A stretch of DNA of 64,000 nt from Planctomycetota bacterium (lineage in GTDB: Bacteria > Planctomycetota > Planctomycetia > Gemmatales > HRBIN36): the NCBI GenBank assembly GCA_014584395.1, contig JACTMY010000020.1, positions 168,631 to 232,630 on the forward strand. The letters are read 5' to 3'. Each line of letters opens with the position of its first letter. Positions within the stretch are counted from its first letter, which is position 1. This document shows positions 1 to 64,000 of this stretch, piece after piece. The notes below the pieces were generated by a model, which worked only from the letters and a program-made list of their open reading frames with translations, made no database searches and was not told the origin of the DNA. The position numbers were made by a program, and so were the translations under genes.

Positions 1-231
1 GTGGTGCGGTATCGCAATAGCCAGGGGCAGGAATTCGCCACCCCGGTTCTCGACATCCTCACCCAGGTGGTTACGCACGGGCCGTATCACCGTGGGCAAA
101 TCGCCAGGGTCATCGGTCGCGGAGGAGGCGTGGCGGTCAACACGGACTTCATCACTTTCGCACGTGAAGTCGAACCCTTGGCCGAAGGAAACGCCGAGCG
201 AGGCGCTGCACCGAACGCGGCGGGGCAATGA
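1..231 (+). CDS. DinB family protein, C-terminal fragment (5' partial)
   Basis: Only the last 76 residues are in the window; the gene begins upstream, so the GTG at base 1 need not be the start. The visible part carries VTHGPYHRGQIA, the C-terminal histidine motif of DinB/YfiT-type four-helix-bundle metalloproteins. In that family these histidines help bind a divalent metal. Members are often thiol-dependent transferases or damage-induced proteins of unknown substrate. The stop lies about 90 bp before a DNA alkylation repair gene on the same strand, which fits a loose damage-response grouping. The family call is good; the substrate is unknown. Confidence 0.7.
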   Translation: MVRYRNSQGQEFATPVLDILTQVVTHGPYHRGQIARVIGRGGGVAVNTDFITFAREVEPLAEGNAERGAAPNAAGQ

Positions 232-322
232 ACGTTTTCGTGATTGGTAGCTCTCCGCGGCTCCGCCGCTGCGATGCTTGGTTGTTCCGCACCTTCGTGG
301 GAAGGCTGCCAGGGGAGAAGTG

Positions 323-1000
323 ATGAACACCCAGGAGATTCTGACGACGCTCAAGCAGCTCGGGAAGCCGCAGACGGCTGCGATCTACCAGCGTTACGGG
401 ACGGGGCACAACGTCTTTGGCGTGCTGACTTCGGAGATTGCCAAGCTTCAGAAAAAGATCAAGGTTGACCATGCGCTCGCTTTGGAACTTTGGAAGACGG
501 GAAACGCCGAGGCGCGTGTGCTGGCTCTCCTGATCACCGATTCGGAGAAGCTGACCCGGGCCGATGCGGACCGCCTGGTCAAGGATGGGCCGGTCCGCTT
601 CCTGGGCTGTTATCTGTCCGCTCTCGTTGCCCGCAGCCCGATCGCCGAGAAGACGATGCACGCCTGGATGAAGTCGCCGGGGGAGCATTTCCGCGAGATG
701 GGTTATGGCATTTTCGCCGTGCGCCTGAAGGACGACCCCGACGCGATCACCGACGCGGAGGCTGCAGCGACGCTGGCGGTGATCGAGAAGGAGATCCACC
801 GCGCGCCTAACTGGGTGCGGTATGCGATGAACAACGCACTGATCGCAATCGGCGTCTTTAAGCCAACCCTCCGCGCCAAAGCCATTGAAGCGGCGAAGCG
901 CATCGGCAAGGTCGAGGTCGACCATGGAGAGACGAACTGCAAGACGCCAGACGCCGCGCCCTACATCGAAAAGGCGGCGAAGCGGAAGCGCTGCCCGTGA
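323..1000 (+). CDS. DNA alkylation repair protein (HEAT-like, AlkD superfamily)
   Basis: A 225-aa all-helical protein resembling the PF08713 family, whose HEAT-like repeats bind damaged DNA and excise alkylated bases. The C-terminal signature VEVDHGETNCKTPDAAPYI, followed by a basic KRKR tail, is typical of this subgroup. I chose the ATG at 323 because AGGGGAG sits just upstream; the track start at 278 would add 15 unconserved residues. I did not see the Trp-Asp pair of the well-studied Bacillus AlkD, so base-excision activity is inferred. It follows a DinB-family gene. Confidence 0.78.
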   Translation: MNTQEILTTLKQLGKPQTAAIYQRYGTGHNVFGVLTSEIAKLQKKIKVDHALALELWKTGNAEARVLALLITDSEKLTRADADRLVKDGPVRFLGCYLSALVARSPIAEKTMHAWMKSPGEHFREMGYGIFAVRLKDDPDAITDAEAAATLAVIEKEIHRAPNWVRYAMNNALIAIGVFKPTLRAKAIEAAKRIGKVEVDHGETNCKTPDAAPYIEKAAKRKRCP

Positions 1001-1066
1001 CGGCGATGGTTCAGCAGCGGGCAACGTCGGTGATGCGGTCTGGATCGACTTGATGGGCATTTTCCT

Positions 1067-1120
1067 CGTGGGGGGATGAAGTTTGAGCTTGTGAAAATGA
1101 ACAAGCAACCACCCCCCACG
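1067..1120. repeat. Nested inverted repeat, possible structured RNA or terminator
   Basis: Perfect 9-bp arms CGTGGGGGG (1067-1075) and CCCCCCACG (1112-1120) enclose a second pair, GCTTGT (1087-1092) and ACAAGC (1101-1106). The element starts 66 bp after the alkylation-repair stop and ends 62 bp before the next gene. There is no U-run after it, so a simple intrinsic terminator is not obvious. A mRNA-stabilising or leader structure is equally possible. Confidence 0.45.
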
Positions 1121-1182
1121 GCTAGGATGGATGCTTTCGGCGGCGCATGGGATTCCTGCATTTCTCTTGGGAGGGTTTTGGC

Positions 1183-1443
1183 ATGGGCATCTTCGCATGG
1201 ATCATCTTCGGGCTGATCGCTGGCGCCTTGGCGAAGTTCATCATGCCGGGCCGGCAGGGGGGAGGCATCATCCTCACCGCCATTCTCGGCATCGTGGGAG
1301 CGGTCGTTGGGGGCTTCATCGGCACCAACGTGCTCGGCTTCGGGGACATTAGCGGGTTCGACCTGCGGAGCATGGCCATTGCGGTCGGCGGCGCTTTAGT
1401 CGTTCTGTTCGTGTACGGGTTGGTCACACGCAGCCGCGGCTGA
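1183..1443 (+). CDS. GlsB/YeaQ/YmgE family stress membrane protein
   Basis: An 86-aa protein with three hydrophobic segments and the Gly-rich pattern of the transglycosylase-associated (YeaQ/YmgE/GlsB) family: N-terminal GLIAGALAKFIMPG, then GGIILTAILGIVGAVVGGFIG, then a last helix ending in TRSRG. Members are small inner-membrane proteins linked to general stress; their molecular activity is unknown. The ATG at 1183 follows a GGGAGGG ribosome site. The track start at 1147 would add 12 residues with no family similarity. Confidence 0.85.
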   Translation: MGIFAWIIFGLIAGALAKFIMPGRQGGGIILTAILGIVGAVVGGFIGTNVLGFGDISGFDLRSMAIAVGGALVVLFVYGLVTRSRG

Positions 1444-1616
1444 TCGATGGTCCGAGGAAGAAGTCGTAGATGGCAAACACCGGAGCAAGCCGTGTCGGGC
1501 ACATCCCGATTAACCTTGCCCTTCTGCGCGATGCGGGCACCCTTGTTGATGACAGTCTTTTAGATGCTGCCGGGAGGAGCGGCCGGCAGCAACCGGGCCA
1601 GAACTTGGGTTTGCTT

Positions 1617-1625
1617 TGCTACAAT
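1617..1625 (+). promoter_or_regulatory. Extended -10 promoter for the cysteine desulfurase gene
   Basis: TGC-TACAAT matches an extended -10 element (TGn plus TATAAT with one mismatch). It lies about 35 bp before the ATG at 1659 and would give a leader of roughly 27 nt. No good -35 hexamer sits 17 bp upstream, as is common for extended -10 promoters. Confidence 0.4.
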
Positions 1626-1658
1626 GTGACTAAAGGCATTCGCGGCGGGGGGAACGAT

Positions 1659-2849
1659 ATGCTCACCTTTCCCATCTACCTCGACCATCACGCCACGACT
1701 CGGACCGATCCCCGGGTGCTCGAGGCGATGCTGCCCTATTTCACCGAACAGTACGGCAACGCCTCGAGCGTCAATCATGCTTTTGGCGAACAGGCGCAGG
1801 CCGCCGTCGATGCCGCCCGGCATCAGGTCGCCCTGCTTCTCAATGCCCATCACCGGGACATCCTCTTCACGTGCGGGGCAACCGAGAGCAACAACACGGC
1901 GATCAAGGGCGTGGCCGAAGCTTATCGCCACAAGGGCCGGCATCTCATCACCGTGGCGACCGAGCATCCCTCCGTCCTCGGACCCTGCGAACATCTGGAA
2001 CGGCAAGGCTGGACGATCACGATCCTGCCCGTGGATGAGTTTGGCCGCGTCGCGGCCGCCCAGGTTGAAGACGCCTTGCGGCCCGAAACGGTGCTCGTCA
2101 GCGTCATGCTCGCCAACAACGAAGTCGGCACCCTCCAGCCCCTGGCGGAGATCGGCGCCGTTTGCAAAAAGCACAACGTGCTGCTGCACTCCGACGCCAC
2201 CCAGGCCGTCGGTAAAATCCCCGTGGACGTGCAACAACTGCAGGTCGATCTGCTGAGTCTGTCGGCCCACAAATTTCACGGACCCAAGGGCGTGGGCGCC
2301 CTGTACCTGCGCCGCAAGGAGCCGCGCGTCCGGCTCGAACCGCTCCTGCACGGCGGCGGCCAGGAGCGTCAACTCCGCTCCGGAACGCTCAACACGCCGG
2401 GCATCGTCGGTCTGGGGAAAGCGTGTGAGATCGCCCGGGAAGAGATGGCGGAGGAAGCGGCGCGGGTCGCGGCCCTGCGCGATCGGCTCTATCGCGGCTT
2501 GCTCGACCGCGTCCCCGACCTCTACCTCAACGGCCATCCGACCGAGCGTCTGCCGGGCAATCTGAACGTCAGCATCGGCTACGTCCAGGGCGAGGCGCTG
2601 CTGTTGTCCTTGCCGAGCCTGGCCCTGAGTTCGGGGGCCGCCTGCGCGACGAAGAGCAACGAACCCAGCCCCGTCCTCCGAGCCATGGGGCGCAGCGACG
2701 AACTGGCCGACGCCAGTCTCCGCTTTGGCCTCGGTCGTTTCAACACCCAGGAGGAGATCGACTTCGTCCTGGAAGAACTGCCCAAACAGATCGAAAAACT
2801 GCGCCTCCTCAGCGCCGCCTGGCAAGGCCGCACCCCGCACCCGGTGTAG
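1659..2849 (+). CDS. Cysteine desulfurase (IscS/NifS family)
   Basis: A 396-aa PLP enzyme that takes sulfur from cysteine as a persulfide for Fe-S clusters and thio-modified tRNA. The start IYLDHHATTRTDP, the ATESNN motif, the PLP-lysine region SAHKFHGPKGVG and the catalytic cysteine loop SSGAACATKSNEPS are all present. ATG 1659 sits at the conserved N-terminus; the track start at 1470 adds 63 unrelated residues and would include the promoter. No iscU, iscA or iscR neighbour is visible, so it is a stand-alone gene here. The loop resembles IscS more than SufS. Confidence 0.9.
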   Translation: MLTFPIYLDHHATTRTDPRVLEAMLPYFTEQYGNASSVNHAFGEQAQAAVDAARHQVALLLNAHHRDILFTCGATESNNTAIKGVAEAYRHKGRHLITVATEHPSVLGPCEHLERQGWTITILPVDEFGRVAAAQVEDALRPETVLVSVMLANNEVGTLQPLAEIGAVCKKHNVLLHSDATQAVGKIPVDVQQLQVDLLSLSAHKFHGPKGVGALYLRRKEPRVRLEPLLHGGGQERQLRSGTLNTPGIVGLGKACEIAREEMAEEAARVAALRDRLYRGLLDRVPDLYLNGHPTERLPGNLNVSIGYVQGEALLLSLPSLALSSGAACATKSNEPSPVLRAMGRSDELADASLRFGLGRFNTQEEIDFVLEELPKQIEKLRLLSAAWQGRTPHPV

Positions 2850-2902
2850 AAATTTGCGGCTATGTGTCTTGCTAAATCCTGCCAGCCAACCTGCTCCCGC
2901 GC

Positions 2903-3562
2903 TCAGCCGAGGCGGCGGCCGAGTTGGGCCGCGAAGGCGTCCCGGTCGATGGCGGCGAACCGCACCTGATCGCCGACGCGGAGCGGATAATCATCCGCTT
3001 CGACGTCCACGATGCGGCAAGGCGTGCGGCCGATGAGGTGCCAGCCCCCTGGCGTGGGCAGCGGGTAGATGCCCGATTGCGTCCCGGCCAGGCCGATGCT
3101 GCCCGGCTCGACGCGCGTCCGCGGCTGCGCCATCCGGGGCATGCCTTGCAGAGACGCGGGCAGGTAACCCAAATAGGGGAACCCGGGACTGAAACCGATG
3201 GCGTAGACCGTGAACAGCGTCGCCTGGTGAAACTCTGCCAGCTCCCGCGGCGTCAACTTGAGATGAGCACAAACGGCTTGGGTGTCCAGTCCCAGATCAT
3301 AACAGCAGGGCACCGTCCAGAGCCGGCCCACGGGGAGCGCGGTCGAGGACGACGGCCAAGCGCGGACCTGGGCCGCGGCGGAGGACCAGTCGATTTGCAG
3401 CGGGTCGAAGTAAAGGGCCACGCTGGCGTAAGCGGCGACGACGTCGATGAGCCAAGGCGGCGCGAGGGTTCGCGACTGGTTCGCCAATTGCCAGGCCGCG
3501 GGTTCATCGTGGCAGGTGATGAGCAGGGCCTGATCGCCCAACGGTTCGATGTGCAGGGGCAT
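2903..3562 (-). CDS. pxpB: 5-oxoprolinase subunit B / KipI-like (PxpB)
   Basis: A 219-aa protein of the allophanate hydrolase subunit 1 / KipI / PxpB family. It starts with the family-typical PLGDQALLI and carries the conserved GFSPGFPYLGYLP and TPGGWHLIGRTP motifs. PxpB normally acts with PxpA and PxpC in ATP-dependent opening of 5-oxoproline. Neither partner is next to it here: the upstream gene is an APH-fold protein and the downstream gene is convergent. The family is clear, but function without PxpC is uncertain. Confidence 0.85.
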   Translation of the reverse strand: MPLHIEPLGDQALLITCHDEPAAWQLANQSRTLAPPWLIDVVAAYASVALYFDPLQIDWSSAAAQVRAWPSSSTALPVGRLWTVPCCYDLGLDTQAVCAHLKLTPRELAEFHQATLFTVYAIGFSPGFPYLGYLPASLQGMPRMAQPRTRVEPGSIGLAGTQSGIYPLPTPGGWHLIGRTPCRIVDVEADDYPLRVGDQVRFAAIDRDAFAAQLGRRLG

Positions 3563-3651
3563 GGGTTCGAACCTTTCCTCCGGAATGTCGTGGCGATTTT
3601 TAGACGGTCTTTTTGGGCATGGGTAGGCCCCTTTTGTTCGGAAGCGGGAAA

Positions 3652-4731
3652 TTACACCACCTCGCGGGCCGTGGTAAGGCGCATGATTTCCTGGGCGATG
3701 AGGTGGACGCGGTCACCCAGCCCCAGGAAGCGCGGGTCCTTGACCGGGGCGCGGGTGTATTGCTGATGCAGCCTCTGCAGGATGACGGCTAATTTGTACA
3801 TGCCGAAACAGCGGGCAAAGCGCCAATGATTCAGGGGCATGGGGTTCCGTTCGAGGTAATGCTCCAAAAACTGGCGGCGCGTCAGAGCGCCGGGCAAGGC
3901 CGTCGGCCCCATGAGAAAGGCGGGGAGCAGGTCCGGGTCGTCCGCCTCGACCCAATAGGCAAAGGTGGTGCCCAAGTCGATGAGCGGATGCCCCAGCGCG
4001 GCCCGTTCCCAATCGAACACACAAACGATCCGGCTCGGATCCTCCGCATCCACCTGAAGGTGATCGAACTTGAATCCCAGATGGAGCAATCGGGGCTGCT
4101 CGGGATCGGGGGGCACATGTTTGCGCAGCCACTGGCCGGCCAGGTTCATGGCGTCGATCTCGCGGGATTGTGCCTGTTCATAGCGGCGAATCCATTGGTT
4201 GAGCAGGAACGAATGCTGGCTGCTTTGGCGATCCGCATCCTCGAAACCCAGGCTCAGGGGATCAAGCTGATGCAGTTGTGCCATGACCTCGACGAAGCGG
4301 ATTGACAGCCGCTGCATGACCGGAGCGGTCAGATCGAGATCGAGGGGAATGGCTTGGCGGATGACGCGGCCGGGCCGGGATTCGAGGATGCAGAAGGCAT
4401 GGCCGATGATCGACTCATCCGGGCAGAAAAGGAACGGGCGCGGGGCCAGGGCAAAGTCGCGCCAGAGTTTGGCGAGGTAGCGATATTCCCGGCCGACGTC
4501 GTGGCTGATGACGTTCGCCTGGCTGATGGCGGGGCGGCGGAGGATGTATTCCTTCTGGCCGTCCAGACCGCAGAAGAGCCTATAGGAGCGTGAATTTTCG
4601 CCGGACGGCAGCAACTCCCAGCGCAGCGGCGGCTGGTAGCCAGGCAGGCTCCGATGAAGATGTTCCGATAAGCGGCGCAGGCATTCTTTCTCATCGGTGG
4701 GCGGAGGGAGCGTGCGCTTGGACCGACTCAT
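3652..4731 (-). CDS. APH-fold phosphotransferase-like protein with degenerate active site
   Basis: A 359-aa protein with the aminoglycoside phosphotransferase / ACAD10-like kinase fold. The N-lobe strand SGENSRSYRLF and EYILRRP are typical, as is the DWERAALGHPLIDLGTT metal-binding region. The catalytic loop, usually HGDxxxxN, reads HLGFKFDH at residues 217-224: the base Asp is Gly219 and the Mg-binding Asn is His224. It is therefore probably a pseudokinase or acts differently. It lies between a thioesterase-like gene and pxpB on the same strand with 90-130 bp gaps. Confidence 0.72.
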   Translation of the reverse strand: MSRSKRTLPPPTDEKECLRRLSEHLHRSLPGYQPPLRWELLPSGENSRSYRLFCGLDGQKEYILRRPAISQANVISHDVGREYRYLAKLWRDFALAPRPFLFCPDESIIGHAFCILESRPGRVIRQAIPLDLDLTAPVMQRLSIRFVEVMAQLHQLDPLSLGFEDADRQSSQHSFLLNQWIRRYEQAQSREIDAMNLAGQWLRKHVPPDPEQPRLLHLGFKFDHLQVDAEDPSRIVCVFDWERAALGHPLIDLGTTFAYWVEADDPDLLPAFLMGPTALPGALTRRQFLEHYLERNPMPLNHWRFARCFGMYKLAVILQRLHQQYTRAPVKDPRFLGLGDRVHLIAQEIMRLTTAREVV

Positions 4732-4863
4732 TCAACCTGGCTCCAGGCGGTGCGGGAGAGAGCTTGGAGTAGCATAGCATGGGAGCGGCTGAATGCCAGG
4801 AGAAAGAACCCAGCACCGTATGCCGACAGGGAGGGCGCGGATGAGCGGGGTGAAAGGTGCCGC

Positions 4864-5388
4864 CTAGGGTTGGATGACCCCGCACAGGGGCGGGTCCCAC
4901 GGCAGTTGGCGGTGCTGCTCGACCCAGCGATCGAACGCTTCGGCCAGGTGCGGCGGCAACGGCGAGGAGCGGCGCACGGTAAGGTCCACGTGGGTAGCCA
5001 GGTATTCGCAGGTGGCGGAGAGCCGTTGATCCGCGTCCACGAGGAGGAAGTGCATGAAATGGAGCCGCTTGACGGAGCGGCCCAGGGCGCGGGTGTAGAG
5101 GGAAACGCTTTCACCGACGTGCAGCTCGGCCAGGTAGCGGGTATGCTGGGTCAGGGCGAAGCAGCCGGAGCGGGCCTGGTGGAAATAGTCGGCGCCAAAG
5201 CCAAAAGAATCGAAGAAGGAAAACGTGGCGCGATCAAACAAATGGGTGTACCACATGACGTTCATGTGCCCCATCTCATCCTGATAATTTTCCGGGATTG
5301 TAGCTTGCCAAGTTCGCGGCAGTGTGAGAATATCCACCTGATTCACCCTGATGATGGTCACACCTGAACAGGAAGGGACTATAGGCAT
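4864..5388 (-). CDS. Acyl-CoA thioesterase, hotdog fold (4HBT-like)
   Basis: About 174 aa. The segment ENYQDEMGHMNVMWYTHLFDRA matches the N-terminal signature of 4-hydroxybenzoyl-CoA thioesterase-like proteins, which hydrolyse acyl-CoA. The following HVGESVSLYTRALG and HFMHFLLVDA strands fit a hotdog fold. The start is uncertain. ATG 5388 is in frame but has no clear ribosome site, and in-frame GTG codons lie downstream. The 227-aa track version runs through a promoter-rich AT stretch and is unlikely. It is divergent from the Tad operon. Confidence 0.7.
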   Translation of the reverse strand: MPIVPSCSGVTIIRVNQVDILTLPRTWQATIPENYQDEMGHMNVMWYTHLFDRATFSFFDSFGFGADYFHQARSGCFALTQHTRYLAELHVGESVSLYTRALGRSVKRLHFMHFLLVDADQRLSATCEYLATHVDLTVRRSSPLPPHLAEAFDRWVEQHRQLPWDPPLCGVIQP

Positions 5389-5469
5389 GGGAGAGTCTAT
5401 CAAGCCCTGCACCTTTTTCAGGTTAAAGTCAAGGTTTGTGAAAAAGTGAAGAGCCATTTCCATATTTAC

Positions 5470-5498
5470 TTGACAAATCATGAAAAAGAAACTGTAGT
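5470..5498 (+). promoter_or_regulatory. Sigma70-type promoter of the Tad operon
   Basis: TTGACA (5470-5475), a 17-bp spacer, then TGTAGT (5493-5498; four of six to TATAAT). The region is AT-rich compared with its surroundings. Transcription would start near 5505, leaving a leader of about 70 nt before the first TadE gene. Confidence 0.6.
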
Positions 5499-5574
5499 TA
5501 GGTATGGGATTGTCGGCCAGGGAACGCCCGAGGTCCGCCTTTTTCAAGCATCATCGGCTCAAAAGGAGCACGAC

Positions 5575-6090
5575 ATGGTTCGTCATCGAGGTCGCCGAGT
5601 TGGGAAAAAAGCTCGGCGCGGAGCGGCCTTGGTAGAATTGACCGTCTGCATGCCGATCTTGATCACACTGCTTCTGGGCGTGTGGGACATCGGCAAATTG
5701 CTGCAACAGCAGCAGATCGTGGCCAATGCCGTGCGCGAAGCGGGCCGGCAAGCATCCACGGGACAGTTAACACGCTCACAGACGGAAGCTGTCGCCAGAC
5801 AATATCTTGTAGAATCAGGATTGCGGATCACCGATCCGGTCACGGGGACGCCGAACGTCACCACCGCCTCGGCGAATTTGACGTCGGGCAACGATTTCAC
5901 GAATTCGGCCCAGCAAGATGAATTGATGGTGCGCCTGGAATATCCCTACAAAAACAACCGCTGGAACGTGCTCCAGTTTTTCTTCAGTTCGGAACTGCGG
6001 CAACGGGTAGAATACACCTGGCGCAACATGGCGGATAAGCCGATTACGGTCGATACCTCCATTCCGCTGCGACCCAAGACTTGGAATTAG
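5575..6090 (+). CDS. TadE-like pseudopilin, first copy
   Basis: A 171-aa protein with a basic N-terminus, then RRGAALVELTVCMPILITLLLGVWDIGK, the prepilin-like segment of TadE proteins with the conserved glutamate after the cleavage region. The helix QQQIVANAVREAGRQAS continues it. TadE/TadF pseudopilins are assembled by the Tad/Flp type IV pilus machinery. ATG 5575 follows AAAAGGAGCACGAC; the track start at 5446 lies in the promoter. It is first in a three-gene operon. No Tad ATPase, TadB/C or prepilin peptidase is in the window. Confidence 0.82.
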   Translation: MVRHRGRRVGKKARRGAALVELTVCMPILITLLLGVWDIGKLLQQQQIVANAVREAGRQASTGQLTRSQTEAVARQYLVESGLRITDPVTGTPNVTTASANLTSGNDFTNSAQQDELMVRLEYPYKNNRWNVLQFFFSSELRQRVEYTWRNMADKPITVDTSIPLRPKTWN

Positions 6091-6128
6091 GGCGGCGCGA
6101 ACGCCAAGCCGCCAGAGGAGTTCCACTT

Positions 6129-6635
6129 ATGCTCGTTCGACCACGATCCACCAGTCAGCAGCGCCGGGGGACGGCGTCCGTCGAGTTCGCCGTCGGCTCG
6201 GCCGTTTTCTTCTTCGTCCTCTTCGGCGTCATTGAATACGCCCGCTTTGTGACGATGTACAATGTCTTGGAAAACGCGACCCGCGAAACGGCTCGTTTCG
6301 CCATCGTCAACACGCACTTGGATTATTCCGGACTGTACAATGGTCCGGCCTACAACAAAGACACGCGGATCGACGCCCATCTGCGGCATTATCTGTCGCA
6401 ATTGCGGGACGTTTATCAAAATCTCGACGTGACCGTGACCTCCTTCATTGGCAGGCCGGTCGAAGCGGGGGAAGTTTATGGTCAGCCCCGGCCCAATTGG
6501 CTTGAGGCCCGGGTCAATGACATCATCGCCATCGAAGCCACCGCGGATTTTCAGCCGGTGTTGCCCAACTTTTTGCTCATGGGCAACAACATCCGCATCC
6601 GTTGTCGTTCCTGCATGTTTAGCGAGGCCAATTAA
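6129..6635 (+). CDS. TadE-like pseudopilin, second copy
   Basis: A 168-aa protein starting 38 bp after the first TadE gene. It has the same layout: Arg-rich start, RRGTASVEFAVGSAVFFFVLFGVIEYARF with the conserved Glu, then a helix with ENATRETARFA. The C-terminal half contains two cysteines (RCRSCMF), possibly a disulfide. The start at 6129 sits at the start of the basic N-terminus. It is very probably co-transcribed with its neighbours and exported as a minor pilin-like component. Confidence 0.82.
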   Translation: MLVRPRSTSQQRRGTASVEFAVGSAVFFFVLFGVIEYARFVTMYNVLENATRETARFAIVNTHLDYSGLYNGPAYNKDTRIDAHLRHYLSQLRDVYQNLDVTVTSFIGRPVEAGEVYGQPRPNWLEARVNDIIAIEATADFQPVLPNFLLMGNNIRIRCRSCMFSEAN

Positions 6636-6721
6636 ATGCCTGCCCTTCGGGGGGAGGCGCTTCATCATCCCAGGGTTTCATGGTTCGCGGCTGTCAACAC
6701 GATCATTCGGGAGAAGGAAAC

Positions 6722-9907
<3,186 letters not shown>

Positions 9908-9930
9908 GATGGCAAACGTGAACCCCCCAA

Positions 9931-9968
9931 GGGAGCGGAGGCAGTGACCATCCGCTCCCTCTCTATTT
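9931..9968 (+). terminator. Intrinsic terminator after the Tad operon
   Basis: GGGAGCGGA (9931-9939) and TCCGCTCCC (9951-9959) form a perfect 9-bp stem followed by TCTCTATTT. It lies 24 bp after the vWA gene stop and before the ABC transporter genes. Confidence 0.65.
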
Positions 9969-9999
9969 CCGGCATTCGTCCTGCTCCCATGGAGCCGCC

Positions 10000-10758
10000 A
10001 TGCCCCCAATGGTCGAATTCGCCCAGGCCGGCAAGGATTATCTGGTTGGCTTTCCTTTTCCGCGGCCGTTTGTCGCCGTCGCCCAGGTTTCTTTCCAGAT
10101 CGAGCCGGGCGAAGTGTTTGGCCTGGTCGGCCCCAACCGCGCGGGCAAGACCACGCTGATCAAGATGCTGCTCAATTTGTGCCGGATCACGCGCGGCGAG
10201 GTTCGACGCTTCGGCGAGCCGGCCCGCGTGCGGCGGACGTTGAGCCGGGTCGGCTACATGCATGAAAACCAGGCCTTTCCGAAATACCTGACGCCGCTGT
10301 CGCTGCTCGAATACTACGGCACGCTGACCCGGCTGCCCGCGGCTGCGATCCAGGAGCGGAGTTACAAGCTTGTCGAGCAGGTGGGGTTGGCCGACCGCCG
10401 GCAGGACATCCTCGCGCGCTTCAGCAAGGGCATGGTGCAGCGGTTGGCTTTGGCCCAGGCCCTGCTCAACGATCCCGACCTGCTTGTCCTGGACGAACCC
10501 ATGGAGGGGTTGGACCTCTCCGCTCGGAAGATGCTCCATGGGATCGTCAAGGAGCGCCGGCGGCAGGGCAAGTCGGTTTTGCTGGTGTCGCATTCGACCC
10601 ACGACGTCGATCAGCTTTGCGACCGGATCGGCATCATGCTCGGCGGCCAGTTGGCTTACCTGGGGAGTCTGGCGGCGTTCAAGCAAGATCCGCAAACGAA
10701 GCAACCCCGTTCGTTCGAAGCGGCGCTGCACGACTTGTACGATCGCTCGGCCTCATAG
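10000..10758 (+). CDS. ABC transporter ATP-binding protein (ABC-2 type exporter)
   Basis: A 252-aa nucleotide-binding subunit. Walker A is GPNRAGKT (residues 44-51), with Arg where the P-loop consensus has Gly. The signature region is FSKGMVQRLALAQAL, Walker B is LLVLDEPMEGLDL, and the H-loop is VLLVSHSTHDVDQLC. The SKGM form of the signature is usual for ABC-2 type exporters. The permease gene starts 12 bp later, so the two form a transport unit. The substrate cannot be read from the sequence. Confidence 0.88.
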   Translation: MPPMVEFAQAGKDYLVGFPFPRPFVAVAQVSFQIEPGEVFGLVGPNRAGKTTLIKMLLNLCRITRGEVRRFGEPARVRRTLSRVGYMHENQAFPKYLTPLSLLEYYGTLTRLPAAAIQERSYKLVEQVGLADRRQDILARFSKGMVQRLALAQALLNDPDLLVLDEPMEGLDLSARKMLHGIVKERRRQGKSVLLVSHSTHDVDQLCDRIGIMLGGQLAYLGSLAAFKQDPQTKQPRSFEAALHDLYDRSAS

Positions 10759-10770
10759 GATGAACGCTCC

Positions 10771-11754
10771 ATGATCGCGGTGTTTCGCAGTTTGATCGTC
10801 GATACGTTTCGTCAATCGCTGGCGTCGCGCATCTTCTGGGTGATGCTGGCGGTGAGCGGCTTGTGCACGCTGTTCTGTCTGAGCGTGGGGTTCATCAACG
10901 TCCCCGTCAAGGCGGGCGAAGGCTTGCCCCAAGCCGATCCGCTGGCCGATCCGGTCAAGGCCGAGGCCGCGGGGCTGGACGTCTTCGGCGGCGAGATCAC
11001 GTATGGCTTCGGCGTGATCCGCATGCAGGTGGACCGGGATCGGCAGAACGCGGTGCAGTTCATCCTGGCCGTGCTGGCGGGGTTGGTGGCGGGATCGCTC
11101 GGCTTGCTGCTCACCCTGGTCTGGACGGCGGGTTTTTTCCCATCCTTCCTGGAGCCGAGCGCGGCGTCGGTGCTCTTGGCCAAGCCGATTCACCGCTGGC
11201 AGTTGCTCCTGGGCAAGTTCGTCGGGCTGCTGGTTTTCGTGGCCCTGCACGCGGCGGTGTTCGTCTTGGGCACATGGCTCGCACTGGGCGTGAAGAGCGG
11301 CGTGTGGGTCCCCGCTTATCTGTGGTGCGTGCCCATGCTCGTGCTGCAGTTCGCCGTCTTTGCCAGCGTCTCCGTCCTCTTGGCCGTGGTGACGCGGAGC
11401 ACGGTGGTGTGCGTGTTCGGGTCGATCCTCTTTTGGATGGTCTGCTGGGCCATCAATTATGGCCGGCACAAGGTCTACGCCGTGCCGGAACTGCGGGCGG
11501 CAGTCTCGGTGCAAATGGTCAACGCGGGTTATTGGGTCATGCCCAAGCCGGTGGATTTCGGCATGCTCTTTTTCGACGCCATCGGCGCACACAATTACTT
11601 TGCCGAGGCGGTGGATCTGAAGCCCATCCGCCAGGAAGAAAAGGCGACCAAGCAAACCTGGCAGCGACCGACGTTGGCGCTGGTCACGTCGCTTTTGTTT
11701 TCGTTGGGCATCCTCGGGCTGGCCATGTATCAATTTCGCCACACGGATTATTGA
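10771..11754 (+). CDS. ABC-2 type transporter permease
   Basis: A 327-aa membrane protein with about six hydrophobic helices. It opens with an amphipathic segment, DTFRQSLASRIFWVMLAVSG, typical of ABC-2 permeases. A soluble loop (residues about 45-90, FGGEITYGFGVIRMQVDRDR) lies between the first two helices. The family motif EPSAASVLLAKPIHRWQLLLGKFVG follows, where permeases of this type reorganise before the central helices. It is translated just after the ATPase gene. Export of a lipid, peptide or polysaccharide is possible; the cargo is unknown. Confidence 0.82.
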   Translation: MIAVFRSLIVDTFRQSLASRIFWVMLAVSGLCTLFCLSVGFINVPVKAGEGLPQADPLADPVKAEAAGLDVFGGEITYGFGVIRMQVDRDRQNAVQFILAVLAGLVAGSLGLLLTLVWTAGFFPSFLEPSAASVLLAKPIHRWQLLLGKFVGLLVFVALHAAVFVLGTWLALGVKSGVWVPAYLWCVPMLVLQFAVFASVSVLLAVVTRSTVVCVFGSILFWMVCWAINYGRHKVYAVPELRAAVSVQMVNAGYWVMPKPVDFGMLFFDAIGAHNYFAEAVDLKPIRQEEKATKQTWQRPTLALVTSLLFSLGILGLAMYQFRHTDY

Positions 11755-11820
11755 CCTTCGTTGCTGACGCCGCTGCGGGCAGCGCGGCTGTGACATCCTC
11801 TTTCCTTGTGTGAGCATCCC

Positions 11821-12867
11821 ATGATTCATCGACGACAATTTGTCCAAACCACGGCCGGCGCGGTGCTGGCCGGGCTGGCGCCGCGGTTCCACATTGTGGG
11901 CGCTGCTTCGAAATCGGGCACGCGCCAGGTCGTGATCGGCCAAGGCGAACATCGCTACGAATGCCACCACCGCTGGGGCGAGCTGCCCTCGCATCTCCGC
12001 TGGCAAACGACCCATGGCGTGTGCGTCGACCCGGAAGGCCTGATCTACATCACCCATCAGGGATACGGCCCCGACGTCATGGACACGGTGGTGGTGTTCG
12101 ATGCCAAGGGCAAGTTCGTGCGCTCCTTCGGACGGGCCTATCATCAAGGGGGCCACGGCATCGATCTCTGCGTGGAAGGTTCCGAAGCCTTTCTCTACCT
12201 GTGCGACATCCATCAAAGGCAAGTCATCAAGACCACCCTCGCCGGCGAGGAGGTTTGGAAGAAAAGCTATCCCGCCGAGTCCAAGGTTTATGCAGAGGCC
12301 AAGGGTTACCGCCCGACCAATCTGGCCTTTGCTCCCGACGGCGGCTTCTACGTGGCCGACGGTTACGGCTCCCATTTCATTCATCAGTACAACGCTGCGG
12401 GGCAATGGGTCCGAGCCTGGGGCGGCAAGGGGAATCAACCCGGCAAGCTCTCCACGCCGCACGGCATCTGGCTCGATGATCGGCCTGGCCGCGAGCCGAG
12501 CCTGATCGTGGCGGACCGCGCCAACGCCCGGCTGCAATACTTCAGCCTGAAGGGCGAATTCCTGAGCGAGTCTCGGGACGTGCTTTTTCCCGCTCACTTC
12601 GATATTCGCGGAGACGTGTTGCTGGTTCCCGATTTGCATGCCCGGGTGTCGCTGTTCGACAAGGACAACCGGGTGATCGTGCACTTGGGGGACGACCCGG
12701 ATTGGATCGCCGAGGTAAAGAAGTTCAAAATCCGCACGCAGCCCAGCGAGTGGGTGGAGGGCAAATTCGTACACCCGCATGACGCCTGTTTCGATCGGGC
12801 GGGGAATCTGTTCGTGGTGGAATGGGTGCAAACGGGGCGGGTTAGCTTTCTGCGCCGCGTGAGTTGA
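11821..12867 (+). CDS. Exported NHL/six-bladed beta-propeller protein
   Basis: A 348-aa protein with a twin-arginine-like signal (MIHRRQF, then TTAGAVLAGLAPRF). Repeated propeller blades follow, such as THGVCVDPEGLIYITHQG, PTNLAFAPDGGFYVADGYG, TPHGIWLDD and HPHDACFDRAGNLFVVEW. Planctomycete proteins of this kind are usually annotated as peptidylglycine-lyase-like or NHL proteins without a proven reaction. ATG 11821 begins the signal peptide; the track start is five residues earlier. Its last 26 bp overlap the convergent gene. Enzymatic function is unproven. Confidence 0.75.
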   Translation: MIHRRQFVQTTAGAVLAGLAPRFHIVGAASKSGTRQVVIGQGEHRYECHHRWGELPSHLRWQTTHGVCVDPEGLIYITHQGYGPDVMDTVVVFDAKGKFVRSFGRAYHQGGHGIDLCVEGSEAFLYLCDIHQRQVIKTTLAGEEVWKKSYPAESKVYAEAKGYRPTNLAFAPDGGFYVADGYGSHFIHQYNAAGQWVRAWGGKGNQPGKLSTPHGIWLDDRPGREPSLIVADRANARLQYFSLKGEFLSESRDVLFPAHFDIRGDVLLVPDLHARVSLFDKDNRVIVHLGDDPDWIAEVKKFKIRTQPSEWVEGKFVHPHDACFDRAGNLFVVEWVQTGRVSFLRRVS

Positions 12868-13165
12868 CGGGGCCGATTGGCTCCATGAGCTTTTCCGCTT
12901 GCCGCATCCATTGCAAGAGGCTCTCCTCCATGGCGGCAAGCTGCTTTTCGGTGTTGGCCGTGAGCTCCGCGGCCTGGTCGTGAAAGGCTTCGAGGGCGGC
13001 GATCTGCCGCGCGCAGGCGTCGAGCCCTTCACTCAATGGAGCGGCGGGCAGTTGGGCCAACAGGGCATCGACGTTGGCTTCACGGCGCGCCGTTCGCTCC
13101 GCCACGGCTTGGGCCTGGGTTTCGAGTTCATCCAGCATGGCCAGGTCGAGCGGCACGGGCTTCAT
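12842..13165 (-). CDS. Hypothetical coiled-coil protein
   Basis: A 107-aa soluble protein without a recognised family. It is Ala/Glu/Leu-rich (ELETQAQAVAERTARREANVD, then IAALEAFHDQAAELTANTEKQ), which predicts a long helix or coiled coil. The ribosome site AAAGGAG lies well placed before ATG 13165, which supports translation. Its 3' end overlaps the tail of the beta-propeller gene by 26 bp in a convergent arrangement. It is probably single-gene transcribed. Confidence 0.6.
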   Translation of the reverse strand: MKPVPLDLAMLDELETQAQAVAERTARREANVDALLAQLPAAPLSEGLDACARQIAALEAFHDQAAELTANTEKQLAAMEESLLQWMRQAEKLMEPIGPVNSRGAES

Positions 13166-13527
13166 GGAGGGGCTCCTTTCCCAGCAAGGTCTAGTGCTTT
13201 TCCATACCCCAATTCAGCCTGAGTGCCAAGAGGAAAGATTATTAGCGAAAAGTTATGCCAAGTGAGCCTGGCTGGGCAACCTGCTGCGTTTATCCTCGAA
13301 CATCATGCCCTGAAACCTTTTGCGACTTCATTCGCGCCCGATCTCACTGTTTTTCCACCTTTGCCGCAACCAAGGCCGTCCATCTTCCCCCAGGCTAACA
13401 AACTGTCCTGGACGGCTGACCGGGGGAACCATATTGATAACGTATCAACCTCTGATGAGCTTTGGGTGAAACCGGCCAAGCGGGGTCGGCTTTCTTCTTC
13501 ATATTCTTTTTTGGTGGGTAAAGCGTG
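13166..13527. other. Divergent intergenic region upstream of the pyrophosphatase gene
   Basis: About 360 bp of lower-GC DNA without a convincing gene. Short ORFs here lack ribosome sites and family features. It should hold the promoters for the minus-strand coiled-coil gene and the plus-strand pyrophosphatase. It contains the palindrome listed separately at 13434. Confidence 0.6.
13434..13448. promoter_or_regulatory. Palindrome TTGATA-ACG-TATCAA, candidate operator
   Basis: Perfect 6-bp arms with a 3-bp centre, about 80 bp before the pyrophosphatase start. The symmetry and spacing fit a dimeric helix-turn-helix regulator. No matching regulator is adjacent, so the binding protein is unknown. 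Confidence 0.3.
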
Positions 13528-16071
<2,544 letters not shown>

Positions 16072-16096
16072 CCCTTTCGCTGGATCATGAAATAAA

Positions 16097-16130
16097 AAAC
16101 GGGCGGCTTCGCGCCGCCCGTTTCTTTTTT
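16097..16130. terminator. Bidirectional intrinsic terminator between hppA and msrB
   Basis: AAACGGGCGGC and GCCGCCCGTTT form an 11-bp perfect stem with a 5-nt loop. It has CTTTTTT on one side and an A-run on the other (T-run on the minus strand). It serves both convergent genes. Confidence 0.85.
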
Positions 16131-16150
16131 GCGTGAACGGGGAAGGCAGA

Positions 16151-16759
16151 CTAACGATCCTTCGCTTCCTGTTTCGCGGCGGCGGGATCCGCAAGACTCG
16201 ACAGCTTGGACGCCTCGGTGAAGGTCAGCGATTCGCTGTTGAGGCAAAACCGCATGCCCGTCGGGCGCGGGCCGTCGTTGAACACGTGGCCCAGATGGGC
16301 GTCGCAGCGGGCGCAATTTATCTCCATCCGCACCATGCCGTGGCTGCGATCCACCTTTTGCGACACGTTCGTCTTCGCGATCGGCTGGAAAAAGCTGGGC
16401 CAGCCGGTTCCCGATTGGAACTTGGCGTTCGAGGAAAACAAGGGCAAGCCGCAGCAGACGCAGGCATAGACGCCCTCTTTTTTGTTGTCCAAGAGGTTGC
16501 CGCAGAAGGGCGGCTCCGTCCCGGCGCGGCGGGTGATGCGGTATTGCTCCTCGGTCAGTTGCTGTTTCCATTCCGCTTCCGTCTTGACGACCATCGGCAT
16601 GGCGATCGGCCCGACGAGCTTGCCCTCGGAATTGAAGACGTGCACGCTGACCATTTGCGGTTTTCCTTTTTTCTCGGAGGCTTTGGCGGCGGACGACTCT
16701 CCCTGCAGCAGCACGGCAGGGATTCCCAACATCAGGATAAACATCATTCCTGCCCACAT
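16151..16759 (-). CDS. msrB: Exported peptide-methionine (R)-S-oxide reductase
   Basis: A 202-aa protein with an N-terminal signal peptide ([20 protein letters not shown]), then a full MsrB domain. It reads [17 protein letters not shown], then the zinc pairs [11 protein letters not shown] and [14 protein letters not shown], and the catalytic region [13 protein letters not shown]. MsrB reduces methionine-R-sulfoxide in proteins; the signal suggests envelope repair. ATG 16759 has AAGGGAG eight bases upstream and begins the signal. The track start at 16900 adds 47 residues without features. Confidence 0.9.
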
Positions 16760-16951
16760 GGTTCGATCTCCCTTGATGTGCATGATGGCCGCGGCCATGA
16801 CCTCAGGATAACCGCAAGCGCCGGCCGGGGTCAACGAAATGCGCGGCCGGCGTTTCCCGTCCGGGACGGGATACCCCTTGGATGCGGCTGAGCCAGCCAA
16901 GGTTTCGGATGGGAGCCAGGTCCGCCTCCTTGGAAAGGCATCGGGTCATGC

Positions 16952-16979
16952 AAAAAGCCCGGCCTTGCGACCGGGCTTT
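16952..16979 (-). terminator. Intrinsic terminator after the PPIase gene
   Basis: On the minus strand AAAGCCCGG and CCGGGCTTT pair across an 8-nt loop, followed by a T-run. It lies about 25 bp after the peptidyl-prolyl isomerase stop. Confidence 0.75.
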
Positions 16980-17003
16980 CGATGAGGAGGAATCGAGTCC
17001 GAG

Positions 17004-17963
17004 TTACTTGACTTCGTTGATCTTGATGGCCGCCTTGGCCCGCAAGCCCGGGAGCATCTGATCGCGAAGGCGGTCGCTGACGACTTCCTTGACCGCGTCC
17101 TTGACCTGCTCGAATTCGACGTCGCGACCCGGGATGCGTCCGGTGACGAGGATGACGTGGAAGCCGAATTGGGTTTCGACGACGTCGCTCATCTGGCCGG
17201 GCTGAAGCTGAAAGGCGGCCTTGGCGAAGGGTTCGACCATGTGGCCGAGGCGGGGGAAGGAGCCGAGGTCGCCGCCGTTTTTCTTGGACGGGCAGTCGGA
17301 ATCCTTGCTGGCGGCGGCGGCGAAGATTTCGGTAATGACCTTGAGCTGCTGCGTGGCGTAGGCCAGGCTGTCGGTGTTGGGCACGCCGGTCATCCGCTGC
17401 TTCGTGGTCTGGTCGATGGTGCCGCGGATGGCCAGCGCCTTGGCCTTGGCCTTTTCCTTGTCCTCGGCGGTGGCGCCTTCGGGCAGGGCGACGAGCAAAT
17501 GGCGGGCGCTGACAGCCGAGCCGTCGAAGCTCTCCTTGCTGGCGTTGAAGAAATCCTTGAGCTTGTCGTCGGTGAACTGGCTGTCGCAGAATTTTTCCCA
17601 GCGCAGATCGGCTGCGACCTGGCGGCGCAGCTCCGCTTCGGTGATTTGCAGTTGGCCGAGCATGGTCTCCAGGGTGATGTTGTTTTTCTTCGCTTCTTCC
17701 TTGATGAGGTCCATGCGCTGGTCGACCTCCTTCTCCTCCATTTTGACGACGCTGCGCAGATGCTGCTCGATGAGCAGATTATCGATGAGATATTGGATCA
17801 GCTCCTTCCGCGCCTTGGCGTGCTGCTCGGGGGGCAGGTTTTTGAGCGCCCGCTGGACGTTCGCTTCGGGAATGGCTTCGCCGTTCACCGTGGCGGCGGC
17901 GGGCGGCTCGGCCCAGGCGAGCCATCCGGTCAGGGTCAAGAGCCAGGTCAAACTTGCCAACAT
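17004..17963 (-). CDS. Exported peptidyl-prolyl isomerase, parvulin type (SurA/PpiC-like)
   Basis: A 319-aa periplasmic folding protein. A signal peptide (LASLTWLLTLTGWLAWA) is followed by an N-terminal helical chaperone module (VNGEAIPEANVQRALKNLP, then IDNLLIEQHL). The parvulin domain runs from SARHLLVALP through GGDLGSFPRLGHMVEPFAKAAF to GFHVILVTGR. ATG 17963 follows GGAGGG. The PseG-like gene ends 65 bp upstream on the same strand, so they may share a transcript. Role: folding or isomerisation of exported proteins. Confidence 0.87.
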   Translation of the reverse strand: MLASLTWLLTLTGWLAWAEPPAAATVNGEAIPEANVQRALKNLPPEQHAKARKELIQYLIDNLLIEQHLRSVVKMEEKEVDQRMDLIKEEAKKNNITLETMLGQLQITEAELRRQVAADLRWEKFCDSQFTDDKLKDFFNASKESFDGSAVSARHLLVALPEGATAEDKEKAKAKALAIRGTIDQTTKQRMTGVPNTDSLAYATQQLKVITEIFAAAASKDSDCPSKKNGGDLGSFPRLGHMVEPFAKAAFQLQPGQMSDVVETQFGFHVILVTGRIPGRDVEFEQVKDAVKEVVSDRLRDQMLPGLRAKAAIKINEVK

Positions 17964-18028
17964 GATTCGCCCTCCAATCGGCGTCCTTGAAAACTCGGGG
18001 GATGGGAAAACAGTTCGGGTTTCTCGGC

Positions 18029-19096
18029 TCAAGCGGCTTCGCGGCGGACCGTCCGGCGCTGCGCCTGCAGCATGATTTCCAATGCGTTGACCAGGCGATC
18101 CGGGCCGCGGCCGTCGATCAAGAGCCGCCCGCAGCGGGCCATCATGCGGCGCTCGCTCTGGTCCTCGATGAGATTTTCCACGGCCATGCGCACGGTCTTC
18201 GGGTTGACCGATTCATGCCAACCGAGCAGCGTCGCGGCCCCTTCTTCCTCGAGCATCTCGGCGGCGCGCCACTGCGCTTCATCTTGCACGATGAGCAGCA
18301 TCGGCACGCCGACGCACGCCAATTCATAAGCCCATTGATTGGCGTCGCACAGAGCGAAGTGGCAGCGGGAAATCCGCTTGGCCATCTCGGCGGTTTCCGT
18401 GGCGATCGTGATCCGGCCCTTGTGCGTTTCCGCCAGCTTTTGCCATTGGGGCAACTCGGGATGCACCGAGCGCGCCAGGATGTCGACCCGCGCCACGTCG
18501 TTCATGCCCAGGAGGATGTCCAAGGCCCGGCCGGTCCAGTTGTGCGGATCATCGCCGAAGCCGACGACGACGCGGATCGGCAGTTGCGGCTCCTGCCCGC
18601 GCACCAGCCGGACGCGGCGAATGCCGGGGCGGACCAGGGTGTACCGTTTGCCGGCCAGCACTTGCGTGCCCGGGCAGACGTCGTAATCGGCCACGCTCTT
18701 GTTCATGGCCGGGTGGACGATGAGCTGGCTGGCGAAGCGATATTCGGCCTGATGATCGAAGCTGATGACCATCGGCCCCAGGTTCGCCAGTTCGGCCAGA
18801 TATTCGGGGGTGCCATGCGGGGAATCGACGAGCACGGCGGCGGGCTTGATCCGATGGACCTCCCGCGCGAGTTGTTCGAGGTCCTCCGGCGTGCCGACGG
18901 GATGCTCGGCGGGAATCCATTGATTGTCGCCGCGTTTGATCTGTCCCGCCAAGATCGTCGGCTGCAAGTCCGACAGGAAATGGCATGGCCGGCGCCGCCG
19001 CTGCAAGGCGCTGGCAAAGACCATGGTTCGTGCGAGATGTTCCCAACCCATGGCGCGCGTGCCGTCGACGCGCATCAAGACCGGTTCGCGAGTCAT
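18029..19096 (-). CDS. PseG/SpsG-like nucleotide-sugar hydrolase or glycosyltransferase
   Basis: A 355-aa protein with a GT-B-like layout. It starts PVLMRVDGTRAMGWEHLARTM, matching the PseG/SpsG start (RxDGxxxxGxGHxxR). Further matches are VLVDSPHG, a central VVVGFGDDPHN and CDANQWAYELACVGVPMLLI, the usual sugar-nucleotide site at the C-lobe. PseG releases UDP from a bacillosamine-type sugar in pseudaminic acid synthesis. The first-helix His is preserved. No other pse genes are in the window, so the substrate is open. ATG 19096 has AGAGGCGG upstream. Confidence 0.72.
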   Translation of the reverse strand: MTREPVLMRVDGTRAMGWEHLARTMVFASALQRRRRPCHFLSDLQPTILAGQIKRGDNQWIPAEHPVGTPEDLEQLAREVHRIKPAAVLVDSPHGTPEYLAELANLGPMVISFDHQAEYRFASQLIVHPAMNKSVADYDVCPGTQVLAGKRYTLVRPGIRRVRLVRGQEPQLPIRVVVGFGDDPHNWTGRALDILLGMNDVARVDILARSVHPELPQWQKLAETHKGRITIATETAEMAKRISRCHFALCDANQWAYELACVGVPMLLIVQDEAQWRAAEMLEEEGAATLLGWHESVNPKTVRMAVENLIEDQSERRMMARCGRLLIDGRGPDRLVNALEIMLQAQRRTVRREAA

Positions 19097-19532
19097 TCCG
19101 CCTCTTCTCCATAACAGGGGAAAGCTACCGACGCCGGGCGACAAGGCCCGACGCTCACGCGTTCGGTGTCAAGCAGGATGGCGTTCAAAGTGGAGCCATG
19201 CGGGAGAAGCCGTTCCGTCAGCTTCCATCCGAAGGGCAGCGTCCGATGTGTTCCGAGCATCCGACGCGTGGGGCGAATCTTACTCCAAGATTTCCTAAAG
19301 AAAAAGGCCAAAACGTCCGAGCCATCGGCGCGGCGAAACGCCCAGCCTGGCGAATCATGGCACGCTGGTGAAATTGACCGCGGTGAACCGGGACGCGGCC
19401 GGGGAGGCGAAGCAGCGCCATTCGCGGCGGCGCGGCAAGCTGGTCGATTGCGGCCCGCATCGGCTCCGTTTATAATGGCCCCTGCGAAGGTCCCTCGACT
19501 CGACGCTCGCCTTCGCCAGGGGGGATGGTTTC
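19097..19532. other. Divergent intergenic region between the PseG-like gene and xylB
   Basis: About 435 bp with no convincing coding region; ORFs here are fragments without ribosome sites. It contains the xylB promoter near its right end. The left part should carry the promoter of the minus-strand operon, which I could not pinpoint. Confidence 0.6.
19448..19476 (+). promoter_or_regulatory. Sigma70-type promoter for xylB
   Basis: TTGCGG (19448-19453), exactly 17 bp, then a perfect TATAAT (19471-19476). The start of transcription would be near 19483, about 50 nt before the ATG. A GGGGGG ribosome site lies between. Confidence 0.7.
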
Positions 19533-21077
19533 ATGCGCAACTTTCTGGGCATCGACGTCGGCACCAGCGGCACCAAGGCGCTGGTCTGCCGCGAGGACGG
19601 CCTGGTGCTGGGCGTCGGGGTGGCGGATCATCCGATCGCGCATCCGCGGCCCGGCTGGTCGGAACAGCATCCCGAGGATTGGTGGCAGAGCAGCGTGGCG
19701 GCGGTGCGGCAAGCCTTGTCCCAGGCTCAAGTGGAGCCGAAAACACTGGGCGGGATCGGCCTGAGCGGCCAGATGCACGGGTCGGTTTTTCTCGACCGGC
19801 ATCAGCGGGTGCTGCGGCCGGCGATTTTGTGGAATGATCAGCGGACCGTGAACGAATGTACAGAGATCGAGGAGCTCGCCGGCGGCCGCGCCGCCCTCAT
19901 TCAGATGGTCAGCAATCCCGCCTTCACCGGCTTCACGGCGCCGAAAATCGTTTGGCTCCGCCATCACGAACCGGAACTGTATCAGCAGCTCGACAGCGTC
20001 CTCTTGCCGAAGGATTATCTGCGCTTCCGTTTGACCGGCGACTATGCGACCGATGTCAGCGACGCCTCGGGCACCCTGCTGCTGGACGTCAAGCAGCGCC
20101 GCTGGCACACGGGGCTGCTGCAAAAGCTGCAGCTCAGCCAGGACGTGCTGCCGCCTTGTTTCGAATCGACCGAAATCACGGGCAAGTTGTCGGCCGAGGC
20201 TGCGCAGACGCTGGGGCTGCCCAAAGGGTTGTCGGTGGTCGCCGGGGGAGGCGATCAGGCCGCCGGCGCGGTCGGCAGCGGCATCGTGCAATCGGGATTG
20301 GTCAGTGCCGTGCTCGGCACCAGCGGGGTGGTCTTCGCCCATGCCGAACAGCCAAGAACGCACCCCGAAGGGCGCGTCCACACGATGTGCCACGCGGTGC
20401 GCGGCGCCTGGCACATGATGGGCGTCGTCCTGGCGGCGGGCGGCAGCTTGCAATGGTTTCGCAATCAGTTTTGTCAGGAGGAAGTGCGCGCTGCGGCGGC
20501 GCAGCAGCGCGATCCCTACGAACTCATCCTCGAAAACGCGGCGGCGCTTCCCCCCGGCGCGGAGGGGCTGTTCTTCCTGCCCTATCTCACCGGAGAACGG
20601 CATCCTTATGCCGATCCATTGGCGCGCGGCGCCTGGCTGGGCTTGAGCGTCCGGCATACGCGATGGCATCTGGCCAGGGCCGTCATCGAGGGCATCACCT
20701 TCGCCTTGCGGGATTGCCTGTGCGTCATGGAGCAGCTTGGCGTATCGTTCAAACAAATTCGGCTGGCGGGGGGCGGCGCGCGCAGCGCCTTTTGGCGGCA
20801 GCTTCAAGCCGACATCTTCGGCCATCCGGTGGCCCTTGTCAATTCGACCGAAGGCGCGGCCCTGGGCGCGGCCATCCTCGCCATGGTCGGCACGCGCACT
20901 TACGACCACGTTCCCGAAGCGTGCCAGGAAATGATGCGCGTCGTGGAAACCATCGACCCCGACCCGGCACGGCATGCGCGTTATCGCGAACTGCACGCCG
21001 AGTATCAAAAACTGTATCCGCTGCTGCAGCCGGTGTTCCCCAGGCTGGCGTCTGGGGCCGAGGCCGGCGCCTCTTGA
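19533..21077 (+). CDS. xylB: Xylulokinase (FGGY family)
   Basis: A 514-aa sugar kinase that phosphorylates xylulose to xylulose 5-phosphate for the pentose phosphate pathway. FGGY features: N-terminal ATP loop LGIDVGTSGTKAL, GLSGQMHGSVFLD, ILWNDQRT, catalytic-Asp region VVAGGGDQAAGAVGSG, and the C-terminal motif RLAGGGARSAFWRQLQADIFG. The MHGSVFLD form is typical of xylulokinase rather than glycerol kinase. No xylA or xylose transporter is nearby. It has its own promoter and leads into two small membrane-protein genes. Confidence 0.9.
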   Translation: MRNFLGIDVGTSGTKALVCREDGLVLGVGVADHPIAHPRPGWSEQHPEDWWQSSVAAVRQALSQAQVEPKTLGGIGLSGQMHGSVFLDRHQRVLRPAILWNDQRTVNECTEIEELAGGRAALIQMVSNPAFTGFTAPKIVWLRHHEPELYQQLDSVLLPKDYLRFRLTGDYATDVSDASGTLLLDVKQRRWHTGLLQKLQLSQDVLPPCFESTEITGKLSAEAAQTLGLPKGLSVVAGGGDQAAGAVGSGIVQSGLVSAVLGTSGVVFAHAEQPRTHPEGRVHTMCHAVRGAWHMMGVVLAAGGSLQWFRNQFCQEEVRAAAAQQRDPYELILENAAALPPGAEGLFFLPYLTGERHPYADPLARGAWLGLSVRHTRWHLARAVIEGITFALRDCLCVMEQLGVSFKQIRLAGGGARSAFWRQLQADIFGHPVALVNSTEGAALGAAILAMVGTRTYDHVPEACQEMMRVVETIDPDPARHARYRELHAEYQKLYPLLQPVFPRLASGAEAGAS

Positions 21078-21114
21078 CGGCGTTTCATGAACCCTCCTCC
21101 GATGGGAGTTTGGC

Positions 21115-21477
21115 ATGGCCCTGGAAGTCGATCCGAAAGCTTACCGTCTGGTCATCACTCAAGCGCTGATCGGAGGCGTCGTCGGCACCCTGCCCGGGTC
21201 GCTGGTCATGGCCATCGAGCCCAATTTGATCCATCCCTTTTTCCCCACGATCTTGCTCCTCGCGGGGTGCGTGCTCGGCTGTCTCATTTGCGCTCTGGCG
21301 GCGACGGCGGGGGTTTTCGTCGACACGGTTCGCGCGGCCCGGCGCTCCACCCGCAACCATGGCGGCGAGGCTCGGGCGGAGTCGATGCCGATCCATATGA
21401 ACCATCGTTCCGATGAGCATCCGGCTTTGCCGCAGACGGCCGCCGCCTCGACGTCGGACCCGGTCCCGTCGAGTTGA
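21115..21477 (+). CDS. Hypothetical two-helix membrane protein
   Basis: A 120-aa protein with no recognised family. Two hydrophobic segments (ALIGGVVGTLPGSLVMAI and TILLLAGCVLGCLICALAATAGVFV) are followed by a polar, basic-then-disordered tail. GGGAG lies before ATG 21115. It starts 37 bp after xylB and could be translated from the same transcript. A functional link to xylulose use is not shown. Confidence 0.55.
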   Translation: MALEVDPKAYRLVITQALIGGVVGTLPGSLVMAIEPNLIHPFFPTILLLAGCVLGCLICALAATAGVFVDTVRAARRSTRNHGGEARAESMPIHMNHRSDEHPALPQTAAASTSDPVPSS

Positions 21478-21558
21478 CCTGCGCCGCCCCGTCCTCTCCG
21501 CGCTCAGGTTGTTGTTGGCACGGTCCCTCCAAGCCGATGCTTTCGATAGAATGATGGC

Positions 21559-21960
21559 ATGGAACGCGCACCCTTCACCACCGAGAATACGGTTTCGGCC
21601 AAGCCGCCCCGCTCGGGATTCTGGCAAGAGAAATGTCCCCGCTGCCGGGAAGGTGCGGTCTTCTCCGGCCTGGTGACCATGAACGAGCGGTGCCCTAAAT
21701 GCGGTTTGCTCTTTGGCCGCGAGCCAGGCTACTTCCTGGGAGCCATGTATTTTGGCTATGCCTTGGGGGTGCCGGTGCTGGGCTTGCTGCTGCTGGCGGC
21801 GTATCTGTTCTGGCCGGATTGGCCTCTCGATCGGCTCCTGCTCGTGGCCCTGGTCGGTTTCGTGCCGTTCCTGCCGATGATCTTTCGCTTCTCCCGGCTG
21901 CTGTGGATTTATTTCGATCAGACGTTCGACCCCAGCCGGCCATCAGGCTCCGCGCCGTGA
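21559..21960 (+). CDS. DUF983 family membrane protein
   Basis: A 133-aa protein with an N-terminal zinc ribbon (EKCPRCREG then NERCPKCGLLF), the GREPGYFLGAMYFGYALG motif and two membrane helices. This is the DUF983 pattern. The function is unknown; the family is widespread in alphaproteobacteria and planctomycetes. There is no ribosome site before the ATG. A TAGAAT hexamer at 21546-21551 ends about 7 bp before it, which would suit a leaderless transcript. Confidence 0.75.
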   Translation: MERAPFTTENTVSAKPPRSGFWQEKCPRCREGAVFSGLVTMNERCPKCGLLFGREPGYFLGAMYFGYALGVPVLGLLLLAAYLFWPDWPLDRLLLVALVGFVPFLPMIFRFSRLLWIYFDQTFDPSRPSGSAP

Positions 21961-22159
21961 TGGCGACCCGAGCGAACGATCAAAGCTCACGACGTCCATC
22001 ATCGATCCATGCTGATGGCGGCGATGAGCCGTGCCGCGGGACTCGCCACGGGGGGATAATTTTTCCTTCCGCCTAGGCCATTCGTGGCGCAGAATAGTCT
22101 ATTGGCCGTTGAACGATTCACCCTGCTGCATCGTCCAGCCCACCCGCGGTAGGAGCCTT

Positions 22160-23542
22160 ATGTCCGCGCCTTCACTGTATCCCAATGAACAGCATTTGGG
22201 ATTGATGACGGATATGCAAGCGTTGACCCTGGCCGCGGGGTATTACACCCATGGCCTGGCGGATCGGAAGGCGACTTTCGAGTTGTCGATCCGCGAGATG
22301 CCGCCTCATCGGCATTACCTCGTGGCGGCGGGGTTGGCCCAGGTCATTCACTACTTGCTGCGGTTTTCCTTTTCACCGGAACAGATCCGCTGGCTCCGGC
22401 AGCAGCCGTTGTTCGCCAAGGTGCCCGTGGGGTGGTACGAAAAGTTGGATGCCCTGCGCTTCGAGGGCGATCTGTGGGCCATCCCCGAGGGGACGATGGT
22501 GTTCCCGCCGAGTCCGCTGCTGCGCGTCACGGCCCCGCTCATGGCGGCCCAGTTGCTGGAAACCTACCTGATCAGCACGATCATGATGCAGACGATGGTG
22601 GCCTCGAAGGCGAGCCGCATCGTGACGGCGGCCCAGGGTCGGGCACTTTGGGACATGGGGGCGCGGCGGGCTCATGGTCCGCAGGCGGGCATGTTGGCCG
22701 CCCGCGCCGCTTACCTGGCGGGCTTCGAGGGGACCAGTCATGCCGAGGCCGCCCGCCGCCTCAACATCCCCACCGCCGGGATGCAGGCCCATGCCTGGTT
22801 CATGAGCTTTAAGGATCAGAAGGATGCGTTCCGTAAATTCGGCGAGACTTTCCCCGAGGGCGTCACCGTCGTTTTGGATACCTTCGACACCCTCGACGGA
22901 CTGAATCGGGCCCTTTCCTCCGGAACCGCCATCCAAGCCGTCCGCATCGACAGCGGCCACCTCTTGAACCTGAGCCGCGAAGTGCGCCGGCTGTTGGATG
23001 CCGCCGGTCGGCCGCAAGTGAAGATCATCGTCAGCGGCGACCTCAACGAACAACGCATCCACGACTTGCTCGCCGCCGGGGCGCCGGTGGATGGCTTTGG
23101 CGTCGGCACGGAATTGGTCACGAGCCTGGACGCGCCGAGCCTCGGCTGCGTCTACAAACTCGTGGAGATCGAGACGGAGTTCGGCCTCGAAGGCCGGCTC
23201 AAGAACGCCCCGGACAAGAAAAGCTACCCCTATGCCAAACAGGTCTATCGCTTCACCGGCGGGGATGAGCGGTTCGAATTTGACGAGATCACCCGCAACA
23301 CGGAAACGCTCTATGGCGATCCGCTCATGATGCCCATCATGAAGAACGGCGAACTGGTCGAACCCCTGACCTCCTTGGCCTCCCTTAGGACTCGCTGCCA
23401 GGAACAACGGGCGCTCCTGCCCGCGCGCTTGCTCGGGCTGGAGGAGACGGTCGAACCCTACCGGGTGCGGATCAGCAAGCACTTGGAGCGGGAAGCCGAG
23501 CGGCTGCTCAGCCAAAGCTCGGATGAATTTTCCTTTGTCTAA
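22160..23542 (+). CDS. pncB: Nicotinate phosphoribosyltransferase
   Basis: A 460-aa enzyme of the NAD salvage (Preiss-Handler) pathway, making nicotinate mononucleotide from nicotinate and PRPP. Motifs: N-terminal LMTDMQALTLAAGYY, the RRAHGPQAGMLAARAAYLAGFEGTSH block, MQAHAWFMSF, VLDTFDTLDG and VRIDSGHL, and the phosphate site IIVSGDLNEQRI. ATG 22160 follows TAGGAGCCTT; the track start at 22031 adds 43 unrelated residues. Its 3' end faces the amidase across an intergenic stretch that contains parS. Confidence 0.92.
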   Translation: MSAPSLYPNEQHLGLMTDMQALTLAAGYYTHGLADRKATFELSIREMPPHRHYLVAAGLAQVIHYLLRFSFSPEQIRWLRQQPLFAKVPVGWYEKLDALRFEGDLWAIPEGTMVFPPSPLLRVTAPLMAAQLLETYLISTIMMQTMVASKASRIVTAAQGRALWDMGARRAHGPQAGMLAARAAYLAGFEGTSHAEAARRLNIPTAGMQAHAWFMSFKDQKDAFRKFGETFPEGVTVVLDTFDTLDGLNRALSSGTAIQAVRIDSGHLLNLSREVRRLLDAAGRPQVKIIVSGDLNEQRIHDLLAAGAPVDGFGVGTELVTSLDAPSLGCVYKLVEIETEFGLEGRLKNAPDKKSYPYAKQVYRFTGGDERFEFDEITRNTETLYGDPLMMPIMKNGELVEPLTSLASLRTRCQEQRALLPARLLGLEETVEPYRVRISKHLEREAERLLSQSSDEFSFV

Positions 23543-23579
23543 TGGGCAGGATCGGCGTGATTCCCCCAATCCATGCAGG

Positions 23580-23595
23580 TGTTCCACGTGGAACA
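23580..23595. promoter_or_regulatory. parS: parS centromere site (ParB binding)
   Basis: The 16-bp palindrome TGTTCCACGTGGAACA matches the conserved bacterial parS consensus TGTTNCACGTGNAACA exactly. It sits in the 106-bp gap between convergent pncB and the amidase, so it cannot be a promoter operator for either. The parB gene begins about 2 kb away. Confidence 0.9.
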
Positions 23596-23648
23596 TCCCG
23601 CCCCTTGGCCGCGCGTCCGGGGCGGTTGCCGACGCCGGCCCGGTCGGT

Positions 23649-25304
23649 TCAGGTCCCGTTCAGCGGCGGCCGTTTCAGGTGAAACCCGGTGGCTTCCTGA
23701 TAGGCCATGGCCACGGCGAGCAGTTCCGCTTCACCGAACAATTGGCCGGTGAAGGTCAAGGAGATCGGCACGTCCGCGCCGTTGCGCTTCGTGAACCCAT
23801 TAGGGAGGCAAACGGACGGATGGCCGGTCAGGTTGGTCGTTGAGAGGTCATTGCCGCCGACGTAGAGGTCGACCTGTTCGAAGACCTTGGCCATGTCGTC
23901 CATCAATTTGGACCGGAGCCGCTGGGCGCGGAGGTAATCGACGGCGGTGATCCATTGGGCGGCGCGAAAGGGCGTCGGCCAGAGCTTGCCGATCTGTTCG
24001 AGTTTCCCCGCCTGGGTCAGGTGGTCGAAGGCGGCTCCGGCCTCGGCGTTGAGGATGGTGTTCACGATCATCCCCGCTTGCCGTTGGGGTAGACTGATCG
24101 GCACGATCTGCACGCCGATTTCGCGCAGCACCTTGACCTCGGGCCGATCGTCGCTGTTCCGACCGGGGACGCCCACCCGCAAGGCGGCGAGTTTCTTCGG
24201 TGAAGGCCAAACATAGTCCCGGTCGACGGCGGTCGGGTCCCGGCCGTCCCGTCCCTGAATCGCACCCAGGACCAGGGCGCAATCCTCCACCGAACGGCAA
24301 ATCGGCCCGATCTTGTCCATGGTCCAGCACAGGGCCATGCAGCCATGTCGGCTGACCCGGCCAAAAGTGGGCCTCAATCCGGTGGCTCCGCAGCGGGTGG
24401 ATGGGCTGACGATGCTGCCCAAGGTTTCGCTGCCGAGCGTGAAGCCGACCAAACCCGCCACGACTGCCGCAGCCGAGCCGGCGCTGGAGCCGCTCGAACC
24501 TTCTTGGGGATTCCAGGGATTGTTCGTGCGGCCGCCGAACCAGACGTCGTTGTAGGCCAACGCGCCCAGGCTCAACTTGGCCGCCAAGACGGCCCCGGCC
24601 TGTTCAAGCCGCTCCGCCACCGTGGCGGTCATGGCCAGCATTTGTTCCTGATATTCCCCCGCTCCCCAGGTGGTCTTGTAATCCTTTACGGCGATCAAAT
24701 CCTTCGCCCCCCAGGGAATCCCGTGCAGCGGTCCCCGATCCTTGCCCTGCTTCAGTTCCTCATCCGCTTGCTTGGCTTGCTTGAGCGCGAGGTCTTCCGT
24801 CAAGGTGATGACGCATTTCAAAAGCGGATCGAACTTTCGCAAGCGCTCGAGATAGAGCTGGGTCAATTCCACGGAACTGATCTGCCCCGACCGCAGCAGG
24901 TGGCCCAGTTCGCTGATGGATAAAAAAGCGATCGCCTCCGGCTCGGATGGTTTCTTCAACGCCTTCTGACGGGCGGCGACCGAGACGGTGGCTTGCTTCG
25001 GCGCGGCGGCGTTCGGCGTCGGATCGAAACGCACGGCCAGGGGAACCTCGTTGGCCAAATCGACGCGCCGGGCCGCATCGATTCCCCGCCGGTAGCCGGT
25101 GAGTGCTCGCGCCACTGCTACGCGGTCCTCGTCCTTCAAGGTGATGCCCGCCACCCATTCGGCCTGTTTGAGCATCTCCGCCGTGATGACGTTGTTGGGC
25201 GCGGGCGTGTCCTGGACCAGAGCCGCGGCGGCACGCTGAAACACCATCGTCCCGATGCCCAAGGCGGACAGCGAGGCAAGCACGGAGCGTCGGTCAACGA
25301 GCAT
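23649..25304 (-). CDS. Exported amidase (amidase-signature family)
   Basis: A 551-aa amidase-signature enzyme. The catalytic Lys is in IPWGAKDLIAVKD, and the Gly/Ser region is QEGSSGSSAGSAAAVVAGLVG with GSETLGSIVSPS. An N-terminal twin-arginine-like signal (DRRSVLASLSALGIGTMVF) points to export, unlike GatA. An extra helical segment of about 100 residues precedes the domain. It hydrolyses an amide bond of unknown substrate. The start ATG 25304 is plausible. Its 3' end contains a degenerate parS-like sequence. Confidence 0.85.
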   Translation of the reverse strand: MLVDRRSVLASLSALGIGTMVFQRAAAALVQDTPAPNNVITAEMLKQAEWVAGITLKDEDRVAVARALTGYRRGIDAARRVDLANEVPLAVRFDPTPNAAAPKQATVSVAARQKALKKPSEPEAIAFLSISELGHLLRSGQISSVELTQLYLERLRKFDPLLKCVITLTEDLALKQAKQADEELKQGKDRGPLHGIPWGAKDLIAVKDYKTTWGAGEYQEQMLAMTATVAERLEQAGAVLAAKLSLGALAYNDVWFGGRTNNPWNPQEGSSGSSAGSAAAVVAGLVGFTLGSETLGSIVSPSTRCGATGLRPTFGRVSRHGCMALCWTMDKIGPICRSVEDCALVLGAIQGRDGRDPTAVDRDYVWPSPKKLAALRVGVPGRNSDDRPEVKVLREIGVQIVPISLPQRQAGMIVNTILNAEAGAAFDHLTQAGKLEQIGKLWPTPFRAAQWITAVDYLRAQRLRSKLMDDMAKVFEQVDLYVGGNDLSTTNLTGHPSVCLPNGFTKRNGADVPISLTFTGQLFGEAELLAVAMAYQEATGFHLKRPPLNGT

Positions 25305-25480
25305 GTTGATTCTCGCAAGATAAGGGAAGGATCGAAACCGCTTCAGGATCGGCCCGATTATAGTCGGCCGAGGGGGGTAGTGCGAAAGGAAAGTCGGAGC
25401 GCGGGCCGAGCGGTTCCCAGCTTCCTCGGCTTGCTGGATTTTCCCATCTCGCCACCCGGCTGGTTGGCTGCCAACCTGCG

Positions 25481-25509
25481 TTGCCCGATTTGGGCGTCAA
25501 TGCTAAAAT
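25481..25509 (+). promoter_or_regulatory. Promoter of parB
   Basis: TTGCCC (25481-25486), a 17-bp spacer, then TAAAAT (25504-25509), preceded by TGC to make an extended -10. Transcription would begin near 25516, 47 nt before the ATG. Confidence 0.6.
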
Positions 25510-25562
25510 CCCCCGCCGATGCGCCGCCCGTTTCCAGAACCATGCATGAGGGAGACCTTCCC

Positions 25563-26495
25563 ATGAATGATAAACGCCGCCTGGGTCGAGGATTGGATGC
25601 TTTGTTTGGCGGATCGGCTTCCCCCTCGTCGGCGGAGATCGCGCTGCCCGCCGAGGCCGATGCGGCGGACGCCCTGGCCGGCCAAGCCTGGTCGGAAGTG
25701 CCCATCGCTCAGATCGAAACCAATCGCTTTCAGCCGCGGAAGGAGTTTGACCGCGAATCCATCGAAGCGCTCAGGAGCAGCCTGGAAACGCATGGGCTAT
25801 TGCAGCCAATCGTCGTGCGCAAGAACGGCGACCACTTTGAGCTGATCGCCGGCGAACGGCGTCTCCGCGCCGCCAAGGAAGCGGGCTGGTCCAACATTGC
25901 CGTCCACGTCGTGGACATGAACGATCAATCCGTCTTCGAGGCGGCCCTCGTTGAAAACATCCAGAGGAGCGACCTCAATCCGCTCGAGAAGGCCAAGGGC
26001 TTTCAAGAGTATTTGGAGAAATACAAAGTCAGCCAGGAGCACCTGGCCAAGCGCATCGGCGTCGACCGGGCCACCGTCGCCAATTTGATTCGTTTGCTCG
26101 AGCTGCCGCCCAAGGTGCAGGAGGCGGTCCGCCATGGCCAGATCACCTTCGGCCACGCCCGGGCCTTGTTGTCCCTGGATGAACCGGAGCAGCAGGTCGC
26201 CTTGTGCAAGGAGATTCTGAGCAAGGGCATGTCCGTCCGCCAGGTGGAAGCGACGATCAAGGAGATGAAGTCCGCGGGGACCGCCGCCGCTGAGGCCGCG
26301 GCCGAACCGAAAGCGGACGTTCCGAAAACGCATCACGTCCAGCAGATCGAGGATGAACTGCGGCAGCGCTTCGCCACTAAGGTGGCCATCAAGCTGAAGG
26401 CGGCGGACAAGGGACAGGTGGTGATTCAGTTCGACAACAACGACGACTTCGAACGCATCCTGGCGATCCTTCGGCCCGCGGCCGCCGCAGCTTAG
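25563..26495 (+). CDS. parB: Chromosome partitioning protein ParB (Spo0J)
   Basis: A 310-aa CTPase clamp that loads on parS and helps segregate the origin. The N-terminus RLGRGLDALFGG is the conserved ParB start. The CTP/DNA domain shows FQPRKEF, GERRLRAAKEAG and ENIQRSDLNPLEKAKGF. The helix-turn-helix IGVDRATVANLIRLLELP and FGHARALLSL follow, with a C-terminal dimer domain after an Ala-rich linker. ATG 25563 has GAGGGAG before it; the track start lies inside the amidase gene. No parA is adjacent, which is unusual. Confidence 0.93.
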   Translation: MNDKRRLGRGLDALFGGSASPSSAEIALPAEADAADALAGQAWSEVPIAQIETNRFQPRKEFDRESIEALRSSLETHGLLQPIVVRKNGDHFELIAGERRLRAAKEAGWSNIAVHVVDMNDQSVFEAALVENIQRSDLNPLEKAKGFQEYLEKYKVSQEHLAKRIGVDRATVANLIRLLELPPKVQEAVRHGQITFGHARALLSLDEPEQQVALCKEILSKGMSVRQVEATIKEMKSAGTAAAEAAAEPKADVPKTHHVQQIEDELRQRFATKVAIKLKAADKGQVVIQFDNNDDFERILAILRPAAAAA

Positions 26496-26607
26496 CCGTT
26501 CATGGTGGCTTGACCGTTTTGCTTGACTTCACCATCTATCGCGGCTTCTCGGAGGCGCGATGAACCAGCCACGCAGGCGCACGGTCCATAGAATAAGGAA
26601 ACGTTTG

Positions 26608-26682
26608 CGGGGTGTAGCTCAGCCTGGCTAGAGCGCTTGGTTTGGGACCAAGAAGTCGCTGGTTCGAATCCAGTCACCCCGA
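26608..26682 (+). tRNA. tRNA-Pro (TGG anticodon)
   Basis: A full cloverleaf can be drawn: acceptor CGGGGTG pairs with CACCCCG, discriminator A. The D-arm is around TAGCTCAGCCTGGCTAGAGC. The anticodon stem CTTGG/CCAAG holds the loop TTTGGGA with anticodon TGG, and the T-arm contains GGTTCGAATCC. CCA is not encoded. It lies 112 bp after parB. Confidence 0.95.
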
Positions 26683-26696
26683 CTTTTTTCAGCAAC

Positions 26697-26735
26697 AAGC
26701 CCTTCGGCGAGAACGTCGAAGGGCTTTCTCATTTT
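26697..26735 (+). terminator. Intrinsic terminator after tRNA-Pro
   Basis: AAGCCCTTCG (26697-26706) and CGAAGGGCTT (26717-26726) form a 10-bp stem, followed by TCTCATTTT. It ends the parB/tRNA transcription unit or units. Confidence 0.75.
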
Positions 26736-26800
26736 AGGGGGAAGAGACGCTGCTCCATGATGCTCTTCAAGTGGAGCCGAGCTGCAAACCTACCACGCCG

Positions 26801-27622
26801 TTAATCGCACTTGCCCGGCGCCGTCGGCATCGGGAAGTGCTTTTGAAACCACGCTTCCCAGAACGGCTTCTCGCGGGCGGCGGTTGCGGCCGCCTGATCG
26901 CCATAGTGATAGGCAGTCAGCGCCACCATGGTCTGACCGCCCATACTGTAGGTGCCCAGGGCGGCGACGCCCGGCCCTGGCTGGTCGAGCCGCAGCAAAA
27001 GGTCATTTGGCTTGTGGGTAACGTGCTCGACCACGCCACTCAGCGTCGGGACGCCCGCGGGTGATGCATAGTTCTGCCCGACGCTCAGGCCTTTCAATCC
27101 CAAGGCCGCGGTCAGCTTTTCCCAAGCTTTTTCCTCGCTTCCCGCGGTCGGGACCACGAACGGCATCGGCGCGGAGCGCAGGCCGCGGAAGTGCGTGAGG
27201 TAGATTCGCAGCGTGCGGAAGAATCCCGGCCAGCCGGATTCCGTTCCTTCCAGTTGTTTATCCCAGTCGTCGGTGCTGGCAAAAAGGCTGTGCACGACGC
27301 GAACAAGGCAGACGCCCCCAGCGCGGGCTTCGACGCTCCATTCGGTAGCGATGGGCGGGGAACCGCCCCAGCCTTCGCCTTGCGCGGTGAAGCGCCGCGG
27401 CGGATCCCAGGACGTCACCTCCGCACGGGACTCCATGCCCGGGCCGAAGTTCAGCTTCACCGCCACGGGCTTGCCATCCTTTTCCTCGAACTCTGTCGGC
27501 ACGAACCAGGACGAAATCCCCGGTCCGGTGGCGATGGCCTGCCAGACTTCCTCCGGCGTGCCGGGGACTTCAACTTCGACCTGAACGGAACGGCGGCCGG
27601 AGTCTTCTTTCTTAACGCTCAT
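26801..27622 (-). CDS. SRPBCC (AHSA1-like) ligand-binding protein
   Basis: A 273-aa protein of the START/SRPBCC helix-grip fold: VEVEVPGTPEEVWQAIATGPGISSWFVP begins the domain, and SWDPPRRF and LEGTESGWPGFF are typical later strands. Proteins like this bind hydrophobic ligands and are often encoded right after an ArsR regulator, as here. The start codon overlaps the regulator's stop by 4 bp (ATGA), so translation is coupled. AAGGAG lies before the start. The ligand is unknown. Confidence 0.85.
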   Translation of the reverse strand: MSVKKEDSGRRSVQVEVEVPGTPEEVWQAIATGPGISSWFVPTEFEEKDGKPVAVKLNFGPGMESRAEVTSWDPPRRFTAQGEGWGGSPPIATEWSVEARAGGVCLVRVVHSLFASTDDWDKQLEGTESGWPGFFRTLRIYLTHFRGLRSAPMPFVVPTAGSEEKAWEKLTAALGLKGLSVGQNYASPAGVPTLSGVVEHVTHKPNDLLLRLDQPGPGVAALGTYSMGGQTMVALTAYHYGDQAAATAAREKPFWEAWFQKHFPMPTAPGKCD

Positions 27623-28221
27623 GATGGCTCCTTCGGATCGGATTGCTGCGGCAAAGGGTGTGCCACGACCACCAGGCGATGCGCGCGGCCGCCGGGGGCG
27701 GATGCATCGTGATACTTCGAAACGAGCTTCGTGATGGCTTCGGTGAGTTCGTTCGTGAAGGCTGCTCGCTCCGCCGGCGAACGAAAGCGAATCTCCGTAT
27801 CCACTGCCAGCGTTGCCAGGCGTTTGCCCGCCTCCATAGCGCGGCGAATCAAGTCGCCCACCTCGCGGACGACCCGCGCCCCCAGGGCGATGAGATAACT
27901 TGCGGACAGCCGATCGAGTTCCCGATTTCGGTCAACGGCGACCGGCCCCATGGCGCTTGGCGAAACAACGTAGGAAGCGGCCGACGCCACGAGCAGCCGT
28001 TCGGTCAGCCCGCCCCACTTGCGCTCCGAAGCCAGCCGCACCAGTCCGTGCTTTTCCAGCGCGTGCAGGTGATAGTTGACTTTCTGTCGAGCCAAGCCGA
28101 CCCGCGAGGCCAGCGCCGCCGCTGACGCCGGCTCGGCCATCTCGGAAAGGAGACGACTCCGCATGGGCTCCAAGGCCACCGTTGCGGCTGTCGGATCATC
28201 GATCACTTGAACATCGAGCAT
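27619..28221 (-). CDS. ArsR-type winged-helix regulator
   Basis: A 200-aa regulator. The HTH spans ALEPMRSRLLSEMAEPASAAALASRVGLARQKVNYHLHALEKHGLV, followed by a wing and a long C-terminal helical/sensor region. It is larger than classical metal-sensing ArsR, and no metal Cys pair is visible. It is translationally coupled to the downstream SRPBCC gene, which it probably represses together with itself. The promoter (TTGACA-17-TATCTT on the minus strand) overlaps a perfect inverted repeat. The ATG appears to be at the transcription start, consistent with the lack of a ribosome site. Confidence 0.82.
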   Translation of the reverse strand: MLDVQVIDDPTAATVALEPMRSRLLSEMAEPASAAALASRVGLARQKVNYHLHALEKHGLVRLASERKWGGLTERLLVASAASYVVSPSAMGPVAVDRNRELDRLSASYLIALGARVVREVGDLIRRAMEAGKRLATLAVDTEIRFRSPAERAAFTNELTEAITKLVSKYHDASAPGGRAHRLVVVAHPLPQQSDPKEPS

Positions 28222-28227
28222 GAAGAG

Positions 28228-28256
28228 AAGATATCATTGACAACTTTTATTGTCAA
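28228..28256 (-). promoter_or_regulatory. Promoter and operator of the ArsR-SRPBCC operon
   Basis: On the minus strand TTGACA (28256-28251), a 17-bp spacer and TATCTT (28233-28228) form a good promoter. The -35 and the adjoining spacer are covered by TTGACAA-N6-TTGTCAA (28237-28256), perfect 7-bp arms. The layout suggests autorepression. Transcription would start at or next to the ATG. Confidence 0.65.
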
Positions 28257-28318
28257 GAACAAATCATGGGTTTTATGCTAAAATCATGCAGTCGATGGTT
28301 TGCCGAAGGGATAGGTAG

Positions 28319-28456
28319 AGTCGCGGCGATGTCGCCGCACTTGCGGATCAGATCAAGGCCAGCGATCTCAAGCGGTGGCTGACCAAGGCGATGAAGATTC
28401 AGTGGGACTACAAGAACATCGTGAAGCGCAAGGGCAAACTGCAGCGTCTGCGGTAG
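28319..28456 (+). pseudogene. Short C-terminal gene remnant
   Basis: An open frame of 45 codons begins just after an in-frame TAG and has no start codon with a ribosome site. It reads KASDLKRWLTKAMKIQWDY and ends in a basic KRKGKLQRLR. The charged, protein-like character without a start suggests the tail of a decayed gene. I do not recognise the family. Confidence 0.3.
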
Positions 28457-28512
28457 GCCAGTTTTGATAGGTGTGCTTTAACGGGACCGTTTCGACCCTT
28501 CTCTCAACCCCC

Positions 28513-28875
28513 CTAGCCCTTGCCTTTCGCTTTTCTGCCAGTGCGTTCGAGTTGCTGGCCCCAGGCGTGCATGGCCGCGAGCACGGGCTCGAGGTCCCGG
28601 CCCAGGGGCGTCAGCGAATACTCCACCTTGGGCGGGATCTGCTGATAGACGCGGCGATGGATGATCCCGCTCTCCTCTAGTTCGCGAAGCTGCCGGGTCA
28701 GGGTGCGGGCGGAGACGCCGCCGAGGAGCCTCGTTAGCTCGCCAAAGCGGCGGACGCCGTCCAGAAGATAGTGGATGACCAACACCTTCCAGCGCCCGCC
28801 GATGGCCGCGATCGTGGTCTCGACGGGGCAGGAGAGGGTTTTCTTGTCGTTCTTGCGCCTGAGGGTTTGCGGCAT
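28513..28875 (-). CDS. HxlR-family transcriptional regulator
   Basis: A 120-aa winged-helix protein. CPVETTIAAIGGRWKVLVIHYLLDGVRRFGEL and TLTRQLRELEESGIIHRRVYQQIPPKVEYSLTPLG match HxlR/MarR-like regulators almost throughout. The N-terminal Cys preceding the HTH is the residue that senses electrophiles or oxidants in some members. It is divergent from the cysteine hydrolase gene, with 114 bp between starts, and is the likely regulator of that gene. Confidence 0.88.
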   Translation of the reverse strand: MPQTLRRKNDKKTLSCPVETTIAAIGGRWKVLVIHYLLDGVRRFGELTRLLGGVSARTLTRQLRELEESGIIHRRVYQQIPPKVEYSLTPLGRDLEPVLAAMHAWGQQLERTGRKAKGKG

Positions 28876-28917
28876 GGCTAGCTATCATCCGTGTTACTGA
28901 CTGACAAAATAGACCGT

Positions 28918-28954
28918 ACTTGATTTATTGCCGATCACCTCCTTAAAATCAAGT
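28918..28954 (+). promoter_or_regulatory. Promoter of the cysteine hydrolase gene under a long inverted repeat
   Basis: TTGATT (28920-28925), an 18-bp spacer and TAAAAT (28944-28949) precede the + strand gene. Perfect 9-bp arms ACTTGATTT (28918-28926) and AAATCAAGT (28946-28954), 19 bp apart, cover the -35 and -10. This suits binding by the divergent HxlR regulator. Confidence 0.55.
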
Positions 28955-28989
28955 CGTCTTGGAACTTTCCTCGTGCCCCTGGAGTCAAC

Positions 28990-29613
28990 ATGAACCCTTC
29001 GTTCTCCTATCGGCGGCTGGACAAAAACAATGCCGCGGTGTTGCTGGTCGATCATCAGTCCGGCTTGTGCAACCTCGTCGGCGACTTCTCGCCGGACGAC
29101 TTCAGGAACAACGTGCTCGCCCTGGCTCGCGCGGCCAAGTATTTCCAGTTGCCCACGATCCTGACCACGAGCTTTGAGAACGGTCCCAATGGCCCGCTGT
29201 TGCCGGAGTTGAAAGAGCTGTTTCCGAAGGCTCCCTATATTGCCCGGCCTGGCAACATCAACGCCTGGGACAATGAGGAATTCGTCCAGGCCGTTCGCGC
29301 GACCGGCAAGAAGCAGTTGATCATCGCCGGGGTCGTCACCGAAGTGTGCGTCGCCTTTCCCGCCCTGTCCGCGGTGGAAGCGGGCTACGAGGTCTTCGTC
29401 GTCACGGACGCCTCCGGCACCTTTAACCACACGACCCGGGACGCGGCCTGGTTCCGCATGCAAGCGGCGGGCGTGCAACTGCTGACCTGGTTCGCTATGG
29501 CTTGCGAACTGCATCGCGATTGGCGGAACGACGTCGAGGGGCTGGCCACGCTGCTGTCGAATCATCTGCCCGCCTATCGCAACCTGATCACCAGCTACAA
29601 CGCAACGAAGTAA
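28990..29613 (+). CDS. Cysteine hydrolase, isochorismatase-like (YcaC type)
   Basis: A 207-aa protein of the isochorismatase/nicotinamidase hydrolase superfamily. The catalytic Asp is in VLLVDHQSGL, the Lys/Asn region in RPGNINAWDNEEF, and the cysteine in IAGVVTEVCVAFPALSAVEAGYEVFVVTDASG. The ordering and the long C-terminal part match YcaC-like proteins, whose substrate is unknown. It is controlled from a promoter shared with the divergent HxlR gene. The ribosome site is a weak GGAG. Confidence 0.87.
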   Translation: MNPSFSYRRLDKNNAAVLLVDHQSGLCNLVGDFSPDDFRNNVLALARAAKYFQLPTILTTSFENGPNGPLLPELKELFPKAPYIARPGNINAWDNEEFVQAVRATGKKQLIIAGVVTEVCVAFPALSAVEAGYEVFVVTDASGTFNHTTRDAAWFRMQAAGVQLLTWFAMACELHRDWRNDVEGLATLLSNHLPAYRNLITSYNATK

Positions 29614-29720
29614 ATCCTGTCCGTATGGGGTTTCCTTGAGGGCGGGGGCCTACAGCCTCCGCTCGCGGCGGCCCTTTCGTCGTACCGAAACGTAAACCGC
29701 TAATGCCAAGGGGTGGTGCC

Positions 29721-30584
29721 ATGAAACGCATCCGTGAAATACGCCGCCACATTCCCCAGCACTGGGTGGGCGATGGCTTTCCCGTGCGCAGCCTGTTTGC
29801 CTATCACGAAGGCGCAGCCTTCGATCCGTTCTTGCTCCTGGACTATGCCGGCCCGCATGCCTTCCCGCCGGGGCAAGCCCGGCGCGGCGTCGGCGAGCAT
29901 CCCCACCGCGGCTTCGAAACCGTGACCATCGTCTATCAGGGCGAACTCGAACACCGCGATTCCAGCGGCAGCCAGGGGTCGATCGGCCCCGGCGACGTGC
30001 AGTGGATGACCGCCGCCGCCGGCGTCGTGCATGAGGAGTTTCACAGCGAACGCTTCACGCGCGCAGGAGGCGTTTTGGAAATGGTGCAGCTTTGGGTCAA
30101 TCTGCCGGCCAAGGACAAGATGTCGCCGCCCAAGTATCAAGCCATCCTCGATGGCCAAATCCCCCGCGTCGAGCTGCCCGAAGGTGCAGGGACAGCGCGG
30201 ATCATCGCCGGTGCGTTTCAGGGGACCACCGGTCCAGCCCGGACCTTCACGCCCATCCATCTCTGGGATGTCCAATTGCAGACCGTCCGCCCCTTCGCGT
30301 TTGCCGTGCCCCCTGGCCACACGGCCATCCTGGTCGTGCAGCGCGGCGCCATCCACATCGGCGAGACGCCGGTCAAAGCGGTCGAGTTGGTCTTATTCGA
30401 AGAGCAAGGCGATGCGGTGCAGCTTGCCGCTCAGGAGCCGTCCCGCTTGTTGGTTTTGATGGGGCAGCCGCTTAAGGAGCCGGTGGTGGGGCAAGGTCCG
30501 TTCGTCATGAACAGCCGCGACGAGATCCGGCAAGCGCTCATGGACTATCAGATGGGCCGGATGGGTCATCTGGGCGGGGCCTGA
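29721..30584 (+). CDS. Pirin family protein
   Basis: A 287-aa bicupin. The first cupin holds the metal-binding pattern HPHRGFETVTIVYQGELEHRDS and GDVQWMTAAAGVVHEE, and the family-typical LQLWVNLP form is seen here as VQLWVNLPAKDK. The second cupin ends in GQPLKEPVVGQGPFVMNS, a strong pirin signature. Some pirins are quercetin dioxygenases, others redox sensors. ATG 29721 has AAGGGGTGG just before it, so I prefer it over ATG 29703. Confidence 0.92.
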   Translation: MKRIREIRRHIPQHWVGDGFPVRSLFAYHEGAAFDPFLLLDYAGPHAFPPGQARRGVGEHPHRGFETVTIVYQGELEHRDSSGSQGSIGPGDVQWMTAAAGVVHEEFHSERFTRAGGVLEMVQLWVNLPAKDKMSPPKYQAILDGQIPRVELPEGAGTARIIAGAFQGTTGPARTFTPIHLWDVQLQTVRPFAFAVPPGHTAILVVQRGAIHIGETPVKAVELVLFEEQGDAVQLAAQEPSRLLVLMGQPLKEPVVGQGPFVMNSRDEIRQALMDYQMGRMGHLGGA

Positions 30585-30617
30585 CTGACCGGTAGAAAAA
30601 GGGCTGCTGCATCGCGA

Positions 30618-30986
30618 TCATCCCGGCGCGCGTTTTTTCGCTGCATCGGCTCGCCGCTCGGCGGATTGCATCTCTTCGAGCAGGTTGTCGAGCCGCTGGA
30701 AATGTTCTTCCCACTGCTGGCGATAGGTTTCCAGCCATTGGGAGGCTTCCTCCAGCGGTTTGGCCAAGAGCCGGCAGGGGCGGCGCTGGGCTTCCCGGCC
30801 GCGGGCAATCAACCCGGCCCGTTCGAGCACCTTCAAATGCTTGGAAATGGCGGGTTGGCTCATGGCGAAGGGCTTGGCCAATTCCATGACCGTCGCTTCG
30901 CCCCGCGCGAGCCTCGCCAGGATGGCGCGCCGGGTCGGGTCGGCCAGGGCCGCGAAGGTTTTATTCAGTCGGGTCGAGCTTTTCAT
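30618..30986 (-). CDS. ArsR-family transcriptional regulator
   Basis: A 122-aa regulator: LADPTRRAILARLARGEATVMELAKPFAMSQPAISKHLKVLERAGLIARGREAQRRPCRL is a textbook ArsR HTH of the type usually paired with an AHSA1/SRPBCC gene. The C-terminal part is helical. I chose ATG 30986 because the HTH begins shortly after; the track start adds 39 residues through the promoter. It is divergent from the DUF1579 protein, its likely target. Confidence 0.88.
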   Translation of the reverse strand: MKSSTRLNKTFAALADPTRRAILARLARGEATVMELAKPFAMSQPAISKHLKVLERAGLIARGREAQRRPCRLLAKPLEEASQWLETYRQQWEEHFQRLDNLLEEMQSAERRADAAKKRAPG

Positions 30987-31011
30987 TTTTTTTTGGAATC
31001 CGCTTGCATCA

Positions 31012-31027
31012 ATAACTATGAGGTTAT
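31012..31027. promoter_or_regulatory. Inverted repeat ATAAC-N6-GTTAT, candidate ArsR operator
   Basis: Perfect 5-bp arms in the 145-bp gap between the ArsR gene and the DUF1579 gene. It lies 26 bp before the regulator start, the expected place for autoregulation. No strong promoter hexamers were found around it. Confidence 0.35.
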
Positions 31028-31131
31028 ATACAAGACGAATGTCAACGTCAAGACGCCAGGCTGACCCGCGGCGTTTGCCGGGGTCTGCGTCTAGACGACC
31101 CATCTTTTCCTCATGTCGTCGAGAGGTGCTT

Positions 31132-31680
31132 ATGAAAACGTGCAGCTTTGCCCTGGCCGCCTGGTTTTGCGTTTCGGTGCTCGTCGCTCAACAACCGCCC
31201 GGCATGCCCGCGCCGGTGAAGGAACATGAATGGCTCAAGCAATTCATCGGCGAGTGGGAGATCACCTCCGAAGCGCACATGGGGCCTGACCAACCCGCGA
31301 TGAAATGCCAAGGCACGATCTCGAGCCGATCCCTGGGCGGGTTTTGGATCGTTTCCGAGATGAAGGCCAACATGATGGGAACGGACATCACCGCCCTGCA
31401 AACGATCGGCTACCATCCGCAGAAGAAAAAGTACATCGGCTCCTGGGTGGATTCGATGACGGATCACATGTGGACGTACGAAGGCACGGTCGATTCCACG
31501 GGCAAGATTTTGACCCTGGAAGCGGAAGGGCCGAACTTCATGGTCGAGGGCAAGACGGCCAAGTTCCGGGACATCTATGAATTTAAGTCCAAGGACGAAA
31601 TCATCCTCACCTCCTCTATGCAAGGCGAGGATGGCAAGTGGACCACCTTCATGACCGGGACCGCGAAGCGGAAGAAGTAA
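31132..31680 (+). CDS. Exported DUF1579 family protein
   Basis: A 182-aa protein with a signal peptide (KTCSFALAAWFCVSVLVAQQ). The DUF1579 domain follows: HEWLKQFIGEWEI, SRSLGGFWIVSEM, TIGYHPQKKKYIGSWVDS and the closing strands EIILTSSMQGEDGKW. The function is unknown; the fold is lipocalin-like. It is common in planctomycetes. ATG 31132 follows GAGAGGTG. It is probably controlled by the divergent ArsR regulator. Confidence 0.85.
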   Translation: MKTCSFALAAWFCVSVLVAQQPPGMPAPVKEHEWLKQFIGEWEITSEAHMGPDQPAMKCQGTISSRSLGGFWIVSEMKANMMGTDITALQTIGYHPQKKKYIGSWVDSMTDHMWTYEGTVDSTGKILTLEAEGPNFMVEGKTAKFRDIYEFKSKDEIILTSSMQGEDGKWTTFMTGTAKRKK

Positions 31681-31706
31681 AAGCCGGAGTTGGCCCCAAG
31701 GGGCGG

Positions 31707-32012
31707 TCACTCGCTGAGCAGATGCGTGCCATGGGTGATCGCTCCGCCGGCCCGAATGGCGGCGGCCACATGGATGGTCTCCGCCAATTCTTCCTCCGTG
31801 GCGCCGGCTTTGAGCGCCGCCTGGCGGTGCACCTCGATGCAGTAGGGGCACTGCGTGGCCAGGGCGACAGCGATCCCCATCAATTCCTTGTATTTCTTCG
31901 GAATCACCCCCTCGGCGAAGGCAGCCTTGTCGTAGGCCCAGAAAGCGTCCGTCAGCGGCTTGGCCAGTTGGCTGAGCTTGGGAAGTCGTTTCAAATGTTC
32001 CTTGGCGTACAT
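31707..32012 (-). CDS. Carboxymuconolactone decarboxylase / AhpD-like protein
   Basis: A 101-aa protein of the CMD family with the AhpD-type redox motif [22 protein letters not shown], i.e. CxxC followed by a His. In AhpD these residues act as a disulfide reductant for peroxide defence. The N-terminus [17 protein letters not shown] is typical of stand-alone copies. AAGGA precedes ATG 32012. It is likely cytoplasmic. The electron partner is not visible nearby. Confidence 0.88.
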
Positions 32013-32200
32013 GGCGGATTCCTTCTTGCGTGGAGGAAGGGGGAATTCGTGATCAGCGAGCCGACTTCATTGTACTTGGAGGCGGCATCTCGTCGATGAC
32101 CACTTTGAGGCCGCGGGTTGGCCGGTCTGGCGATGGCCCAGGCGGCTGCGTTCCGCAAGTTGACGCGCCCTTACCCTTCGAGCCAGGGAGGTTGATCGCT

Positions 32201-32569
32201 ATGGCCTGGATGATCCTGATCTTGGCGGGACTCTTCGAAGTGGCCTGGGCCATTGGCCTCAAGTACACGCACGGCTTCAGCCGACTGTGGCCGAGCGTGT
32301 TCACGATCGTGGCCCTGGCCGTCAGCATGTACTTATTGGCCTATGCAGCCAAGACGCTCCCCATCGGCACGGCTTACGCCGTGTGGGTGGGCATCGGGGC
32401 GGCAGGCACGGCCATCCTGGGCATTTTCCTCTTGAAGGAACCCGTGACCATGTACCGCATCTTGTTTCTGGGTTTGTTGATCATCGCCATCGTGGGCCTG
32501 AGACTCACGGCTGCCGCTGCCCCCGCGTCAGAAGCCAGCGGCCAGGAGATCGCTCAGCAAGGACAATAA
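32201..32569 (+). CDS. gdx: Small multidrug resistance protein, guanidinium exporter (Gdx/SugE)
   Basis: A 122-aa four-helix SMR protein very similar in pattern to SugE/Gdx: [23 protein letters not shown] with the essential Glu13, then [22 protein letters not shown]. Gdx exchanges guanidinium for protons. It has an extra, Ala-rich tail of about 15 residues. ATG 32201 follows AGGGAGG; the track start at 32030 runs upstream through the AhpD-gene start. No guanidine riboswitch was recognised upstream. Confidence 0.88.
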
Positions 32570-32601
32570 AAAAGACCGGAGCAGCGTGCCCCGGTCTTTT
32601 T
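32569..32601. terminator. Bidirectional intrinsic terminator
   Basis: AAAAAGACCGG and CCGGTCTTTTT form an 11-bp stem, with T-runs on both strands, between the convergent gdx and PEP-CTERM genes. Confidence 0.85.
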
Positions 32602-32623
32602 GATCTGTGATGAACGGCTAACG

Positions 32624-33277
32624 TTAAGCCTTTTTCGACTTGCTCCGCTTGCGGCGGCGATAGCGATCTCCGGCGAGCAGCGATCCCGCCAAAGCCGCCC
32701 CGCCCAGCAGCATGGTGCTCGGCTCAGGAATGGCGGCAATCTCCAGCCGAATCTGCGGCATGACCGTGTTAGACGTGTTGCCACCCAGGGTGCCATCTTC
32801 CACGGTTACAGAACCGAGGTTATTGCTGCCCAGGTGGAAATCCCAAAACCAATTCTGTTCAGCGGCTTGGGAGTAGCCGACTTCGATGTGGTAGCGGGTG
32901 CCTGGGGTCAAATCCACTGGTGCACCAAAGGTGACATCATAATAGGTGAGGCCATTGTCCACGTTCCAGGTGACGTTCGCCGTGGTCAGCAAGTTGTTAT
33001 TTACACCGCCAGGATAGCTGGTGGTTTCCCACAAGCGCCAGGTTGCGGAGATAGGTTCGGAGCCGAGATTCGTCCACAGTCCCGCACCATAGACGGTCAA
33101 TGGGTCATTAACGGTGAACACGGTTCCGCGAAAACTGCTGTAGCCGTCGTTTATACCGCCCGTGAATTGCATGAAATTGCCAGTTCCGAGCAACTCGAGG
33201 TACTGAGCCGAGGCGCGCTGCGGAGCCAAGAAGCCGACCAAGGCCAATGCCATCAATGGAATCCAAATCCGCCGCAT
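32624..33277 (-). CDS. PEP-CTERM sorting domain protein (DUF4082-like)
   Basis: A 217-aa secreted protein. A signal peptide (WIPLMALALVGFLAPQRASA) leads to a beta-sandwich resembling DUF4082 (GTVFTVNDPLTVYGAGLWTN, then LTPGTRYHIEVGY). The C-terminus IPEPSTMLLGGAALAGSLLAG followed by basic residues is a PEP-CTERM anchor, recognised and cut by exosortase during envelope attachment. AGAAGGAG precedes ATG 33277. No exosortase gene is in the window. The lower GC and Asn/Thr content are usual for such surface proteins. Confidence 0.82.
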   Translation of the reverse strand: MRRIWIPLMALALVGFLAPQRASAQYLELLGTGNFMQFTGGINDGYSSFRGTVFTVNDPLTVYGAGLWTNLGSEPISATWRLWETTSYPGGVNNNLLTTANVTWNVDNGLTYYDVTFGAPVDLTPGTRYHIEVGYSQAAEQNWFWDFHLGSNNLGSVTVEDGTLGGNTSNTVMPQIRLEIAAIPEPSTMLLGGAALAGSLLAGDRYRRRKRSKSKKA

Positions 33278-33450
33278 CTGTTATCTCCTTCTAAAGAAAA
33301 GCTGAGTTCATTTATACTGTCATCAAAGATTCATGTCTACCCATATTCCATAATTCCCACAATCATCGTGACTTCCCACTTTCCAAGGAATGATCATCGG
33401 TTGGACATGGGAACGTGGGGGTAGCCCTCATGTTAGAAAGGGTGCCGCGG

Positions 33451-34263
33451 TCAGCGTTCGGTGCGTTTGGCTTGACTGACGGATTGCCAGAATGCGTCAT
33501 TCATGTCTGGGCAAAATTGAGCCATCAATTCCTTCATCCGCTGCACTTTGGCGCGGAGAACGACGTCGGTCTTGATCCGTTCGTCCAGGTAGGCGGCATC
33601 GACGATGAGATGGGCGAACACTTCCGCCTTGTCCTCTTCCACCGCCGTAGTGGAGTAATGATTGAGGAAGCCCGGATAGCGCGTGGTGAGGACGGAGGTT
33701 TCCCGCATCTCCTGAGCCGACGCTCCACCGCGGCCATACTTGAAGTTGGCGGGGTTGAGGGCCGACCAGCGCTCATCCTGATAGACCAACCCATCGTCTT
33801 GATAATCGATCAGATGAAAGAACTCGTGATGGATCACCTTCCTCAGGTAAGCGGGGCTGTGCGTGCCCCGGGCGACGTCGAGGTAAAGGGTGTCATGCTG
33901 ATAGTCCGGGATGGCGGAACGCCGCTGCCCAGCGAACGACAACGCGCGGCAGAGAACGATCCGCTTGAGCTTGGAGCGTTGGACCAGGCTGGCGGGATAG
34001 AGAGAAAATTCAAACACGAACAGGGGCACGTAATGTTGCCATTCCTTGTCCCCTGCCGCTTGGCCTTGGATGACGCCATGAAACGTCTTCACCGGGAAGG
34101 CCGGCTGTGCCGCGATCACCTCGATCTTGAACTGCTTGGCCAGCTTCGCCAGAGCTTCGTCAGGAGGCGGGGCCGAGCGTGGCGGCTCCTGCGCCAGCAG
34201 GGGCAACCAGCCGCATAAAAGAACGGCCCACAAGCCATGCCAAGACAGCCAAGCTTTCGCCAC
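33451..34263 (-). CDS. Exported putative zinc metallopeptidase (HEFFH)
   Basis: A 270-aa protein with a signal peptide (AWLSWHGLWAVLLCGWLPLLAQ). Residues IHHEFFHLIDYQDD carry HExxH with a likely third ligand in VEEDKAEVFAHL, the pattern of the putative zinc-binding metallopeptidase group. It may degrade or process envelope proteins. I prefer GTG 34263 (GGGGGG six bases upstream) over the TTG at 34293. It directly precedes tatC on the minus strand, but the gap of 34 bp does not show operon membership. Confidence 0.65.
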   Translation of the reverse strand: MAKAWLSWHGLWAVLLCGWLPLLAQEPPRSAPPPDEALAKLAKQFKIEVIAAQPAFPVKTFHGVIQGQAAGDKEWQHYVPLFVFEFSLYPASLVQRSKLKRIVLCRALSFAGQRRSAIPDYQHDTLYLDVARGTHSPAYLRKVIHHEFFHLIDYQDDGLVYQDERWSALNPANFKYGRGGASAQEMRETSVLTTRYPGFLNHYSTTAVEEDKAEVFAHLIVDAAYLDERIKTDVVLRAKVQRMKELMAQFCPDMNDAFWQSVSQAKRTER

Positions 34264-34297
34264 AGGTCGCCCCCCAATATCCTGGAAGGTCAATCGT

Positions 34298-35368
34298 TCA
34301 CGACCCTGGTTGATATTCGACTTCTTCTTCCCATTCCCGTTCGGCCTCGGCGGCGGCCTTCTCCCCTTGTTTTACGAGCCAGATGCCGAAGAAATACAAG
34401 CCGCACATGGGCAGCCAGATGAAGAAGAGGCTCAAGGGGTCCACCGTCGGGCTGAAGAACGCGGCCAGAACGAGCATGACGAAGACGGCCACCCGCCAAT
34501 AGCGCAGGAAGCCCTGCGACGTGCACAGGCCGATCTTGCCGAGAAACACCATGACCAGGGGCGTTTCGAAGCAGAGGCCGGTGATGACGGGCAGCCAGAT
34601 GGCGAAGCTGAGCCATTCCGTCAGGCGGAAGTCCGGTTCGATGTTGAGCCATTTGTTAAACTGCAACAAGGCCGCGATGGCGGTGGGGATGACCAGGAAT
34701 TGGCACATGACCACGCCGCCCAGAAAAAGGCCGACGCTCATGGGGATATAGCGCGTCACGTAGGACCGCTCATGGGGATACAGCCCCGCCGCCACGAAGG
34801 ACCAGATTTGATAGAGGATGTATGGACTGGCGATCACCAGACTGAGCATCATCCAGACCTTCAGAAAGACGAGAAACGCTTCCAGGGCGCTCAAGCTCGA
34901 CAACCCCGGGCGCTTGCCGAACTTTTGCAAGATGGGCTGCAAGTCGGCGGCGAAGTTGCCCGGCTGCATGATCGTCAGCGTGAAATTCAAGACGGACGCT
35001 TCCTTGGCCGGTTGCAGATCGGCAAAGCGTTGGGGGTCTACCTGCTTCAGCATCTTGACCATCTCCGCCGCGTCGATTCGCATCGGCATGGGTTTGGGCT
35101 GATTCAGGGGATGATCCGGGTCCAAATCGAATTCCTTGCGGATACTGGTCGCGCGGTCGTCGTAAAACTTTTGCACGGCCTTTTCCACCGGCTCGTTGAT
35201 GAAGAGCATCGCGGGACGGGCGACCAGGAAGGAAACGATCATCGCCACGACGAAGCCATAGACGCCGCGCAGGAGATAGCGCCGCAGGTCCTCGATGTGC
35301 TCGCCGAAGGACATTTTGGTGTCGGAAAAATAATCTTCGTCGTAGGTTGGCTTGTGCTTTTTGGCCAT
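34298..35368 (-). CDS. tatC: Twin-arginine translocase subunit TatC
   Basis: A 356-aa six-helix membrane protein. It begins with MSFGEHIEDLRRYLLRGV, the TatC signature near the N-terminus that recognises twin-arginine signals. FETPLVMVFLGKIGL and ALFSPT-like AAFFSPTVDPLSLF are the later conserved loops. A periplasmic loop of about 90 residues between helices 1 and 2 (EPVEKAVQKFYDDRATSI...) is longer than in E. coli TatC (258 aa). ATG 35368 is taken because it begins the Lys-rich cytoplasmic tail. No tatA/B is nearby. Confidence 0.88.
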   Translation of the reverse strand: MAKKHKPTYDEDYFSDTKMSFGEHIEDLRRYLLRGVYGFVVAMIVSFLVARPAMLFINEPVEKAVQKFYDDRATSIRKEFDLDPDHPLNQPKPMPMRIDAAEMVKMLKQVDPQRFADLQPAKEASVLNFTLTIMQPGNFAADLQPILQKFGKRPGLSSLSALEAFLVFLKVWMMLSLVIASPYILYQIWSFVAAGLYPHERSYVTRYIPMSVGLFLGGVVMCQFLVIPTAIAALLQFNKWLNIEPDFRLTEWLSFAIWLPVITGLCFETPLVMVFLGKIGLCTSQGFLRYWRVAVFVMLVLAAFFSPTVDPLSLFFIWLPMCGLYFFGIWLVKQGEKAAAEAEREWEEEVEYQPGS

Positions 35369-35497
35369 TGCAGTGCTCGCCAAGGGGGGAAACGGTCTCC
35401 ATCATCATAGCAGCCGCGCGGAATCCCTGCCATGCTCGGCCCGGCGGCGCGGGCGATTCGGCCCGGCTTCCCGCGCGGTTCTCACGGCGGCATCGAC

Positions 35498-35503
35498 TAT
35501 AAT
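35498..35503 (+). promoter_or_regulatory. -10 element of the cardiolipin synthase gene
   Basis: A perfect TATAAT lies 71 bp before the ATG. No close match to TTGACA is present 16-18 bp upstream, so this is a partial promoter call. Confidence 0.35.
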
Positions 35504-35573
35504 CCCTTGCAGCCTGGCCTTATGGGCTGGCAAGAGTCACTCCGTCTTTCCGCGCGGCAAAGGGAGCATCGGC

Positions 35574-37013
35574 ATGGGATGGGAATGGGTCCTGTTGTTG
35601 CCCTGGGCCTGGGTGATTTACATCATGGATTGGGGCATCCGCGTCGTGATGCTGGTGGTCGTGCCGCAGCGGCGCAATCCGGCCGCGGCCAAGGGCTGGC
35701 TGCTCTTGATCTTCTTCTTCCCCTGGGCGGGATTGCTGCTCTTCATTTTGTTTGGCCGGGCGAGTTTGCCCCTGCGCCGCAGCAAGCAGCGGGAGAAGCT
35801 GCTCAAGGAATGGATGGCCCGGTCCGATCGCTTTGCCGCCTTTCCCAACATTTTCTATCCCGAGGTCAGCCCGGAGCAGCGGCCCGCGGTACAGTTGGCC
35901 TGCAATCTCGGCCGCCTGCCCATCCTGGGGGGAAACAGCGTCGAACTGCTCGCCGACTACGAGGGCAGCCTGGCCCGCCTCATCGCCGACATCGACGCCG
36001 CCCAGGATCACGTCCATCTGCTCTATTACATCTTCGAGGATGACCACAGCGGCGCGGCAGTGGCCGAGGCGCTGATCCGCGCGGCGCAGCGGAACGTCCG
36101 CTGCCGCTTGCTCGTCGACGCCATCGGCTCCCGCGGCGCCATCCGCCGGTTGTTGCCCCGGCTGCGGCAGGCCGACGTCAAGGCCCACGCCATGCTCCCC
36201 GTCGGCCTCTTCAAGCGGCTGGCCCGTTTCGACGTCCGGAATCACCGCAAGATCGCCGTCATCGACGGCCGCATCGGCTACACCGGTTCGCAGAACATCA
36301 TCAATGCTTTCGTCGCCGAGGGGCTGACCAATGAGGAAATGGTGGTCCGCGTCAGCGGGCCGGTCGTTTGGGAGCTGCAGGCCGTGTTCAACGACGATTG
36401 GTATTTGACGACCCGGCAGCCGCTCCCCTTCCCCACTCATTTTCCGACGGAAGCCGCCACCGGCTCCGTGGCCGCGCAGGTGCTCCCCAGCGGACCGGGG
36501 TATCCGACGGCCAATAATCAGCGGCTGTTCGTCTCGCTGCTCCATGCCGCCCGGGAGAAGGTCGTCCTGACCACCCCCTATTTCATTCCCGACGAAGCCT
36601 TTCTTCAGGCGATGGAGACCGCCGCCATTCGCGGCGTCGACGTCAATCTGATCGTCTCCTCAAAGGTGGACCACCGGCTCGTCGGCCTGGCGCAGCGTTC
36701 CTACTACGAAGAGCTTTTGGAAGCGGGCGTCAAAATTCACGCCTATCGCAAGCGCTTTCTCCATGCCAAGCACATCACCATCGACCACGACATCACCGTC
36801 ATCGGCTCGAGCAACCTGGATATCCGCTCCTTCGCCCTCAATAATGAAATCAGCTTGATCATTTACGACGCCAGCGTGACCCGCCGGCTGCAAGAGGAGC
36901 AGGCCCGGTATTTGACCCATTGCGAAACCATCACCCTGGCCCGCTGGAAAAAACGGATTTTGCCGCGCCGCGCCGCGGAGAACATCGCTCGCTTGTTCAG
37001 TCCGCTTCTATGA
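35574..37013 (+). CDS. Cardiolipin synthase (phospholipase D family)
   Basis: A 479-aa enzyme joining phosphatidylglycerol units. Two N-terminal helices are followed by two PLD motifs: FDVRNHRKIAVIDGRIGYTGSQN and FLHAKHITIDHDITVIGSSNLD, each HxKxxxxD. The domain order and length match bacterial ClsA. ATG 35574 follows AGGGAG. A small membrane-protein gene starts 9 bp after the stop, so they are probably co-transcribed. The -10 box upstream supports it as first gene. Confidence 0.92.
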   Translation: MGWEWVLLLPWAWVIYIMDWGIRVVMLVVVPQRRNPAAAKGWLLLIFFFPWAGLLLFILFGRASLPLRRSKQREKLLKEWMARSDRFAAFPNIFYPEVSPEQRPAVQLACNLGRLPILGGNSVELLADYEGSLARLIADIDAAQDHVHLLYYIFEDDHSGAAVAEALIRAAQRNVRCRLLVDAIGSRGAIRRLLPRLRQADVKAHAMLPVGLFKRLARFDVRNHRKIAVIDGRIGYTGSQNIINAFVAEGLTNEEMVVRVSGPVVWELQAVFNDDWYLTTRQPLPFPTHFPTEAATGSVAAQVLPSGPGYPTANNQRLFVSLLHAAREKVVLTTPYFIPDEAFLQAMETAAIRGVDVNLIVSSKVDHRLVGLAQRSYYEELLEAGVKIHAYRKRFLHAKHITIDHDITVIGSSNLDIRSFALNNEISLIIYDASVTRRLQEEQARYLTHCETITLARWKKRILPRRAAENIARLFSPLL

Positions 37014-37022
37014 GGGAGAACC

Positions 37023-37385
37023 TTGGTGGAATCCGCCGCCCGCCGCCCGCCGTCGCCGCGCTGGACCGAGCAGGATCACCTCTGGTGCCTGATGCTCACG
37101 GTCCTCTTCGAGGGATTGACCGCGTGGCTGCGCTTTGGGTGGTCCCTGCAGTCGACCCGCGACACCGGCTTTCTACGGACCCTTACCCTGGGGCTCCGGA
37201 TTCACCATGGCTATTTGGGATTCTTCATCGTCCTGCTCGGCTGGCTCTGGTGGCAGCGCCATCCGCGAACGGCACGGTGGCTGCGAAGGGTGGGCGTCGC
37301 CCTCATCCTCTCCGACCTGATCCATCATTTCCTGGTGTTGTGGCCGATCACGGGCAGTCCGCAGTTCGATCTTTTTTATCCCTGA
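37023..37385 (+). CDS. Hypothetical membrane protein
   Basis: A 120-aa protein with about three hydrophobic segments (LWCLMLTVLFEGLTAWL, HHGYLGFFIVLLGWLWWQ, VGVALILSDLIHHFLVLWPI). The arrangement is Trp- and His-rich at helix ends. TTG 37023 is next to GTG 37026, both after GAGGGAGAACC. It is only 9 bp downstream of the cardiolipin synthase stop, suggesting an accessory role in membrane lipid work, which is inference. No family was recognised. Confidence 0.5.
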   Translation: MVESAARRPPSPRWTEQDHLWCLMLTVLFEGLTAWLRFGWSLQSTRDTGFLRTLTLGLRIHHGYLGFFIVLLGWLWWQRHPRTARWLRRVGVALILSDLIHHFLVLWPITGSPQFDLFYP

Positions 37386-37442
37386 TCGGGCGACGGGGTC
37401 GAAAGCAGCCTGATTGGCCTGCGGCGGCGGTCGCCGCGCTCC

Positions 37443-38441
37443 TTAAGCCAGACCGCAGCGGGTCAGGGCCTGTTCCAATATGCGGCCGATGAGCTGCTCA
37501 TACGACCACCCGTTGAGCCGGGCGAGGATGACCAGATCGCTGGTGACGGGGTGAATGCCGGGCAGCGGGTTCACTTCCAGGAAATGGGGCACGCCCTGGT
37601 GCAGGCGGAAGTCGACCCGGGCCGCGTCGCGGCAGCCCAAGGCCCGATAAGCGGCCAAGGCTTGCCGATTCACTTCCTCCAGGATCGCGGCGGGCAGTTG
37701 CGGCGGCGATTCGTAGCGCACCTGGTTGAGATAATCCCGCTTCACCTCCAGGCTGTAGACGAAATGTTCCGTCGGCCGCAACGGGACGACCCGGAGGATG
37801 CCGATGACGGCGGGGTGGTCGTTCCCGATGACGCCCACGGTCAACTCCTCGCCGTCGAGGAAGGATTCGATCAAGAGCGGTTGGCGATAATCCCGGCGCA
37901 AGCTGTCCACGACGTCGGCCAATTCTTCCGGACGGTGCACCAGGCAGCGGTGGCGAATGCCCTTGCTCGAACCTTCCCAGGCGGGCTTGAGCAAAACGGG
38001 AAACCGCAACGCCGCCAGGTCGGCCGGCCGGGGCATGGCGTCAGCGGGCGAGAGCACGATCCCCGCAGGCACGGCCACTCCCGCCGCGGCGACCAGCGTT
38101 TTCGCCACCGGCTTATCCAGCGTCACCGCCAGCGTCAGCGGATCGGAGCCGGAAAAGGGAATGCCCAGCATCTCCAACAACCCCGGCACCCAGGCCTCGC
38201 GGGATCGGCTCACGCCCCGCCCCTCGGCGAAGTTGAACACGAAATCCGGCGGCGCGGCCAGGAGGCGTTCGAGCATCGCCCGGCCGTCGCCGAGCAGCTC
38301 GACGTCGTGGCCCAGCGCGCGGAACACGTTCATCAGGGCGTCGACGGTTTCCGGGCTGTCGAATTCCTCCTGCAGGTCGTCCGGTTCCTGCGTTCGCCGC
38401 CAGGAGGAGTCCTTGAGAGTGCAAGTGATGCCGATGCGCAT
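37443..38441 (-). CDS. ATP-grasp ligase, D-alanine-D-alanine ligase-like
   Basis: A 332-aa ATP-grasp protein. It starts with RIGITCTLK, unlike Ddl proper. It then shows FNFAEGRGVSRSREAWVPGLLEMLGIPFSGSDPLTLAVTLDK, PVLLKPAWEGSSKGI, and the metal site ARVDFRLHQGVPHFLEVNPLPGIHP. These are Ddl-family motifs, but several Ddl residues at the start differ, so another amino acid or peptide may be the substrate. It lies 92 bp downstream of the lysine 2,3-aminomutase gene on the same strand, with a strong hairpin between. Confidence 0.8.
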   Translation of the reverse strand: MRIGITCTLKDSSWRRTQEPDDLQEEFDSPETVDALMNVFRALGHDVELLGDGRAMLERLLAAPPDFVFNFAEGRGVSRSREAWVPGLLEMLGIPFSGSDPLTLAVTLDKPVAKTLVAAAGVAVPAGIVLSPADAMPRPADLAALRFPVLLKPAWEGSSKGIRHRCLVHRPEELADVVDSLRRDYRQPLLIESFLDGEELTVGVIGNDHPAVIGILRVVPLRPTEHFVYSLEVKRDYLNQVRYESPPQLPAAILEEVNRQALAAYRALGCRDAARVDFRLHQGVPHFLEVNPLPGIHPVTSDLVILARLNGWSYEQLIGRILEQALTRCGLA

Positions 38442-38469
38442 GAGTTCCTCGAGGCGAAGATCACGGAGA

Positions 38470-38496
38470 AAGCCCACGCGGCGGCCGCGTGGGCTT
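38470..38496 (-). terminator. Hairpin between aminomutase and ATP-grasp genes
   Basis: AAGCCCACGCGG and CCGCGTGGGCTT form a perfect 12-bp stem with a 3-nt loop. On the minus strand it is followed by TTCTCC rather than a T-run. It may act as a partial terminator, attenuator or RNase barrier that sets the ratio of the two genes. Confidence 0.5.
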
Positions 38497-38533
38497 GAAG
38501 CGCTTCGATCATAACCACGACCGGGGCCTGAAA

Positions 38534-40063
38534 TCAACTGCCGCCGAGGACGTAGCCGTTGGTTTCTTCCTCGGAATGATCCATGCCCAGGGGGTGCGGT
38601 TGTTCATGAGCGGGGTGTTCGAGCAGATAGGCGTCGTCCACCAAGGGGATGGGGATGGCGCCGAGGCGGCCCGATTCCTCCGCGGAGCAGTCGCTGGCCT
38701 CGTGTGCCGCGGCGTCGGCGTGCATGCCGTGCTTGAGCACGAAAAGCTGCTTGCGGCGCTGCAGCCGTTCGGTGTTTTCGGGGACGAGCGCGGTGCGGTC
38801 GCCTTGGAGGAGGCTGCTGACGCCGCGCGTCTTGAGGGCGGGCTTGTTGGGCATCGGCTTGTCCTCGGCTTGATAGCGGATGAGCAAGCCTTCGTAATTC
38901 CGCAGGATGACCGCGTCGTCCGAGGTGGAGACGAGGTAATTGGGCATGAGCGGAATCTTGCCGCCGCCATGCGGGCTGTCGACGACATAGGTCGGAATGC
39001 CCAGGCCCGACATGTGGCCGCGCAAGCCTTCGATGATTTCCAAGCCTTTCCAGATCGAGGTGCGGAAGTGGCCCGCGCCGATGACCGGATCGCAATGGAA
39101 GAGGTAATAGGGGCGGACCTTGATGCGGAGCAAGGCGCGCATGAGCCGCCGCATGACGTCGACGCTGTCGTTGACGCCGCGCATAAGGACGGCGTGGTTG
39201 TTGACGGGCATGCCGGCCCGGAGCAGGGCCTTGCAGACCCGGGCGGTTTCGGGGGTGACTTCCCGCGGATGGTTGAAGTGGACTTGCATCCACACCTTTT
39301 CCGCGCTGGCCAGCAGGTCGATCAGGCCCTGATCGTAAAGCCGCTGGGGCAAGGTGACGGGCACCCGGCTGCCGATGCGGATGATGTCGACGTGCGGGAT
39401 GGCGGCCAGTTGTTCGAGGAAGTACCGCAACCGCGACACCGGCATCGACAGCGGATCGCCGCCGGAGACGACCACGTCGCGAATCTCGGCGTGGTCGCGG
39501 ATGTATTCGATCATGCGTTCGTCGTCGTCGGTGACGGATTCCCAGCCGTCGCGGACCAGGGTCTTGCGTTTCCGCGTGCAGAAACGGCAATACATGGTGC
39601 ACACGCCGGTCACCGCCATGAGGACGCGATCGGGATAGCGATGGGTCAGCCCGGGCACGGGCATGTCCTTGTCTTCCTCGAGCGGGTCCTCCAGCTCATA
39701 GCCCGAGGGATTTTGCGCCTCCAGGGGCGAGGGCACCGCTTGCAGGCGAATCGGATCCTGGGGATCGTTGGGATCGATGAGGGAGAAGTAATAAGGAGGG
39801 ATGGCGATCTTGTACTGGTCTTCGAGACTTTCCAAGGCGGTGAGTTCCTCGTCCGTGAAGGTCAGAAACTCACGAAGCTGATGGATGGTTCGGATGGCGT
39901 GTTGAGACTGCCAGCGCCAGTCGTTCCAGAGAGCGTCCGGGACATCGTGCCAAACGGGGTGGCGTCTCGGTTTACTAGGAGGTTCTTCGTCGTCGTAACT
40001 TTCCAAGTTGACCGGCGGCGCGGTCCGGGACGAAAAACCGTTGCGCTCTTCGCAAGTATCCAT
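38534..40063 (-). CDS. kamA: Lysine 2,3-aminomutase (radical SAM, PLP)
   Basis: A 509-aa radical SAM enzyme that moves the alpha-amino group of lysine to give beta-lysine. The cluster motif CTMYCRFC is at residues 155-162. SGGDPLSMP, HCDPVIGAGHFRTSIWKGLEI and VVDSPHGGGKIPLMPNY follow. The two Asp that hold lysine's side-chain amine (CDP and VVD), and the PLP Lys (GGGK), are all present, so lysine is the likely substrate rather than glutamate. A C-terminal extension of about 100 residues is unusual. ATG 40063 follows GGAGGTG. Confidence 0.85.
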   Translation of the reverse strand: MDTCEERNGFSSRTAPPVNLESYDDEEPPSKPRRHPVWHDVPDALWNDWRWQSQHAIRTIHQLREFLTFTDEELTALESLEDQYKIAIPPYYFSLIDPNDPQDPIRLQAVPSPLEAQNPSGYELEDPLEEDKDMPVPGLTHRYPDRVLMAVTGVCTMYCRFCTRKRKTLVRDGWESVTDDDERMIEYIRDHAEIRDVVVSGGDPLSMPVSRLRYFLEQLAAIPHVDIIRIGSRVPVTLPQRLYDQGLIDLLASAEKVWMQVHFNHPREVTPETARVCKALLRAGMPVNNHAVLMRGVNDSVDVMRRLMRALLRIKVRPYYLFHCDPVIGAGHFRTSIWKGLEIIEGLRGHMSGLGIPTYVVDSPHGGGKIPLMPNYLVSTSDDAVILRNYEGLLIRYQAEDKPMPNKPALKTRGVSSLLQGDRTALVPENTERLQRRKQLFVLKHGMHADAAAHEASDCSAEESGRLGAIPIPLVDDAYLLEHPAHEQPHPLGMDHSEEETNGYVLGGS

Positions 40064-40590
40064 GCAGCGTGGCACCTCCATTCAGAGTTCGAATCACACT
40101 TCCACAAGCTTCATCGATCGGGTTAGCCCAATCGAGTTCGCGGCATCATAACGTGAGTTTCCTGGAACGCAAGGCCGACCTGTTTCTCCTCGTCGAGCTT
40201 CTGCACTCCAAACTCACTCATCCGTAAAGGCCTCTGGATCAACCCGGTCACTGCAAAGGTCGCATTTAATTGACACAATCCTAGACGATGTTTGACCAGA
40301 GGCAAGTCTTTCTTTCCCTTCTTTGACGATTTTGTTGAAATTGTCGATCCTCGCTCGAACATGGAAATGGATATCGTCAACAACGTTGTCCGAATCCAGT
40401 CAATTAACCTCTTCCAGTATTTTCGGTCGTATGGCCATTTGCCGCGCAACTTGTCCTGTCAACGGCGGCTTATGCTCGCATTCCCAGACCGCGCTTGCTA
40501 ACATGAGCGAAGGTTTGGGATCGAGGCCGTGCGCTTGCGTTCGCGCCGCGCCTCGCCTTCGCTCCGGCGGCTTGACAGGAATGAACCATC
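40064..40590. other. AT-rich divergent intergenic region
   Basis: About 530 bp, visibly lower in GC than its surroundings. Two overlapping ORFs (108 aa on -, 69 aa on +) have no ribosome sites and no recognisable motifs. Promoters for kamA and the ribonuclease HI gene should lie here. I could not assign them with confidence. Confidence 0.55.
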
Positions 40591-41277
40591 TTGGCGACCT
40601 GCATCATCCACATCGACGGCGGCTCGCGCGGCAACCCCGGACCCGCCGCCTTTGGCTTCGTGATCAAGCGCGAAGGCCATCCCGACCTGCTGGCCAACGG
40701 CATGATCGGCCGCACGACCAACAATGTGGCCGAATACACCGGCCTCATCGAAGCCCTGAAAAAAGCGGCGGAACTGGGCGAGAGCGACGTGCTGGTTCGC
40801 AGCGACAGCGAACTCCTCGTCAAACAAATGAACGGCATCTACCGCGTCAAGCAACCCCATCTGATTTCGCTTTATCAAGAGGCCTGCTCCCTGGCCGAGC
40901 GTTTCGATCGCATCCGCTTCGTCCACGTCTACCGCGAACAGAACACCTTGGCCGATCGGCTGTGCAATGATGCGCTCGATGGAACGATCCTTGGCACCGG
41001 CGGCGCCTCGGAACAGGAACGGCCGCCCGCGGCCCCCCTGCCCAAGCTGAAGGATGCCCTCGCCGCCAAGACCGGCCCCGCGAAACGGTCCGCGAAGAAA
41101 GCGGCGGCCGTCGACGCCGCCGCGGCGATCGCCGAGGTCATACACTCCCATTCACCGGGTCGATCCGCCGAGGAAGCCGAGCAACTGGCCCAGCGCATCG
41201 TCACCCGCCTTGCGCAGCTTGGCGTCAAGCTGCCCGCGCACACCCCCGCCGAAGCCTCCAACCCTCAAGGAACCTGA
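40591..41277 (+). CDS. Ribonuclease HI-like protein with C-terminal extension
   Basis: A 228-aa protein. Residues 1-130 are an RNase H fold: IIHIDGGSRGNPGPAAFGF, NNVAEYTGLIEAL, VLVRSDSELLVKQMNG and FVHVYREQNTLADRLCNDAL give the Asp-Glu-Asp-Asp active site. The remainder is an Ala/Lys-rich linker and a helical tail (AAAIAEVIHSHSPG). It degrades RNA in RNA:DNA hybrids; the tail may bind nucleic acid. The TTG start has no strong ribosome site. The next gene begins 4 bp after its stop. Confidence 0.85.
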   Translation: MATCIIHIDGGSRGNPGPAAFGFVIKREGHPDLLANGMIGRTTNNVAEYTGLIEALKKAAELGESDVLVRSDSELLVKQMNGIYRVKQPHLISLYQEACSLAERFDRIRFVHVYREQNTLADRLCNDALDGTILGTGGASEQERPPAAPLPKLKDALAAKTGPAKRSAKKAAAVDAAAAIAEVIHSHSPGRSAEEAEQLAQRIVTRLAQLGVKLPAHTPAEASNPQGT

Positions 41278-41280
41278 CGC

Positions 41281-42069
41281 ATGCAGGGACATATCAACGT
41301 GGCTGGCACGAACCATCATCTCGTGGATCAGGGCGAAGGCGCTCCCTTGCTGCTCATCCATGGTTTCCCCCTGGACCATACCCTGTGGCAAGGGAACCTC
41401 TCCATGATGTCTTCCAGCCATCGCGTGATTGCTCCCGACCTGCGCGGCTTCGGCCAGACGCCGCCGCGCGCAGGGACGGTGACGATGGAGCAGTTCGCCG
41501 ACGACCTGCGCGCCATCCTGACGGTCTTGGAGGTAAAGGAACCGATTGCACTCTGCGGCCTCTCCATGGGTGGCTACATCGCGTTCGCTTTTCAGCAGCG
41601 CTATCCCGAGCTGGTGAAGGCCATGGTCCTGTGCCACACCAACCCTCATGCCGACGCCCCCGAGGCGGCCCAGAAGCGGCACGCCTTGGCGGACCGTCTG
41701 CTCGCGGAGGGGCATGGGCCGTTGATCGAAGCGTTTCTGCCCAAGGTGCTGCCGGCCGATGCCGCGCCCTCGGTGGTGGAGAAAGTGCGGGGGATGATGG
41801 AGGGAACGTCGCTGGAAGGGGCGGCGGCCGCCCTGCGCGGCATGGCCCAGCGCGCCGACGTGAAGCCGCGCTTGCCGCTGATCCAGGTCCCCGTGCTCGT
41901 GGTCAGCGGCGCGAAGGATCCCATCGCTCCGCCGGCGGACGTTCAGGAATGGGCCAAGCTATTGCCCAAGGGGCAGCACATTGAATTGCCCGGCGTCGGC
42001 CACCTTTCTTGCCTCGAGCAGCCTGAGCCGTTCAATCGGGCCGTGGTGCCGTTCCTGCAAGCCTTATAG
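41281..42069 (+). CDS. Alpha/beta hydrolase
   Basis: A 262-aa hydrolase. The oxyanion motif LLLIHGFPLDHTLW precedes the nucleophile elbow CGLSMGG (Ser). Asp is in VSGAKDPIAP and His in LPGVGHLSCLEQPEPF. Such enzymes act as esterases, lactonases or haloperoxidase-like proteins. It starts 3 bp after the ribonuclease HI gene, so the pair is an operon, but no common function is obvious. The substrate is unknown. Confidence 0.87.
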   Translation: MQGHINVAGTNHHLVDQGEGAPLLLIHGFPLDHTLWQGNLSMMSSSHRVIAPDLRGFGQTPPRAGTVTMEQFADDLRAILTVLEVKEPIALCGLSMGGYIAFAFQQRYPELVKAMVLCHTNPHADAPEAAQKRHALADRLLAEGHGPLIEAFLPKVLPADAAPSVVEKVRGMMEGTSLEGAAAALRGMAQRADVKPRLPLIQVPVLVVSGAKDPIAPPADVQEWAKLLPKGQHIELPGVGHLSCLEQPEPFNRAVVPFLQAL

Positions 42070-42101
42070 CAGGGAGGAGCGGCGACCATCGGCGATGCTG
42101 A

Positions 42102-42133
42102 AAATAAAAAAAGGGGGATGATGCATCCCCCTT
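42102..42133 (-). terminator. Strong intrinsic terminator of the PEP-CTERM gene
   Basis: On the minus strand AAGGGGGATG pairs with CATCCCCCTT over a 3-nt loop, followed by TTTTTTTATTTT. It lies about 30 bp after the minus-strand gene stop and also faces the end of the alpha/beta hydrolase gene. Confidence 0.85.
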
Positions 42134-42164
42134 GGTCGTTTCTATGAAGTTGGCAGATCGCGAA

Positions 42165-43262
42165 TCAGACCATGTCGGCCAGTTCGGCTTCGCGTTCTTG
42201 CAAGAGTTGCTTGTTCCGGCGATGACGGCGATACAGGAAAAAACCGCCGATGCCCAGCCCGGAGATGGCCAGGATCGTCGGCTCGGGGATGACGCTGACT
42301 TGCAAGGAGAAATCAGCCCGTCCCAGCCGGAATTGGATCACGTTCGTGCTGAACTGATCGTCCTCGATGTAGAGCCCGATGGCTTCGATGTTGGTGAAGG
42401 TCTTGAGGACGAACGGATTCGTGCCCGCATCGAGGGTGAAGCTGGGTTTGGCGGGGGTGGTGTAGCCCGGTTCGAAGTTCATGGAAGACAGGCCGGAGGC
42501 GTCGGTCGTGTCGACGACGTTGTAGGGAGCCCAATAATCCAGAGCGCCGCTGGCGAAGGTGTCCGTGAAGACGAGATTGTTGCCAATGTTGGTGGTGCTG
42601 TCCGGATCATTGGCCGGCATGATGTTCGGTTTGCCCGCGGCATTGCGAGCGGAGATCCACCATTGCCCTTCGCTGTAGACGATCCACCGCAGTTCGCCGA
42701 AGTTGGTGATCTGCACGCTGGTGGAATTGGTGAAGGTTACGCTCAAGGAACTGGAGGGACCAAACGTGACAATGCTGGCCGGATCGGAGCCGCCCGCCAG
42801 GAAGTCTTCTTTCTTGAAGAACATGGCGAACCACAAGGCATGGTTGGTCGTGCTGTCCTGAATGCGGACGTCCAAATCGTCGTTGGTGCCGGCGTTGCGG
42901 ATGCGCAGGTCATTAAAGCCCGTCGGAGCACTGCTTTGAATGGCGGGTTTGACGGCGCCGCCATAGAACCGCTGCCCCGTGTAGCCCGACGTGGGGCTGA
43001 AACTGACCGTGCTGCTGAACGGCACGCCGATGTTGGCATCGTCGAAGAGCGAGTCGGTCGCCACGGTCAAGCGATTGTCGCGGGACAGGGGATTATTGTT
43101 GATCCCAGATTGGGTCAATTGGCTGGCCCCCGCCCGATTGAGATCGGTGCTGGTTGAAACCATGTCGCCGCCAAAACTGACAATCCCGGATTGAGCCGAG
43201 ACATCAGAGATTGGCAGCAAGGCAGCCATCATGAAGATCAGGATTTTGCGATCCAAAGCCAT
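42165..43262 (-). CDS. PEP-CTERM sorting domain surface protein
   Basis: A 365-aa secreted protein with a signal peptide (KILIFMMAALLPISDVSAQ) and a long beta-rich ectodomain, high in Ser/Thr/Asn. The C-terminus VIPEPTILAISGLGIGGFFLYRR followed by a Lys/Arg-rich tail is a PEP-CTERM anchor. The tail after the helix is longer than usual (about 20 residues, EREAELADMV). It resembles other planctomycete PEP-CTERM proteins without a specific domain. GAGGT lies before ATG 43262. Confidence 0.8.
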   Translation of the reverse strand: MALDRKILIFMMAALLPISDVSAQSGIVSFGGDMVSTSTDLNRAGASQLTQSGINNNPLSRDNRLTVATDSLFDDANIGVPFSSTVSFSPTSGYTGQRFYGGAVKPAIQSSAPTGFNDLRIRNAGTNDDLDVRIQDSTTNHALWFAMFFKKEDFLAGGSDPASIVTFGPSSSLSVTFTNSTSVQITNFGELRWIVYSEGQWWISARNAAGKPNIMPANDPDSTTNIGNNLVFTDTFASGALDYWAPYNVVDTTDASGLSSMNFEPGYTTPAKPSFTLDAGTNPFVLKTFTNIEAIGLYIEDDQFSTNVIQFRLGRADFSLQVSVIPEPTILAISGLGIGGFFLYRRHRRNKQLLQEREAELADMV

Positions 43263-43516
43263 CGAGTTTTACCTCATGTTCCAAAGAAAATAGGCGAAGT
43301 ATAACACGCCATGCTCCGCAACCGAAGCATGAATGACAGAGATTATGATATAACCTCAAAGAAGAGGGTCAATGACCTCGGCCGTAAATTTTACCCATAC
43401 CATAAATCTTCATATTTCACCCTTTTGAGCCATCACTTCAGTAAGATGCTCTCAGTCGTTGAGATGCCACATTAAGAAGTCCACGCAAAACCCGCCCCAA
43501 AGGAGCCTGGTCTTCC
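43263..43516. other. Divergent AT-rich promoter region
   Basis: A 254-bp gap between the divergent PEP-CTERM and MFS genes, distinctly AT-rich. It contains GGTCA-A-TGACC, a short palindrome near 43368. Specific promoter hexamers were not assigned. Confidence 0.45.
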
Positions 43517-45052
43517 ATGAGTAGCCCCGCTGATTCACCCACCCCCCGCTTGACCATGGTCCAATGGCTCATCGTCGTGATCGCGGCCATCGGATTCGCC
43601 TTTGACATCTACGAACTCTTGATGATGCAGTTCATCATGGCCCCGGCCGTGGCAGAATTGGCGGGCGTGACCGTGGGCACGCCGGAGTTCGACTATTGGC
43701 GGAAGATGCTGTTTTGGCTGCCCATGTTCATGGGGGGAGCGTTTGGTTTGGTGGGGGGCTATTTGACCGACTACCTGGGCCGCCGCCGGATGCTGGTCTG
43801 GAGCATCCTGTTGTATGCCTTCTCCGCCTTCTTCGCCGGGTTCAGCACGTCAATGACCATGTTGCTCATCCTCCGCTGCACGACGCTGATCGGCGTCTGC
43901 ATCGAATTCGTGGCGGCCGTCGCCTGGCTGGCGGAGTTGTTCCCCAACCCGAAGCAGCGCGAAGCCATGTTGGGCTATTCGCAGGCCTTCTCCTCGATCG
44001 GCGGGTTGATGGTGGCCGTGGTCTTCGGGTTGCTTACGCAAATCGCCCCGGACTTGCCCGCCATCGACATCCCGGGCTTTCTGCAAGGCTGGTTGGGGAC
44101 GATCGATCCCCTGGGGCAACACGCCGCGTGGCGTTACATGCTCATGTCCGGCGTCATTCCCGCATTACCGCTCATCATCGTCCGTCCCTTCCTGCCGGAG
44201 TCGCCCGTTTGGGAGCAGAAGCGCCGGGAGGGAACGCTCAAGCGGCCCAGTCTTCTGCAACTGTTTCAGGGGAACCTGCGCAAAACCACGATCGTGACCA
44301 CGCTGATGGTGGCCTGCAGCTACGGCGTCGCCCTGGGATGCATCCAGCAGGTGCCGCAAATGCTCACCCCGGTGCGCGAGCCTGGCCAACCCACCACCTA
44401 TCCGCTTCCCGAAGTCGAGCAAGCGGTGAAGGACGCCTTGGACAAGATCGACGCCGAGATCGCCCAGGTGAAGGCATCGAATCTCACCGAAGCGCAAAAG
44501 TCGGCCCAGATCGCCGACTTGAACAAGAAGAAAGCCCTGGCAGGTCGGCTGACGGTGCAGGGTCTGGCCAGCACGGCGGGCAAATATCAGGAAGTCGGCG
44601 GCCTCGTGGGCCGTTTCATCCTGGCCTACCTGGCCGTCATCATCGTGGGTCGCCGATTGCTGATTCGCCTGTTCCTGGTGCCCGGGTTGGTGGTCGCCCC
44701 GCTCGTCTTTGCCTGGGCGGCGGTGACGAGTCTCGATTACTTGAACTACGCGATTTTCATGCTCGGCTTGTTCACGGTCGCCCAATTCAGCTTCTGGGGC
44801 AATTACCTGCCGCGGGTTTATCCGACGCATTTGCGCGGGACCGGGGAAAGCTTCGCCGCCAACGTGGGCGGGAGGATTCTGGGGACCAGCGCGGTGCTGC
44901 TGACGACCGAGGTGCAGCATTTCTTCGATCCGGGTCTGCTCGCGCCGCATCGGCTGGCCTACGCCGCCGCCGCCGTCGCCTGCGGACTGTATGTGCTCAA
45001 CCTGCTGCTCTCCTGCTTCCTGCCCGAACCCCAGCAGGAGCTGAGCGACTAG
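43517..45052 (+). CDS. MFS transporter
   Basis: A 511-aa membrane protein with about 12 helices. The MFS signature is GYLTDYLGRRRMLVWSILLYAF between helices 2 and 3. A charged central loop of about 90 residues (EVEQAVKDALDKIDAEIAQVKASNL...) is longer than normal and predicted helical. The N-terminal half resembles sugar/organic-acid porters. AAAGGAG precedes the start. The substrate cannot be given from this sequence. Confidence 0.85.
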   Translation: MSSPADSPTPRLTMVQWLIVVIAAIGFAFDIYELLMMQFIMAPAVAELAGVTVGTPEFDYWRKMLFWLPMFMGGAFGLVGGYLTDYLGRRRMLVWSILLYAFSAFFAGFSTSMTMLLILRCTTLIGVCIEFVAAVAWLAELFPNPKQREAMLGYSQAFSSIGGLMVAVVFGLLTQIAPDLPAIDIPGFLQGWLGTIDPLGQHAAWRYMLMSGVIPALPLIIVRPFLPESPVWEQKRREGTLKRPSLLQLFQGNLRKTTIVTTLMVACSYGVALGCIQQVPQMLTPVREPGQPTTYPLPEVEQAVKDALDKIDAEIAQVKASNLTEAQKSAQIADLNKKKALAGRLTVQGLASTAGKYQEVGGLVGRFILAYLAVIIVGRRLLIRLFLVPGLVVAPLVFAWAAVTSLDYLNYAIFMLGLFTVAQFSFWGNYLPRVYPTHLRGTGESFAANVGGRILGTSAVLLTTEVQHFFDPGLLAPHRLAYAAAAVACGLYVLNLLLSCFLPEPQQELSD

Positions 45053-45108
45053 CGGCCCCCTGGCCGGCAATCCATGGCGGCAGCCAGAGCGGCCCGACAA
45101 ACGAAAGC

Positions 45109-45149
45109 CCCCCAGGGGTGCATGAAACCCCTGGGGGATAGCATTTTTT
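45109..45149 (+). terminator. Intrinsic terminator after the MFS gene
   Basis: CCCCCAGGGG (45109-45118) and CCCCTGGGGG (45128-45137) form a 10-bp stem, then ATAGCATTTTTTG. Confidence 0.75.
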
Positions 45150-45168
45150 GAATGGCGCAACCGCTCGG

Positions 45169-45633
45169 TTATTTGCTCGCCCGGGCGAGAACGAAATAGA
45201 AGGCGGCGTTGCCGGTCGTGGATTCGAACTTCGTCGGCCGTTCGCCGAAGGGGTTGTAGCACAGTTTCAACTCATCCCCCTTCAATTCGATGATCCCTGC
45301 CGCTTTGCCCTCCTTCACCGGGCCGTCCTTGATCTCCATGTCGATTTCGATGGGTGTCTTTTTAGTATTGAGCTTATAGCTCATGATGAACTTTTCCTCG
45401 GGACCCGCCGGGATGTGAATCTCATCCTTGGTGATCGTGATCTCGGAACTGAGGCGGTCCTTTTCGATCTCGTCCCCCATCTTGTGCCCTTGTTTGATCT
45501 TCCATTTGCCGACGAGTTTGGCGGCGTCGAAGGCGGCTTCCTTTTTCTCGTCCGGCTTCTTGTCGGCCTTATCGTCCGCCCAAAGGAAACCGCCGCAGCA
45601 GAACAAGCCGAGCAGCGTGATCGCCAATCGCAT
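45169..45633 (-). CDS. TIGR03067-like exported protein
   Basis: A 154-aa protein with a signal peptide (RLAITLLGLFCCGGFLWA). A small lipocalin-like domain follows: KLVGKWKIKQGHKMGDE, EITITKDEIHIP, AAGIIELKGDELKLCYNPFGERPTKFES. This pattern is the planctomycete TIGR03067 family, of unknown function. AAGGAG precedes ATG 45633; the track start adds 51 residues of non-coding sequence. It has Lys/Asp-rich linker residues after the signal. Confidence 0.78.
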   Translation of the reverse strand: MRLAITLLGLFCCGGFLWADDKADKKPDEKKEAAFDAAKLVGKWKIKQGHKMGDEIEKDRLSSEITITKDEIHIPAGPEEKFIMSYKLNTKKTPIEIDMEIKDGPVKEGKAAGIIELKGDELKLCYNPFGERPTKFESTTGNAAFYFVLARASK

Positions 45634-45800
45634 CGTTGACTCCTTGACATGACCCATTGAGAGATGAACCCCATTGAACAGAAAGGTGGTCCCATTGTAA
45701 CGAAGCTTGGGACCAAGGCAAGCGTGCGGGGTTGTCTCATCTGGTCGGTTGCAGGAGATGCCGCGCATGGTCGGGGGCCTGGCCAATCCGGCCGGCGGCG

Positions 45801-46190
45801 TTACCGGCGATCCTTGTCCTTCTCCACCTTCTTCAACTCTTCATGCAGATAGGCGCCGCTCTTGTGCTCCTTGCCATTCTTGAAACGGATGAGATAAGGT
45901 TTGCCCGTGGTGGATGAGGCCGTGGCCACCTGATCGATGAACTCCTTGGCCGTCTTGATCTTCTCCTCGTTGGCTTCCCATTTGCCGCGAAGGAAACGGG
46001 CCGCGGTCTTGGCCTCGTATTCCTGGTCATTGCGGACGAACTTGGCGTCCTTGAGTTCCTCGACGTGCTTGATCAAGGCTTCGATCTTTTCCTTTTCCGT
46101 GAGCTTTTTGTCTTGAGCCTTGAGCATGGCGGGGCTGGAGAGAGAGAGCAGCCAGGCAAGGGCCAGGGGCGGGCAGAGGGTGGACAGCAT
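45801..46190 (-). CDS. DUF5329-like exported protein
   Basis: A 129-aa protein. A signal peptide (LALAWLLSLSSPAML) is followed by a helical, Lys/Glu-rich domain: KIEALIKHVEELKDAKFVRND, EYEAKTAARFLRGKW, SSTTGKPYLIRFKNGKEHKSGAYL. This matches the DUF5329 pattern. The function is unknown. GAGGAGG precedes ATG 46190. Confidence 0.7.
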   Translation of the reverse strand: MLSTLCPPLALAWLLSLSSPAMLKAQDKKLTEKEKIEALIKHVEELKDAKFVRNDQEYEAKTAARFLRGKWEANEEKIKTAKEFIDQVATASSTTGKPYLIRFKNGKEHKSGAYLHEELKKVEKDKDRR

Positions 46191-46300
46191 GGCGGAGGCC
46201 TCCTCGAAGATGAACCTTCAACATTCACCCATGTTTACTGCCGCTGCTGCAGAGCGGTTTCAAGACCAAGCAGTCGGGCCGACCCGGCGACGGCAAGCCG

Positions 46301-46726
46301 CTATTCACTCGCTAGGCGCCGGCCGGCAAAACCCCAGAGGGTTGGCGGCGCGAGTTCCAGGCTGTTGCCCGCGGGATCGCGGAAATAAAGCGACGTCCCC
46401 CCTTCGGGCCAACGCACTTCCCTTTCGATCGGCACGCCGCATTGCTGCAGATGGGCGCGCCAGCCGGGCAGTTCATGCTCCTGTGCCAAAAAGGCCAAAT
46501 GCCCCGCGCCGGTGCAGCCATGCACGGGCACGTTCATGTCGTTGATGCGGGTTCTTTGGGGATTGAAGATCAGCACGACGCCGTCCCCGCAGCGCAGGGC
46601 AAAGCCGCGCCCGGCGGATAGCGACACGATCTCCAGGCCAAGCACGCGTTGATAGAAAGCGGCCGCGGCTTCGAGGTCTTCGGCATAAAGGCACGCTTCA
46701 AAAATTTGTCGAGCACGCATGGCCAT
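46301..46726 (-). CDS. Glyoxalase/VOC superfamily protein
   Basis: A 141-aa vicinal-oxygen-chelate protein with two beta-alpha-beta-beta-beta units: YAEDLEAAAAFYQRVLGLEIVS and GHLAFLAQEHELPGWRAHLQQCGV, ending with SLYFRDPAGNSLELAPP. His80-region and Glu ligands are consistent with metal binding, as in glyoxalase I or fosfomycin-resistance enzymes. The specific substrate is unknown. It is a single gene. Confidence 0.87.
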   Translation of the reverse strand: MAMRARQIFEACLYAEDLEAAAAFYQRVLGLEIVSLSAGRGFALRCGDGVVLIFNPQRTRINDMNVPVHGCTGAGHLAFLAQEHELPGWRAHLQQCGVPIEREVRWPEGGTSLYFRDPAGNSLELAPPTLWGFAGRRLASE

Positions 46727-46767
46727 GACTCACTGATCGACTGCCGAAATAAACGCGGCGCGAGCGT

Positions 46768-47346
46768 TCAAGGATCCAGGTCCACGGCGGCGAATTTCTG
46801 ACCCGCGTCGGTGACGCGCGAATGGTCGGAACCCCAAAACGCTTTCGACATCTGGTTGTATTCCTCCAGCGTTCGCCGGCGCGCCGCGGCCTCCTGGGGC
46901 AGTTCGACCAAAAGGGCGGCGCAAAGGTTCACCTTGATGGTCTCGTCGGCTGGCGTGTAGAGGCAATAAACCTTCCTGGCCCCCGCCTGGTAGAGCCGAT
47001 CGACCAACTCCAAGGTTTGTTTCTTGCTCGTTTTCCACATGGCGTTGCGCGGGTGCTTGGGATCGAGCCAATCCCTGGCCTCGGCGGCGCGCTCGTCGAT
47101 CACTTCGCCATCCTCATCCTTCATGACCACCCCGGCAAGGATGTTCTCATAGCGCTGGTCCGCTTCCAAGAATTCCTGCCGCCTTTTCTGCTGCTCCCTG
47201 GGCGCGGGCGGCCGCGCGGGCCGATCGTCCGCATCGTTTGCCGCATCACCCTGGGCGGCTTCGTCGAATGTCACCTTTCGGTTGCAGCCGCTGGGCAGCA
47301 TGAACACGCAGGCGATCAAAAGCAACCAGGCCAGCCGGCAAACCAT
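46768..47346 (-). CDS. Hypothetical lipoprotein
   Basis: A 192-aa protein with a signal peptide ending in a lipobox (FMLPSGC), so Cys21 is probably lipid-anchored. A Pro/Arg-rich linker and a mostly helical domain (LELVDRLYQAGARKVYCLYTPADETIKVNL) follow. I recognised no family. It is probably in the periplasm or outer surface. Confidence 0.6.
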   Translation of the reverse strand: MVCRLAWLLLIACVFMLPSGCNRKVTFDEAAQGDAANDADDRPARPPAPREQQKRRQEFLEADQRYENILAGVVMKDEDGEVIDERAAEARDWLDPKHPRNAMWKTSKKQTLELVDRLYQAGARKVYCLYTPADETIKVNLCAALLVELPQEAAARRRTLEEYNQMSKAFWGSDHSRVTDAGQKFAAVDLDP

Positions 47347-47462
47347 GTCAACATCTCTGATGACGACTTCAAGGATGATGCCCCCCGTCCAGCGGGGCGC
47401 GGAACCATGAGCCTCCGCACTCCAAGCACGATGCTACCAGAAATGGGCCGCGGTGAGCCGTG

Positions 47463-47500
47463 GAAAAAAGAAAAACCGGGATCGCCAAAGAGACCCCGGG
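47463..47500 (-). terminator. Intrinsic terminator of the rne operon
   Basis: On the minus strand CCGGGGTC pairs with GATCCCGG (one G-U), followed by TTTTTCTTTTTT. It lies 34 bp after the rne stop. Confidence 0.8.
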
Positions 47501-47533
47501 TGCGGTGGTGAATGTTGAGAAGGATCGGCTGCC

Positions 47534-50323
47534 TCAGGAATGGCCGGACTGCCTCGAGCCGCGGTGCGTTCGGGGCCGAGGCTCCAAGATTTCCTGCTCC
47601 TGAATGCGAATGTCGCCGCCGAGGTGGTCTTGGCATTCGACTTCCAGCATCTCGGGCTGGGCGTGCGGGACGCCCAGAATGGTCACCTGCAATTTCCCTG
47701 CTTCCTCCAGCTCGGCGATCTCCCGGCGCTTGCGATTGAGCAAGTACTGCGCCACCGCGTCGGCGACGCGCACCTGGACGCGGGCGATGCCGGTGCGATG
47801 GACGGCCAGGTGCAGGAGCCGCATGACCTCGATGCTCATGCTTTCGCTGGTCTTGACCTGGCCAGAGCCGCCGCAGGAGGGGCAATCTTGCAGGCTGCTG
47901 CGTTCGAGGGAGGGGCGAATCCGCTGCCGGGTCATCTCGATGATGCCGAACTGGGACATGCGGAGCGGCTTGGTGCGGGCGCGGTCGCGGCGGATGGCGT
48001 CGCGGAGGGTGCGCTCGACGTCGCGGCGATGGCGTTCCTCGCGCATGTCGATGAAGTCGATGACGATGACGCCGCCCAGGTCGCGGAGCCGAAGCTGCCG
48101 GGCGATCTCCCGAGCCGCCGCCAAGTTGACGCGATAGGCGGTTTCCTCGGCGTCGTTGTCGACGCGGTGGTTGCCGCTGTTGACGTCGATGGCCACGAGG
48201 GCTTCGGTCTGATCGATGACGATGGAGCCGCCGCCGGGCAGCGGGATGCGCCGCTGCTGGATGCGGTTAATCTCCTTTTCCAGGCCGAAGCGGTGAAAAA
48301 GCGGCTCCGAGCCGGTGTCGAGATGGAGCCGATCCACGTAGCGCGGCATGACGAACTGGAGAAACTCCTTGGCGTGTTCATGGGCCTTGGGTTCGTCGAC
48401 GTAAATCGCTTCGATGTCGCTCGAGAACACGTCGCGGATAGTGCGGGTGATCATGTCGCTTTCTTGATAGATCATCGACGGCCCGCGGGTCTTGCGGATG
48501 CGGCGGACGATGACGTTCCACAGCCGGGTGAGATAATGCAGATCGCGCAGCAGTTCCTTCTTGGTGCGGTCGACGCCGGCGGTGCGGATGATGAAGCCCA
48601 ACCCCTTGGGCGGCTTGAGTTCGCGCAGCAGGTCCCGGAGCCGATAACGCTGATCTTCGTCCTGGATTTTTCGCGACACGCCGATGCGGTTGAGTCCCGG
48701 CATCAGGACGAGATAGCGCCCTGGGATGCTGATATAGGTGGACAGGGTCGGCCCCTTGGTGCCGATGCCTTCCTTGATAACCTGGACCAGAACTTCCTGG
48801 CCCCGGCGGAAAATTTCCTGGATGGGCGGCTTCTGCCGCATCAGGGCGGGGCGCGGCGAGCGCCGTCCCCGCGGCCGTTGATTCCAAGTCGAGCCGGCTT
48901 CTTCCTCGGGCCCTTCCCCTTCGTCCATTTCGCGGGAGCGCCAGCCGCGGTTTGATGGCCGGTCGCCGGCATCGTCGTCCATCAACTCCTCGGCCATCCG
49001 GGGAGGAATGGCGTCCGTGGTGAAAGGCTCCGTGCCGCCATTGCGTTCGCGCGGGGCATCGGTTTGATGGGAGGCCGGCCGGTTGCGAGGGTCGCGGCGG
49101 TCCGGCTCGCGGTCGCGGCGCCGCCGATGGTCCCGGCGGGGACGGTGCGGTCCCGGCTGCGGTTCGCTGTAATCCGGCACCACCTCGGCTTCATCCATGA
49201 CCGGAGGCGCCGGCCTTTCCGAAAACGAGAAGGCTGGGGTCTCGGCTGCGCCGCCGGGAGGGGGTTCGGCCGTTTCCGGGGTCCAACTGATTGCCCGGTC
49301 CACGGGGGCCAGCGACACGACCTGGGACGGCGGCGGCGCGGGCGGCGGGGGCGGTTCCAGGTCGCCCAGAACGGAGCGGCCAAAGCTGGAATAGTCGATG
49401 AATTGGCTGCTCTTGCCCGTGTCGATCACGGGCAGCGGCTCCGCCGGGGTTTCGGGCGGCAGACCGGCATAGTCGGCGGCTTCCTCGGTGCGGCGCTCGG
49501 CGGAGGGCATCGCCGGGGCCGGTGAACGCCGCGGCCGCGGCCGGGGCGGAGGCAAATCATCAAACTCCTCGGCCGTCACCGGCATGGACAGTTCGAGACT
49601 GGTCGTGATTTCCGTTCCAGGCGGCAGCGCCTCTTCGGCCTCCGGCAAAACGTCGTATTCCCGCGGCTCTTGATGGCGCGGTCGGCCGCGCTCCCGGTCG
49701 CTGCGGCCGCCTCGACCGCCTCGGCGACCGCGCCGGCCGCCGCCGCGCCGGCCGCGCCCCTCGTCGCGCCGGTCTTCATCCCGGCGGCGCTCCTCGCCGC
49801 GCGGCAGGGGCGGTCGGCGCTCCGTGATCGCGTCGGGCGGCCGTTCTTCGGGGAAGGTCTCGGCGTCGGCCAGAGCATCTTCTGCTAGCGTCTCTTCCGC
49901 CTCCGGGGCCAGAGGCTCGGCCCCGTCGCCTTCCTCCTCGGCGCGGGCGTTGGCGTCGGCGGTTTCCGGTTCCTCGTTGTCTTCCTCATCCAGCAAATCA
50001 TCGGGACCGGGGACGTCGGGCACCTCGGGCAGTTCGAGGATGTCGATCAAATCATCCCGGCCGCGGCCCGAACGCTGGCTGTAGTAGTGTGGATCGACGT
50101 CGGAAACGTGCAGGAAGCCGTTGCGGCCCACGCCAAAGTCCACGAAGGCCGCCTGGATGCTCGGTTCGATGTTGACAATGCGGCCGCGGTAGATGTTGCC
50201 GACGTAGCTTTCCTGGCTGGTGCGTTCGAGATACAACTCCTCGAGCAGGCCGTTTTCGACAATGGCGATGCGGCACTCCTCCGGCTGCAATACGTTGATG
50301 AGCATTTCTTTTTTCTTGGCCAT
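47534..50323 (-). CDS. rne: RNase E/G family endoribonuclease with disordered insertion in S1
   Basis: A 929-aa single-strand endoribonuclease for mRNA decay and rRNA processing. The S1 domain starts SYVGNIYRGRIVNIEPSIQAAFVDFG. It is interrupted at about residue 100 by about 400 low-complexity residues (Arg/Glu/Pro/Asp-rich) and resumes with GQEVLVQVIKEG at 508. The 5' sensor, DNase-I-like site (VAIDVNSG, VIDFIDM) and zinc-link CPSCGG follow. E. coli RNase E instead has its disordered scaffold at the C-terminus. AAGGA precedes ATG. It follows the DUF2344 gene by 31 bp. Confidence 0.92.
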   Translation of the reverse strand: MAKKKEMLINVLQPEECRIAIVENGLLEELYLERTSQESYVGNIYRGRIVNIEPSIQAAFVDFGVGRNGFLHVSDVDPHYYSQRSGRGRDDLIDILELPEVPDVPGPDDLLDEEDNEEPETADANARAEEEGDGAEPLAPEAEETLAEDALADAETFPEERPPDAITERRPPLPRGEERRRDEDRRDEGRGRRGGGRRGRRGGRGGRSDRERGRPRHQEPREYDVLPEAEEALPPGTEITTSLELSMPVTAEEFDDLPPPRPRPRRSPAPAMPSAERRTEEAADYAGLPPETPAEPLPVIDTGKSSQFIDYSSFGRSVLGDLEPPPPPAPPPSQVVSLAPVDRAISWTPETAEPPPGGAAETPAFSFSERPAPPVMDEAEVVPDYSEPQPGPHRPRRDHRRRRDREPDRRDPRNRPASHQTDAPRERNGGTEPFTTDAIPPRMAEELMDDDAGDRPSNRGWRSREMDEGEGPEEEAGSTWNQRPRGRRSPRPALMRQKPPIQEIFRRGQEVLVQVIKEGIGTKGPTLSTYISIPGRYLVLMPGLNRIGVSRKIQDEDQRYRLRDLLRELKPPKGLGFIIRTAGVDRTKKELLRDLHYLTRLWNVIVRRIRKTRGPSMIYQESDMITRTIRDVFSSDIEAIYVDEPKAHEHAKEFLQFVMPRYVDRLHLDTGSEPLFHRFGLEKEINRIQQRRIPLPGGGSIVIDQTEALVAIDVNSGNHRVDNDAEETAYRVNLAAAREIARQLRLRDLGGVIVIDFIDMREERHRRDVERTLRDAIRRDRARTKPLRMSQFGIIEMTRQRIRPSLERSSLQDCPSCGGSGQVKTSESMSIEVMRLLHLAVHRTGIARVQVRVADAVAQYLLNRKRREIAELEEAGKLQVTILGVPHAQPEMLEVECQDHLGGDIRIQEQEILEPRPRTHRGSRQSGHS

Positions 50324-50354
50324 TATTCATCCTTCATGAGCAAATGGGTCTGTT

Positions 50355-51179
50355 TTACGGGTTGACCGCGATCGGCTCCGCCTCGACCGGCATCGGGGAG
50401 GCGGACGCGGGATCGGCCGGCAGTTCCTTGAGAAACAAATGGGTGCGCTCCAGGAGGGCTTCCCCCTGGAGAAAGTGTTCGTGCCATCCCAAGAGGCGCA
50501 GGACCTCTTCGGGTCGTGCTGTGCCCGCGGGGGTGACGGTGCATTCCAGGTAAAGGGTCCGCCCATCCCGCCACAGGGCCTTGAGGGAAGGCCGCAGATC
50601 GAACCGCTTGACGCCATGGCGGGGTTCCGGAGCGGCGCCGACCGGCATGGCGGGCCGTTGATCCAAGCGCTCCTCGGCCGGCTCGGCCGCGGCGGCGGGG
50701 AGATGGCGGTCCTTGGGCCGATCCACCCACGCGGACTCGGCTTCCAAGAGCGTTCGGATGGCGCGGTCCACGGTGCCGAGCGCCTCCTCGGGAAGCGGGC
50801 CAAAGCGGTACTGCAAGCCGATGACCTGGGGCGCGCGCCGGGACGACCGGCGCTCGACGGCGAAAAACGGCAATTCCGGAGACGGACTGGCGGCCTGAAG
50901 CTGCTGCAGCACGGCCGCGGGGTCGAGATCGCCGTCGAATTCGATGTCGACGATTTCCTCCCAACCGACAATGCCCAGGCTCAGGGCGTTGCCGAAGGTG
51001 ATTTTGGGCTTGGGGTGAAACCCTTCGGTGGAGCGGAAGGGCAAAGCGGCGCGGCGGAGCATGCGTTCGACGAGGCGCATCAGGTCATGATGGCTCAGGA
51101 AGCGCAAGTCGCCGAGCTTGCGAAAACGAAATCGAAGATAAGTCCAATCGTTCGCTGGGGTCACGGACGCTGCTTTCAA
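50355..51179 (-). CDS. DUF2344 (TIGR03936) radical SAM-associated protein
   Basis: A 274-aa protein of the DUF2344/TIGR03936 family: RFRFRKLGDLRFLSHHDLMRLVERMLRRAALPFRSTEGFHPKPKITFG is its characteristic start. In many genomes the gene sits with RNase E/G and a B12-binding radical SAM protein; the last is absent here. The TTG start at 51179 overlaps the stop of a 51-codon ORF (TTGA), so translation may be coupled. GTG at 51164 is an alternative start. Confidence 0.82.
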   Translation of the reverse strand: MKAASVTPANDWTYLRFRFRKLGDLRFLSHHDLMRLVERMLRRAALPFRSTEGFHPKPKITFGNALSLGIVGWEEIVDIEFDGDLDPAAVLQQLQAASPSPELPFFAVERRSSRRAPQVIGLQYRFGPLPEEALGTVDRAIRTLLEAESAWVDRPKDRHLPAAAAEPAEERLDQRPAMPVGAAPEPRHGVKRFDLRPSLKALWRDGRTLYLECTVTPAGTARPEEVLRLLGWHEHFLQGEALLERTHLFLKELPADPASASPMPVEAEPIAVNP

Positions 51180-51331
51180 AGCTGCGCCGCGTCGTCGAGG
51201 AGCCGGTCGTCGATGAAAGCCAGTCGGCGGGGACCTGGCGGTGCGGCCCGTCCCTTCGCGTGGGCGGGATAGGCCAGGCCGTCTACCTGAACCCGTTGTC
51301 GCACCGACGCCGTGCCGGTCGACTGCTTCAT
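51176..51331 (-). CDS. Small ORF, translationally coupled to the DUF2344 gene
   Basis: A 51-aa ORF not in the track. GAGGAG lies seven bases before ATG 51331. The peptide is basic and Ala/Pro-rich (VDGLAYPAHAKGRAAPPGPRR, then LAFIDDRLLDDAAQL). Its TGA overlaps the TTG of the next gene by four bases. It could be a real small protein or a leader peptide that controls DUF2344 and rne translation. No homologue was recognised. Confidence 0.45.
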   Translation of the reverse strand: MKQSTGTASVRQRVQVDGLAYPAHAKGRAAPPGPRRLAFIDDRLLDDAAQL

Positions 51332-51433
51332 CGTGTGTCTCCTCGCTGCCGGGGTCGGCTGAGCGATGCCATGAGGAAAAGCGCGGGGCAGGCAGCTCTT
51401 CTGGCGCCAGGCCCGGCGAGCCTCAAGTCATCG

Positions 51434-53185
51434 TCATGGGTCCATCGACTCCGGGATCACGCGGCGTAATTGTTCTCGCAAATAGTTATTGACGTCCCGG
51501 GCGGTCACCATTTCGAGCGCCACGGAGGCCACCTGTTGAGCGTCGGTCGCGGAGATCAGGCGTATCGTGCGCTTGACCTCCGGGAGATTATGCGGCGTGG
51601 CGGACAAGCTTCGCAAGCCCATCCCGACCAGGAGCATGGCGTACATCGGATCGCCGCTCATCTCGCCGCAAACATTGACTTCCACGTCGTTTTTCCGAGC
51701 CGCGACGACCACCCGCTCGATCAGCCGCAGCACGGCGGGGTCGCCCGCGTTGTAAATATCGGCCACGTTTTCGTTCGTGCGGTCCGCGGCCAGGGTGTAT
51801 TGGATCAAATCATTCGTGCCCAGCGAAAAGAAATCGACTTCCTTCGCCAGCACGTCGGCCATGATCGCGGCCGAGGGTACTTCCACCATCGTACCAATCG
51901 GAATGTCTTTTTGGAAGGCGATTCCTTGATCTTCCAAATCTTCCATGACGTCGGTCAGGATCATGCGGCATTCGCGCAGCTCCCGGATCGAGCTGACCAT
52001 CGGGAACATGATCTTGACATGGCCGAAAGCACTGGCCCTTAAGATCGCTCGAATTTGCGTCTTGAACAGGGACAGATTTTGCAGGCAGATGCGGATGCTG
52101 CGGACGCCCAGGAAGGGATTCCGTTCGGTTTGCGCGGGGTCGATGACGGAGGAAAACTTATCCGCCCCCAGGTCCAGGGTCCGAATGGTCACGGGCCGGG
52201 GCGCCATTTGCGTGACCACCTGATAATAGGCGTTGAAATGCTCTTCCTCGGTCGGGTCCTCGGGCTTGCCCAAGTAGAGAAACTCCGTCCGGTACAGGCC
52301 GATCCCCTCGCCGCCCCGCTCCAGGCAATGGACCGTTTCCGTGGGGAACTCGATGTTGCCCAGGAGCTGGACGCGGACGCCGTCCTTGGTGACGGCCGGG
52401 AGGTCCTTCAATTTGGCCAGGTCCAATTCGAAGGATTCAAAGGAGCGGCGGGCCTGTTCGTACTTGACCCGGGTTTCCGCGTCGGGATTGATGATCAGGG
52501 TGCCCTTGGTCCCGTCGATGATGACCTCGTCGCCGCCGGAGACTTCGTTGAGGAAGCGGCCGATGCCGACAACGGCGGGGATTTCAAGGACGTTGGCCAT
52601 GATCGCGGTATGGCTGGTGCGGCCGCCGACCTCGGTGGCGAAGCCCAGGATGTGTTCCCGGTCCAACTCGGCGGTTTCGCTGGGCGTAAGGTCGTGGGCC
52701 AGGAGGATGACCTTGCTCCGCAGGCGGTGAAGCGGCTCGGAGCGATGGCCGAGCAGATGCCTCAAGATGCGCCGCTCCAGGTCGTTCATGTCGGTGATGC
52801 GGGCGGCGAAGTATTCCTGATGCTTCAGGTTTTCCAGCTTCTGGCGGCGGCGGCGAATGACCAGGCTCACGGCGTATTCGGCCGTGTAATGCTGATCGCG
52901 GATGAGCGATTCGATCTCGCCGCGGAGCTTGGCGTCCTCGATCATCAAGGCATGGGCGTGGAAAACGGCGCCGATTTCCTTGCCGACTTCCTCGGTCAAT
53001 TCCTGCTCGACGAGCCGGGCTTCCAGGGCGGCGTCCTGCAAAGCGGTGCGCACGCGGTCGATTTCGTGGGGGTAGCTGCCTTCCTGAATGAAGCGATCCG
53101 GGATGCTGAAGGACTCAGTATCCAGAATAAAGGCGGGACCGAGGACCACGCCGGGGGAAACGGGGATTCCTTGCTTGATTTCCAT
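51434..53185 (-). CDS. ptsI: Phosphoenolpyruvate-protein phosphotransferase, enzyme I
   Basis: A 583-aa PTS enzyme I that passes phosphate from PEP to HPr. The phospho-His is in GGRTSHTAIMANVLEIP. The C-domain PEP site includes EGIGLYRTEFL, RTLDLGADK and LGTNDLIQYTLA, with the active Cys in NVCGEMSG. No GAF domain is fused, so it is enzyme I rather than the PtsP fusion. It is last of a four-gene operon, 55 bp after HPr. Without a sugar permease nearby, a regulatory rather than sugar-uptake role is likely. Confidence 0.93.
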   Translation of the reverse strand: MEIKQGIPVSPGVVLGPAFILDTESFSIPDRFIQEGSYPHEIDRVRTALQDAALEARLVEQELTEEVGKEIGAVFHAHALMIEDAKLRGEIESLIRDQHYTAEYAVSLVIRRRRQKLENLKHQEYFAARITDMNDLERRILRHLLGHRSEPLHRLRSKVILLAHDLTPSETAELDREHILGFATEVGGRTSHTAIMANVLEIPAVVGIGRFLNEVSGGDEVIIDGTKGTLIINPDAETRVKYEQARRSFESFELDLAKLKDLPAVTKDGVRVQLLGNIEFPTETVHCLERGGEGIGLYRTEFLYLGKPEDPTEEEHFNAYYQVVTQMAPRPVTIRTLDLGADKFSSVIDPAQTERNPFLGVRSIRICLQNLSLFKTQIRAILRASAFGHVKIMFPMVSSIRELRECRMILTDVMEDLEDQGIAFQKDIPIGTMVEVPSAAIMADVLAKEVDFFSLGTNDLIQYTLAADRTNENVADIYNAGDPAVLRLIERVVVAARKNDVEVNVCGEMSGDPMYAMLLVGMGLRSLSATPHNLPEVKRTIRLISATDAQQVASVALEMVTARDVNNYLREQLRRVIPESMDP

Positions 53186-53240
53186 TCCAATCCACTATGC
53201 CAAAAAAGCGAACGAACGCGGTCCCTGGTTCAGCGGCCGA

Positions 53241-53669
53241 TCAGCCCTTGGGCGGCGGCCGATCGGACGCGAGATCCTGGGCGAGGAGCTGCGTTAGGGC
53301 TTGCAACGCCTTCTCCGCTTCGGGGCCTTTCACTTCGAGGATCAGCTCCGTCCCCTTTTCCGCGCAGAGCATGAACAGGTCGAGGACGCTGGTCAGGTCG
53401 GCCCGGACGTCGCCGCGAATCAAGGTGGCCTGGGCGTCGAATTGCTTGGCCAGTTCGGACAAGAGGGTTGCGGGCCGCATGTGCAGCCCCTCGGCGTAGG
53501 GCACGATCACCGGCTGCTGCAGGACGCCGCCGGACGCGAGCGGCTGGGCATGGGCCGGGAATGAACCCAAGAGGGACGGCGCGCGCTCCACCGGCGGCGG
53601 AGGCGGCTCGACCCGGGCCATGCGTTGACTGTCGCGTTTCTTTGAACTGGCCATGTTCCTTGGACTCAT
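53241..53669 (-). CDS. HPr-family phosphocarrier with Pro-rich N-terminal extension
   Basis: A 142-aa protein. Residues about 55-142 are HPr: phospho-His63 in AEGLHMRPATLL, the regulatory serine region LTSVLDLF, LCAEKGTELILEVKG and a last helix EKALQALTQLL. The N-terminal 55 residues are unusual for HPr (88 aa as a rule): basic, then PPPPPVERAPSLL. It may bind a regulatory partner. ATG 53669 is taken, but TTG 53681 and ATG 53654 are also in frame. Genes for EIIA and enzyme I flank it. Confidence 0.85.
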   Translation of the reverse strand: MSPRNMASSKKRDSQRMARVEPPPPPVERAPSLLGSFPAHAQPLASGGVLQQPVIVPYAEGLHMRPATLLSELAKQFDAQATLIRGDVRADLTSVLDLFMLCAEKGTELILEVKGPEAEKALQALTQLLAQDLASDRPPPKG

Positions 53670-53769
53670 TGGCTGAAGCAAGGGTTCATCTTCTTCAGTC
53701 TGAGCAACCCATCCCCGGAGGGATCGATCCTTGGGTTTTCACGGGGCGCTTGGCGAGCCGCGCCCGTCG

Positions 53770-54237
53770 TTAGCGGGGAGCCTCGTTTTCCGTGAGCAGC
53801 TCCCAGATTTCCTCGCGGGTGTTGGATTGCCGCAAAAAGCGGCAAAACGTGTCGTCCCGGAGGCTCCGCGACACGTTCTCCAAAGCACGCAAATGTTCGC
53901 TCGGCCGATCTTGCGGCGAAATGAGCATGATAAAGATGTAGACCGGCTCGTTGTCGAGGCTGTTGAAATCCACGCCGTTCTTGGAGACCGCGACCGTGCC
54001 GATGGGCCGCTCCACGCTGTCGTGCTTGGTGTGCGGGATGGCGACGCCGCGGCCGATGCCGGTCGATCCCAACTCCTCGCGCTTCAAGATGGCGCGGATG
54101 ATGTTTTCCTCGGCGTTGGCCTTGATGTGGCCGGCCGCGCGCAGACTCCCCACCATTTCACGGATGACTTCCGTCTTGTTGGTGGAAATCAGCGCCGGGA
54201 GAATGGCTTCACGAACCACGAAATCAGACGTACGCAT
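53770..54237 (-). CDS. ptsN: PTS EIIA domain protein (PtsN-like)
   Basis: A 155-aa PTS EIIA-fructose/Ntr domain. The phospho-His lies in GIGRGVAIPHTKHD, and SPQDRPSEHLRALENVSRSL is the typical second signature. No EIIB/EIIC is attached, so it probably acts in regulation, like PtsN. It sits between hpf and HPr in the same direction, the gene order seen next to rpoN in many bacteria, although rpoN is absent. AGGAG lies close to both GTG 54243 and ATG 54237. Confidence 0.85.
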   Translation of the reverse strand: MRTSDFVVREAILPALISTNKTEVIREMVGSLRAAGHIKANAEENIIRAILKREELGSTGIGRGVAIPHTKHDSVERPIGTVAVSKNGVDFNSLDNEPVYIFIMLISPQDRPSEHLRALENVSRSLRDDTFCRFLRQSNTREEIWELLTENEAPR

Positions 54238-54305
54238 GCCCACGGTTCTCCTATGCCGCGGCTCGGGTCGTCCACCCCGGGGCCGCCCTGCTGGTCGGAC
54301 CCGGC

Positions 54306-54638
54306 CTATTCCTCCTGCGGCACGCCTTCGCGGGCGGCGGGGCGGCGACGATGGTCCTGAATCTTTTCCTTGTATTTGCGAAGCTGCCCTTCGAGTTTGT
54401 CCAGCACCAGGTCCACCGCCGCCAGCAGGTCCACGTGCTTTTCCTTGGCCACGAAGTCGTGCTTATGCTCGGCGTCCACGATGAATTCCACCGTAAACAG
54501 ATCGTGCTCGCGGTCCACCGTCACGCTGATGCTGGTCAAGCGGTTGAACTGGTTCATCAACCGCTCGGCTTTATTTTCAATGAACTCCTGTGTTTGACTA
54601 TCGAGATGGCCATGACGGGTCGAAATCTTGATTTGCAT
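54306..54638 (-). CDS. hpf: Ribosome hibernation promoting factor (short HPF)
   Basis: A 110-aa protein of the HPF/YfiA family: QIKISTRHGHLDSQTQEFIENKAERL, VTVDREHDLFTVEFIVDAEHKHDFVAKEK, then LAAVDLVLDKLEGQLRKYKEKIQDHRR. It binds the 30S decoding region and inactivates ribosomes during slow growth. The short form lacks the C-terminal dimerisation domain. It is first of an operon with ptsN, HPr and enzyme I, linking dormancy to PEP status. ATG 54638 is chosen; the track start adds 57 residues without similarity. Confidence 0.88.
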   Translation of the reverse strand: MQIKISTRHGHLDSQTQEFIENKAERLMNQFNRLTSISVTVDREHDLFTVEFIVDAEHKHDFVAKEKHVDLLAAVDLVLDKLEGQLRKYKEKIQDHRRRPAAREGVPQEE

Positions 54639-54902
54639 TGTCCCAAGGTCCTTGTCATCCGTTGATCCGTTACGGGGTCTGGCGCCAGGACCCGGCTCCC
54701 TTGCGGAGAACGGATCGGGCGGTTTGCGAGTCTTCGACTCCCGACCATGCAACAGACCATGGTATAGGATTCCCGCCAGCGAATCAAGGGTTCCGATGGC
54801 CTCCTGCAAGGATCGCCAGCGGCTTGCATGAGGCCTTGGGCGCTGCGGCGGCGCGGGGGCGAAGGCCTGCTTTTTATCGGCGATGAGAGGCGGCCCGGCG
54901 CT
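54639..54902. other. Intergenic region between hpf and the HSP90-like operon
   Basis: About 264 bp with no supported gene. It should contain the hpf promoter. A TTGATT near 54786 with TATACC 15 bp later is a weak candidate. No clear terminator for the preceding operon was seen. Confidence 0.4.
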
Positions 54903-56042
54903 TCACGACTGGCCCTTGGCTTGCTTTTCCTGCCAATCATCGGCTTGTCGATGCAATCGCTTCAACCCCGCGATCTTGCCTTGATAATGGCGATTGTTAT
55001 TCCGGGCGTCAAAAGCCTTGGCCTGGCGGCGCGTCTCTTGCTCCAGCCATTGGATCAGCACGTCGACGGCGATGTTCTTTTTGGGCTGCCCCAGGGGCAA
55101 GTCCTTGGGAATGCGGAGCTTCACCTCGTCCACCCCCGCCCGCTTCAGCCGCTGCAAGGTGAACAGGGCCGCCAGGTAGAACTGCAATATGGAGGAGGGC
55201 TGCGTGGCCACGGCGACGGCGGGCCATTCCCGTTCGAACAGGTCCAACGCTTCCTGGGTCTGGCCGATGAAGGCCAGGTAGCGCATATGCAAGCCATGTT
55301 CGAGCAGGAACTGCGGCTTGCGGCGCAGACGCCGATAATTGCTGGCGTGCAGTTGGGCGGCCTCTTCGGCCTGGCCCTTTTCGACGAGGGGCAAGAGAAA
55401 CTGCGGAATCGTCCGATGCGGTTCCTCGCCGCAGCGCAGCCGACCTTTCAAAATAGGCGCGGCCAGCACCAGGGCCTTGTCCGGGTCGCCCCACTCGATG
55501 AGGGCCGCCGCCTTGGAGCCGATGGAGCAGGCCTTGCAATCGGACAGCTCGTCGCTGTTGAGCCGATCCATTTGCTTCATGGCCTGCCGGGCCTTGGCCT
55601 GGTCGCCAAACGCCCGATAGACCTTGAAGCGGGTTTGCAGGTGCGGGTGTTCGTTTTGCCCATAGGCCTGATAGCGGCGCTGCTGATCCGCGAGCAAATC
55701 CTCGATCCGCTCGCGGCTGATCGTTGGGAAATCGGCGGCGTTGTCGATGATCCATTTGTACTTCCACAGGATTTCATAGGCCTCGTAGGCGTCGGGATCG
55801 CGGTCGTACACCGCCAGGCACCAACTGAAGGCCACGATGGCGCGGTCGGGCTGGCCGCCGAAGATGGCGGCGTCGATCAAATCCTGCCGAATCTCGTAGG
55901 CCGACTCCTCGTCCTTGAGCTGATCGGCGATCCGGACGGCCCGCTCCAGGAGCGCCACTTTCTGCGGCGAATGATCGAGCAGAAAGGATTCAAAGAGCAG
56001 ATCGTTCAGTTCATCCCTGGAGGGAGCTTTGCGTCGTTTCAT
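54903..56042 (-). CDS. Helical-repeat (TPR-like) partner of the HSP90-like protein
   Basis: A 379-aa soluble protein, all helical. Repeat-like units of about 34 residues are visible: QPDRAIVAFSWCLAVYDRDP, FGDQAKARQAMKQMDRLN, WGDPDKALVLAAPI, GQAEEAAQLHASNYRRL and GQTQEALDLFEREW. The Gly-x-x-x-x-Ala spacing resembles tetratricopeptide repeats. ATG 56042 follows GGGAG; it begins 22 bp after the HSP90-like stop, so the pair is an operon. The likely role is a co-chaperone or client adaptor, but this is inference. Confidence 0.7.
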   Translation of the reverse strand: MKRRKAPSRDELNDLLFESFLLDHSPQKVALLERAVRIADQLKDEESAYEIRQDLIDAAIFGGQPDRAIVAFSWCLAVYDRDPDAYEAYEILWKYKWIIDNAADFPTISRERIEDLLADQQRRYQAYGQNEHPHLQTRFKVYRAFGDQAKARQAMKQMDRLNSDELSDCKACSIGSKAAALIEWGDPDKALVLAAPILKGRLRCGEEPHRTIPQFLLPLVEKGQAEEAAQLHASNYRRLRRKPQFLLEHGLHMRYLAFIGQTQEALDLFEREWPAVAVATQPSSILQFYLAALFTLQRLKRAGVDEVKLRIPKDLPLGQPKKNIAVDVLIQWLEQETRRQAKAFDARNNNRHYQGKIAGLKRLHRQADDWQEKQAKGQS

Positions 56043-56064
56043 GATCGGTCTCCCAGGTGCGTCT

Positions 56065-57912
56065 TCATGGGGGGCCTTCCTCCAAGGAGGAGGGAGCATG
56101 AGATGAGGGATCGATGCGCAGACCCAATTCGATCAGTTCCATCATGCCTTGATTGAGCAACTGCATTTCATCCTGGCTCAAGGGATAGTGGCCCAGGAGC
56201 AGCGCCTGGACGTAGAGCATTTCGATCACCCGCCGCAGCAGCGGATTGGCCTGCTGTCCGCGCAGCCGCTGGACGAGGGGATTGGCGAAATTGAAATAAA
56301 GCCGGCTCGCCTCCCGCTCCCGGGGCTGGCCGCGGCGCAGGTCGCCGAGCAGCTCCGAGAAGAGGGGATTGGCCACGTCCTGGGAGCGCTGCACGTCGCG
56401 GAGAAACCGGCCCACCTGGCTGGTGTGGAACAGCACCGGAATCTCGACCGGCTGGAAGCGCTTGATCTCGGGGAGGCATTGATAAGGACGCAGCACCTTG
56501 CGGGCCGCTTCGATCAGAAACTGCAAGTCGGCCTCCTCCTGTGCATCGACGTCGTCCAAATCCCGGGCCAATTGAGCGGGATCGATGCGTTCGACGTAGA
56601 GGTCCTCCCGCGTTTCGGAGACCTTGTCGAGCAGGTCGCTTTCCATCGTGTGGCCGGCGTTGATCAGCGGGATGCCCTGGGCGGCGGCGATGCGGGCGAT
56701 CTGGCGGTAGCCGTCCACTTCGGAGACGTAGCGCACCTGCGGGCTGTGCTTCAAGAACTGGCCGAAGCTCATGCGGCCCAGGTTGGTTTCGAATTGGAAC
56801 CAATCCATGCACAGTTGAAAAAATTCGTCGTCATGCAGGGCCAGCGTCTTCATGGCCAGGTCGTGGCGGTCGAGCAATTTCTGGACGGCTTCGGGCCGCT
56901 CCTGGGCCATGCGGCGCAGGTGCTGTTTGAGCGTCTCGCCCAGCGTCTCCCGCGCCTTGTGCAGCCGCTGATCCTCGATGAGCGTTTCCCGGGAGGCGGT
57001 CGGCCGCAAGTCGTCGACGTTGACCACGGCCTTGACGAAGATGGCCCATTCGGGAAGGACGTTCTCCACCTTGTCGGAAAGAAACATCCGCTTGAGGTAA
57101 ACGCGGTGAGTTTGGGTCACGCCGGGCTGCAAGGGGTGGCGGATGATGTAGGCGGCCCCGGCCACCTGCCCGGCGTCGGAGGCCAGGGGAATGTAGTCGT
57201 CGTAGCTCTCCTCGAAAATCTCCTTGCCGAAGTCGAGCCAGGCCTGGCGCCGCTCCTGATCGTGGACGAACTCCCGCAGCCAGGGGGGAGGCGTTTGGTT
57301 GATCTGCGTCTTGGCCTTGCCGCGCTGAATCGTGACCGGATAGGGCAACAGGCGGCCGAAGTGCCGGGCGTGATGCACCAGTTCATCGTATTTAAACAGG
57401 GAGGCACATTCCGGCTTGGCGGTAAGGCAGACTTGCGTGCCCGGCTCGACGTCGATGGCCAGGGTGCGGACCGTGTAAGTGCCGTCGGGCTTGGCCTTCC
57501 ATTCCACGGGCGGATGGCCGGGGCGGGCGGACTGCGAGATGACGATGATCTCATCGCTGACGACGAAGCAGGAAAGGATGCCGATGCCGAACTGTCCGAG
57601 GTAATCCTTGGGTCGGCCGCCGCGCCCCAGCCGCTTGGAGCTGTGGCCGATGGTGGCGAGGAATTCATGGACCTCCGCTTCGGTCAGGCCGATGCCATTG
57701 TCGGCGGCCAGGAGCCGGCTCGGCTGGCCGGGCTTGTCGTGGAGCTCGAACAGGATCGTGCCCGGCCATGCGGGGTCGGCGTTGACCCGTTCGCGAATGG
57801 CGTCCACGCCGTTTTGCAGCAACTCGCGGACGAAGATTTCCGGACCGCTGTAGAGATGATCCGAAAGCAGTTCGATGATGCCGCGCAGGTCGATTTGAAA
57901 GCGATGATTCAC
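56065..57912 (-). CDS. HSP90-family chaperone (HtpG-like, divergent)
   Basis: A 615-aa HSP90 relative. The ATPase has VRELLQNGVDAIRER (catalytic Glu), DNGIGLTEAEVHEFLATIGHSS, and the lid Gly motif GQFGIGILSCFVVSDEI. The middle-domain arginine may be in DDLRPTASRETL. The C-terminal part is shorter and unlike E. coli HtpG (624 aa). GTG 57912 follows AAGGG and places the N-terminus as in HtpG; the track TTG adds 12 residues. It is operonic with a helical-repeat protein. Confidence 0.87.
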   Translation of the reverse strand: MNHRFQIDLRGIIELLSDHLYSGPEIFVRELLQNGVDAIRERVNADPAWPGTILFELHDKPGQPSRLLAADNGIGLTEAEVHEFLATIGHSSKRLGRGGRPKDYLGQFGIGILSCFVVSDEIIVISQSARPGHPPVEWKAKPDGTYTVRTLAIDVEPGTQVCLTAKPECASLFKYDELVHHARHFGRLLPYPVTIQRGKAKTQINQTPPPWLREFVHDQERRQAWLDFGKEIFEESYDDYIPLASDAGQVAGAAYIIRHPLQPGVTQTHRVYLKRMFLSDKVENVLPEWAIFVKAVVNVDDLRPTASRETLIEDQRLHKARETLGETLKQHLRRMAQERPEAVQKLLDRHDLAMKTLALHDDEFFQLCMDWFQFETNLGRMSFGQFLKHSPQVRYVSEVDGYRQIARIAAAQGIPLINAGHTMESDLLDKVSETREDLYVERIDPAQLARDLDDVDAQEEADLQFLIEAARKVLRPYQCLPEIKRFQPVEIPVLFHTSQVGRFLRDVQRSQDVANPLFSELLGDLRRGQPREREASRLYFNFANPLVQRLRGQQANPLLRRVIEMLYVQALLLGHYPLSQDEMQLLNQGMMELIELGLRIDPSSHAPSSLEEGPP

Positions 57913-58236
57913 GTTAAGCCCTTGGCTGACAAAGGTCGGACGGGCCAAGGGCCGGTTCGCCGACCGCCGGACCTCCCGGAGTTTCTGTCAGAGTAGCGTT
58001 ATTCTAACCGCTGCTCCCACGATGGGAATTGGTTTTTCGGCAGGAATCGTGGCTTGCTGCCGCCATCAGCGAGGATCACGCCTGGCTCAGGCCCCATCCC
58101 GCTCGTATTGACCCCCTTTTTACATGGCCGTACACTTTGAGCAGAGGTCCGATAAACTGACCTTGAAGCCGTGCCGCCCATCGGAGTGGGGCGTGAGCCT
58201 GCCGGGGGGCGGTTTTTTGGTGGGAAGGACGCACAC
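57913..58236. other. Divergent intergenic region between the HSP90-like gene and secA
   Basis: About 320 bp. It carries the secA promoter and should also hold the HSP90-like operon promoter, for which only a TAGAAT on the minus strand (58006-58001) was seen. No CIRCE-like repeat was found. Confidence 0.5.
58108..58136 (+). promoter_or_regulatory. Promoter of secA
   Basis: TTGACC (58108-58113), 17 bp, then TACACT (58131-58136). Transcription would start near 58143, about 94 nt before the ATG. Confidence 0.55.
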
Positions 58237-61200
58237 ATGAACGCGAATGCCGAGTTCAAGGAGCCTGAAGCAGGCTCATCCCCTTCATCGGCACCGCAGG
58301 ACGCGGATCAACTGTCCCTCTGGGAGCAGATTGGCGATTTCTTCAGCAGCCTGTCCGAAGGCGCCGTGAGCCTCATCACCCGCGTTTTCGGCTCCAGCAA
58401 CGAGCGCTACATTCGCAAGCTAGGCTACGTTCGCGTCAAGGAAGCCGACCCTCCCTACAGCATCGTCGACGGTTCGCTGCTCAGCAAGATCAACGCCTTG
58501 GAAAAGCAGATGCAAGCGCTGAGTGATGAGGAGCTGCGGCAGATGACGCCGCGGATGCGCGAGCGGCTCAAGAACGGCGAACCGCTGGATTGGCTGCTGC
58601 CCGAGGCCTTCGCCGCCTGCCGCGAATCGGCCCGCCGCTACAAGAACATGCGGCACTACGACGTGCAGATGATCGGCGGCATCGTCCTGCACCGGGGCAA
58701 CATCGCCGAGATGGTGACCGGCGAAGGCAAGACCCTCGTCGCCACCCTGGCGGCCTTCCTCAACGGCCTCGAGGGCAAGGGCGTTCACGTCATCACCGTC
58801 AACGATTACCTGGCCCGCCGCGACTGCGAATGGATGACGCCGATCTATCAGGGCCTGGGCATGACCGCGGGCTACATCCAATCCGACATGCACCCCGGCG
58901 AGCGCCGCAAGGCTTACGACTGCGACATCACCTACGGCACCAATAGCGAATTTGGCTTCGACTATCTCCGCGACAACATGAAGCCCGCCCGCTGGGGCGA
59001 TCCGCGCTACCCCGTCAGCATGCAGCAGTGCCAGAAAGCCCTGCACTACGCCATCATCGACGAGGTGGACAACATCCTCATCGACGAAGCCCGCACGCCG
59101 TTGATCATCTCCGGCCAGGCCCACGGCGACGTCAACCGCTTCCGCCTGGCCGACCGCATCGCCCGGCAGCTCAAGCCCGGCACCCATTTTGAAATCAAGG
59201 AAAAGGAGCATTCCTGCCACTTGACCGAAGAGGGTATCCGCGAGGCGGAAAAGCTGGCCGGCGTCGAGAGTTTCTACACGGCCGGGAACATGGAATGGCC
59301 CCACCTCATCGACCAGGCCCTCAAGGCGCACCATCTCTACAAGCGCGACAAGAAATACATGGTCATGCCCAGCCCCGAAACGGGCGAGCCGAGCGTGATC
59401 ATCGTCGATGAATTCACGGGCCGGCCCATGTTCGGCCGCCAGTGGTCGGACGGCCTGCACCAGGCGGTCGAGGCGAAGGAAGGCGTGCCGATCAAGGAAG
59501 AGACGCAGACGCTGGCCACGATCACCTTGCAGAACTTCTTCAAGCTCTACAAGAAGCTGGCGGGCATGACCGGCACCGCCATGACCGAGGCCACGGAGTT
59601 TTGGAAAATCTACAAGCTCGACGTCATCGCCATCCCCACCAATCGCCGGTTGCGGCGGGTCAACCATCCCGATGTCGTCTACCGCACCGAAGCGGAGAAA
59701 TGGGCGGCGCTCTTGGGCGAGATCGTCGAAGTGCATAACGCGGGCCGCCCCATCCTCGTCGGCACCGTCGACGTGGACAAGTCGGAAAAGCTCGGCAACC
59801 TCCTGAAGAAGAAGGGCATCAAGTTCGAGCTGCTCAACGCCAAGCCCGAGAACGTCGGCCGCGAGGCCGAGATCATTGCCCAGGCCGGCCGCCTCGGCGC
59901 AGTCACCATCTCGACCAACATGGCCGGCCGCGGCACCGACATCATCCTCGGCGGCAATCCCGAGTTCCTCGCCTGGGCCAAGCTCAAGCAGCAATACGCT
60001 TCCCGGCTCGACGTCCCCCCGGATACCTGGAAGCAGACGGTCGATGAGATCGAGGCCCGGGAGAAGACCCGGGAGGAAGGCCGCCAGGTCGCTGAGCTGG
60101 GCGGGCTGCACGTCATCGGCACCGAGCGGCACGAAGCCCGCCGCATCGACAATCAGCTCCGCGGCCGCGCCGGCCGCCAGGGCGACCCCGGCTCCAGCCG
60201 CTTCTACCTGTCCCTGCAGGACGACCTGCTCCGCATCTTCGGCGGCGAGACCATGGCCGCCTGGATGCAGACCCTGGGCATGGAAGAAGGGCAATGCATC
60301 GAAAGCAAGATGCTCACCCGCCGCATCGCCGCCTGCCAGAAGAAGGTCGAGGAGAAGAACTTCGACATCCGCAAGAACCTGCTCGAATACGACGAGGTCA
60401 TGGACCATCAGCGCAAGCGCGTCTACGGCTTCCGGCAGCGCTTGCTCGAAGACGGCAACGGCAAGTTGATCCTCATGGACATGCTGCGCACGCAGATTGA
60501 CAAGACGGTCGCCATGTGCATGGCCGACGACTACGGCGCGGAAACCTTCGCCAACTTCGCCGAGACGCGGCTCAACATGGATTTCGAGACCAGTGATTTT
60601 CGCCGGATGGACTTCGCCGAGGCGGCCGCCGCGGCCAAGGAGAAGGCGGCCCGGCAGGCCATCCCCGCCATCGAGGACGCCCTCGAGGAAAACCTCAGCG
60701 CCGACGTCGAGGAGCGCGAGTGGAACTGGGAAGCCATGGCGGGCTTCATGGGCCGGCAATACGGCGTCAAGACGACGGCCCGCGAGCTGAAGCAGATCGG
60801 CCGCGATCAACTGCTCAATCATCTCGTGCCCAAGGCCGAGGAGGCGATCCAGGCCATCGACCTGTCCGAAGGGGAGCCGATCCTCAGCCCCGACTTCGGC
60901 CGCCGCTCCGTGGCGGAATGGGTCAAGCTGAAATTCCGGGTGGACGTGTCTCTCGAGGAATTGGCCCCCTTGGAAACCCCCGCCATCAAAGATATGGTCT
61001 TCCAGAAGATCATGGAGCTGTACCACGAGAAGGAAATCGAGTTCCCGATGCAGGTGGGACTGGCCAACTTCATGGCGGAAGGCCATCAGGGCATGGGCGA
61101 GCGGTACAACCGCGACGGCCTGCTCGCCTGGGTCAAGGAGCGTTTCCCCGGCGCCGCCGACGCCATCAACGCCGATCAGTTCTTGAACCAATCGCGGCAT

Positions 61201-61938
61201 CGGCTCCAAGAGGAGATCCTGGAAGTCAGCAAGCGGTTCTATCCCGCCCAGGGGACGGCGGGGCTGGACGCCCTGATCGAACGCCATCTCGGCCGGGCCG
61301 ACCGCGCCGCGGCTTCCACCGCCCAGGCCATCGCCCAGGCCATGAAGGCCGACTATCAGATCGAGATGGATCCCGAGGAGCTCGCCGGCCTGGGCAGCGC
61401 CGCCCTCCGGGAAAAGCTCTACAACGCTTGCGACGACCGCTACCGCCGGGAGATGCGAAGCATGGAGCGGTCGCTCATCCTCAACATCCTCGACGCCAGT
61501 TGGAAGGACCACCTCTATGCCATGGACCACCTGCGGGCCGGCATCGGCCTGGTCGGGTACGCCCAGATCGATCCCAAGATCGAATACAAGCGCCAGGGCA
61601 TGAAGCTGTTCGATGAGATGTGGAACGGCATGCAAGCCAAGGTCACCGACCTGGTTTTCCGCATGGAAGAGGCGGCGGCTTCCCTTTCGGAAGCGCTGCT
61701 GCTCAACAGCGTGGCCCAGCATCAACAGGCCCCCTCCTCCTTCTCCGCGCAGGTGTCGACGGGGGGCGTCGCCGCCAGTTCGGGCAAGCAGGAACCCGCC
61801 TACAGCACCAACAGCGGCGAGGGCCGCAAGCTCGAACCGATCCGCAATCGCGGTCCCAAGGTGGGCCGCAACGAACCCTGCCCCTGCGGCAGCGGCAAGA
61901 AGTTCAAGAACTGCTGCATGAAGAAAACGTCGGTGTGA
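58237..61938 (+). CDS. secA: Preprotein translocase ATPase SecA (long form)
   Basis: A 1233-aa SecA, about 330 residues longer than E. coli SecA. Walker A is MVTGEGKT and the DEAD-like box is [35 protein letters not shown] and [29 protein letters not shown] follow. The extra length lies in the C-terminal helical scaffold and wing (after [16 protein letters not shown]). The zinc tail [13 protein letters not shown] binds SecB or ribosomes in other species. ATG 58237 follows GGAAGGA. It drives Sec-dependent export. Confidence 0.95.
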
Positions 61939-61960
61939 GCGTTCAAGAGACGCATCGTTT

Positions 61961-63661
61961 TCACGTCGCCGTCGCCGTGACCAGGGTCGGCGTGTTGTAT
62001 TGATCCGCGGCGCCGCCCCGGCCATGGCTTTGCCACCAGGCTTGCGCTTCCTCTTCGTTCCAGGCGTTGGCCGCGGAGCAGCCGGCCAAGGCTTCGGCGA
62101 GCGCTTTGACCGAGGGGAAGCGTTGGTCGGGCTGCTTCTCCAGACAGCGCAGGATGATCTCCTCCAGGTCCGCCGGAATCTCCGGCCGGATCGACCGCGG
62201 CGGGCGGACCGGTTCCCGAACGTGGGCGATCACCGTTTGCATGGCGGTGGCCTTGATGAACGGCGGCTGCCCCGTCAGCATGTAGAACGCCGTGGCCCCC
62301 AGGCTGTAGACGTCGCCGCGGGCGTCGACGGTGTCCAGTCCTTGGGCTTGCTCGGGGGAGAGATAGTCCGGCGTGCCCACGATGAAGCCTTCATGGGTGA
62401 GCTTGGAATCCGCCTGCTCCCATTCCGGATGAAGCACCAGGCCGAAGTCGAGCAGCTTGACCACGTCGAATTGGCCGCCCAGGGGGCAGACCAGGATGTT
62501 GCTGGGCTTGATGTCGCGGTGAATCAGCCCCGCGGCATGAGCTTCGTGCAAGGCGGCGCACACCTGCTTAAGGAGAAAGACCGCCCGGCCCGCCGGCATG
62601 GGGCCCGACTCCGCCACGATCTCGGCGAGCGACAGCCCCGGCAGATATTCCATGACGTAATAAAACGTGCCCTCCTGGGTGTGGCCATAGTCGAAGATTT
62701 GCACCGTGTTCCAATGGGTCAAGCCGGCGGTGGCCTGCACCTCGCGCTCGAAGCGGGCCTGGTTCGTGGGGTCGTTGGCCTTTTCGGCCCGAATCAGCTT
62801 GACCACGCAGGGCCGCTTGAGCAGCAGATGCTCGGCCAGATAGACCTCCCCCATGCCCCCCTGGCCTAGCCGCGTCTTGAGCCGATATTGGCCCAGTTGT
62901 TTCGACTCGAAGGCTTGCTTTTGCAGCGCGTGGATGCGGTACGATCCGAAACCGGCGATGACCAGGGCCAGCCCGAGAAAGAGGACTTCAAAGGGCAGGA
63001 CGTGCATCCAATAGGCGGTCGCGAGTTCGAAGTGGACGGCCGCGATGCCGCTGATCAGGATCGGCACGAACGCCCAGGCGGCGGTGATTGTCGTGCAGCG
63101 CCGGGCGGTGTTGGGGATGAAGACGCCGTAAAGGGTGATGAGGGCAAACCAGCGCAGGACGTTGAGTTTGTTCATCAGGCCGAAAACGGCGTTGCGTTGC
63201 GGGGCCTCGCTGCTGAGCTGGGCCAGGGCGGCTTGGAACACCGGCTGCCGATACACCTCGATGCTCAGGTAGGTGAAATGGGCCGTGATGACGCCGAAGA
63301 AAAGCACCTCGCACAACCGCAGATGGTTCATGTTCGGAGCGGCTTTCCGCCACAGATGGAACGCCAGACCCGCCGCCGCGAGGGCGATCGTGATCGTGAT
63401 GACATGATCGATCCAGCCGGAGTGCACGAAAATGGGGGAGATCAACGACACCAGCGCGACGAAGGCGTAGCAAGCAGCCAGGATCGTGGTCGCCAGGCGC
63501 AGGCGATGCAGCAGCAGATGGCCCAACTCCGCGTTGAAGCCGGTGCTGTTGGCCTCGCAGACCACCCGGCAGACCATGGCGGCCAGCCCCTCCTTGGATG
63601 ACGCCGCGGGTTGGGGAAGGGGTGCGGCACGACGCACGTCGGGGACGGCAGGCGGTTGCAT
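61961..63661 (-). CDS. Membrane Ser/Thr protein kinase with N-terminal multi-helix domain
   Basis: A 566-aa protein. Residues 50-260 hold about six membrane helices (LATTILAACYAFVALVSLI to VLFLGLALVIAGFGSY). A complete Hanks-type kinase follows: GQGGMGEVYLAEH (P-loop), CVVKLI (Lys), LIHRDIKPSNIL and LLDFGLVL, with YLSPEQ. This is the reverse of the usual order (cytoplasmic kinase first, then one helix). The input is probably a membrane signal. It is convergent with secA, 22 bp apart. Confidence 0.88.
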   Translation of the reverse strand: MQPPAVPDVRRAAPLPQPAASSKEGLAAMVCRVVCEANSTGFNAELGHLLLHRLRLATTILAACYAFVALVSLISPIFVHSGWIDHVITITIALAAAGLAFHLWRKAAPNMNHLRLCEVLFFGVITAHFTYLSIEVYRQPVFQAALAQLSSEAPQRNAVFGLMNKLNVLRWFALITLYGVFIPNTARRCTTITAAWAFVPILISGIAAVHFELATAYWMHVLPFEVLFLGLALVIAGFGSYRIHALQKQAFESKQLGQYRLKTRLGQGGMGEVYLAEHLLLKRPCVVKLIRAEKANDPTNQARFEREVQATAGLTHWNTVQIFDYGHTQEGTFYYVMEYLPGLSLAEIVAESGPMPAGRAVFLLKQVCAALHEAHAAGLIHRDIKPSNILVCPLGGQFDVVKLLDFGLVLHPEWEQADSKLTHEGFIVGTPDYLSPEQAQGLDTVDARGDVYSLGATAFYMLTGQPPFIKATAMQTVIAHVREPVRPPRSIRPEIPADLEEIILRCLEKQPDQRFPSVKALAEALAGCSAANAWNEEEAQAWWQSHGRGGAADQYNTPTLVTATAT

Positions 63662-63761
63662 GGGATTCTCTTGCCTCGGAGCCGGGCTGGCTCGATGGAA
63701 CGGATCGAAACGGTCGGTTTATTCTATGAAAGAACGGCCAACGCCGGGCTGATTACGTCTG

Positions 63762-64000
63762 GTGGTGGTGTACAGCCGCACCCGCAACACCCTCGGCTAC
63801 AGCTATACCGCCACCGCCCTCGACTTCGCCATGATGAACCCCTGCAAATTCGGGGGCAACATCGCCCGCTGGTACAACCGCGCCCAGGTCGGCGTCAGCG
63901 TCATCAGCGGCGGCAAATCCCTCGCCCAAGGCGACTACCTCGGCGGCATGTTAGAACTCGGCATGTCCGGCATGCAACTCCGCGGCATGAACGCCGCCTG
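63762..64000 (+). CDS. Unidentified ORF, 3' cut by window edge
   Basis: An open frame runs from a TGA at 63750 to the window end without a stop. It contains three consecutive GTG codons but no ribosome site. The peptide (LDFAMMNPCKFGGNIARWYN, then GGMLELGMSGMQLRGMNAA) resembles the Ala/Gly helical region before Hint domains of large planctomycete proteins. This is a weak impression. It may be a 5'-truncated remnant or a true gene. Confidence 0.35.
   Translation, partial: MVVYSRTRNTLGYSYTATALDFAMMNPCKFGGNIARWYNRAQVGVSVISGGKSLAQGDYLGGMLELGMSGMQLRGMNAA

Follow-up and report, generated by a model that had tools for sequence, protein, structure and literature searches.

The parB and parS locus

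The window, i.e. the whole stretch of 64,000 nucleotides that was analysed, corresponds to C6:168631-232630 of the genome of a Gemmatales bacterium, and its end is the contig end. The features at the locus, in window coordinates, are as follows.

22160-23542, + strand: nicotinate phosphoribosyltransferase gene, flanking parS on the side away from parB; a neighbour only
23580-23595, no strand assigned: parS, a perfect 16-bp palindrome, TGTTCCACGTGGAACA, intergenic and flanked by convergent genes
23649-25304, - strand: amidase gene (PF01425, 236.6 bits), between parS and parB; presumably not a component of the system
25563-26495, + strand: parB, encoding a chromosomal ParB of 310 aa with ParB_N, HTH_ParB and ParB_C domains and the motif GERRLRA
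25581-25604, + strand: the ParA-binding/activating box of ParB, LGRGLDAL, residues 7-14
26608-26683, + strand: tRNA-Pro (TGG), 3' of parB; a neighbour only

The palindrome is exact to the conserved bacterial parS 16-mer and lies upstream of parB, at a distance of 1.97 kb, within a gap of 106 bp between the end of the nicotinate phosphoribosyltransferase gene and the amidase gene. The original prediction of a full-match parS between convergent genes, about 2 kb from a real parB flanked by an amidase gene and tRNA-Pro, is thereby borne out. Within the window no other match to the 16-mer is present at up to 3 mismatches. A count over all 20 contigs of the assembly (3.7 Mb), also proposed with that prediction, returns this site as the sole exact copy of TGTTCCACGTGGAACA, against a chance expectation from base composition of 0.0005 per genome and 7e-7 within the 5 kb around parB. 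The two best near matches, C1:266460 and C14:295998, were considered as second parS sites; both lie inside coding sequence (encoding MPMFHMEHC and FHVER, respectively) and are probably coding coincidences, thus leaving one credible parS in the genome. Conserved coding motifs mimic parS at 1-2 mismatches in many genomes, namely FHMEH in a U32-peptidase-like gene and FHVER in a large gene, and such mimics (e.g. L002:1501-1516 and L005:1501-1516) inflate genome-wide parS counts.

The domains of ParB all score above cut-off (ParB_N 102.6, HTH_ParB 128.7 and the C-terminal dimerisation domain ParB_C 43.9 bits), as does the full protein against TIGR00180 (175 bits). Its match to TIGR04285 (Noc), at 239.6 bits, is under the curated cut-off of 315. 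The CTP-binding motif GERRxRA is present as AGERRLRAA and is invariant in seven relatives. ParB starts with MNDKRRLGRGLDALFGG and thus keeps the N-terminal ParA-binding/activating motif. In Myxococcus xanthus it is through this motif that ParB engages ParA and switches on the ParA ATPase (PMC12462528). As to the neighbouring genes, the amidase gene occupies the position held by parA in other planctomycete orders, and the nicotinate phosphoribosyltransferase gene also adjoins a parS-like site in two relatives, G005 and G006.

Proximity of parB to the replication origin holds in relatives, with a distance of 14-91 kb between parB and dnaN in 16 genomes. For the window genome, parB is on C6 and both dnaN and gyrB are on C17, giving a separation of at least ~52 kb. 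For G007, a genome with a ParB placed beside the window's family in the tree, no contig end comes within 225 kb of parB and dnaN is on another contig; dnaN was not found on the ~140 kb read from this 846 kb parB contig, nor on the 79-100 kb parB contigs of G003, G004 and G006 from the window's own family. GC skew, put forward earlier as a check on origin proximity, is uninformative: it is flat, with no origin signal, across the window and likewise in the 9.4 Mb complete relative G058, sampled at 20 places.

Across Gemmataceae genomes a short divergent DnaA adjoins dnaN and gyrB. G017 (L115), G094 (L122), G058 (L142), G029 (L241), G081 (L119) and G078 (L161) encode this short protein (~350 aa) by dnaN, usually with gyrB, and in addition a canonical DnaA at another location. 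The window genome has the canonical DnaA only, encoded on C9; no dnaA was found next to dnaN on C17.

Separation of parA from parB in Gemmatales

Location of parA next to parB is usual in ParABS systems, not obligatory. There is no parA next to parB in the window, and to this extent the earlier description of parB and parS without parA stands. Its extension to a stand-alone pair does not, since a search for parA over the whole genome located a Soj-type ParA on another contig (G000:C13:206303-207187) and since ParB keeps LGRGLDAL. Using the profile PF13614 (AAA_31), the C13 protein is recovered as a full-length ParA at 176.6 bits; among solved structures it is closest to M. xanthus ParA (8RAY, E 2.8e-56) and Thermus thermophilus Soj.

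Separation is the rule throughout the order. Among 102 Gemmatales genomes, ParB was found in 90 and an orthologous ParA in 94, and parA and parB were never neighbours in the genomes searched. When both genes are on a shared contig they are 0.5-3.8 Mb apart: ~0.53 Mb in G094, 0.60 in G017, 0.64 in G018, 0.73 in G016, 0.92 in G015, 1.57 (round the circle) in G081, and 3.8 in G033. The same is evident from a linkage survey of 80 named ParB loci, 48 from Gemmatales, the order of those relatives that the ParB scan identified by name, and 32 from other planctomycetes. ParA was absent from the fetched flank (up to 6 kb) of all 48 Gemmatales loci, whereas it is immediately upstream of parB in 27 of the 32 others, often with parS upstream of parA.

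In most relatives a parS-like palindrome is found shortly before parB. Within 700 bp upstream of parB, GTTCCACGTGGAAC with no more than 1 mismatch occurs in 54 of 83 Gemmatales genomes, 29 of these exact; control palindromes matched for composition averaged 0.01. In about a third of relatives this 700-bp stretch holds no clear parS. In G005 and G006 the parS-like site is 2 kb upstream of parB inside a metallophosphatase gene, where it encodes FHVEP and so may be a coincidence.

Parts of the order carry many more such sites. Some Gemmataceae (G019, G028, G030, G031, G032, G068 and G072; loci L356-L366, L075, L077, L078 and L159) have 15-54 parS-like sites at up to 2 mismatches, with 0-2 for a reversed-pattern control. 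In the genomes read from genus g11, many are scattered and belong to a longer repeated motif, approximately ttgtaaaatGTTCCACGTGGAACgtcggcnatcGTTAGAATGtcgcgc; copies are also found beside parB. At another locus, where parB has no adjacent parA, a long reading frame upstream of parB holds three parS-like sites (L331:4750-4840), which encode STWN.

The unlinked, or orphan, ParAs retain most of the surface by which M. xanthus ParA contacts ParB. Residues Y81, D/E82, E117 and L150 are kept in 35 of 35, and the contact positions that differ are D110, replaced by N in 33 of 35, and L152, replaced by V. Y81 and E117 are not kept in the parB-linked ParAs of other orders. A further change, N64 to H, is common to all 35; motif 2 of the window genome's ParA (L085) reads DLDPQAH where DxDPQxN is usual. 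According to PMC12462528, the active-site residue N64 coordinates Mg and water, and N64H, D110N and L152V could alter ParA activity. The orphan gene matches in two pieces in G016 and G018 (L166, L167) and also in G020, G033 and G068, and the G016 and G033 proteins carry a short in-frame insertion near residue 114.

Within the ParA tree the orphan ParAs form one clade apart from the parB-linked ParAs, with both reference proteins on the orphan side. On this tree, with its long branches and two references only, the topology suggests replacement of the parB-linked parA rather than its relocation.

Joint loss of ParA and the ParB box

The box (LG[RK]GL.AL or close variants) is present in 85 of the 90 Gemmatales ParBs. 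The five exceptions, G055, G058, G059, G060 and G078, all lack the orphan ParA, and no box was found in any frame upstream of their parB genes. Conversely, the box is kept in all 82 ParB genomes that have the orphan ParA, and a box-less ParB together with an orphan ParA occurs in no genome. The joint loss gives p = 1.3e-6 by Fisher's exact test, or ~0.001 in a conservative version counted by genera (3/3 losses in 6 of ~45 genera). On the ParB tree box loss needs three changes, at least two of which are forced by well-supported branches.

Of these five genomes, G058 (94% complete) and G078 (99%) are single-contig assemblies, G059 and G060 are 93-94% complete, and G055 is as low as 75%. By profile search G055, G058, G059 and G078 have no ParA-type match, their best scores being 45-61 bits compared to 155-190 for ParA; in G060 there is another ParA-like ATPase, with 44% identity and without the ParB-contact residues. 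Three genomes are ParA-negative with the box present, all of them incomplete (68-86%). In G048, a sister of G055 that is 79% complete, the box is kept and no ParA was found.

This joint loss is, at the level of sequence, the strongest evidence that the unlinked parA and parB are partners. ParA-free derivatives are present in at least two Gemmatales lineages. A parS-like site persists near parB in four of these five genomes. In the five, ParB-parS probably survives for a ParA-independent role, e.g. loading SMC. With somewhat better than even confidence, we read the history of the order as one in which the parB-linked parA was swapped for a distant Soj-type ParA, after which at least two and probably three lineages dropped ParA, each losing the ParB peptide and keeping parB.

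ParB-parS might also work without ParA in the window genome itself, again as an SMC loader, as it does in Streptococcus pneumoniae or Staphylococcus aureus, with the C13 ParA positioning some other cargo. The order-wide unlinking of parA, the difference between the orphan clade and the parB-linked ParAs of other planctomycetes, and the existence of ParA-free ParB-parS systems (PMC7333895) are all consistent with such an arrangement. However, the box disappears only where ParA is gone, most of the ParB-contact surface is kept on the orphan ParA, and the genes around parA vary from one part of the order to another and point to no other cargo. We therefore regard this explanation as unlikely.

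The palindrome might instead be a chance match, a terminator or a regulatory palindrome unrelated to ParB, given that a gap between convergent genes is the usual place for a terminator and that coding motifs produce near matches elsewhere in the genome. This is very improbable for a sequence expected 0.0005 times per genome yet located 2 kb from parB, and markedly enriched ahead of parB throughout the order. Least credible is a Noc-like ParB, acting in nucleoid occlusion and so having no adjoining parA, for while there is a match to TIGR04285 and some Gemmata genomes have dozens of scattered sites, that match falls below the curated cut-off, the ParA-activating box is present, the nearby site is a parS, and the genome holds one exact copy of it.

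A probable ParABS system with dispersed genes

The locus is thus, in our judgement with good confidence, one part of a chromosomal ParABS system with dispersed genes, in which ParB at the single parS would activate the ParA encoded on C13. From known ParABS biology, ParB would load at the single parS near its own gene and slide as a CTP clamp, and its LGRGLDAL peptide would activate the ATPase of nucleoid-bound ParA from C13; the parS region would then be moved by ParA, resulting in origin segregation. Several points temper this reading. The cargo of the orphan ParA could be something else than ParB, and the losses of box and ParA comprise only about three events. The altered ParA residues, the box-bearing but ParA-negative G048, the ParA-like ATPase of G060 and the relatives with no clear parS near parB also count against it.

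Compared to the ParABS systems of Bacillus subtilis (Soj-Spo0J), Caulobacter crescentus and M. xanthus, the Gemmatales system is alike in parS sequence, ParB domains, the LGRGL box, a Soj-type ParA and most ParB-contact residues. It differs in that parA and parB do not share an operon, the two being 0.5-3.8 Mb apart in relatives with long contigs, and in the N64H change. The parS-parA-parB loci of Pirellulales and other planctomycetes (e.g. Botrimarina L344 and Aeoliella L339) have a homologous ParB with the box, many with parS upstream; their ParA adjoins parB and belongs to the separate ParA clade. Streptococcus pneumoniae and Staphylococcus aureus have ParB-parS without ParA (PMC7333895) and are the counterpart of the five box-less genomes. 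The window genome differs from these in having both ParA and the box, and is not of the ParA-free type; a dispersed ParABS, rather than a ParA-free pair, is typical of Gemmatales.

To our knowledge, chromosome segregation in planctomycetes is poorly studied, and no paper on Gemmata ParB or parS was found in the literature searched. What is new is a variation on a known kind of system, a ParABS with its genes dispersed, together with some ParA-free derivatives. Throughout the order the operon by which ParABS is usually recognised has come apart, with the partnership apparently unbroken, and wherever ParA is present ParB retains its N-terminal peptide. Because closely related genomes differ in having or lacking ParA, they offer a chance to ask what ParB-parS does alone. 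If the proposed history is true, the losses of ParA are natural experiments that would separate ParA-driven movement from the other roles of ParB in very large genomes.
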